Notes under the pieces: generated by a model
What the model saw: only the letters and a program-made list of their open reading frames with translations
Database searches by the model: none
Told to the model about the DNA's origin: nothing
Part shown: positions 1-33,507 of the stretch, one piece after another
Position numbering within the stretch: the first letter of the stretch is position 1
Layout of the letters: every line of letters starts with the position of its first letter
Program-made: the position numbers and the translations under genes
NCBI GenBank assembly: GCA_017430145.1
Contig: JAFRNP010000034.1
Coordinates: forward strand, 1 to 33,507
Direction of reading: 5' to 3'
From: Clostridia bacterium
GTDB taxonomy: Bacteria; Bacillota; Clostridia; Oscillospirales; Acutalibacteraceae
Length of the DNA: 33,507 nucleotides

Positions 1-63
1 GGGCTACGCCCTCCGCTCCGTGTGCCCCTATGTCGAATGTGCTAACTTTAAGCTTTTTGATAT

Positions 64-92
64 TTAACCAAAGTTTTTTGGGAGAATATATT
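64..92 (+). promoter_or_regulatory. Candidate promoter of the lipoprotein/radical SAM unit
   Basis: TTAACC (64-69), 17-base spacer, TATATT (87-92), lying 37 bases before the lipoprotein start in an AT-rich stretch. The -10 matches 5 of 6 consensus bases, the -35 only 4. Bases 1-63 hold no gene; they start with a small GGGC-TAC-GCCC hairpin. Confidence 0.4.
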
Positions 93-128
93 GACAAATT
101 TCAAAAATTGAGATAGGAGAAGTCCTGC

Positions 129-401
129 ATGAAAAAGAGTGAGATGATCAAAAAGCTGGCGCTGGGCGCGGCGCTGACCGGCGCGGCGCTGCAGCTGGGC
201 GGCTGCGTGCAGCAGGACCTTTACGGCCCGCCGCCGGAGGCGCAGACGAATCTGACCGACCCTTCCGAGATGCCGATCGAAGATCTGTACGGCCCGCCGG
301 TCGCGCCGCCCGACGACTTTACCGATGAAGAACCGTATGAAGAGGAACCCGAAGAGGAGCCCGAAGAAGAAACGGTTGGCTCGGCCGAAGACGCACAGTA
401 A
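129..401 (+). CDS. Small lipoprotein with two DLYGPP motifs, putative radical SAM substrate
   Basis: A 90-residue exported lipoprotein. Residues 1-25 form a lipoprotein signal peptide (MKK start, Ala/Leu-rich core) ending in the lipobox LGGC with the acylated Cys at 26. The mature part carries DLYGPP at residues 30-35 and 52-57, then a Pro/Asp/Glu-rich tail with runs of Glu (about 65-82). AGGAG nine bases before the ATG supports the start. The next gene, 15 bases downstream, is a radical SAM/SPASM enzyme. A similar pairing of a short lipoprotein carrying a YG-x-P-type motif with a SPASM enzyme is known from Bacteroidetes as the rSAM/lipoprotein system (recalled, not searched). I infer that the tyrosine motifs are the modified sites. 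The function of the product is unknown. Confidence 0.75.
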   Translation: MKKSEMIKKLALGAALTGAALQLGGCVQQDLYGPPPEAQTNLTDPSEMPIEDLYGPPVAPPDDFTDEEPYEEEPEEEPEEETVGSAEDAQ

Positions 402-416
402 GAAAAGGACTGCACT

Positions 417-1493
417 ATGACACAAGATCAGAAAACCGCGCAGCTGGAACGGGTCCGCCGCTGGCGGGAGGAAAAATACCGCTCGCCGGAGCTGCGCAAC
501 CTGTTTCTGGAGCTGACGCTCAGGTGCAACGAGCGCTGCCTGCACTGCGGCAGCTCCTGCGGGGACGTACCTTCCGAGGAGATGCCGAAGGAAACATGCC
601 GCCGCATCCTGCGCGAGGTGAAAGAGGACTTTTCGAAAAAGCTGCCCATGCTCTGCATCACCGGCGGCGAGCCGCTGCTGCGCCGGGACTTTTTTGATAT
701 CCTCGGCGACGCGCATTCCCTCGGGTTTTACTGGGGCATGACCACCAACGGGACGCTGATCACGCCGGAGGTCGCGCGGGAACTGAAGCGCGCGGGCATG
801 GGCACGGTCTCCGTCAGTCTGGACGGCCTGCCGGCACACCACGACGCGCTGCGCCGCACGCCCGGCGGGTTCGACAAAGCGATGGCGGGCATCGGGAACC
901 TGCTTGCCGTCGGGTTCGACCACGTGCAGGTCACGACGGTGGTGCACCGGGAGAGCCTGCACGACCTCGACGCGCTGTTTGAGATCCTGAAGGACGTGGA
1001 TATCGACTCCTGGCGGATCATAAATATGGAGCCCATCGGCAGGGCGCTGGAGCACCCCGATCTGATGCTGACGCCCGACGACTACCGGTATCTGATCGGC
1101 TATATCCGCGACAAACGGCGGGAGGGCTACCCTGTCGCCTACGGCTGCAGCCACTACGTCGGGCAGGAACTGGAGGGACAGCTGCGCGGCTGGTACTTTT
1201 TATGCACCGCCGGGATCTATACCGCCAGCATCATGGCAAACGGCGACGTGGGCGCGTGCCTCGATATCGAGCGGCGGCCCGAGACGGTCATGGGCAACGT
1301 GTATCAGACGCGCTTTTCGGAGATCTGGAACAACGGTTTCGGCTTTTACCGGCAGGATTTCGCCGCCAAAAACCCCGGCTGCGCCGCCTGTCCCGAGCGG
1401 GGCTACTGCGCCGGAGACTCCCGCCACACCTGGGATTTTGACAAAAACGCCCCGCTGGTGTGCATGAAGGACGTATTGTGGACGGATACGTAA
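417..1493 (+). CDS. Radical SAM/SPASM peptide-modifying enzyme
   Basis: A 358-residue radical SAM protein. The SAM-binding cluster motif CNERCLHC holds Cys 37, 41 and 44; GGEP is at 83-86. The C-terminal SPASM region has Cys 263, then G276-x4-C281, then Cys 322, 325 and 331, and Cys 349; the position expected for a further Cys after 331 is Ser 335. Cys 244 is an extra candidate ligand. SPASM enzymes use auxiliary iron-sulfur clusters to make crosslinks or other changes in ribosomally made peptides or enzymes. The gene lies 15 bases after the small lipoprotein and has AAAGGA before its ATG, so the two are almost certainly co-transcribed. I infer that the lipoprotein is its substrate. No protease, exporter or leader-binding RRE gene is adjacent, which fits a substrate exported through its own signal peptide. 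Confidence 0.85.
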   Translation: MTQDQKTAQLERVRRWREEKYRSPELRNLFLELTLRCNERCLHCGSSCGDVPSEEMPKETCRRILREVKEDFSKKLPMLCITGGEPLLRRDFFDILGDAHSLGFYWGMTTNGTLITPEVARELKRAGMGTVSVSLDGLPAHHDALRRTPGGFDKAMAGIGNLLAVGFDHVQVTTVVHRESLHDLDALFEILKDVDIDSWRIINMEPIGRALEHPDLMLTPDDYRYLIGYIRDKRREGYPVAYGCSHYVGQELEGQLRGWYFLCTAGIYTASIMANGDVGACLDIERRPETVMGNVYQTRFSEIWNNGFGFYRQDFAAKNPGCAACPERGYCAGDSRHTWDFDKNAPLVCMKDVLWTDT

Positions 1494-1509
1494 AAGCGCG
1501 AAAAAACAC

Positions 1510-1538
1510 TTGCAATCACGGCTGAAATATGGTATGTT
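1510..1538 (+). promoter_or_regulatory. glyA promoter
   Basis: TTGCAA (1510-1515), 17-base spacer, TATGTT (1533-1538), 47 bases before the glyA start. Good spacing and a near-consensus -35. Confidence 0.6.
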
Positions 1539-1558
1539 ATTAGTTACTGATAACATAC
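1532..1558. promoter_or_regulatory. 9+9 inverted repeat over the glyA -10 and start site
   Basis: GTATGTTAT (1532-1540) and ATAACATAC (1550-1558) are perfect inverted repeats separated by nine bases. The left arm overlaps the -10 box and the right arm falls in the early transcript. No U-run follows, so it is not a terminator. It looks like a repressor operator, or less likely a 5'-UTR hairpin. Confidence 0.55.
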
Positions 1559-1584
1559 TTTTTCTTTAAAGAAGGGGAAACGAC

Positions 1585-2766
1585 ATGGGAAGTTACGTCT
1601 TTGAGCTGATCGAGCAGGAGGCTCGCCGGCAGGAGAACAACATTGAGCTGATCGCCAGTGAAAACTTTGTGAGCGCCCAGGTCCAGCGCGCCATCGGCTG
1701 CTGCCTGACCAACAAGTACGCGGAGGGCTACCCCACCGACCGGAAGACCGGCAAAAAGGGCAGGTACTACGGCGGTTGCGAGATCGTGGACAAGCTGGAA
1801 CAGTACTGCTGCGACAAGTGGCAGGAGGTTTTCAACACCGATTACCACGTGAACGTCCAGCCCCACTCCGGTTCCAGCGCGAACCTTGCCGCGTATATGA
1901 GCGTACTGAAGCCCGGCGACACGATCCTTGCCATGGACCTTTCCAACGGCGGGCACCTGACCCACGGCTCGGCGGTCAACTTCTCCGGCAAGCTGTTCCG
2001 GATGACGTTTTACGACGTAACGCCCGAGGGCTTCATCGACTACGACGATATCGAACGCAAGGCGAAGACCGAAAAGCCGCAGCTGATTTTAGCGGGCGCC
2101 AGCGCCTATTCCCGGATCATCGACTTTGAACGCATCGCAGCCATCGCCAAAGCCAACGGCGCGTATTTCATGGTGGATATGGCGCACATCGCGGGCCTGA
2201 TCGCCGCCGGCGAGCACCCCACGCCCTTCGGCTATGCGGACATCATCACCACCACGACCCACAAGACCCTGCGCGGCCCCCGCGGCGGCCTGATCTTCTG
2301 CAAGCCGGAGCTGGCGAAAAAGATCGACGGCGGCGTGTTCCCGGGCACCCAGGGCGGCCCGCTGGAGCACGCGATCGCGGGCAAGGCCGTAACGGCCGAG
2401 GAGGCATGCGAGCCGGCGTTCAGGGAATACTGCAAACAGGTCCGAAAAAACACGAAAGCCATGTGCGACCGCTTTATCGAGAACGGCTTTGAGATCGTGA
2501 CCGGCGGCACCGACAACCACCTGTTCCTGGTGGACCTGACCCGCACGCACCCGAACCTTTCGGGCAAGGACGTGCAGGACGCGCTGGACAAAGAGGGCAT
2601 CACGCTGAACAAGAACTGTGTGCCGGGCGAAAAGCGCTCCCCCGCCGAGACCAGCGGCGTGCGCATCGGCTGCGCCGCCATGACGACCCGCGGCTGGAAG
2701 GAAGCCGACGCCGTCGCCTGCGCGGACAGGATCGCCGGGATCATCAACAGGATGACAAAGGCGTAA
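1585..2766 (+). CDS. glyA: Serine hydroxymethyltransferase
   Basis: Cytoplasmic PLP enzyme converting serine and tetrahydrofolate to glycine and 5,10-methylene-THF, the main source of one-carbon units. The 393-residue protein shows the family signatures: the IELIASENF start, YAEGYP, GGHLTHG, the VDMAHIAGL segment (Asp198, His201) and the PLP-lysine region [11 protein letters not shown] with Lys227. It is slightly shorter than the usual 410-420 residues but complete. GAAGGGG lies before the ATG. The gene has its own promoter and terminator and so is a single-gene unit; a perfect dyad over the -10 suggests regulation, perhaps by purine, glycine or one-carbon status (inference). Confidence 0.97.
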
Positions 2767-2779
2767 AGAAAACATACGG

Positions 2780-2812
2780 AGAGGAGAACGCAAGACCTGC
2801 GCTCCTCTTTTT
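2780..2812 (+). terminator. Intrinsic terminator after glyA
   Basis: AGAGGAG (2780-2786) pairs with CTCCTCT (2802-2808), with an inner CGCA/TGCG pairing, and the transcript ends in a run of five T. It lies 14 bases after the glyA stop. Confidence 0.7.
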
Positions 2813-2843
2813 CAAAAAAACAGCGCACATAACAGAGGAGACA

Positions 2844-3938
2844 ATGGAGATTCCTGCAAACCGGTTGGACCGCACCTTTGAGCGGCATCAGACGGAATAT
2901 GAGGCGGCGGCGCTGAAGGTCCTGCGCTCGGGCCGGTACGTGCTGGGCGAAGAGACCGCGGCGTTTGAATCGGAATTTGCCGCGTACCTCGGCGGGGGGA
3001 CGTGCGTCGGGCTCGCCAGCGGGCTGGACGCGCTCTGGATCGCCTTCCGTCTGCTGGGGATCGGCCCCGGGGACGAGGTGCTCGTACAAGGGAACACCTA
3101 TATCGCGACGGTGATGGGGATCACAAAAAACGGCGCGACGCCCGTTTTCGTTGAGCCGGACGCGCATTTTGCGATGGACCCCGAAGCGCTGGAGCCGCTG
3201 CTGACCCCCCGCACCAAAGCGGTGCTGGTCACGCACCTGTACGGCATGATGACGCCGATGGCGCCGATCGTCCGCTTTTGCCGGGAACACGGATTGTATC
3301 TGGTGGAGGACTGCGCCCAGGCGCACGGCGCGGCATACGGCGGCCGCAAGGCGGGGACCTTCGGGGACGTGGGCTGCTTTTCCTTTTATCCCACGAAAAA
3401 CCTCGGCTGCTTCGGGGACGGCGGCGCCGTCTGGGTCCGCTCCCCCGCGCTTGCCGAACGGTTTCGGACGTTTCGCAATTACGGCAGCGAAAAAAAACAC
3501 CACAACGCCGAGGTCGGCGCCAATTCCCGGCTGGACGAGCTGCAGGCGGCGCTGCTGCGGGTAAAACTGCGGCATCTGGACGGGCTGAACGCCGAAAAGC
3601 AGCGCATCGCCGCGCGGTACCTGCGGGAGATCGAAAACCCGCAGATCCTTCTGCCCGAGCCTGCAAAAGGGACGGTAAACGTCTGGCACCAGTTCGTGGT
3701 CCGCTGCCAAAGGCGCGGCGCGCTGGCGGACAGCCTGCGGGAACAGGGGATCGGCACGGAGATCCATTACCCGATCCCGCCGCATCTGGCGGAGGCTTAC
3801 CGGTATCTGGGGCTCTCCCGGGGCGCCCTGCCGAAAACGGAGGCGCTGGCGGATACCGTACTGTCCGTACCGAGTTTCATCGGGCTTACAGAGGACGAGC
3901 AGACCCGGGTGATCCGGGCGCTGAACGCCTTTCAATAA
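2844..3938 (+). CDS. DegT/DnrJ/EryC1 family sugar aminotransferase
   Basis: A 364-residue PLP aminotransferase of the sugar nucleotide family. The PLP lysine is Lys185 in FYPTKNLGCFGDGG; the cofactor-contacting EDCAQAHGA starts at Glu155 and TYIATV is near 85. This family transfers an amino group from glutamate to a keto-sugar nucleotide. Next to a FdtA/WxcM-like ketoisomerase and RmlB, the likeliest role is 3-amination of dTDP-3-keto-6-deoxyhexose (FdtB or QdtB type). Whether the product is the gluco or galacto isomer cannot be read from the sequence. GAGGAG lies very close to the ATG. Only 31 bases separate the start from the glyA terminator, so the promoter is unclear and leak-through from glyA is possible. 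Confidence 0.88.
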   Translation: MEIPANRLDRTFERHQTEYEAAALKVLRSGRYVLGEETAAFESEFAAYLGGGTCVGLASGLDALWIAFRLLGIGPGDEVLVQGNTYIATVMGITKNGATPVFVEPDAHFAMDPEALEPLLTPRTKAVLVTHLYGMMTPMAPIVRFCREHGLYLVEDCAQAHGAAYGGRKAGTFGDVGCFSFYPTKNLGCFGDGGAVWVRSPALAERFRTFRNYGSEKKHHNAEVGANSRLDELQAALLRVKLRHLDGLNAEKQRIAARYLREIENPQILLPEPAKGTVNVWHQFVVRCQRRGALADSLREQGIGTEIHYPIPPHLAEAYRYLGLSRGALPKTEALADTVLSVPSFIGLTEDEQTRVIRALNAFQ

Positions 3939-3953
3939 ACGAAAAACCGAAAA

Positions 3954-3979
3954 CAACACCGCACGTTTCGGGTGTGCGG
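3954..3979. repeat. Palindromic repeat, copy A
   Basis: CAACACCGCA (3954-3963), seven bases, GGTGTGCGG (3971-3979). The same two arms with the same loop length recur at 33379-33404. It forms a stem through CCGCA/TGCGG, lies between two cotranscribed genes and covers a possible GTG start of the downstream gene. Confidence 0.5.
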
Positions 3980-3992
3980 CGTTGCCCTGCGT

Positions 3993-4481
3993 ATGATCCT
4001 TCAGAAAGGAAGCGGTACGCCGGAAAAGGCGTATCGCACGGATATATCCATGCTCCCTGCCTGCCGCCGCCTGAAAGCGGAGACCTTTTGCCAGCCTAAC
4101 GGTGTTTTAAGTGTGATCGAAGAAAACAGGCCCGTGCCTTTTGCTATGCGCCGGTGCTTTTTTCTCTATGATCTGAAGCCCGGAGACGTGCGCGGTCGCC
4201 ATGCGGCGCTCAATGAACAGTGCGTTTTTCTGCTTTCGGGGGCATGCAGCGTTTTTGTGCACGACGGCAAAACCGAGACCGTATACCGGCTCCGGGAACC
4301 GATGGAGGGGCTGTATATCCCCTCTTCGTTCTGGCGGGAGATCCGCGACTGCACGGATAACTGCATGCTGGCGGTCTTTTCGGACAGCCCCTACGATCCG
4401 GCGGCGTATATCCGTGATTTTGACGTGTTTGTGCAGACCATGGCAAAAAAGGCCGGCACAGAAAGCGAGGCGGCGACATGA
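3993..4481 (+). CDS. FdtA/WxcM-like dTDP-sugar 3,4-ketoisomerase (cupin)
   Basis: Cupin protein of the FdtA/QdtA/WxcM family, which moves the keto group of dTDP-4-keto-6-deoxyglucose from C4 to C3 before amination. Family features: the RG-x-HA histidine motif (RGRHA), VLSVIEEN near the start, the QCVFLLSGACSVFV strand pair, and the IP-SFW segment. The start is uncertain. ATG at 3993 gives 162 residues, ATG at 4050 gives 143 (closest to FdtA, about 139), and an upstream GTG at 3972 lies inside a palindrome. None has a convincing Shine-Dalgarno. The stop overlaps the RmlB start by four bases (ATGA), so translation is probably coupled. The flanking aminotransferase and RmlB support the assignment. 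Confidence 0.8.
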   Translation: MILQKGSGTPEKAYRTDISMLPACRRLKAETFCQPNGVLSVIEENRPVPFAMRRCFFLYDLKPGDVRGRHAALNEQCVFLLSGACSVFVHDGKTETVYRLREPMEGLYIPSSFWREIRDCTDNCMLAVFSDSPYDPAAYIRDFDVFVQTMAKKAGTESEAAT

Positions 4482-5455
4482 CCCTGGTCGTGACCGGCGG
4501 CGCCGGATTTATCGGCAGCCGGTTTTTAAAGTATTACCGCGAAAAATACCCCGAACGGCGGCTGGTTTGTATCGACAAACTGACCTATGCCGGAAACCCG
4601 CGGGCGCTGGAACCCTTTCTTGCGGATCCCGGGTTTCGTTTCCTGCAAGCGGATATCTGCGACCGGGAGGCAGTGGAAGCGTTGTTTGAAGCCGAGCGCC
4701 CGTGGGCGGTGATCAATTTTGCCGCGGAGAGCCATGTGGACCGCTCCATCTCCGACCCCTCCGTGTTTTTGCAGACAAACGTCCTCGGTACGCAGGTGCT
4801 GCTGGACGCCTGCCGCGATTTCGGCGGCGTGCGGTTCCATCAGGTCTCCACGGACGAGGTCTACGGCGATCTGCCGCTGGACAGGCCGGACCTGAAATTT
4901 ACGGAAGCATCCCCTCTGCGCCCCGGCTCTCCGTATTCCGCCTCCAAGGCGGCGGCGGACCTGTTGGCGCTGGCTTACCGGCATACCTACGCTCTGCCGG
5001 TCACGGTCTCCCGCTGCTCCAACAATTACGGGCCCTTTCAGCATCCGGAAAAGCTGATCCCGCATATGATCGGCTGCGCGCTGAAGGGAGAGGAGCTGCC
5101 GGTGTACGGGACCGGCGCGAACGTGCGGGACTGGATCCACGTGTCGGACCACTGCCGCGCGCTGGACGCGATTCTGGAACGCGGGACGGAGGGCGAAATC
5201 TATAACGTGGGCGGAAACTGCGAGACGGACAACCTGACGCTTGTGAAAACGCTGTGCGGGATCCTCGGGATCCCGGAGACAAGGATCGCCTTCGTGGCGG
5301 ACCGCAAGGGCCATGACCGGCGCTACGCCGTCGACGCGGGCAAACTGCAGACCACTCTCGGCTGGCAGGCGGAGATCCCCTTTGAACGGGGGCTGAAGGA
5401 TACCGTGGAATGGTACCTTCGCCACCGGGAGATGTGGGAACAAACCGAAGCATAA
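4478..5455 (+). CDS. rfbB: dTDP-glucose 4,6-dehydratase
   Basis: Short-chain dehydrogenase/reductase that turns dTDP-glucose into dTDP-4-keto-6-deoxyglucose, the shared intermediate of deoxy and amino sugars. The 325-residue protein has the NAD-binding GGAGFIG at 7-13, the AAESHVDRS motif at 82-90, the catalytic TDE in STDEVYG (Thr125, Asp126, Glu127) and the YSASK catalytic pair Tyr153/Lys157. SNNYGPFQ and the C-terminal RKGHDRRYAVD motif are also typical. It ends the three-gene + unit. RmlA, which supplies its substrate, is encoded on the opposite strand 1.1 kb away. No rmlC or rmlD is present, so the pathway here branches to an amino sugar rather than rhamnose. Confidence 0.96.
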   Translation: MTLVVTGGAGFIGSRFLKYYREKYPERRLVCIDKLTYAGNPRALEPFLADPGFRFLQADICDREAVEALFEAERPWAVINFAAESHVDRSISDPSVFLQTNVLGTQVLLDACRDFGGVRFHQVSTDEVYGDLPLDRPDLKFTEASPLRPGSPYSASKAAADLLALAYRHTYALPVTVSRCSNNYGPFQHPEKLIPHMIGCALKGEELPVYGTGANVRDWIHVSDHCRALDAILERGTEGEIYNVGGNCETDNLTLVKTLCGILGIPETRIAFVADRKGHDRRYAVDAGKLQTTLGWQAEIPFERGLKDTVEWYLRHREMWEQTEA

Positions 5456-5473
5456 ACGGAAAAACAGCATAAA

Positions 5474-5520
5474 AAAGCGGCTTTACTGTTGACGGTCCCG
5501 TCGGCAGCAAGCCGCTTTTC
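5474..5520. terminator. Bidirectional terminator between convergent dTDP-sugar units
   Basis: AAAAGCGGCTT (5474-5484) pairs perfectly with AAGCCGCTTTT (5510-5520). A-rich and T-rich flanks allow termination on both strands, as expected between rfbB and the convergent glycosyltransferase gene. Confidence 0.8.
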
Positions 5521-5521
5521 G

Positions 5522-6466
5522 TTATTCCAGATAGGTGTCGATCCGGTATCGCGGGGGGTGTTTTGCCTCCGCAAAGGTCTTTACGATATATTCGCCCAAT
5601 ATCCGGAGCGCGCACATAAAAAGCGTTCCGATCAGAAAAACGGAGGCAAGGATGCACGTCCCCGTCGGGAACGCGCCGCTTTTTCCCCAGAGCACAAACA
5701 TCCCGACCAGCGCCGCAAGCGTCAGCACGCCGCAAAACGCCGCCATACCGGAGACCAGCTTAAGGGGAAAGACGGAATGGGAAAATACGGCGTCAACGGC
5801 AAGGCGCAGCTTTTTTGCGAAACTGTACCCGGTGGTCCCCGCCGCCCGCTCGAACCGCTGATGGTATACGACCGCGCTTTTGAGCCCCATATTGGAGACG
5901 ACGCAGGGCAGATAGTAGTTGGTCGCCGTATAGGCGCTCAGCTGTCCGATCGCTTTTTTGCTCATCAGACGGAAGTTCGCGTGCTGGTCGATCTGCCCCG
6001 TTCCGGCAATGCGCATCAGCGCGTAAAAGCTTCCGGAGGCGAACCGCTCGCCGAAGCCGTCCTCTTTTCTGGCGCTGCGGACCCCGTAGACGATCTCGCA
6101 GCCCTCAGAAAACCGCTGCAGCATTTCATCCACGGCGTCGATATCGTCCTGCAGGTCGGAGTCCATGGTGATCACGCAGTCCGCTTTTTCCGCCGCGGTA
6201 AACATGCCCGCCAGCAGCGCGTTCTGCTCCCCGGCGTTATGCGCCAGGTTCATGGCGGTGATGCGGCGGTCCTTTTTCTTCAGCTCCAGTATCACGTTCC
6301 ACGTATCGTCGGGAGACGCGTCGTTGATTAGCATCAGCCGGCTCTGGGCGGATATGACGCCTTCGGCGGTCAGATCCTCCAGCTTCTTCAAAAACGTCGG
6401 CACGGAAACCGGCAGGGTATCTTCGTCTTTATAGCACGGGACGACAAAATATAAACAGACGGGCAT
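5522..6466 (-). CDS. Membrane-anchored GT2 glycosyltransferase (GtrB/DPM1 type)
   Basis: A 314-residue glycosyltransferase with a GT-A domain (residues 1 to about 225) and two C-terminal membrane helices (about 233-257 and 266-290). Motifs: FVVPCYKDED at 7-16, NDASPDDT at 48-55, and the metal/nucleotide-binding DSDLQDD at 102-108. This architecture is that of polyprenyl-phosphate hexosyltransferases (GtrB, YfdH, DPM1), which load a sugar onto undecaprenyl phosphate on the inner membrane face. In a dTDP-sugar locus it may load a sugar for decoration of a surface glycan (inference; the donor is not readable). GGGGAGG lies just before the ATG. It is the last gene of the - strand unit, 75 bases after rfbA. 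Confidence 0.88.
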   Translation of the reverse strand: MPVCLYFVVPCYKDEDTLPVSVPTFLKKLEDLTAEGVISAQSRLMLINDASPDDTWNVILELKKKDRRITAMNLAHNAGEQNALLAGMFTAAEKADCVITMDSDLQDDIDAVDEMLQRFSEGCEIVYGVRSARKEDGFGERFASGSFYALMRIAGTGQIDQHANFRLMSKKAIGQLSAYTATNYYLPCVVSNMGLKSAVVYHQRFERAAGTTGYSFAKKLRLAVDAVFSHSVFPLKLVSGMAAFCGVLTLAALVGMFVLWGKSGAFPTGTCILASVFLIGTLFMCALRILGEYIVKTFAEAKHPPRYRIDTYLE

Positions 6467-6541
6467 GTTTCCTCCCCATAAGCGTTTTTTCGGTTCCGGT
6501 TTCGCGCCGCGCGGGCAAACCAGGCTGCCCCGCCGCCGCGA

Positions 6542-7429
6542 TCAGTACGGGATCTTCCCCGCCGCCACCTCGGCAAGATGCGCGCCGTAGCCTGAGCTGG
6601 CGTATTTTTCAGCAGACGCGATCAGCTCGGCCTTTGAGATCCAGCCCTTGCGGTAAGCGATCTCCTCCGGCGCCGCGATCACAGCGTCCTGCCGGGCGTG
6701 CAGCATCTGAACAAAGGCGGACGCCTGCGCCAGGCTGTCGGCGGTCCCCACGTCCATCCAGGTGTAGCCGCGGCCCAGCAGCCGCACGCTGAGTCTGCCC
6801 TGCCGCAGATACAATTGGTTGAGAGACGTGATCTCCAGCTCGTTCCTTGCAGACGGACGCAGCTCCGACGCAAGGTCGCTGACCCCCGGCGGATAAAAAT
6901 ACAGGCCGGTGACCGCGTAATTGCTTTTCGGGGCTTTCGGTTTTTCTTCGATATCGGCCACCTTCCCGTCCTGGTCAAGCGCCAGCACGCCGAAGCGTCC
7001 GGGGTCGTTGACGTAGCAGCCAAAAACGACCGCGCGGTCCTTTTCCGCCGCCTCCCGGCCGGCGTCCTCCAGAAGCTGCGTCATCCCGTTCCCGTAAAAC
7101 AGGTTGTCGCCCAGGATCAGGCAGCAGGCGTCGTCCCCGATAAACGGTCTGCCCAGCAAAAACGCCTGCGCGATCCCGTCGGGCGAAGGCTGCGCAAGAT
7201 AGGTGATCCGCACGCCGAAAGCTTCCCCGTCGCCCAGCAGCCGCCGGTAATCCGGCAGCGAAGCGGGGGTGGAGATCAGCAGGATCTCCCGGATCCCCGC
7301 CAGCAAAAGGGTGGAGAGGGGATAATAGATCATCGGTTTATCGTAAACCGGCAGCAGATGCTTGGAAACGACGTTCGTCATCGGCTGCAGACGCGTCCCG
7401 TTTCCGCCGGCAAGCAGGATACCTTTCAT
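6542..7429 (-). CDS. rfbA: Glucose-1-phosphate thymidylyltransferase
   Basis: Makes dTDP-glucose from glucose-1-phosphate and dTTP, the entry step to dTDP-sugars. The 295-residue protein is full length. The nucleotide-binding loop is GGNGTRL at 8-14 (Asn where Ser is usual), followed by SKHLLPVYDKPMIYYPLSTL, and later LGDNLFYG, IEEKPK and NELEIT, all typical of RmlA. It starts 10 bases after the MFS gene stop and the two are probably co-transcribed. The product feeds RfbB and the FdtA/FdtB-like pair encoded on the other strand. Confidence 0.96.
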   Translation of the reverse strand: MKGILLAGGNGTRLQPMTNVVSKHLLPVYDKPMIYYPLSTLLLAGIREILLISTPASLPDYRRLLGDGEAFGVRITYLAQPSPDGIAQAFLLGRPFIGDDACCLILGDNLFYGNGMTQLLEDAGREAAEKDRAVVFGCYVNDPGRFGVLALDQDGKVADIEEKPKAPKSNYAVTGLYFYPPGVSDLASELRPSARNELEITSLNQLYLRQGRLSVRLLGRGYTWMDVGTADSLAQASAFVQMLHARQDAVIAAPEEIAYRKGWISKAELIASAEKYASSGYGAHLAEVAAGKIPY

Positions 7430-7439
7430 AGAACGCGCC

Positions 7440-8822
7440 TCACACTTCCGGTTCGGCAGCAGACGCTTCTTTCGCGTTTCTGCGCTTCATGATCCGCGCC
7501 GCAGCGACGCAGGGGACGATCGCCAGCGCCGCGACGGCGGCTGCCGCGAGGAACAGCTCCGGCACCGGCACGGCCACGCTCTCCCCGTAGTCGTTGAGAT
7601 AGGTGCCCATGGCATGGGCGGCGGAAAAGCCGTTGATGATCCTTGCGCCGATCCACGGGCCGATGACCATGGGCAGCAGCACGTAAAAGATCATGCGCAC
7701 GCCCTGGAACGCGCCGACGCGATCTTCGGGCGTGTAGTCGCGCACCGACGCGCCCACCACGATACCGAACATCAGCATCCCGAGGCCGAACACGGCGGCG
7801 GAAAGCGCAAAGGTAAAGATCGATTTTGCAAAAAAGATCAGCGCCAGCCCCACGGTCTCCAGTACGACCGCCGGCAGCAGGAAGGGCTGCTTGCCGAAGC
7901 GGTCGGTCAGCTTGCCGAAGCCGACCACCGCCGCGACGACCGCAACGAGCGCAAGGGCGATCAGCGCCGTCATCAGCGGCTTTTCGGTCAGGATGCCGAG
8001 GGCGGAATTGAAATCGAAGCCGAGGTAATGCTGCAGATAGATCAAAAGGTACGGCATGATCACCTGTGAGGCGACGGCGCTCAGGCACTGCGCCGCAAAC
8101 AGGATATACAGCGTTTTGTTCTCTTTGACGACGTGCGGGCGGAAACCGTACGTCAGGTTATGCAGATAGTTGCCGTCGCCTTTTTTGAGGCCTGCAGGCT
8201 CCCGGACCGTAAACAGCCCGACGATACCGGCGGCCGTGACCAGCGCCCCCAGCGCAAAAAAGCAGGCGGGGTAGCCCAGCGCCGTCGCGCCTGCGCCGAA
8301 GCCCACCGTCACCAGCACCATAGCGGCGATCGGCAGCATGGCGTTGACGCTTTCCACGGTCCCGCGGTTGTGTTCGTCCGTCACGTCCGTAAGCCAGGCG
8401 TTGAACGCCGCGTCGTTGCAGGTGGAGCCCATGAACGTCATCACGCAGTCCATGATAATGACCGTACTGACCGTTACCGCAAGGATCTTTGCAGGGTCGC
8501 TCAGGTGCAGCAGCGCCGCCGTGTTCTCCCGGGAGATCGCGCCGAAAGCCGTCACGGTGACGCCCCACAGGATATAGCCGATACAGATCAGGGGCTTGCG
8601 CTTGCCGATCTTATCGCTGAGCGCGCCCATGATAAACGTGGTAAGCACCGCCGTCGCCGCGCTTGCCGCCACCATCCGGTTGATATCGTCGGAGGTGCCG
8701 CCGATCCTGTTGAACAGGAAGGTGTTGAAATACATGTTCTCCACGTTCCACGCCACCTGCCCCATAAAGCCGAACAGGATGATCGTGAACCAGGTCCTTG
8801 AACCGAGCCGCTTTTTCTCCAT
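7440..8822 (-). CDS. MFS transporter
   Basis: A 460-residue integral membrane protein with about 12 predicted helices. The loop between helices 2 and 3 is GALSDKIGKRKP, an MFS signature, and a second copy, GKLTDRFGKQP, follows helix 8, showing the internal duplication of this superfamily. A basic tail ends in a short acidic segment. The substrate is unknown; co-orientation with rfbA and GT2 does not establish one, and sugar or drug transport are both possible. The Shine-Dalgarno GGGGGA, seven bases before the ATG, is part of a 17-bp inverted repeat, which suggests translational or transcriptional control. Confidence 0.85.
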   Translation of the reverse strand: MEKKRLGSRTWFTIILFGFMGQVAWNVENMYFNTFLFNRIGGTSDDINRMVAASAATAVLTTFIMGALSDKIGKRKPLICIGYILWGVTVTAFGAISRENTAALLHLSDPAKILAVTVSTVIIMDCVMTFMGSTCNDAAFNAWLTDVTDEHNRGTVESVNAMLPIAAMVLVTVGFGAGATALGYPACFFALGALVTAAGIVGLFTVREPAGLKKGDGNYLHNLTYGFRPHVVKENKTLYILFAAQCLSAVASQVIMPYLLIYLQHYLGFDFNSALGILTEKPLMTALIALALVAVVAAVVGFGKLTDRFGKQPFLLPAVVLETVGLALIFFAKSIFTFALSAAVFGLGMLMFGIVVGASVRDYTPEDRVGAFQGVRMIFYVLLPMVIGPWIGARIINGFSAAHAMGTYLNDYGESVAVPVPELFLAAAAVAALAIVPCVAAARIMKRRNAKEASAAEPEV

Positions 8823-8829
8823 AAAATGA

Positions 8830-8872
8830 TCCCCCGCAGTTTGATAGTTCTATTGTATCAAACTGCGGGGGA
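8830..8872 (-). promoter_or_regulatory. 17-bp perfect inverted repeat containing the MFS gene's Shine-Dalgarno
   Basis: The arms 8830-8846 and 8856-8872 are perfectly complementary (core CCCCCGCAGTTTGATA) around a nine-base loop. On the - strand the 3' arm contains GGGGGA, the likely ribosome binding site, seven bases before the ATG. No U-run follows, so it is not a terminator. It could be an mRNA hairpin hiding the binding site, or a DNA operator over the promoter at 8852-8880. Confidence 0.7.
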
Positions 8873-8880
8873 AAAGTAAA
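8852..8880 (-). promoter_or_regulatory. Candidate promoter inside the inverted repeat
   Basis: TTTACT (8875-8880 on the - strand), 17 bases, TACAAT (8852-8857). If used, transcription would start within the loop or first bases of the second arm, so the transcript would lack one arm and the repeat would act as a DNA operator. Confidence 0.45.
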
Positions 8881-8901
8881 GATAAAATACGAAAAGATCA
8901 A

Positions 8902-8943
8902 CGGGCCCCGGCGGCATACCTTCGGGCCCCGGCGGCATACCTT
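8902..8943. repeat. Perfect tandem duplication of 21 bp
   Basis: Two adjacent identical 21-bp units (8902-8922 and 8923-8943), each starting CGGGCCCCGGCGGCATACC. They lie directly after the stop of the dockerin gene. No function is apparent. Confidence 0.85.
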
Positions 8944-8947
8944 TCCG

Positions 8948-10516
8948 TTACGGTTCTTCTGCGTCGATCGTCCACTCGGCATTGAGACGGAAACCGTCAG
9001 CGTAGTAATACCCGAAATACTCTACGCCGTCCTCAACAAAATGGTCCGACACAAACTGCAACGACAGCTCCGTTTTCAGCGTGACCCCATATTCTTCGTT
9101 ATGATATTCCCATGTCTCGATCCCATTCGCTCCGGTCGCCTCGTACATACTGTCGTTTTTGTCGCAGACAAAACCAAGCTGTTCAAGCCAGTAGGCATAC
9201 GTTTCAAGATAAGCGATAACGTCGTCGTTATCGTTAAAGCGGTAATACTGTGTGATCTTTGCCGTATTCCCGTTTTCCTGATACCCGGAACTGTCGGGCA
9301 AACGGCTGTTCAGCGCCCCGAAATCCGGGATCGGCGTACCTGCAAAGACGACCAGCGCCTCATCCTCGTCGCCGACGACCTGCACGTGGATCTCCACCCG
9401 GGTTGCCCAATGGCCGCTTGCCCAGACGGTAACGGTCGCCGTCTGATTCGGCTTCAGGGCGGTGATCAGCACGTACTCGCACCCGTCATTTCTGAGTTCC
9501 GCCCGTACACAGCCGGAATCCGATGCGCAGCGCAGATCATAACCCTTACGCCCTTGTACAATAACAGGACAAAACACGTTCGCCCCGGTAAACACCTTTG
9601 CCTCCGTCAGCGGTACCGTCAGCGTTACGCCGGATTCCTTTTCGCAGAGTTCCTTCACGGTCATGGGAGAAGCGCCGTCAAGCCGGCGCAGCGCTTCGGT
9701 AATGGAGATCCCGTTTGCCCAGCCGAGGTAGACGTTCGACAGAATGCACATAAATCTTCCGTACGCGTCCATCATCGGCATGCCGATTTTACTTATCTCC
9801 CCGGTCATAGTCGTTCGGATGAAGAAGGATTCCGGCTGCTCCGAATTCGGAAGCTTCCAGTTCAGGTCATAAATGATCCCCTGCTCAAACGTCCAGACGG
9901 TTCCGCTCGCGTAAAAAGAATAGACGGCGGAACCCTCGCTGTAATCCGTGCGGTTTACGGCGGGTACGTCAAACGTCCCGTTCAGCTGCATCAGCACAAG
10001 CCCCTCAGATTCATTACACTGAACGGAGGATATCTCGTACTTCTTTCCCTGCAGATCGGAAACCTGCAACGATTCCGCGCCCCGAACAGCATCGAAGGTC
10101 GTAAGCAGCTTGCCGTCGCTGCTGATCAGAAAACCGAAAGATTCGTGAACTTCGTCCCCCAGGTCCTTTCTGATGATCATCAAGCTCTGACGATATTTCT
10201 CGGCAAGTTCCTCCTCTGTCAGCCGTGCGCTCTCCGGCAGGATCTCGGACAAATCCACAAGCTCCACGCTGGCGCGTAAAATAAGCCGCGCGTCCATGGC
10301 TGTAACGCTCCCGTCAAGGTCCGCGTCCGCGGCGGCGGTCTTTTCGGGGTCCGATGACAGCGCCGGTTCCAGATCCACCGACATGCGCAGCGCCAGACGC
10401 GCGTCGGTGGCGGTCACGCTGTCATCCGCGTCGATATCGCCGGCGGCTGCAAAAGCGGTGACGCCGAACAGCGCCAGACACACGGCAAAAACAAAGAAAC
10501 AAAGCAGTTTTTTCAT
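8948..10516 (-). CDS. Secreted dockerin protein with degenerate HtrA/trypsin-like domain
   Basis: A 522-residue exported protein. Residues 1-25 are a Sec signal peptide (MKK, hydrophobic core, AFAAA). Residues 26-86 form a type I dockerin-like pair of EF-hand loops: D27-x-D29-x-D31 to D38, and D64-x-D66-x-D68-G to D75. Residues about 105-280 follow the layout of an HtrA/trypsin-like protease (SFGFLISSDGKLLT, then VRGAESLQV), but the places of the catalytic His, Asp and Ser read Asp142, about Gly172 and Ile244 (KIGMPM instead of the GNSGGP motif). It is therefore probably a non-catalytic binding or scaffold domain. Residues 285-522 match nothing I recognise. The dockerin suggests docking to a cohesin; no cohesin gene is visible here. 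The gene stands alone. Confidence 0.72.
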   Translation of the reverse strand: MKKLLCFFVFAVCLALFGVTAFAAAGDIDADDSVTATDARLALRMSVDLEPALSSDPEKTAAADADLDGSVTAMDARLILRASVELVDLSEILPESARLTEEELAEKYRQSLMIIRKDLGDEVHESFGFLISSDGKLLTTFDAVRGAESLQVSDLQGKKYEISSVQCNESEGLVLMQLNGTFDVPAVNRTDYSEGSAVYSFYASGTVWTFEQGIIYDLNWKLPNSEQPESFFIRTTMTGEISKIGMPMMDAYGRFMCILSNVYLGWANGISITEALRRLDGASPMTVKELCEKESGVTLTVPLTEAKVFTGANVFCPVIVQGRKGYDLRCASDSGCVRAELRNDGCEYVLITALKPNQTATVTVWASGHWATRVEIHVQVVGDEDEALVVFAGTPIPDFGALNSRLPDSSGYQENGNTAKITQYYRFNDNDDVIAYLETYAYWLEQLGFVCDKNDSMYEATGANGIETWEYHNEEYGVTLKTELSLQFVSDHFVEDGVEYFGYYYADGFRLNAEWTIDAEEP

Positions 10517-10782
10517 AAAGGGTCCCTTCTTTCCTTTGAAACAGGTATCTTTTATATACCGTTGAAACAGGTATCTTTTATATAAGTCCGCAAAAAGAGA
10601 AAACGTGACAGAAAAGAATGATAATTTACAATTTGTTCATATTGTATGTATTTGCCCCTGTTGTTCTCAGGCGCAAGCCAACCGCCCGCGGTTCCCAAAA
10701 GAAACACGGGCGGTCTCATTTTCACTTTTTCATCAGGCGCCGGCTTCTGGCCGTCTCTCTACCGAAGGCTGCCGGTTTCCGC
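10517..10782. other. Intergenic stretch with direct repeats and a GC hairpin
   Basis: Holds two direct copies of a 23-bp AT-rich sequence (10536-10558 and 10562-10584) and a hairpin ACCGCCCG/CGGGCGGT (10681-10688, 10707-10714). The hairpin lies between the GPH gene's end and the dockerin gene's start; it lacks a U-run on the - strand, so its role as the GPH terminator is doubtful. No gene is seen. Confidence 0.5.
10536..10584. repeat. Direct repeat in the dockerin gene 5' region
   Basis: Two perfect 23-bp copies with a 26-bp period (TTGAAACAGG, then TATCTTTTATATA). On the - strand each begins TATATAAAAGATACC, so each could contribute a -10-like TATATA. They lie 20 bases before the dockerin gene's start. 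Confidence 0.7.
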
Positions 10783-12672
10783 TTACTTCGCTTCACGCGC
10801 GGCGTTGAGCTCGTTAAGGATGCGCGTATGCTCCGCATCCGTCAGTTCGTATTTCAGCGTGGGAAGCGCCGAAAGGACCATGCCGATCGCGGGCGGGATG
10901 GAAACGACAAAGAACAATGCCGTTGCATATTTCCCGCCGCCGTATTCGGCAAATTTCGCGCCTTCGAGCAATGCGGCGTTCAAAATGGAAAGGTTTGCGC
11001 CGGAAAAGCCCACGATGGCGCTGACGCCGCCGTAGATCAGGGAGGCGATCCCGGAGGAGAGCTTTGTGATAAAAGACTGGCCCGAGAAAAACACGCCGTC
11101 GGGGCGGATGCCGTTGTGGTACTCCTCATAGTCTACGCAGTCCGCGATCATGACCGACTGCAGCACGTTCAGGCCGCCCTGCGCCCAGGACGCAATGAAA
11201 AAGATCAGGCTGATCGGGATGGCGATCTTCCATTCCAGCAGGTCAATCCCCATTTTATGGCTGACGTAATACAAAACGAACACCAGTACAAAGGGGATCG
11301 CGCCGAAAACGGAATAAATATTGTAAAGCTTTTTCTTTCCGATTTTTTCTCCGAGGCCGGGCGTGATGCCGGAGGAGATGAGCATACCGCCCATAACGCC
11401 GACCAGCAGAAGCAGCGTTTTGATACCGAGGACCAGGCCGCCTTCGGCCTTCAGCATTTTGACCGGATCGTTGTTGTTGAAGAAGAAATACATCACCAGC
11501 GGCATTGCCACAAGGCTTAAAAGCTGGATGGGGCTTCTGAGCACGCCGGAAATCAGCAGGCGGCGGAACGGCACGCAGCTCCACATGGTCTGGAAATTCT
11601 CCTTCATGGTGTGGGTCTCGCTGGACTGCTCCACGCGCTCGTGGACGGAGAGCCCGGCGAACTCAAACAGAATGCAGGAGAACACCGTCAGAATAACCGC
11701 CGTTAATATATACGCTGCGCGCAGCGCGTGCTGGTCGTCCATACTCTTCAGGAAAATCCCCTTGAACGACGGTGCAATAAAGGTAAACATCATACCGATG
11801 AACCCGAACGCCGCGCAGATACGCGCCAAAGACAGGGCCTTTGCGCGGTCCTTCTGGTCCTCCGTCATCAGAGAGGTTACGCCCCACAGCGGAATATCGC
11901 CGATGGTGTAGGTCATGCCCCAAAGTATGTAGGAGAACGCCGCCCAGATGATGATCCAAACGCCCTTTCCGCCGGAGACCGTATCAACACCCTTTACAGC
12001 CTTAAAGCCCTCAACCACAGACGCGTCCACGCCTGCTTCTTCCATGACCGTATAGGTTTTGTTCCCGGCTTCGTCGGCGCCGATCTCATAGACCATAACC
12101 GGCGTCTTTACAAGATTCCCGTCGTCGTCTCTGAGCGGATTGCCGTCGGCGTCCTTCGGCAGTTCCCAGGTGTTGTTCAGCGAAACGATCGCGAAGGTCT
12201 TGCCGTCCAGCTCCGAGCCCTCATAATCCTTTCCTTTAAAGGTGACGGTTTCAAAGGCCGTAAATTCGCTCTCGACAAAATCAACGTATTCCGTATGCGC
12301 GGCAGCCTTAACCTCATATTTTTCATTCGTGCTGGCATACATGCCGTTGATAAACGGAAGGATCGTGGTGATCATGATCACAGGCGGGATAAAAAGCAGA
12401 TAGGGCTTGCATTTGCCCCACTTGGTCCTGGTCTTATCAACAATGGTCCCCATCATGGGATCGTTGACCGCGTCCCATACGCGCGCGATCGCAAAAATGA
12501 TCGAGCATGCCACTGCAGGGATAAAGATCACGTTCTGGAAATAAAAGGTCAGACCGGAACCGATAATATTGTAAATAATGTTCTGACCCGCAAGACCGAT
12601 CAGGAAACCGGTCAGCTCCCGCCTTGTGTAGGTCGTGCCGAGACCTGCCTTTTTGATAGTGTTTTTACTCAT
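10783..12672 (-). CDS. GPH-family sugar:cation symporter with a large inserted loop
   Basis: Membrane symporter of the glycoside-pentoside-hexuronide (MelB-like) family, which imports glycosides with Na+ or H+. The hallmark DPMMGTIVDKTRTKWGKCKP lies at residues 71-90, and GDIPLWGVTSLMT near 258-270. About 12 membrane helices are expected. With 629 residues it is far longer than the usual 450, because about 120 polar residues (113-235, with a DADGNPLRDDDGN segment) are inserted between helices 3 and 4, probably outside the cell. I chose ATG at 12672, since AAAGGA is eight bases upstream; the in-frame ATG at 12681 is too close to it. A strong promoter precedes the gene. The substrate is unknown. 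Confidence 0.87.
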   Translation of the reverse strand: MSKNTIKKAGLGTTYTRRELTGFLIGLAGQNIIYNIIGSGLTFYFQNVIFIPAVACSIIFAIARVWDAVNDPMMGTIVDKTRTKWGKCKPYLLFIPPVIMITTILPFINGMYASTNEKYEVKAAAHTEYVDFVESEFTAFETVTFKGKDYEGSELDGKTFAIVSLNNTWELPKDADGNPLRDDDGNLVKTPVMVYEIGADEAGNKTYTVMEEAGVDASVVEGFKAVKGVDTVSGGKGVWIIIWAAFSYILWGMTYTIGDIPLWGVTSLMTEDQKDRAKALSLARICAAFGFIGMMFTFIAPSFKGIFLKSMDDQHALRAAYILTAVILTVFSCILFEFAGLSVHERVEQSSETHTMKENFQTMWSCVPFRRLLISGVLRSPIQLLSLVAMPLVMYFFFNNNDPVKMLKAEGGLVLGIKTLLLLVGVMGGMLISSGITPGLGEKIGKKKLYNIYSVFGAIPFVLVFVLYYVSHKMGIDLLEWKIAIPISLIFFIASWAQGGLNVLQSVMIADCVDYEEYHNGIRPDGVFFSGQSFITKLSSGIASLIYGGVSAIVGFSGANLSILNAALLEGAKFAEYGGGKYATALFFVVSIPPAIGMVLSALPTLKYELTDAEHTRILNELNAAREAK

Positions 12673-12703
12673 ACGGCGCATCCTTTCCGCTTATGATATT
12701 CTT

Positions 12704-12732
12704 ATTATAAAGGAAAAAATAACTTTCGTCAA
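12704..12732 (-). promoter_or_regulatory. Promoter of the GPH symporter gene
   Basis: TTGACG (12727-12732), 17-base spacer, TATAAT (12704-12709) on the - strand, 31 bases before the chosen ATG. Near-perfect sigma-A promoter. Confidence 0.85.
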
Positions 12733-12864
12733 TCGGTTTACAAAAAAAACAGCATACGCAATACCTGCGGGATAAAAGCAGCCCGTCTGACAAAGCAACA
12801 CGTCTTCCAAAGCAACCTGTTTTCCGATGCAGACTGCCGCAAAAAAAGCATCTGCCGGCACTGT

Positions 12865-12891
12865 TTAGCACTCTTATATATAGAGTGCTAA
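12865..12891. promoter_or_regulatory. CIRCE operator (HrcA binding site)
   Basis: TTAGCACTC, nine bases, GAGTGCTAA: an exact match to the CIRCE consensus bound by the heat-shock repressor HrcA. It lies 230 bases before the Hsp20 start. TATATA in the centre could serve as a -10 in either direction (TTGTAA-N16-TATAAG reads on the - strand), so the divergent GPH gene might be affected too. Its main target is most likely hsp20. Confidence 0.92.
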
Positions 12892-13121
12892 GATTTACAA
12901 ATTGTTCACCTAATTAACACATGGACGCAATAATCATCGTGTATTGTATAGGTGCAAAAGGAAAGCAGGCGCTCCGCGTACAAAAAGCAACTACAGGACC
13001 GGTCGTTTTTGCGGGCACGGGGCGCAGCGCTTTTGAAAAGCCAACGATTTTGCACCGCCCGGTATAAACGCGCGGCGGCAGTCAAAACTAAAAAAAGAAT
13101 GATATACGGAGGTATTTTATC
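12892..13121 (+). other. Long leader between CIRCE and the Hsp20 gene
   Basis: About 230 bases with no convincing gene. AT-rich up to 12950, then mixed composition, ending in GGAGGT eight bases before the Hsp20 ATG. A weak TGGACG-N17-TGTATA could be a second promoter. If transcription starts at CIRCE, the untranslated leader is unusually long. Confidence 0.4.
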
Positions 13122-13571
13122 ATGTTTGAGATCATCCCTTTCAAAAATGCACACTGCACTTCTTACGATCCCTTTAAGGCCTTTGAGGACCTGGAAAGAA
13201 GCTTTTTCTCCCCCTTTGACGCCTCGCGCCGGGGTGCGCTTGCCCCCTTCCGTACGGACGTCAGAGACGCCGACGGCGAATACGTTCTGGAAGCGGATCT
13301 GCCCGGCTTTGCCAAAGAGGACATCAACATCGACGTGGAGGGCGATTACCTGACCATCAAAGCGCAGCGCCATTCGGAGCACGAGGATAAGGACAGGAAA
13401 AAGAATTACGTCCGCTGCGAGCGCTCCTACGGCTCATACGCCAGAAGCTTTGACATTTCGGGCGTGGACGCCGATAAGATCAGCGCAAAATATGAAAACG
13501 GCGTGCTGACCCTGCACTTGCCGAAAGTGGAACCGGCGGCGCCCGCCGCCCGCAGACTGGAGATCCAGTAA
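13122..13571 (+). CDS. hsp20: Hsp20/alpha-crystallin family small heat-shock protein
   Basis: A 149-residue ATP-independent holdase that binds unfolding proteins in the cytoplasm. After a variable N-terminal region (DPFKAFEDLERSFFSPF) comes the alpha-crystallin domain: FRTDVRDADGEYVLEADLPG near 43-62, KEDINIDVEGDYLTIKAQR, then the conserved GVLTLHLPK near 128-136. The C-terminal tail is short and lacks an obvious I-x-I motif apart from LEIQ at the end. The ATG is preceded by GGAGGT at good spacing. The upstream CIRCE points to HrcA control, a class I heat-shock pattern usually seen with groES and dnaK. It has its own terminator. Confidence 0.95.
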   Translation: MFEIIPFKNAHCTSYDPFKAFEDLERSFFSPFDASRRGALAPFRTDVRDADGEYVLEADLPGFAKEDINIDVEGDYLTIKAQRHSEHEDKDRKKNYVRCERSYGSYARSFDISGVDADKISAKYENGVLTLHLPKVEPAAPAARRLEIQ

Positions 13572-13608
13572 CCTGCCTGCGCCTATCGGCGCATTTCTCC
13601 CCTCTCTC

Positions 13609-13645
13609 CCCCGGTCGCCCGCTTCGGGCGCCCGGGGCTTTTTTT
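13609..13645 (+). terminator. Terminator after hsp20
   Basis: A 13-bp stem with one mismatch (CCCCGG/CCGGGG outer, CGCCCG/CGGGCG inner) around a CTT loop, followed by a run of T. It lies 38 bases after the stop. Confidence 0.9.
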
Positions 13646-13739
13646 GATCCGTACGCCCTCCGAAAAAAGGCGGCGCGCCGATAATAAAAAAAGTTTATCT
13701 TTTTAGCTTCGTTTAAGCATAATAGCATATACTGTATTT

Positions 13740-13846
13740 GTAAACAAAAGTGATTGTTTGCGGTGGGGAGTGACAGGATCCGCCGTGAGTAAGAACATGT
13801 GATACGCCTTGAAAACGACTTCCGCCTGAAAAGACGGAAGTTTTTT
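13740..13846 (+). ncRNA. Candidate small RNA ending in an intrinsic terminator
   Basis: No reading frame with a ribosome binding site lies here, yet the stretch has a TTTGT/ACAAA hairpin near 13740, a GCGG/CCGC pairing and a terminator at its end. I do not recognise the family; both the start and the existence of the RNA are inference. Confidence 0.3.
13818..13846 (+). terminator. Intrinsic terminator of the candidate small RNA
   Basis: ACTTCCG (13818-13824) pairs with CGGAAGT (13835-13841), followed by TTTTTT on the + strand. It is 173 bases beyond the hsp20 terminator, so it probably ends a separate transcript. Confidence 0.7.
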
Positions 13847-14058
13847 CGTTATAAAAAAACCGTATACGAGCGCGGCGCAGGTGTACCGGCGCCGCAGGCA
13901 AGAGCCTGCGGGCTTTGCGCCGCGCAGGTAAGCGGGGCGCCGCAGCGCCGGCGGAGACGCATTGCGCTTTCGTTTACGCCGCCGCCCGTCCGAAGGGCAA
14001 AATCGGCGGGCGTTATGATCTTTTTATTTGTCGGGAAACGGGAAACTTCCTATAAAGT

Positions 14059-14088
14059 GAGAAAAACCGACGGCAAAGCCGTCGGTTT
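14059..14088 (-). terminator. Terminator of the four-peptide operon
   Basis: A perfect 11-bp stem, AAACCGACGGC/GCCGTCGGTTT (14064-14074, 14078-14088) with a three-base loop. On the - strand it runs straight into TTTTTC. It lies 29 bases after the last peptide gene. Confidence 0.9.
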
Positions 14089-14116
14089 ATTCCGTTCCGT
14101 ATCTGAACAGGACTTA

Positions 14117-14254
14117 TCAAGCGGTGGTCTCTTCGTCTGCAGCGTCTTCGCCGCCGAAATCAAAGTTAATGCCGAGCGTCTCCAGGAACTTTGCAAATGC
14201 GTCAAACAGCATCTGAAGGAACTGGATCAGGGCAGTAAAATCAAACGTACTCAT
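14117..14254 (-). CDS. Small peptide P4 of the four-peptide operon
   Basis: A 45-residue peptide. Core helix ALIQFLQMLFDAFAKFLETL (about residues 8-27), rich in Phe and Leu at helical spacing, then GINFDFGG and an acidic tail ending EETTA. Net charge is strongly negative, with a single Lys. AGGAGG-type GGAGGTG lies seven bases before the ATG, so it is probably translated. No signal peptide, Cys, or double-glycine leader is visible. It is the last of four similar genes and is followed by the terminator. It matches no family I know. Possible roles include an amphipathic membrane-active or self-assembling peptide, a secretion helper, or a structural peptide; none is demonstrated. Confidence 0.75.
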   Translation of the reverse strand: MSTFDFTALIQFLQMLFDAFAKFLETLGINFDFGGEDAADEETTA

Positions 14255-14298
14255 CAATATTCACCTCCGTTTATGTGAAATAGAAACTATACTGTTGA

Positions 14299-14466
14299 TT
14301 ATTCGCCTTCGGCGGTTTCGCCTTCCTGACCGACAAGATCTGCCAGATTGCCCAGCGTGCCGATCATCGGGATGGTATTGCCGAGGAACATCGCGAGCGC
14401 TGCAAACAGGCTCTTTAAGAACTCAACAAATCCTTCCATGACCTTTTTCATATCCAGATTTTCCAC
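14299..14466 (-). CDS. Small peptide P3 of the four-peptide operon (GTG start)
   Basis: A 55-residue peptide starting at GTG, with GAGGTG seven bases upstream. Residues 1-10 carry MKK at 6-8; the core GFVEFLKSLFAALAMFLG (12-29) is an amphipathic to hydrophobic helix. The tail ends QEGETAEGE. Shares with its neighbours the Phe/Leu helix, a Leu-Gly turn after it (FLGN) and a Glu/Thr-rich C-terminus. The gap to P4 is 44 bases. No known family recognised. Confidence 0.75.
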   Translation of the reverse strand: MENLDMKKVMEGFVEFLKSLFAALAMFLGNTIPMIGTLGNLADLVGQEGETAEGE

Positions 14467-14504
14467 TTGTTGTCACCTCTTTATCTGATAGTATTATGTA
14501 TTGC

Positions 14505-14660
14505 TTATTCGCCTTCGGTCGTCATTTCTTCCCCAGGCTCCGTCTCCTCTTCCTTGAACAGGTTGATATCAATGCTCTTGAAGAAGGCGATGATATAGCC
14601 GAAGAAGATCCTGATGATCTCGATCCACTTGTCAATGGAATAAGAAAAATCAATCGTCAT
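14505..14660 (-). CDS. Small peptide P2 of the four-peptide operon
   Basis: A 51-residue peptide. Core KWIEIIRIFFGYIIAFFKSI (11-30), very rich in Ile and Phe, then DINLF and an acidic tail ending EEMTTEGE. GAGGTG lies eight bases before the ATG. The ending TTEGE resembles TAEGE of P3, and INLF resembles GINF of P4, which suggests the genes are diverged paralogues. The helix could lie on or in a membrane. No cognate transporter or immunity gene is adjacent. Confidence 0.75.
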   Translation of the reverse strand: MTIDFSYSIDKWIEIIRIFFGYIIAFFKSIDINLFKEEETEPGEEMTTEGE

Positions 14661-14683
14661 ATCCGTTTCACCTCTTTTATCTG

Positions 14684-14848
14684 TTATGCGCCCGTATCTT
14701 CGGTCGTTGCGGTCGTGGGATAGTCATAATCGCCCGGCTCCGGCAGGACCAGGATACCAAGCCACTCCATTACCTGCTTGAACATATTCATAAGCTTTCT
14801 GAATACGTCCAGTAATTCCTCCAGCGTAAAAGGCAGAATCGACTGCAT
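14684..14848 (-). CDS. Small peptide P1, first gene of the four-peptide operon
   Basis: A 54-residue peptide. Core LEELLDVFRKLMNMFKQVME (9-28) is amphipathic with Met, Phe and Leu on one face, followed by WLGILVLPEPGDYDYP and a Thr/Asp-rich tail ending TTEDTGA. GAGGTG lies six bases before the ATG. It is the promoter-proximal gene, 23 bases before P2. Same plan as P2-P4: a helix, a short turn, and an acidic tail. Not recognised as a known toxin, bacteriocin or phenol-soluble modulin; the negative net charge argues against classical cationic bacteriocins. Confidence 0.75.
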   Translation of the reverse strand: MQSILPFTLEELLDVFRKLMNMFKQVMEWLGILVLPEPGDYDYPTTATTEDTGA

Positions 14849-14890
14849 CTTTAACACCTCGCTTTCAAATCATGAGATTCATTCGATATT

Positions 14891-14919
14891 ATAATAGCAC
14901 ATTCCAAATTCGTGTACAA
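14891..14919 (-). promoter_or_regulatory. Promoter of the four-peptide operon
   Basis: TTGTAC (14914-14919), 17 bases, TATTAT (14891-14896) on the - strand, with a TGC extension just before the -10. Lies 43 bases before P1. Confidence 0.8.
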
Positions 14920-14938
14920 TAGGGAATTTCACGAATTT
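14906..14938. promoter_or_regulatory. 9+9 inverted repeat overlapping the peptide operon -35
   Basis: AAATTCGTG (14906-14914) and CACGAATTT (14930-14938) are perfect inverted repeats 15 bases apart. They bracket and touch the -35 box, as expected of a two-site operator or activator site. The protein that binds is unknown. Confidence 0.6.
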
Positions 14939-15043
14939 TTTTCTTTCTTTTAAAGTTTACAGGTTGTTCACAAAACTTTCACAAGAATACAGAAGAGCCC
15001 CTGTTTTCTGTTGTTTATTTGATAAATTTACACAACAATTGTG

Positions 15044-15964
15044 TTACGGGAGCTGCCAGATGCGGATATAATCGATCACATATTCCCCGACAGGATCCTC
15101 GGCGGTGCGCGTCACGGTGGAAGCCTTGGAGGGCGAGCAAAGGGTAACGATCAGCTCTTCGGGCACCTCGCTGACGCCCTTCGCATACGAGGTCCTGACG
15201 GCCTCGACGCCGTTGATGTACCAGATATATTCCGTATCGGTCCAGAGGATGCCGTAGGTGTTGTACTCCTCCACGGGATCCTTCTGCGCGGCATAGTCTC
15301 CGAAATTGATGCCGTCGATCTCGGGGTCGTCGTCCGCGCCGTTGAGCCATACGGCGGGCGTGATGCCGACCACTCTGTCGCCGCGCGTGCTCTCGGAGAA
15401 CCATTCGATATCGATCTCACAGCCGCCGGGGCCGCCCTGAGAGACCTCGGGGATGTACTCGCCGTAAACGGACAGCCAGAAAGCGCTCCAGAAATCGCCG
15501 CGCTTCTGGTTGGGATACGCCTTGCAGCGAATCTCAAAATATCCCTTGCAGTACTTCTCGTACAGGCGCATGTCGCCGGTGTACCAGCCCTTGCCCTGCG
15601 GCCCGTCTTTATACTCGGCGGTAATGGTCAGGTTCCCGTCCTTTACGGTCATCGCAGACGGATCGTAAAACCCGGTGGAAGAGCCGGAGGTCGTGACGTT
15701 CCAGACGTCGGTGTTCAGTTCATCGCCGTCAAAGTTGTCCTCAAACACGATCTCGTAACCGGTCAGGTCCAGCTCCGGCCCGCGGGGCGTACGTGGCGTA
15801 TCCCAGAACGAGGCGGAGAAAAGTTCAACGATCGCAAGCAAAGTCGCGCCGATCTTTGTGAAAGGGACCTTGAAGGACAGAAGCTGTTTGAGCAGGTCCG
15901 TGCCGGCGTAAAACGCCATCTTCTGCCGGGTGGCAAATTTCAGTAACGTAAGAATCGCTTCCAT
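15044..15964 (-). CDS. GH16 family beta-glucanase with atypical N-terminus
   Basis: A 306-residue glycoside hydrolase family 16 enzyme acting on beta-glucans or related galactans. The jelly-roll catalytic motif is EIDIE (Glu183 nucleophile, Asp185, Glu187 acid/base), the form without the extra residue, as in lichenases. Other family features are FEDNFDG at 74-80, DMRLYEKYCKGYFEIRCK and the C-terminal YVIDYIRIWQ. The first 60 residues are unusual: no classical signal peptide, but Leu/Phe-rich stretches such as LLKQLLSFKVPFTKIGATLL, with Glu47 inside the most hydrophobic part. The ATG at 15964 is chosen because AAAGGA is nine bases upstream; an in-frame ATG at 15982 is the alternative. The helix style recalls the four small peptides encoded downstream. 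Confidence 0.85.
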   Translation of the reverse strand: MEAILTLLKFATRQKMAFYAGTDLLKQLLSFKVPFTKIGATLLAIVELFSASFWDTPRTPRGPELDLTGYEIVFEDNFDGDELNTDVWNVTTSGSSTGFYDPSAMTVKDGNLTITAEYKDGPQGKGWYTGDMRLYEKYCKGYFEIRCKAYPNQKRGDFWSAFWLSVYGEYIPEVSQGGPGGCEIDIEWFSESTRGDRVVGITPAVWLNGADDDPEIDGINFGDYAAQKDPVEEYNTYGILWTDTEYIWYINGVEAVRTSYAKGVSEVPEELIVTLCSPSKASTVTRTAEDPVGEYVIDYIRIWQLP

Positions 15965-15990
15965 AAAACTGAGTCCTTTCATTTTTCTTT

Positions 15991-16020
15991 ATTTTACCAT
16001 GCCGTCGTATGGCATGTCAA
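15991..16020 (-). promoter_or_regulatory. Promoter of the GH16 gene with dyad in the spacer
   Basis: TTGACA (16015-16020), 18 bases, TAAAAT (15991-15996) on the - strand. The spacer holds the inverted repeat ATGCC-N7-GGCAT (15999-16015), a plausible repressor site, for example of a LacI-type sugar regulator (inference). Confidence 0.75.
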
Positions 16021-16026
16021 TCCGGA

Positions 16027-16042
16027 CAGTATGCGCATACTG
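16027..16042. promoter_or_regulatory. Perfect 16-bp palindrome upstream of the GH16 promoter
   Basis: CAGTATGCGCATACTG is self-complementary. It lies six bases upstream of the GH16 -35 and just after the flippase stop codon. The position suits an activator or repressor site; no U-run makes it a terminator. Confidence 0.55.
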
Positions 16043-16045
16043 CAA

Positions 16046-17611
16046 TCAGGAAAGCTCCTGTTCGGAAGCATCCTCTGCAACCGACGCCTTCTGTTCGAGG
16101 GGATCCACCTCTGCGTCTGCATCCGTCAGCTGCGCCTTTTGATCCTTTTTTGTTTTTTCCGCCTGCTTTTTATCGTCACGAACCTCTTTAATGATATCCA
16201 GGAACACCTTCCGTTTCAAAAACATGGCAACAAGAATAACCGCCAAAATCGAATAACGGATGATGACGTGGTCGTACAACAACACGATCAGCAGACCGAA
16301 TGCGATCACAACCGCGCTGAGCACAACGATCCGCCCGGCACGGAAAACCCTTTTGACGCCGAACTCTTTTCTGACGCAATGGGTCATATACACGTAATGC
16401 GAAAAGGCGAACAAAATGAAGCAGATCAGCGTGGTATACGCAGCTGCGACAAAACCGAACAGCTTGATACCGATATAATTGAGCACAACATTCAGCACCG
16501 CGCCGGCGGTGGAAATATACATGGTAAACTTATTGTTTTCATAAAACAGCTCCACATTCGCAAAGCTTGTATACATATATGAAAACAGAACACTGATCGC
16601 GACCGGCGGGATAACGTCAATGGCCTCCTGATACCGGTTATCGGCAAGCAGCATCAGCAGCTCCGGCGCGCAGACGGAAAACATGATGGAAACGCCTGCC
16701 ATGGCAACGAAGGACAGGAATATGACGTTATCGATCTTTTTGAATTCTTTTTTCTCCAGCTGTTCATATTCCCAAGGGATCAGCGCGCTGTTGATGCTGT
16801 TGGAAATCACTTTGATCGCGTCGCCCGCACGGTAAGCAAGACCGTATAATCCAGCAGCGGCAAAACTGACCATCTTTTGTACCATAATGGTATCAAAACT
16901 GTTCAGCACGTACAGAGAAAGATGGTGCAGCAAAAGCGGCAAATTGAACCGCAGCGCAAAGGAAGCGTGTTCTTTGTTGAACCAGGTCTTCCCTTTTTTC
17001 CGGTTGTAAATAAACAGCGGGATCCCGAATGCAAGATTGGTGGCGACTTCCGAAAGGATACGGGCGTAGCCTTTTTCCTCCGTCAGGGCAACCGCCGCCA
17101 GCCCGCCTGCGGTATACAGCAGAAGCATCAGCAGCGTCCGAAACACGACGGGCCGATAAATGTATTCATACCGTTTACGGATCGTCCAGAAGTCGACCGC
17201 CGGGGTAAACAGAAGTTGCCCGAACATCGCCAACATAATATACGTCGGCATCTCCGACCATTTGTTGAACTGATTATGAAAAATAATATATATAATAAGC
17301 GCAACGGCAGCAAGAAAAAACGTAATCGTCTGCATCGTGGATGTATATGCGTCGCGCTCATCTTTATATTTGCTCATCCCTTTGTTGAATACCGCGTAAT
17401 TCAGGCGCAGCGTTGTAAGGACCAAAAGGATGCCCGACCATGAATGGAACGTATTGAACTGTCCGTAATGCTCCGGCGTCATCATCCGGGTAAATAACGG
17501 CGTTGTTACAAAAGCAAGGCTTTTTTGCAGCGTTGAACAGAAGATGAACCAGATCGTCGCCCGCAGGACGACCGACAGGGAATTATATTTCCGAAGTGCT
17601 TTTTTTATCAC
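16046..17611 (-). CDS. Wzx-like polysaccharide flippase
   Basis: A 521-residue membrane protein of the polysaccharide transport (MOP/PST) family with 12-14 predicted helices, which moves lipid-linked oligosaccharide repeat units across the membrane. FVTTPLFTRMMTPEHYG near 34-50 is the characteristic N-terminal region. After the last helix a charged cytoplasmic tail of about 50 residues (KKQAEKTKKD, then Asp/Glu-rich) is longer than usual. The start is GTG with GGAGG nine bases upstream. It is the last gene of the surface polysaccharide operon. The gap to the FrhB-like gene is 73 bases. Confidence 0.88.
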   Translation of the reverse strand: MIKKALRKYNSLSVVLRATIWFIFCSTLQKSLAFVTTPLFTRMMTPEHYGQFNTFHSWSGILLVLTTLRLNYAVFNKGMSKYKDERDAYTSTMQTITFFLAAVALIIYIIFHNQFNKWSEMPTYIMLAMFGQLLFTPAVDFWTIRKRYEYIYRPVVFRTLLMLLLYTAGGLAAVALTEEKGYARILSEVATNLAFGIPLFIYNRKKGKTWFNKEHASFALRFNLPLLLHHLSLYVLNSFDTIMVQKMVSFAAAGLYGLAYRAGDAIKVISNSINSALIPWEYEQLEKKEFKKIDNVIFLSFVAMAGVSIMFSVCAPELLMLLADNRYQEAIDVIPPVAISVLFSYMYTSFANVELFYENNKFTMYISTAGAVLNVVLNYIGIKLFGFVAAAYTTLICFILFAFSHYVYMTHCVRKEFGVKRVFRAGRIVVLSAVVIAFGLLIVLLYDHVIIRYSILAVILVAMFLKRKVFLDIIKEVRDDKKQAEKTKKDQKAQLTDADAEVDPLEQKASVAEDASEQELS

Positions 17612-17684
17612 AGATATTTTCCTCCATTCGGCACGCCGCCGGCCGACCCGACAGCGTCCGGGGATCTTTCAGACGCCGCCGGCG

Positions 17685-18875
17685 TCACATGAATCTGGAA
17701 AGGATCTTTTTCACTTTCCGTTTTGCTTTCCCCGCAAACGTCTGTGAAGCAAGATAGGCGTCGATATCCTTCTGCCCCCCGGCGGCAAGCATACTTTTTT
17801 CAATATCTTCCCCGTTCGCCAGAGAGCGGATAAAAAGATCCCGCCACGCCGATTTTTCTGACGGCGCGCGAAGCTGGTCGTTTCCGTTTACCGCCTCTTC
17901 CAATTCGCGCTCCTCTGAGATCAGATCGCCGGAAACCATTTTCAGCAGCTCCGCCCCTCTCGGCGTATTCGGCAGAACGACGGAAATATTTCCCTGCATC
18001 TCTGACTGCAGGCTGCTGCGGTCAAGGCCCCAGAAGTCGCCGATCGTCAGATCCGAGCAGCGGGAAGGCTTTGCATAAACACAGTGGTAACAGTTTTCAC
18101 GGTAACTTGTTCCGTTGAAAAACGTGATATAATACGGATCCAACCGGCGGAATTTGTCATAGACCGTACGCTCTCCGTCCGAAACAGTCAGACGGAAATC
18201 AGGAGAACCGCCGCGGAACGTATAAGATGTGATTTTGGTATCGGGGATCACAGACGCAAAATGCGCCTCCAGAAAACGCATCGGCGGCACGCCGTGACAC
18301 ACGATGTCCACACAGTACAGACGCGCCTCATCCTTTCCGAGATAATTCCGTAAGCCTGCGATCTGACAGGGGGTCCCGGTAAACAACACGGTTTTTCCGT
18401 CTTTCAGGTCTTTGCGTACGGACCTGTAGCTGAGGCCGATATCGCTTTGGACATATTTTGAGTTTTTCAGCCGTTGGGCCGACACCAATGAATCCGCCCG
18501 GATGTGTTCAACTTTTCCGCCCGGCTGTACCGCAGCGCCGTAAACCACGCCGCCCCCGGCAAGAATGCATTCCGCCAGTGCGGCGCCGATCCCGCCGGAA
18601 GCGGAACCGTTGCGCGCTTCGGCAGATTTTCTTTGCGCAGCAAAACACTGCTTCGGTTTTTCAACCGTTACCGGATGCTGCACGGGGCACACCCGTTGAC
18701 AGGCGCCGCAGCGGATACATTTTTCAGGATCGATCTCCGGCAGCGTTCTGCCAAACATATCCGTTTGCGTTTCTATTGCGTCCTTCGGACAAATATTTTT
18801 ACAGGCAAAACAGCCCGTGCAGTCATCCGCCGGGCAAATTTCGGTTATTACCGTTTCGTTTTCATGTTGAATCAT
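17685..18875 (-). CDS. FrhB-like Coenzyme F420 hydrogenase/dehydrogenase beta-subunit family iron-sulfur protein
   Basis: A 396-residue protein with an N-terminal 2x[4Fe-4S] ferredoxin domain: Cys 19, 22, 25 and 29, and Cys 53, 56, 59 and 63, each set ending in Cys-Pro. It is followed by the FrhB/FdhB N and C domains (TPCQIAGLRNYLG, CHGVPP, then IGDFWGL). Despite the family name such proteins are common in polysaccharide loci of bacteria without F420, usually beside a polysaccharide pyruvyl transferase, as here. The reaction is not established; a redox step in glycan modification is a guess. Start ATG with AGAGGT five bases upstream. Confidence 0.85.
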   Translation of the reverse strand: MIQHENETVITEICPADDCTGCFACKNICPKDAIETQTDMFGRTLPEIDPEKCIRCGACQRVCPVQHPVTVEKPKQCFAAQRKSAEARNGSASGGIGAALAECILAGGGVVYGAAVQPGGKVEHIRADSLVSAQRLKNSKYVQSDIGLSYRSVRKDLKDGKTVLFTGTPCQIAGLRNYLGKDEARLYCVDIVCHGVPPMRFLEAHFASVIPDTKITSYTFRGGSPDFRLTVSDGERTVYDKFRRLDPYYITFFNGTSYRENCYHCVYAKPSRCSDLTIGDFWGLDRSSLQSEMQGNISVVLPNTPRGAELLKMVSGDLISEERELEEAVNGNDQLRAPSEKSAWRDLFIRSLANGEDIEKSMLAAGGQKDIDAYLASQTFAGKAKRKVKKILSRFM

Positions 18876-18964
18876 GATCGACCTCTGCTAATCGGAACCG
18901 CCCGAAAACCAGCCGTTCCTTTTTTTCTGCTTCCGGTCTCAGGCGTCGGATCGTTTTTTTGTGT

Positions 18965-20101
18965 TTATGACAGCGCGTCCCTGAGCCAGGTTTCCGCATA
19001 TTCCGCCATCGCCATGCGTTTTTCCGTGGCCCCGGTATAATCGATCGGCGTCTCGAGATCGACCGTTTCGGCGTCTACTTCGGAGATAAAGCGATCCGAA
19101 AGCCCCAGCTGTTCCAGCAGCCCGCAGATTCGGGCGTCGCGTTTGGCCCCGCCGTTTTCGGCCTGTCTTGCGATGCAGAAAAAAGGTTTTTCAAAAATGA
19201 CCGAGAAAGCGGTGCCGTGGAACGAATCGCACACGAGCATGGAAGCATTTTTCACCGCATCCAGAAAACAGGCGGGTGAAAGCCTGTCCCGGATCAGGTG
19301 AAAGTCTTTGTTCTCCCGCGCGGTACGCTTCGCGTTGGAACCGGTGAAATAAAAATATACCGGCAGCCCTGTTCTGCGCGCGACGGTTTTTACCGCCCGT
19401 ACGGTCGTCCGGTTATAGTTTACGGAAAAGAATAAAAGATACTCTCCCGTCAGGCCGGAAGGCTCCGCGATCTTTTCAAAAGCCTCTTTCGGATGGAGAA
19501 GCGTAGGATCCGGCAGAACGGCAATTTCGCGGCTGCCGCCCAAAAACGCCTCGATATCCGCCTTTGCATCCGCTTCCCGCACGCTCAGGCAATCAAAATC
19601 CGACAGATATCTTCTATAATCCTCCGCCGGAGAAAAGTCGGCGATCGACCCGTCGTTCAGGCTGGGCGCATAACTGATTTTTTTCGCTTTGTGCCCGATG
19701 GGCAGGAAAAAGTTAACGTCGGCGTCTTTTGCGCGGGAGCTCCAGATCTGGTCACTTCCGCATATGATCGCCTCATACCGGTCGTTGAGCCGCTCCGGCG
19801 TTTCCGGATACGCATATTTCTGTTCAGACAACCGGAAGCGTTGGTCCCAAAATGACTGAAACGCCTTTTTTCTTCGGCGAAGCAGCGGAATAAACGGCAG
19901 ATTGCCGAGATCATAGCGCAGGTCCGCCGCGGAACGGACCCGGCGCAGATACCCGTAAAGGTCCGCATAATGATCCGGCGTATAGTCGATCAGCTCCGCA
20001 TCCGCGCCAAGCGCACGCAGCTTTTCCTGCAGCGCCCACGCCTGCAGGGCCGATCCGTAATTCAAAGACTTCTGAAAGGTCAGGATCCCGGTTTTAAGCA
20101 T
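18965..20101 (-). CDS. Polysaccharide pyruvyl transferase family protein (WcaK/CsaB type)
   Basis: A 378-residue protein of the family that transfers pyruvate from PEP to sugar residues as a ketal, or in diverged members performs related glycan transfers. Family features: NYGSALQAWALQ near 14-25, IICGSDQIW near 112-120, the YAPS segment, DPTLL near 197, and VCDSFHGTAFS near 290, where His is an expected active-site residue. Two GT-B-like halves are expected. AGAGGT precedes the ATG. It overlaps the end of the ligase gene by eight bases, and an 89-base gap follows before the FrhB-like gene, its usual partner. Confidence 0.86.
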   Translation of the reverse strand: MLKTGILTFQKSLNYGSALQAWALQEKLRALGADAELIDYTPDHYADLYGYLRRVRSAADLRYDLGNLPFIPLLRRRKKAFQSFWDQRFRLSEQKYAYPETPERLNDRYEAIICGSDQIWSSRAKDADVNFFLPIGHKAKKISYAPSLNDGSIADFSPAEDYRRYLSDFDCLSVREADAKADIEAFLGGSREIAVLPDPTLLHPKEAFEKIAEPSGLTGEYLLFFSVNYNRTTVRAVKTVARRTGLPVYFYFTGSNAKRTARENKDFHLIRDRLSPACFLDAVKNASMLVCDSFHGTAFSVIFEKPFFCIARQAENGGAKRDARICGLLEQLGLSDRFISEVDAETVDLETPIDYTGATEKRMAMAEYAETWLRDALS

Positions 20102-21392
20102 GCTGCAAACCTCTGTTCGTCATTTCTGAAGAATTGGAAACCGCATATGTCAGCGAAACAAAAAGCGGATAGAAGTAGAACGCGACCCCGTATAACGTGC
20201 CATCCGTTGCCGAGTACAGAATAAAAAACACCTGAAACAAAAAGGAAAGGAACAGAAACACCGTCGCGTCGTACGAAAGGTTTTTCGTCTGCCTTTTGAC
20301 AAGCAGAGATACCGTCCTGAAAAACGGCGTCAGGACAGCAGCAAAAAAACACAACAGCCCGACGATCCCGCGCTCTGCAAGCAGCTGAAGATAAACGTTG
20401 TGTGCATGCGGAAGGTTACCGACATAGATCCCTGTCTTCTTAAAATAGACCGTAAAGCTGTCCCATCCGTACCCTAAAATCGGGCGCTGCTTAAACATTT
20501 GCCAGGCAAACTCCCACATTTTAAGCCGGCCGTGAGATTCCGCATCGTCACCCACCGTTGTAAAGCGCTGGTATACCGCATTGAGCACCGGGATCCTCGG
20601 CACCAGAATAAACAGGATCACGGCGATCAACGCGCCGACCAGAAGCAGCTTGACCGACGTTCTGAAGATCTTATTCGGATAACAAAGAAAATACAAACCG
20701 ATAAAGCAAAGGACGCCGCAGAGAAGCGGTCCGCGTTTTGCCGTCAGGATCAGAGCGAATCCTGCCGCAGCAAACAAGATCCATAAAAAAAGCCGGCGCC
20801 GCTTTTTGAATACCACATCCGCCGCAATAAAAGCGCCGAGGACCAACACGACCAGAATAATCAGCAATCCGTTCAGAGAATAGTGGAACGTGATCCCCGC
20901 GCGGTATCCCATCGCACCGTTATTTGTGCCGCTGGGCACGTATCCGTAAGCCCGTTCGACAAAAGAATAGGCGGACGGGACCAGAAATAAAAACAGCGTC
21001 GCCAGCACATGAATATAGCCCACGCCGGCAACCATCCACGGAAGAAAGCGCACCTCCGGCATTTTTACCATGCACAGCGTCATGCAAAGGATCATCAGCG
21101 ACAGCGTGCGGAGCGTGACCCAGAACGCGTTCTCCTGTGTGGAATTCCCGATCAGAAGCAGCAGGATCATAGCCGTCCATTCCAGCCAGACCAATCCCTG
21201 CCCACGGGAAAAAGAAACCGTCTTTTTCCGCAGATCAATGATCAGAATAAAGGATAAAACGATCCAGGCAGCAGGCACAAATCCCCGCACTGCATTGGGA
21301 TATATCGGAATAAAACTCTGAAAAAATTCCGCATACAATACGATCGACAGCAGGAGGACGAAACCAACGCCTTGTTTCACACTGATTTTCAC
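20094..21392 (-). CDS. O-antigen ligase/polymerase-like membrane protein
   Basis: A 432-residue protein with about 11 predicted helices of the Wzy/WaaL superfamily. The long outer loop before the last helices carries PILGYGWDSF and LPHAHNVYLQLLAERGIVG, the typical ligase/polymerase signature with the key His. In a Gram-positive locus with a Wzx flippase, polymerisation of repeat units or transfer to the wall is the likely role. Start GTG, with AAGGAG eight bases upstream. It lies 12 bases after the GT2 gene. Confidence 0.87.
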   Translation of the reverse strand: MKISVKQGVGFVLLLSIVLYAEFFQSFIPIYPNAVRGFVPAAWIVLSFILIIDLRKKTVSFSRGQGLVWLEWTAMILLLLIGNSTQENAFWVTLRTLSLMILCMTLCMVKMPEVRFLPWMVAGVGYIHVLATLFLFLVPSAYSFVERAYGYVPSGTNNGAMGYRAGITFHYSLNGLLIILVVLVLGAFIAADVVFKKRRRLFLWILFAAAGFALILTAKRGPLLCGVLCFIGLYFLCYPNKIFRTSVKLLLVGALIAVILFILVPRIPVLNAVYQRFTTVGDDAESHGRLKMWEFAWQMFKQRPILGYGWDSFTVYFKKTGIYVGNLPHAHNVYLQLLAERGIVGLLCFFAAVLTPFFRTVSLLVKRQTKNLSYDATVFLFLSFLFQVFFILYSATDGTLYGVAFYFYPLFVSLTYAVSNSSEMTNRGLQHA

Positions 21393-21404
21393 AAAACAAA
21401 CTCC

Positions 21405-22382
21405 TTAATGGCTCTTCATTTTGTTCCGGGCTTTCCAGACGGCAACTGCAGCACGCGGCGCGTAAGCGCACATTTTCACCATACGGGTACGGAACCGCGT
21501 CGCCTTGGGGTTGGAATCCAGCAGATGCAGCCGGTCGCGGTACGCGGCAGCCAGATTCCCGGTCGCCTTTGCGTACGGCGCCGCCTGATCGGCAGGCGCG
21601 TCCGCCATTTTGGCAAGCATCTGCGTCACCGCGCTGTACACAAACTGGACGGCAGCTTCTTCCTGCCCATCCTGCATCATGGCGTCTGCCACGATCCCGT
21701 TTGCCTGGATCAGATCCAGGCACCGTCCGTTGAGCGGCGCGGACACAACGTTCCCCTCCCGGAAGACCCGGTAATGATAAAAACAGTTATTCATACAGGC
21801 GATGCGCTTTGCGCGGCGGACGGGCGTCAGCATAAACAAAGTATCCTCCGCGTAACGGATATCCGATGTAAACTGCACGTCTTTGACCAGCGGCGCCGCG
21901 ATCAGTTTGTTCCACAGGACCGGCGAAAAGGCGTAAGGCCAAAGGAATTTATCGTCGCCCTCAAAAACCAACGTCTTGTTTGCGCAGCCTTTGAAGGTAT
22001 ACCGCGGCGTGCATTTTTCGCCGGAATCGGTAAACGCGTCGCATTCCACGATATCCGCGTCCTTCTCTTCGGCAAGCGCAAGCATCTGTTCATACATATC
22101 CGGTTCCAGCCAGTCGTCGGAATCCACGAAGCTGAACCAATCCCCGTGGGCGATGGAAAGGGCACGGTTGCGCGCCGTGCTGACGCCGGCGTTCGGCTGG
22201 TGGATCACAACGATCCGGGGATCTTCGTTTGCCAGCCGGTCGCAGAGCTCGCCGGAACCGTCCGCAGATCCGTCGTCGATCAGCAGGATCTCCAGATCCC
22301 GGTACGTCTGCGCAGTCACCGAGCGGACGCAGGTTTCAAGATATTCCTTCGTGTTATAAACCGGGATAACGACCGAGATCAT
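21405..22382 (-). CDS. GT2 family glycosyltransferase
   Basis: A 325-residue GT-A glycosyltransferase. MISVVIPVYNTKEYLETC opens the fold, followed by LLIDDGSADGSGE, STARNRAL and the DXD-like FVDSDDWLEPDMY, all typical of capsule and teichoic acid glycosyltransferases. No membrane anchor is seen. ATG at 22382 overlaps the upstream gene's stop (ATGA); a TTG at 22400 is possible but less likely. The acceptor and donor sugars cannot be inferred. Confidence 0.9.
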   Translation of the reverse strand: MISVVIPVYNTKEYLETCVRSVTAQTYRDLEILLIDDGSADGSGELCDRLANEDPRIVVIHQPNAGVSTARNRALSIAHGDWFSFVDSDDWLEPDMYEQMLALAEEKDADIVECDAFTDSGEKCTPRYTFKGCANKTLVFEGDDKFLWPYAFSPVLWNKLIAAPLVKDVQFTSDIRYAEDTLFMLTPVRRAKRIACMNNCFYHYRVFREGNVVSAPLNGRCLDLIQANGIVADAMMQDGQEEAAVQFVYSAVTQMLAKMADAPADQAAPYAKATGNLAAAYRDRLHLLDSNPKATRFRTRMVKMCAYAPRAAVAVWKARNKMKSH

Positions 22383-23425
22383 TCCTCTGCCTCCTCCCAA
22401 TCGGCGATCAGCCGCCGGTACGCCTCCTCAAGGTCCACCTGCGGCGTCCATCCGAGCGCCTGCAGTTTCTTTGAACTGAGCCGCATTTCGACGTCGGGCG
22501 CATACCCGAAGGTATTCTGCTCCGGGATATCGAAAACGACCCGGATCTCCCCGTTTGCCAGCCTGTCCGCCACCATCTGCGCCATATCGCGGATACGGAT
22601 GGACGTCGCCTCGTTTGCAACGGTATAGGTCTCGCCCGGCGCGCCCTGTTTCAGAAGCAGAAAGATCGCTTCGGCGGCGTCGGCGGTATAAACGTAATTG
22701 CCCACCGACATCCCTTTCGTATGCAGGACGATATCCTTTTTTTCGATCGCGCTGCGGGCGAACTGCGCAAAAACGCGGGTCTCCGTTTTCGAAACGCCGG
22801 CGCCGAAGGTCTGCGCAAGACGCGCGCTCACCACCGGCAGACCATACTCCTTTGCGTAACAGACGCACAGGTTCTCCACCAGCCGCTTGCTTTCGGGATA
22901 GCAGCTGCGAACGCTGGTAAGGTCGATATAGCCGATATCCTTTTCCGCCACGCGTTCAAGGGCGGGGTCGGTCCTTCCGAACGCCTCCATGGAGGACAGG
23001 TAGACCATCCCCGAGACGTTTTTCTCTCTCGCAAGCTCCAGCAGATTCCGGGACCCGCAAACGGACGTCCACAGCGTCTCAACGGGATAATTCACCATAT
23101 TGACGGATTTTGTCTCACTGGCGGCGTGGATCACATAATCGACTTCCCCTTCAAACGCGACCGGAGAAGTCACGTCCCCGACAAAGAAACGCAGGTCGTC
23201 CCCGCCGGCATAAGCCGAAAGCATGCGCCGCGCCTTTTCGGGGTCGCGCACAAGGGCCGTGACGGTATTGCCGCATCCGTACAGACGGTTGGCGGTCAGC
23301 AGCGCCTTGACAAGCATCGAACCGACCAGCCCCGTCGCGCCGGTGATAAAGAATTGCTGATCGGAAAAGCCAAGCGCCGAAATGCGCGCGGCAACCCGAT
23401 CCAGATCGGCTTCAAAAGGTCTCAT
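22379..23425 (-). CDS. NAD-dependent epimerase/dehydratase (extended SDR)
   Basis: A 348-residue sugar-nucleotide modifying enzyme. The Rossmann motif is GATGLVGS near 29-36 (TGATGLVG); the catalytic set is SSMEAFG and YPESK (Tyr/Lys pair), so it should be active. It has a roughly 20-residue N-terminal extension before the Rossmann fold. In front of a GT2 and behind an IspD/TarI-type cytidylyltransferase it could modify a nucleotide-linked sugar or polyol, but the substrate is unknown. AAGGAGA precedes the ATG; the gap to the cytidylyltransferase gene is nine bases. Confidence 0.88.
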   Translation of the reverse strand: MRPFEADLDRVAARISALGFSDQQFFITGATGLVGSMLVKALLTANRLYGCGNTVTALVRDPEKARRMLSAYAGGDDLRFFVGDVTSPVAFEGEVDYVIHAASETKSVNMVNYPVETLWTSVCGSRNLLELAREKNVSGMVYLSSMEAFGRTDPALERVAEKDIGYIDLTSVRSCYPESKRLVENLCVCYAKEYGLPVVSARLAQTFGAGVSKTETRVFAQFARSAIEKKDIVLHTKGMSVGNYVYTADAAEAIFLLLKQGAPGETYTVANEATSIRIRDMAQMVADRLANGEIRVVFDIPEQNTFGYAPDVEMRLSSKKLQALGWTPQVDLEEAYRRLIADWEEAEE

Positions 23426-23434
23426 TCGGTCTCC

Positions 23435-24151
23435 TTACACCAACTGGCTGTTTTCCCGCGCGTCGTACAGCGCGCGGAAGGTATAGAAATCGTCGGGCGT
23501 CGTGATCTTGATATTTTCCGGCGGCCCGATCACAACGTGCAGATCGTGCCCGTAATGCCGCATCATCGTACAGGAATCGATCATATTCGTCTTTCCCTCG
23601 CTGATGGCGCGCCGGTCCACTTCCAGGATCTCATCCAGCCAGAAGCTCTGCGGCGCCCGCGCCAGCCTCGACATCTCACGGCTCGGCACCTCGTCCACCT
23701 TGCCGGTCTCATCCACCAGCACCACGGTCTCTTTTGCAACGGTGCAGGTCACGGCGGAACCGTGCGCCTTAACGCAGGCGATATTGTCGGTGATGGTTTC
23801 GGCGTTGATCAGCGGCCGCACGCCGTCGTGGATCAGCACGATGTTGCCCTTTGCGCCGTACACCTCTTCGGCGGCGCAAAGGCCGTTATATATGGACATC
23901 TGCCCGGTCTCGCCACCCGGTACGATCTTGCCGATCTTATCAAGGCGGTACCTGTACTTCATATCCTCCATATAATCGATCCAGTCCGCGACGCATACGA
24001 CGATGATCCCGTCGATCTGCTCATGGTACTGGAAAAGCTCGATCGTATGGACGATGATGGGTTTTCCGTGAACAAGCAAAAACTGTTTGGGCCTGTCCTT
24101 CGCGTTCATTCTGCTGCCGACGCCGCCGGCAAATATCACTGCAAGGTTCAT
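23435..24151 (-). CDS. IspD/TarI family cytidylyltransferase
   Basis: A 238-residue nucleotidyltransferase that activates a polyol or methylerythritol phosphate with CTP. It has AGGVGSRM at 8-15 and PKQFL, HDGVRPLI, and near the end ENIKITTPDDF, the family signature. Both IspD (isoprenoid) and TarI/Bcs1 (ribitol-phosphate) belong here. Its place directly after tagD inside a surface glycan operon favours a CDP-polyol role over isoprenoid synthesis, although no reductase partner (TarJ) is present. It lies 90 bases after tagD, in an interval with no other feature. Confidence 0.85.
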   Translation of the reverse strand: MNLAVIFAGGVGSRMNAKDRPKQFLLVHGKPIIVHTIELFQYHEQIDGIIVVCVADWIDYMEDMKYRYRLDKIGKIVPGGETGQMSIYNGLCAAEEVYGAKGNIVLIHDGVRPLINAETITDNIACVKAHGSAVTCTVAKETVVLVDETGKVDEVPSREMSRLARAPQSFWLDEILEVDRRAISEGKTNMIDSCTMMRHYGHDLHVVIGPPENIKITTPDDFYTFRALYDARENSQLV

Positions 24152-24241
24152 AAAATCACCATTGCTGACGCAGGGCTTCCGCCCGCATGCAGCGATGCTC
24201 CTTTCTTTCCGTCTTTTCTCCTGTCCGATCGGTTGATACGT

Positions 24242-24640
24242 TTACAAATCTTCATGCAGATCCTGTTTGATCTCGCTGGTACTGATCTCCGGGGTGCGCG
24301 GCAGATAAACGACCTCACAGCCTTCCTCCCGCAGATAATCGAACTTTCCGCGCCAATCGTCCCCCATAACGAAAGTATCGATATGGTACTCACGGATATC
24401 CGCGCGTTTCTGCTCCCAGCTGTCCTCCGGGATCACCAGGTCCACGTAACGGATCGCCTCCAGAAGCGCCTTCCTCTGCTCGTAGGGGAAATAACAGTGC
24501 TTGTGTTTTTCCTCGTTGTTGAAGCGGTCGGTCGAAAGCGCGACCACCAGATAATCGCCGAGCTGCCGCGCCCGCTGCAGCAGACGGATATGCCCGTAAT
24601 GCAGCAGATCGAAGGTCCCGTAGGTGATCACACGTTTCAT
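24242..24640 (-). CDS. tagD: Glycerol-3-phosphate cytidylyltransferase-like protein
   Basis: A 132-residue enzyme of the TagD family that makes CDP-glycerol from glycerol-3-phosphate and CTP for teichoic acid synthesis. The nucleotide-binding HxGH motif is His14-Tyr-Gly-His17 in GTFDLLHYGHI; the RYVD, FVMGDDW and RTPEIST motifs follow. The length matches the family (about 130). First gene of the operon, behind a strong promoter. Related FAD synthetase-like or ribitol variants are less likely given the sequence match. No CDP-glycerol polymerase (TagF) is visible in the window. Confidence 0.92.
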   Translation of the reverse strand: MKRVITYGTFDLLHYGHIRLLQRARQLGDYLVVALSTDRFNNEEKHKHCYFPYEQRKALLEAIRYVDLVIPEDSWEQKRADIREYHIDTFVMGDDWRGKFDYLREEGCEVVYLPRTPEISTSEIKQDLHEDL

Positions 24641-24716
24641 GCCGTTCCCTCTTTTTTCTTTGCCGGATCGTCTGCCGCCTTATTTCGCGCGCAAAACGTC
24701 ATAATAATCTTTTTAT

Positions 24717-24745
24717 ATTATACAGATATTGCGCGGGAAAGTCAA
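24717..24745 (-). promoter_or_regulatory. Promoter of the surface polysaccharide operon
   Basis: TTGACT (24740-24745), 17 bases, TATAAT (24717-24722) on the - strand, 76 bases before tagD. Probably drives all genes from tagD to the flippase, since gaps after tagD are short and no terminator is seen between them. Confidence 0.85.
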
Positions 24746-24793
24746 TAGGAAATGATACGCACAGTTCCGCGCAGGAAACGGCATGCCGCGCCG

Positions 24794-25870
24794 TCAGCGT
24801 TCAGTCGCCGTCTGACGGCACAGACGCCATCCGTCCGCCGCCGACCAGCGGTAACGGTAAACGCGCGCCGCCTGTTCCCCGCCGGCCGTAACGGGCTCGG
24901 CGACGTAAAACGTTCCGTCGGCAAGAGACACGAGCCCGAACTGCCCGTAGGGCAGGTACCAGCCGCAAATCGCGTCGCTTTCGGGCGCGGGGCTGCCGAG
25001 AAGCGTCAGGGCTTCGCCCGTCTCCGAGAGCCCCCGCAGCTCACACGAAACCGCGGGCTTTTCCATATCCACGGCAAAGTGGTCGTAATTGACGAACGAC
25101 GGCTTTTTGCCGGCGTACACCGCCATCAGCATTGCGCCGGCATACGCGTCGTATTCCAGATTCTGGACCCCGTATTCCGTATTACCGGTAAAGACGAAAT
25201 ACTTATGCGCCGGGGCCGGGCCGGAGCGGTGCATAGCATTCTGCGACAGCGGCCGGGCCAAAGCAAAAATCTCCTGCGGATCATAGCACAGCAGCACCTG
25301 ATGGTCGTTGTCGTTTCGCCCGGTATCGCCGTAGACGCCGTAGGCGACGTACAGATAAAGCTTTCCTGCCCTGTCCCCCGGCAGCGGCGCGAACGTCACG
25401 CCGTCAATGCCGGAACAGCCGTAGGCATGCGGCACCTGCGCGCCGTCTGCGTTCACGCCTGTCCCCTCGTAATCCCGCAGCACTTCCTCCAGGAATGCGG
25501 CGAGCATCACGCCGTCGGTCTCGGCGGACATATTTTCGCGGGTGATCTTTTCCGGATCGAACATGACCGCGTAAAACCCGTCGGACAGCGTGCGGCTGTC
25601 GCCGAGGGAGGCAAGGATCCCCTTTCCGATGCCGTCCCGTTTATATTCCAGAGAGCCGAAGATCCGCCCGGTCTCCGGGTCCCGGGCGATGCAGCCCAGG
25701 TGCCCCACCAGCCCCGTCACACTGCCGACGGGATTCCCCGCAAGATCGGTCTTCACAAGCTTTGTGGTGAATGAATAATAGATATATCCGTTCTCCGTAT
25801 CCACCGCCATGCCCTGGATATGGTTTTTTCCCTGTTTTCCGGTAAACGTACCGTCCGGGACCGTTTTCAT
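24794..25870 (-). CDS. Uncharacterised propeller-like protein
   Basis: A 358-residue soluble protein without signal peptide or membrane helix. Repeated strand motifs such as HIQGMAVDTENGYIYYSF, ARDPETGRIFGSLEY, GIDGVTFAPLPGDRAGKLYLYVAYG and GTFYVAEPV point to a beta-propeller of the kind seen in NHL or SMP-30-like proteins. No catalytic motif is recognised. AAGGAGG is seven bases before the ATG, and the gene lies 12 bases after the sir2 gene, so the two are co-transcribed. A link to protein deacylation is only suggested by that context. Confidence 0.75.
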   Translation of the reverse strand: MKTVPDGTFTGKQGKNHIQGMAVDTENGYIYYSFTTKLVKTDLAGNPVGSVTGLVGHLGCIARDPETGRIFGSLEYKRDGIGKGILASLGDSRTLSDGFYAVMFDPEKITRENMSAETDGVMLAAFLEEVLRDYEGTGVNADGAQVPHAYGCSGIDGVTFAPLPGDRAGKLYLYVAYGVYGDTGRNDNDHQVLLCYDPQEIFALARPLSQNAMHRSGPAPAHKYFVFTGNTEYGVQNLEYDAYAGAMLMAVYAGKKPSFVNYDHFAVDMEKPAVSCELRGLSETGEALTLLGSPAPESDAICGWYLPYGQFGLVSLADGTFYVAEPVTAGGEQAARVYRYRWSAADGWRLCRQTATER

Positions 25871-25882
25871 CTGCTTGCCTCC

Positions 25883-26590
25883 TTATAGGGCCGAAAAGAC
25901 CGCGGAAATATCGTCGTGCAGCACGAGGTCCGCAAGACTGTCATAGGGCGTGGGGTCCCGGTTGACGATGACAAGCTTCCCGGCCGGCGGGCAATAGCGC
26001 ACGAGCCCCGCCGCAGGGTACACCACCAGCGAGGACCCGACCACAACCAGCAGGTCACAGTTTTCGATCGCCTGAATGGATCTGCGCAGCTTTTTCTCAT
26101 CGAGCTGTTCGCCGTAAAAGATGATGTCCGGGCGCAGGATACCGTCGCACTCGCAGCGCGGGACGCCTTTTGCACGTTTGATATACGCCTCCGGGTACCG
26201 TTTGCCGCAGCGGACACAGCGGTATTCACGGGTGGTCCCGTGGATCTCGATCACGTTTTCACTGCCCGCCAGCTGGTGCAGCCCGTCGATGTTCTGGGTC
26301 ACGACCGTCGCCTTCTTTCCGAGGGCGGCGATCTTTTCATGGGCGATATTGGGCTTCGCGTCGCCGACGATCAGGAAATCCTTATAGTATTTATAAAAGG
26401 TCTCCGGCTCCTCCTCAAAAAAATCAATGGAAAGCAGGGTCTCGTACGGCACGGGGGAGCGGCGTTTTTCCAGGCCCTCCTTGCCGCGGAAATCGGCAAG
26501 CCCGCTGGCGGTGGAGATCCCGGCGCCGGTCAGGAACACCGGCCGGCGGCTGTCCCGCACCCAGCTGCAGAACTGTTCAATGGTATGCAT
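25883..26590 (-). CDS. Sir2 family NAD-dependent protein deacylase
   Basis: A 235-residue sirtuin that removes acyl groups from lysines, using NAD and releasing nicotinamide and O-acyl-ADP-ribose. The NAD site is GAGIS (22-26) with ADFRG (32-36), then TQNIDGLH (98-105), catalytic His117 in HG, and the zinc ligands Cys125, Cys128, Cys146 and Cys148 (the second pair spaced C-x-C). The chain has the normal length of bacterial sirtuins. AAAGGAG precedes the ATG by eight bases. Its partner in the operon is the propeller-like protein. Confidence 0.95.
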   Translation of the reverse strand: MHTIEQFCSWVRDSRRPVFLTGAGISTASGLADFRGKEGLEKRRSPVPYETLLSIDFFEEEPETFYKYYKDFLIVGDAKPNIAHEKIAALGKKATVVTQNIDGLHQLAGSENVIEIHGTTREYRCVRCGKRYPEAYIKRAKGVPRCECDGILRPDIIFYGEQLDEKKLRRSIQAIENCDLLVVVGSSLVVYPAAGLVRYCPPAGKLVIVNRDPTPYDSLADLVLHDDISAVFSAL

Positions 26591-26844
26591 ACGGATAGCT
26601 CCTTTCTTTTATGAAGTGGAAAGCAAAAACCACGTCGGCGCCTGCGCCGAAAAAAGCGGAGATAAAAGATAAAAAGCCCACGCGGCGCTGATCACAGCAG
26701 GCTTACGCCCCGTACCTGCCCTCTTGTAGAATCGGGTGCGGGCAGAGCCCGCCTTGACGAGGTTAAAGCGCACTTTTCACCGGCTTGCCGGTGTGCCGAC
26801 GAAACCTGCTTGCCGGTGCGCCGATCGCACCCGCTTTTTTTATT
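26591..26844. other. Intergenic stretch between MATE and sir2 genes
   Basis: Contains one arm of the 23-bp flanking repeat (26731-26753), two direct copies of GCTTGCCGGTG-Y-GCCGA (26783-26799, 26808-26824), and on the + strand a long imperfect stem from GGGTGCG at 26734 to CGCACCC at 26826, followed by seven T. The T-run lies on the + strand although both neighbours are on the - strand, so it is not an obvious terminator for either. No gene is seen. Confidence 0.5.
26731..26753 (+). repeat. 23-bp hairpin repeat, right-hand orientation
   Basis: ATCGGGTGCGGGC-AGA-GCCCGCC forms a GCGGGC/GCCCGC hairpin. An inverted copy with 21 of 23 bases identical lies at 28283-28305, on the far side of the MATE gene. 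Confidence 0.6.
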
Positions 26845-28218
26845 TTATTCTTTTTCTTTCTCCGCGCGTTTTTTGTATTTTCTGCTCAGGAGCAAATAAA
26901 CGGCCATCTCCACGGACAACGTCAGCGTCCAGGAGATCAGGTACGACAGGTACAGGACCCTGAGCGTATGGTATCGGGGGATGGAAAACACCGTGAAGAT
27001 CCACACGATACGGAACACGCATACGCCGACGATACAGATGACCATGGGCGCCATGGACTGCCCCATGCCCCGCAGTACACCCGTCATCACGTCCTGCATA
27101 CCGCACACGAAATACGGCAGGCAGATCAGCGACATGCGCACGACGCCGAACTCGATCGCGGCGGCGGAGTCGGTGATATAGACCGACAGCAGCGGCCTTG
27201 CCGCCAGGTACCCGCCGGCGCCCAGCACGATCCCCACGCCCGCGACGCAGATCAGGCAGAACACAACGATGCGGTCGATCCGCCGGTACTTCTTCGCGCC
27301 GAAATTCTGCCCCGTGAAGTTGATCGCCGTCTGATGGAAGGCGTTCATCGCAACGTAGACGAACCCCTCGATATTGCCCGCCGCCGCATTGCCGGACATG
27401 GCGACGGAGCCGAAGGCGTTGATCGAAGACTGGATGATCACGTTGGAGACGGAAAACAGCGACGCCTGCACGCCCGCCGGCACGCCGATACGCAGCATCT
27501 CTTTCAGCGCCGCCGGATCGATACGGATCTTTCTGAACCGCAGGCGGCAGTCATCCTCCCTCTTTGAAAGCGCCAGCAGCACGAGCGCTGCCGAAAGGCA
27601 CTGGGAGAGGACCGTGGCCAGGGCGACCCCCGCCACGTCCATATGAAAGGCGATCACGAACAGGAGGTTCAGCAGCACGTTGACCACCCCCGCAAGGGAG
27701 AGAAACAGCAGCGGGCTTTTGATATCGCCGGAGGCGCGCAGGATGGACGCGCCGAAATTGTAGAGCATGGAGGCGATCATCCCGCAAAAATAGATGCGCA
27801 TATAGACCGTCGACTTGTCGATCACGTCCGGCTGCGTGCCCATCCAGGTAAGGAACTGCCGCGCGCACGGCACCCCGATCGCGGTCAGCACCGCACCGCT
27901 GACGAACGCCGTGGGCACGGCGGTATGCACGGCGTTTTTGACGCCCTCGCGGTTCCCCGCGCCGATGCCCTGCGCCACCGCGACGCCGGCGCCCACCGAC
28001 AGCCCGATAAAGAGGTTGACGATCAGATTGATCAGCGAACCCGTGGCGCCCACGGCGGCAACGCTCAGGCTGCCGCAGCAGCGCCCGACCACAATCAGGT
28101 CCGCCGCGTTGAACAGCAACTGCAATACGCCGGTCAGGATGACCGGCACCGAATAGCGTATGATTTTTGAAAGCAGCGGCCCTTCGCACATATAAGCCGC
28201 GGAGCGCATATTAGACAT
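26845..28218 (-). CDS. MATE family efflux transporter
   Basis: A 457-residue multidrug and toxin extrusion protein with 12 predicted helices. Starts GPLLSKIIRYSVPVILTGVL, with LLFNAADLIVVGR near 34-46 and ALGIGAGN-like VAQGIGAGNR near 82-90, and a second repeat in the C-terminal half (GQNFGAKKYRRIDR near 305-318), as usual for the family. It probably exports cationic compounds by Na+ or H+ exchange. The Shine-Dalgarno is weak (AGGA 11 bases before the ATG). It stands alone, flanked by inverted hairpin repeats. The substrate is unknown. Confidence 0.92.
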   Translation of the reverse strand: MSNMRSAAYMCEGPLLSKIIRYSVPVILTGVLQLLFNAADLIVVGRCCGSLSVAAVGATGSLINLIVNLFIGLSVGAGVAVAQGIGAGNREGVKNAVHTAVPTAFVSGAVLTAIGVPCARQFLTWMGTQPDVIDKSTVYMRIYFCGMIASMLYNFGASILRASGDIKSPLLFLSLAGVVNVLLNLLFVIAFHMDVAGVALATVLSQCLSAALVLLALSKREDDCRLRFRKIRIDPAALKEMLRIGVPAGVQASLFSVSNVIIQSSINAFGSVAMSGNAAAGNIEGFVYVAMNAFHQTAINFTGQNFGAKKYRRIDRIVVFCLICVAGVGIVLGAGGYLAARPLLSVYITDSAAAIEFGVVRMSLICLPYFVCGMQDVMTGVLRGMGQSMAPMVICIVGVCVFRIVWIFTVFSIPRYHTLRVLYLSYLISWTLTLSVEMAVYLLLSRKYKKRAEKEKE

Positions 28219-28375
28219 AATCTTTTATTCCTGCTATATATAAAAAATATAAAAGTAAGAAAGCATCAAAGTAACAAATGCGGGCGGGCTTCGCCCGCAC
28301 CCGATGATAGAAGAGTCCCACGTTCTATGATCAAGGGAGAAGCCCTTCCGGTTTTCATCGTTTCTCTTTTCTCTT
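28219..28375. other. Intergenic stretch upstream of the MATE gene
   Basis: AT-rich near the MATE start (TATATA elements on the - strand, no clear -35), then the inverted copy of the 23-bp repeat, then a pyrimidine-rich stretch after the end of the next gene. No gene and no strong terminator is seen. Confidence 0.45.
28283..28305 (-). repeat. 23-bp hairpin repeat, inverted copy
   Basis: On the - strand it reads ATCGGGTGCGGGC-GAA-GCCCGCC... with two changes from the copy at 26731-26753 on the + strand. The hairpin core is GCGGGC/GCCCGC. Confidence 0.6.
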
Positions 28376-29050
28376 TTATTCAATCGTAATATTCGGATCG
28401 CGCCGCGGCCGTCTGACGAGCCCCGCAAGCGTCCGAACCGCCGACGCAAAAAGGGTCAGAAAGATCAGCAGGCGCATCAGCGCCCCGAGGGAGCAGCGGC
28501 TGAACACGACCGTACCGTCCGACGCGCGCACGTACTCCATATAGCCGACCCGGTGGAAGGTGTAAACGCCGCCGTCCGGCGACGCGACGCGGCGCAGGGT
28601 CTCCCCCTCCCGGGTCTTCGGGAAGGTACCGAGGCTATCCCCGTTCAGGGTATACTCCCGGACCCGCCCGCCGCGCTTGCGGGCGGAAAAATACAGGATA
28701 TCGTCACGGATATACATCTGCCCCTTCGTCCGGTTCGCGTAAGCGCAGGCATACTGCCAGTTTGCGTCGTAACAGACCGTGACCTTCTGACAGTGCAGAT
28801 AGAAGTTGCCGTCGGAATCCACCGCGAGCCCGTCCGCCGTCTCCAGCAGCGGGCGGTAATCGCAAAGGATGTTCCCGAACCGCCGGTAAGGCGGATAATG
28901 AAAGGACGCGACGACGTAATAAACCCCGAGGAGCACGAGCAGCACGATCGCGCACACGGCGTTGAAACGGTAACGGAACAGCTCGGTAAAGACCCGTTCC
29001 CCGGCCTTACGGACCGTGGTTTTCCGCAGCTTTTTCAACTTCGGCGACAT
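28376..29050 (-). CDS. Membrane protein of unknown function with an outer NHL-like segment
   Basis: A 224-residue protein with two membrane helices: AVCAIVLLVLLGVYYVVA (about 31-48) and ALMRLLIFLTLFASAV near 192-207. Between them lies an outer domain with propeller-like strands (LAVDSDGNFYLHC, DDILYFSARK, EYTLNGDSLGTFP, SPDGGVYTFHRVG). A basic N-terminus and basic C-terminus (RRPRRD) stay inside. ATG at 29050 follows GAGGGGG at good spacing; a GTG at 29071 is the alternative. It occupies the place after rplL where rpoBC is usually found. Function unknown. Confidence 0.72.
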   Translation of the reverse strand: MSPKLKKLRKTTVRKAGERVFTELFRYRFNAVCAIVLLVLLGVYYVVASFHYPPYRRFGNILCDYRPLLETADGLAVDSDGNFYLHCQKVTVCYDANWQYACAYANRTKGQMYIRDDILYFSARKRGGRVREYTLNGDSLGTFPKTREGETLRRVASPDGGVYTFHRVGYMEYVRASDGTVVFSRCSLGALMRLLIFLTLFASAVRTLAGLVRRPRRDPNITIE

Positions 29051-29162
29051 CTGGACGCCCCCTCTTTGCACCGGCGTGTATTTCGTTTCTACTTTATCAC
29101 ATTTTCCGTAAAAAGTAAAGGTTTTCGCGCTGTTTTACGTTCCCTTCCCGCTTTCCGGTAAA

Positions 29163-29194
29163 CAAAAACACCCGGAAACGGCTTCGTTCCCGGG
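29163..29194 (-). terminator. Terminator after rplL
   Basis: CCCGGGAAC/GTTTCCGGG nine-base stem on the - strand with one G-U pair, followed by TGTTTTTG. It ends the ribosomal block. Confidence 0.85.
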
Positions 29195-29215
29195 CGCAGT
29201 TCACGTAAAAAAGCC

Positions 29216-29593
29216 TTATTTCAGCTCGACCTTACCGCCGGCCTCTTCGACCTTCTTCTTGAGCTCTTCAGCCTCATCCTTGGAGACGGCTTCCTTCAGG
29301 GTCTTGGGAGCGCCTTCAACGGCAGCCTTCGCATCGGCGAGGCCGAGGCCGGTGATCTCACGGACGACCTTGATGACCTTGATCTTCGCAGCAGCGTCAA
29401 AGCCGGCAAGAACAACGTCAAACTCCGTCTTCTCTTCAACGGGAGCAGCTTCCTGCGCGGGGCCGGCAGCCACAACAGCGGCGGCGGCGCTGACGCCGAA
29501 TCTGTCTTCCACTTCTTTTACAAGCTCTGCCAGCTCAAGAACAGAGAGAGCAGCAACTTCATCAACGATTGCGGTAATCTTTTCAGATGCCAT
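29216..29593 (-). CDS. rplL: Ribosomal protein L7/L12
   Basis: A 125-residue stalk protein that recruits translation GTPases to the large subunit. It has the N-terminal dimerisation helix ([19 protein letters not shown]), the Ala/Pro-rich hinge ([19 protein letters not shown]) and the globular C-terminal domain ([41 protein letters not shown]) with the conserved Lys residues. Normal length. It follows rplJ by 98 bases and is closed by a terminator. Confidence 0.98.
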
Positions 29594-29691
29594 GATAAAT
29601 TTCCTCCGATTCTAATTTCAGAATAATTTGATTGTCCGGCCTTTACGCCGGGATCCGGAGCGGACGGTTTATGCCGCGCCGGTTTGCGGAA

Positions 29692-30267
29692 TTACTCCGC
29701 GGGGGTCTCCTCTGCTGCGGGCGCTTCCTCCGCTGCAGGAGCCGCTTCCTCTGCGGGAGCCTCCTCTGCGGTTTCGCCGCCCTTGTCGATGATCGCCTGG
29801 ATGGCTCTCGCGAAGGAGGCCATGGGCGCCTGGAATGCAAAGACGACCGTTGCGAGCAGCTGTTCCTTGCTGGGGAGCTTTGCGAGCTCGTCCACCTTCG
29901 CGAGGGAGATGACCTCGCCGTCAAGGAAGCCTGCTTTCACCGTAAAGTTGTCGTGCCCGTCTGCGAACTTGGAAAGGATCTTTGCTGCGACAACGTAATC
30001 CTCCTTGCTGGTCGCGATCGCGGTGGTCCCGTTCAGGACGTCGTCCATCGCCTCAAGGGCGGTGCCTTCGATCGCGCGGCGGATCAGCGTGTTCTTCGCA
30101 ACGCAGTACTCCACGCCCGCTTCTCTGAGTTCCTTACGGAGCTTGGTATCATCCTCTACGGTGATGCCCTTGTAATCGACCAGCACGCCCGCGACGGCGG
30201 CGTCGATCTTCTCCTTCAGAGCGGCAACTTTCGCTTTGTTCAGTTCTAAAACCTTTGCGCTTGGCAA
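29692..30267 (-). CDS. rplJ: Ribosomal protein L10
   Basis: A 191-residue protein that anchors the L7/L12 dimers to the 23S rRNA. The body matches L10 (LVDYKGITVEDDTKLRKELR, KNTLIRRAIE, KAGFLDGEVIS). Starting at TTG 30267 gives MPSAKVLELN, the usual beginning, with AGGTG eight to nine bases upstream; the in-frame ATG at 30288 would add seven residues. The C-terminus carries an extra Ala/Glu/Pro repeat tail (EEAPAEEAAPAAEEAPAAEE), longer than in most species. It is controlled by the L10 leader and its own promoter. Confidence 0.95.
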   Translation of the reverse strand: MPSAKVLELNKAKVAALKEKIDAAVAGVLVDYKGITVEDDTKLRKELREAGVEYCVAKNTLIRRAIEGTALEAMDDVLNGTTAIATSKEDYVVAAKILSKFADGHDNFTVKAGFLDGEVISLAKVDELAKLPSKEQLLATVVFAFQAPMASFARAIQAIIDKGGETAEEAPAEEAAPAAEEAPAAEETPAE

Positions 30268-30294
30268 AATGAATTCACCTGCCTTCAAAAAATA

Positions 30295-30427
30295 ATACAG
30301 CCCTTCCGCCGGGACCGACGAAAGGGCATAAAAATCGTAACGATATCGCGATTTTTTGCTTCATTCCTCGGCAGGCGGTAAAACTTACGCATAAAATGCA
30401 CCTGCTGTCTTTAGAACAGCAATAGGT
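30295..30427 (-). promoter_or_regulatory. Ribosomal protein L10 leader with attenuator
   Basis: On the - strand the leader shows CTGTTCTAAAGACAG, then GCAGGTG paired to CGCCTGC followed by CGAGG, the conserved L10-L12 binding kink-turn region of Firmicutes leaders. Two hairpins follow: AAAAATCG/CGATTTTT (30330-30356) and GCCCTT/AAGGGC (30300-30327), the latter followed by a U-rich stretch, which would stop transcription just before rplJ. The L10(L12)4 complex is expected to bind and favour termination. Confidence 0.8.
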
Positions 30428-30456
30428 ATTCTATCATACCGATCGCCCCTTGTCAA
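30428..30456 (-). promoter_or_regulatory. Internal promoter of rplJ-rplL
   Basis: TTGACA (30451-30456), 17 bases, TAGAAT (30428-30433) on the - strand, directly after rplA. Gives the L10 leader its own start site. Confidence 0.88.
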
Positions 30457-30483
30457 GAGGCAATCGGCGATATTCGGATTTTT

Positions 30484-31188
30484 TTATTCGGCGGCAGTCA
30501 GGACCTTGTTGGGGTTGATCTTGATGCCGACGCCCATGGTGGACGCGACCGCGCAGGAGCGGATATACTGGCCCTTGGCGGCGGCGGGCTTTGCCTTGAT
30601 GATGGCGTCAAGGAGCGTCGCGTAGTTCTCGTACAGCTTTTCGACGCCGAAGGAAGCCTTGCCGATGGGGCAGTGGATGATGTTGGTCTTGTCAAGACGG
30701 TACTCGATCTTACCGGCCTTGGCCTCGTTGACGGCGCGCGCCACGTCGGGCGTGACCGTACCGGCCTTGGGAGAGGGCATCAGCCCGCGGGGGCCGAGGA
30801 TCTTACCGAGACGGCCCACAAGGCCCATCATGTTGGGAGCGGCAATGCAGACGTCAAAGTCCATAAAGCCTTCGCCCTGGATGCGGGCGACCAGATCTTC
30901 CGCGCCCACGATCTCCGCGCCGGCAGCCGTGGCGGCCTCCGCCTCGGCGCCCTTGGCGAACACGCACACGCGCACCTTTTTGCCGGTGCCGTTGGGCAGG
31001 ACCACGGCGCCTCTGACCTGCTGGTCAGCGTGACGGGAGTCAACGCCCAAACGGACGTGCACCTCGATGGTCTCATCGAACTTCGCCTTCGCGGTCTGGA
31101 TGGCAAGATCCAGCGCATCGTTGGGATCATACAGTTTCTGACGGTCAACAAGCTTTGCGCCGTCGGTATATTTCTTTCCGTGCTTCAT
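30484..31188 (-). CDS. rplA: Ribosomal protein L1
   Basis: A 234-residue protein of the L1 stalk that helps release deacylated tRNA from the E site, and that also binds its own mRNA as a repressor. Features: [67 protein letters not shown] (the RNA-binding signature) and [10 protein letters not shown] at the end. Normal length. It follows rplK by 17 bases. No terminator is visible before the rplJ promoter. Confidence 0.98.
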
Positions 31189-31205
31189 CTCATTCTACCT
31201 CCGTG

Positions 31206-31631
31206 TCAGTCCACCACGGTCACGCCCATGCTGCGCGCCGTGCCCGCGATCATGCTCATGGCAGCCTCAACGCTGCCGGCATTCAGGTCGGGCATTTTCT
31301 GTTCCGCGATCTTTCTGACCTGCTCCTTGGTGATGGATGCGACCTTGTTTCTGTTCGGTACGCCGGAAGCGGTTTCGATGCCGCATGCCTTTTTGATAAG
31401 GATGGCTGCGGGCGGCGTTTTGGTCACGAACGAGAAGGAACGGTCGGCATAAACGGTGATCACGACGGGGATCACAAGACCGACGTCATTCTTGGTTCTC
31501 TCGTTGAACTCTTTGCAGAACGCCATGATATTCACGCCGTGCTGACCGAGCGCCGGGCCGACAGGGGGAGAGGGATTTGCCTTTCCCGCGGGGATCTGCA
31601 GCTTGATAAAGCCTGTTACTTTCTGTGCCAT
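31206..31631 (-). CDS. rplK: Ribosomal protein L11
   Basis: A 141-residue protein of the GTPase-associated centre. It shows [34 protein letters not shown], the highly conserved N-terminal region that also binds thiopeptides, then FVTKTPPAA and the C-terminal [21 protein letters not shown] lies before the ATG. The preceding 160 bases hold the L1-site-like leader. Confidence 0.98.
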
Positions 31632-31790
31632 AATTGCACCTCCAAAAAAATGTGGTAGTGGCGGAGGCCGCGAAAGGACCTCCTCCCACAGCGCAGCAAT
31701 GCGCTGTAACAGCCCCCCGAAGGGGACAAATTACCTGAATCCAGCCGGCGGAGTCGGTATGCTCCGCCGTGAGCATGCGCAAAGGACCGC
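31632..31790 (-). promoter_or_regulatory. Leader between nusG and rplK with probable L1 binding site
   Basis: On the - strand TGTGGGAGG at 31682-31690 faces CCACTACCACA at 31651-31661, forming an asymmetric hairpin just before the rplK ribosome binding site. This layout resembles the L1-binding mimic of 23S rRNA found before rplK in Firmicutes (recalled, not aligned). Two further hairpins lie upstream: CAGCGCA/TGCGCTG near 31690-31712, and GGCGGAG/CTCCGCC near 31753-31773. Confidence 0.6.
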
Positions 31791-32438
31791 TTACAGCTTC
31801 TGTACCTTTGCGATGCTCAGTTCGACCGGCGTGTCGTGGCCCATGGTCTGGATGATCACGCACACGGTCCCTGCCTCTGCGTCGATGCTTTCCACCGCGC
31901 CGGCATACCCTTCGTAGGCGCCCTCCATGATCGTGACGAAATCGCCGACCTCGAATTTGACGTCGTAGGTCACGCGTTCCACGCCGAATTTCTCGATCTC
32001 GGCGTCGGAGAGCGGCACCGGCGTACCGTCAGGGCCCACAAATCCGGTCACACCGCGCGTATTGCGGATCACGTACCAGACAAGGCTGTCCATTTTATAA
32101 CGGTCGTCCTGGTTGTCGTAATAAACGGCTGCCTTGACAAAGACGTAGCTCGGGAAAATTTTGCGCTTGACTTCCACGCGCTTTTCTTCCGCGGGCTCCT
32201 CCTCTTCCTCTTCGGGCAGGTCGATATCCTCAAAGGACATATCCACCGGTTTGGGTGCTTTTTTCGTCTTTTTCCGTTCAACCTTTTTGATCTCGATCAC
32301 GGTCTCGGTGGGGATGCTCACCTCAAGGATCTGATTGTCAAGGCCGCGGTTGACGGCGACCTTCGTGATGTTTTCCGCCACCTTATCCTCATAACCGGAG
32401 TAGGTGTGGACAACAAACCATTTGTATCCTTCGATCAT
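31791..32438 (-). CDS. nusG: Transcription elongation/antitermination factor NusG with acidic insert
   Basis: A 215-residue protein that binds the RNA polymerase clamp and links it to ribosomes or Rho. The NGN domain begins KWFVVHTYSGYEDKVAENI and resumes FPSYVFVKA; the C-terminal KOW domain holds FEVGDFVTIMEGAYEGYAG. About 34 residues (55-88), Lys-rich then strongly acidic (DLPEEEEEEPAEEKR), are inserted between NGN strands, making the protein longer than the usual 175-180. It lies between secE and rplK. Confidence 0.96.
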   Translation of the reverse strand: MIEGYKWFVVHTYSGYEDKVAENITKVAVNRGLDNQILEVSIPTETVIEIKKVERKKTKKAPKPVDMSFEDIDLPEEEEEEPAEEKRVEVKRKIFPSYVFVKAAVYYDNQDDRYKMDSLVWYVIRNTRGVTGFVGPDGTPVPLSDAEIEKFGVERVTYDVKFEVGDFVTIMEGAYEGYAGAVESIDAEAGTVCVIIQTMGHDTPVELSIAKVQKL

Positions 32439-32462
32439 GTGCGACCTCCGTCTGCCTGCGCG

Positions 32463-33008
32463 TTACTGCGCGGAGGCAGCCTCCGTTTGGGCTTCGGTTT
32501 CCGCTTCCGTAGCCGCTTCGGTCTCTGCTTCGGCGTCCGCATCGGTCTCTGCTTCGGCTTCTGTCTCAGCCTCGGCTTCTGTCTCTGCTTCGGCTTCGGC
32601 GTCGGCCTCGGTCGTCCCTTCGAGAAGCGCTTCGCTGTCGATGGTCGCGGCCTCATCCTCATCGCTCTTTTTCAGCTGCTCGCCGGCGCTGATCACGCCT
32701 TCGGTGGCGGATTTGAACGCAAGCGTCATCAGCTGGTCAACGCCGAAAACGACGAGACCCGAAACGATGATGGACACAAGTACCACAAGGCTGGATTTGA
32801 ACACCTGCTTGGGGCCGGGCCAGACGATCTTTTTAACGGTACCGACAAAGTCCTTCCAGAACTTTTTGATCGCTTTGCCGGCGCGGGAGAACGCGTTGCC
32901 TTCTTTTTTCGGCTTGCTCTGTTTGATGCGCTCCTGCTTTGCCTTTTTGGCGGCCTTTTCGGCTTCCTTCGCGGCGAGCTGAGCGTCTTTTTCGGGCATA
33001 TCAGCCAT
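32463..33008 (-). CDS. secE: Preprotein translocase subunit SecE with long acidic C-terminal tail
   Basis: A 181-residue SecE; single-helix versions are typically 60-70 residues. The conserved part is the amphipathic segment KKFWKDFVGTVKKIVWPGPKQV (48-69) and the membrane helix about 73-97. The N-terminal 45 residues are Lys/Ala-rich. Residues about 115-181 form a low-complexity tail of alternating Ala and Glu with Thr and Asp (EAEAETEAEAETEAEAETD), which would lie on the outer face. Its role is unknown. Downstream is nusG, 24 bases away, the conserved order. Confidence 0.93.
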   Translation of the reverse strand: MADMPEKDAQLAAKEAEKAAKKAKQERIKQSKPKKEGNAFSRAGKAIKKFWKDFVGTVKKIVWPGPKQVFKSSLVVLVSIIVSGLVVFGVDQLMTLAFKSATEGVISAGEQLKKSDEDEAATIDSEALLEGTTEADAEAEAETEAEAETEAEAETDADAEAETEAATEAETEAQTEAASAQ

Positions 33009-33048
33009 AGTTGTTCCTTCCTTTCCTGAGATCGTTACGCTTAAAACC

Positions 33049-33198
33049 TTACTTGGTCTCTCTGTGAAGCGTATGCTTTCTGCAGAATCTGCAGTACTTG
33101 TTCATCTCAAGTCTGTCGGGCGTGTTTTTCTTGTTCTTCATGGTGTTGTAGTTGCGCTGCTTACACTCCGTGCAGGCAAGGGTGATCTTCACTCTCAT
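33049..33198 (-). CDS. rpmG: Ribosomal protein L33
   Basis: A 49-residue large-subunit protein: [12 protein letters not shown], then [20 protein letters not shown] and [14 protein letters not shown]. Cys 9, 12, 36 and 39 make this the zinc-binding (C+) form. GGAGGTG lies before the ATG at 33198; the longer frame upstream is not the gene. First gene of the block, behind a strong promoter. Confidence 0.97.
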
Positions 33199-33301
33199 AA
33201 CGGCACCTCCGATTTTGTAGCCTCCCTCTTCTTCGTTGCGCGCAGAAATATTTGGGCGCAAAATGAGGGCAGAAAAAAAGAACCCTCTAAGAGGTGTACA
33301 A

Positions 33302-33330
33302 AGTATAGCACAGCCTGAGAGGGTTGTCAA
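33302..33330 (-). promoter_or_regulatory. Promoter of rpmG-secE-nusG
   Basis: TTGACA (33325-33330), 17 bases, TATACT (33302-33307) on the - strand with TGC just before the -10. Near consensus. Confidence 0.9.
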
Positions 33331-33378
33331 GAGGGAAAATGCATTTTTCGGCACAATTTCTCTCTGTTTTATTTAAGG

Positions 33379-33404
33379 CAACACCGCATAATTCCGGTGT
33401 GCGG
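33379..33404. repeat. Palindromic repeat, copy B
   Basis: CAACACCGCA (33379-33388), seven bases, GGTGTGCGG (33396-33404): the same arms and loop length as the copy at 3954-3979. Confidence 0.5.
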
Positions 33405-33415
33405 ATTGCGCAGTA

Positions 33416-33501
33416 GATTTTTTCGTCAGATTGTACAGATTTGACGCCGTCAACCTGGCGGTTGGCAAGGAAAATCTGTGCAGGATGACGGAATAAAGAT
33501 C
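33416..33501. repeat. Long imperfect hairpin, possible end of a MITE-like or structured RNA element
   Basis: The arm 33416-33442 is complementary over most of its length to 33472-33501 (CGTCA and ACAGATTT match TGACG and AAATCTGT at equal spacing). The loop holds a smaller AACC/GGTT hairpin. It follows the palindromic repeat directly and no gene is present. The element may continue beyond the window. Confidence 0.4.
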
Positions 33502-33507
33502 AAGCAA

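Follow-up and report, generated by a model that had tools for sequence, protein, structure and literature searches.

Four consecutive small genes (P1-P4) of a Clostridia genome encode short peptides which are under purifying selection and are conserved as coding sequences in related genomes. The peptides are assigned to no known family, neither to phenol-soluble modulins (PSMs) nor to leaderless bacteriocins, and among the genomes sampled the set is restricted to one family of Clostridia. The window, meaning the whole stretch of DNA that was analysed, is a complete contig of 33.5 kb (33,507 nucleotides; G000:C3) in an assembly of 3.03 Mb and 180 contigs. In the reading which we prefer, at a probability of roughly 40%, P1-P4 are leaderless anionic amphipathic helices that would be membrane- or surface-active together and would work like PSMs.

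Gene layout and conservation

The original prediction that the four small consecutive frames are real holds: their coordinates (Table 1) were confirmed, the frames recur in the same order in 19 of the 26 genomes of the genus, and the expected ribosome-binding sites (GAGGTG) lie 6, 8, 7 and 7 bases before the starts of P1, P2, P3 and P4. The single promoter and the strong operon terminator were found as predicted; the 64-nt stretch of the terminator folds at -24.2 kcal/mol (z = -4.03, with 0 of 200 shuffles as stable). The consensus scan placed the P1 promoter one base off and did not list the terminator. What had to be given up is the notion of a single operon: each genome has several peptide operons with related promoters, and P1-P4 is one of these. 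The glycosidase which adjoins P1 has a long and hydrophobic-looking N-terminal region of ~60 residues ahead of its catalytic domain. The Rfam search gave no family near the P1-P4 operon; its sole match was the ribosomal protein L10 leader (RF00557) at 30285-30432 on the minus strand, ahead of rplJ-rplL.

Table 1. Positions of the features described in the text (window coordinates unless a relative's locus is named)
Feature	Position	Strand	Description
P1	14848-14684	minus	54 aa; amphipathic helix with conserved WLGILVLPE-like core, acidic tail
P2	14660-14505	minus	51 aa; DFSxS..W amphipathic helix, acidic tail
P3	14466-14299	minus	55 aa, GTG start; helix followed by a variable stretch and acidic tail
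P4	14254-14117	minus	45 aa; FDFTALIxFLxxLFxAF helix, acidic tail
Promoter	14919-14891	minus	-35 TTGTAC, N17 spacer, extended -10 TGC-TATTAT
Upstream box	14952-14972	minus	TGTGAAC-N4-TGTAAACTTT; conserved; 7-bp direct repeat with 11-bp period
Intrinsic terminator	14064-14088	minus	operon end; 11-pair stem, 3-base loop, T run
Family-16 glycosidase gene	15982-15044	minus	Pfam E 2.7e-13; adjoins P1 upstream
Hsp20 gene	13122-13571	opposite to P1-P4	past the operon terminator
Recurring HTH, IrrE-like and CPFF neighbours	L053:568-1120, L045:10816-11172	minus	relatives' loci
T1 peptides with AGAGG/AGIG-like stretch	L268 7618-7806		reverse
T1 peptides with AGAGG/AGIG-like stretch	L270 204-422		
T1 peptides with AGAGG/AGIG-like stretch	L271 2432-2620		reverse

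Searched alone, P4 has matches in 16 of 59 genomes (the window's own included), every one of them in the window's genus; with profiles, P4 is found in 19 and P1 in 20 of the 26 genus genomes. The order P1-P2-P3-P4, which the original prediction had proposed to check in relatives, is intact in all 19 P4-bearing genomes as read from frame lists that demanded a ribosome-binding-like site. In G002, the twentieth genome with P1, there are P0 (a fifth family, described below), P1, P2 and a P3-like gene, with no P4 recognised. Over the four genes jointly, 171 genome pairs were compared, and the 63 pairs with dS < 2 gave a median dN/dS of 0.35. The five pairs of lowest dS gave 0.27, 0.27, 0.53, 0.22 and 0.20, which is 0.20-0.27 in four of them and 0.53 in the fifth, and not the value near one that had been named beforehand as speaking against the frames. 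The helix is the conserved part of each peptide and the tails vary freely between species; the endings (TTEGE, TAEGE and others) that had been thought related are indeed alike in composition, but they are not conserved.

Thirteen P1-bearing relatives have names; all are metagenome-assembled genomes with the labels Clostridia, Ruminococcaceae or Oscillospiraceae, and the record titles give a buffalo or goat origin for five of them. Candidate P4 relatives beyond the family (2 of 295 genomes in the order, 8 of 291 in the class, both including the window's own) were rejected as noise, the matches being short or marginal.

Promoter, upstream box and further peptide operons

When the P1 promoter was aligned with those of 18 relatives, the TTG of the -35 element and TG.TA...T of the -10 element were invariant, and the 19 P1 upstream regions align nearly without gaps through the box, the -35 TTG and the extended -10 element TGTGNTANNAT. 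The sequence TGTGNACNNNNTGTAAACTTT, with up to two mismatches allowed, has a single match across the 3.03-Mb assembly. The repeats of the box are 11 bp apart, unlike those of AgrA-type sites, which have a different spacing. The promoter is sigma-A-like and vegetative-looking, so expression would be expected in the growth phase rather than in the forespore.

The fifth family, P0, is present in 19 of the 26 genus genomes and sits just upstream of the operon in some of them; in the window's genome it lies on another contig (G000:C18). The upstream layout of 17 P0 genes is related to that of P1, except that the box is nearer by roughly one helical turn than in the P1 genes (five second-in-line P0 genes without a box were left out of this alignment). 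P0 stands behind spoVAE in eight genomes (four in a blastp cluster, three by motif, one by eye), and one member of the blastp cluster matches the SpoVAE model at 1.2e-43. A secreted-type lipase follows the P0 genes in four loci, three of them in one blastp cluster and one by eye, and one of the three clustered lipases was matched by Pfam/NCBIfam. At L129:8328-10712 (plus strand) spoVAE is followed by two P0 peptides and then by a secreted-type lipase (Lip_C), and L130 and L133 are similar.

These features bear on a rather unlikely explanation, by which the helices never leave the cell and instead attach to the producer's own membrane at its inner leaflet, or form bundles, shaping or protecting the membrane with their tails facing the cytoplasm. 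The vegetative-type promoter, whose core resembles the promoters of ribosomal genes (genes named by eye), would suit such a role, as would the position of P0 behind spoVAE and the lack of a leader and of a recurring exporter; copy number, tails and sequences vary widely, however, and the neighbourhoods differ, which would be unusual for a core structural part.

Promoter models were used for searching of further operons. The first, R1, describes the P0 promoters by sequence alone; applied to six genomes, it reached, beyond its training sites, a second four-gene operon, Q1-Q4, in the window's genome, G012 and G013, and one Q-type gene together with one P0-like gene in G005; it also matched ribosomal and unrelated genes. 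In G014, which is without P1-P4, R1 (E 0.003) pointed to a single helical peptide of 57 aa whose acidic tail is rich in TTE (L173, reverse strand, 7169-7342). With R1, the P1 promoter of the window reaches just 8.0 bits (E 0.38), and it is absent from the two matches which the broader model, R3, has in this genome. The box part of the P0 model also has a weak, partial match (8 bits, E 0.4) at 15023-15046 on the minus strand, between the glycosidase and P1.

R3 was built from 33 sites, one of which (G002) showed no peptide. At E ≤ 1e-5 it gave 54 matches in 25 of the 26 genus genomes, 29 of them training sites. A match was taken to pass when a frame of 22-75 aa started within 260 bases of it, had a ribosome-binding-like site and encoded a peptide with net charge ≤ 0 and moment ≥ 0.45, thresholds that were fixed after the peptides had been seen. 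By this rule 20 of the 25 untrained genus matches pass, two fail (G015:C13 and G005:C42) and three are too near a contig end, with ≤ 177 bases left and one of the three not fetched.

Beyond the genus, R3 at E ≤ 1e-4 matched in 79 of 200 family genomes, from which the loci of 30 matches were examined, 27 of them outside the genus. Eleven of these 27 match the model from its upstream end; three are training sites, and of the other eight, five pass (G033, G210, G221, G155 and G108) and three fail. The core-promoter-only matches outside the genus gave 0 of 16 passing (two had ≤ 308 bases left) and were set aside as generic strong promoters. In the draw from the order, R3 at E ≤ 1e-5 matched 22 of 245 genomes (the window's own included), and 0 of 23 non-self loci beyond the family pass, two of them with ≤ 167 bases left; this control mainly concerns core promoters, as only 4 of the 23 loci match from the upstream end. 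As far as sampled, the peptides and the box travel together within one family.

The promoter search also led to a third operon type, T, whose products are again acidic and amphipathic. Of the 26 genus genomes, 25 have one or more of P0, P1-P4, Q and T, 21 through P0 or P1 and four (G001, G003, G010 and G024) through Q or T, the exception being G020, which is 58% complete. In the window's genome eleven such peptides were seen, namely P1-P4, P0, Q1-Q4 and two near-identical tandem twins. The twins (32-35 aa; L127:9642-9934, plus strand) lie ~1 kb past P0 on G000:C18, are amphipathic-looking with acidic ends, and have no promoter-model match upstream. From the alignments and promoter models, the P0, P1, Q and T operons appear to share a related promoter and box, and we infer that P0, P1-P4, Q and T may be co-regulated by one regulator. 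Candidates for this role would be a response regulator of the OmpR/PhoB type, which the 11-bp repeat may suggest, and the Cro/C1-type HTH protein encoded close to many of the operons.

Varying tails, several paralogues per genome and related promoters are what would be expected if the peptides were released as signals or modulators that neighbours or the host can sense, with the variety providing specificity. It is the helix and not the tail that is conserved, and this explanation is considered distinctly improbable.

Peptide properties, neighbouring genes and known systems

The amphipathic helix and acidic tail of the original prediction are borne out by calculation. Net charges of P1, P2, P3 and P4 in the window are -6, -8, -6 and -8, and the means are -6.4, -6.6, -7.1 and -3.8 over 19 peptides each and -3.6 for P0 (n = 22), with a maximum of 0. 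The maximal 18-residue helical moment has means of 0.52-0.62 for P1-P4 (0.52-0.64 with P0) against 0.31-0.37 in shuffles, and over the 98 P0-P4 peptides the periodicity peaks at 100 degrees. Strong amphipathicity and negative or zero charge were also found in 43 chosen peptides of Q, T and other genera. None of the 98 P0-P4 peptides has a cysteine; some peptide listings passed over Cys-containing frames, and an unfiltered recheck found one Cys each in a Q-type peptide of G007 and in a G092 peptide. By eye, no signal peptide or leader was seen in P1-P4. From these properties it is plausible that P1-P4 are membrane-associated or self-assembling. Codon adaptation is ordinary (0.604, equalled or exceeded by 32 of 84 gene windows), and thus does not support very high expression.

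The profiles of P1, P3, P4 and P0 are related pairwise with hhalign probabilities of 89-94%, scores which amphipathic composition can inflate, and the comparison of P2 with P3 was not significant (24%). P1, P3, P4 and P0 likely descend from one helix ancestor. The P1-P4 families gave no match in Pfam (E ≤ 1), NCBIfam (E ≤ 10) or PHROGs (E ≤ 0.1), so the "undescribed peptide family" of the original prediction still stands and the clear match to a known bacteriocin or toxin family that would have overturned it was not seen in these collections. No PHROG was found for P0 and one twin peptide at E ≤ 0.1, no P1 relative in viral contigs and phages, and no P4 in plasmids; these searches, which covered P2 and P3 in PHROGs only, gave no sign that the peptides are phage or plasmid genes. 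Solved structures gave weak matches only, for three profiles, the best being a designed repeat protein (E 0.0088). The peptides are undescribed in the literature covered, from which most subscription papers and all preprints were excepted.

Small size and a membrane-active look are the only points for the peptides being small hydrophobic toxins of type I toxin-antitoxin pairs. Eleven of them in one genome, the lack of an Rfam family near the operon, and an acidic amphipathic character instead of one transmembrane span make this hardly probable at all.

No gene is common to all P1-P4 neighbourhoods. A motif search within 3.5 kb of P4 in 19 loci found a Cys-containing "CPFF" protein in 9, an HTH gene in 9 and an IrrE-like gene in 7; at least one of the three is near 13 of the 19 operons and none is in the window, and the counts are lower bounds as several contigs end near the operon. 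Example neighbours match Cro/C1-type HTH PF13443 (E 9.6e-11) and IrrE-like Peptidase_M78 (E 9.9e-5), and the CPFF protein matched no family. These genes might act as regulators of the operon or have a protective role for the cell, or their presence might be mere synteny. No recurring exporter or transporter was found beside the operons, ABC-type clusters occurring in at most 4 of 27 loci by crude longest-ORF calling.

Such neighbours matter for the possibility that P1-P4 are a multi-peptide leaderless bacteriocin directed against competitors, the CPFF protein near 9 of 19 operons being a candidate immunity factor. Three- and four-peptide leaderless bacteriocins exist according to the part of PMC6131525 available, and aureocin A70, garvicin KS and the cereucins, as given there, have three or four small leaderless peptides from one operon, much as P1-P4 do. 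Unlike them, P1-P4 are anionic and without a recurring transporter: among the rows seen of that source, the multi-peptide and L50/MR10 bacteriocins carry +4 to +7 (aureocin A70 +4, +4, +5, +4), and secretion and immunity genes are given as confirmed for aureocin A70. Three T1 peptides, in G003, G007 and G019, show by eye an AGAGG/AGIG-like stretch before the helix. We take this stretch to resemble the Gly-Gly leader of class II bacteriocins, and it could also speak for a bacteriocin; no such stretch was seen by eye in P0-P4 or Q, however, and searches of T1 against Pfam/NCBIfam at E ≤ 1 returned no leader family, only weak unrelated matches. On balance a bacteriocin is unlikely. At L219 (another family; reverse strand, 1843-2320) two Cys-containing small proteins with a leader-like MSLNGG start are perhaps bacteriocin-like.

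PSMs are nearer. The exporter of PSMs is encoded at a separate locus. In the part of PMC4244807 available, PSMs are amphipathic helical peptides of ~21-44 aa from multi-peptide operons, and plain peptide operons are described for them in staphylococci, with which the lack of a recurring exporter here agrees. P1-P4 likewise are leaderless helices from multi-peptide operons, with several operons under related control elements and no recurring exporter, and because of these shared features their anatomy is closest to PSMs. They differ from the staphylococcal PSMs (alpha and beta operons) by their acidic C-terminal tails and their Clostridial host, and no family model of Pfam or NCBIfam matches P1-P4 above its cut-off. 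The nearest approach is a P4-like peptide of another genus against the NCBIfam model of PSM epsilon (E 0.018; 14.8 bits against a cut-off of 33), which covers 8 residues. The contrast that the original prediction had drawn was thus overdrawn for PSMs, which in the source portion available are themselves amphipathic and come from multi-peptide operons; the difference in charge from bacteriocins stands.

Proposed function and significance

Secreted surface-active mixtures are favoured in our analysis over internal membrane peptides, bacteriocins, signals and toxin-antitoxin pairs. The four helices, made without a signal peptide, would leave the cell through a general exporter whose gene lies elsewhere, and would act outside as surfactant or membrane-active peptide mixtures, with effects such as spreading, the loosening or structuring of aggregates on plant fibre, or the wetting of lipids. 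Owing to their acidic tails, the helices may stay in solution and do the producing cell less damage. P1-P4 would be one branch of a set of P0, P1-P4, Q1-Q4 and T with a common promoter type and upstream box. Secretion, surface activity and cooperation of the peptides are what we infer from conserved order, purifying selection, amphipathicity, charge, the 20 of 25 R3 matches, the lack of a recurring exporter, the lipase after P0 and the weak PSM epsilon match. Ordinary codon adaptation, the weak match of the window's own promoter and the 8-residue extent of the PSM match count against this PSM-like reading, and neither a signal peptide nor a dedicated exporter was found. The operons are also not simply stand-alone, because a regulatory-looking module is near many of them.

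A wider and more tentative proposal, which we judge somewhat improbable, is a dedicated regulon of one family of gut Clostridia in which up to about ten different leaderless anionic helices per cell co-assemble as hetero-oligomers or extracellular peptide material and give a membrane coat or surfactant matrix; this would be a new class without descent from PSMs.

Gene finders readily overlook small peptides without a leader; in this genus 25 of 26 genomes have a set of them, in which P1-P4 are unmatched by any family model searched. With the promoter model, more members can be sought even where the peptides have no sequence similarity to one another. Should the peptides prove to be surfactants, Clostridia of a gut community would have a counterpart of PSMs, and should the peptides be structural, they would represent a new hetero-oligomeric membrane system.
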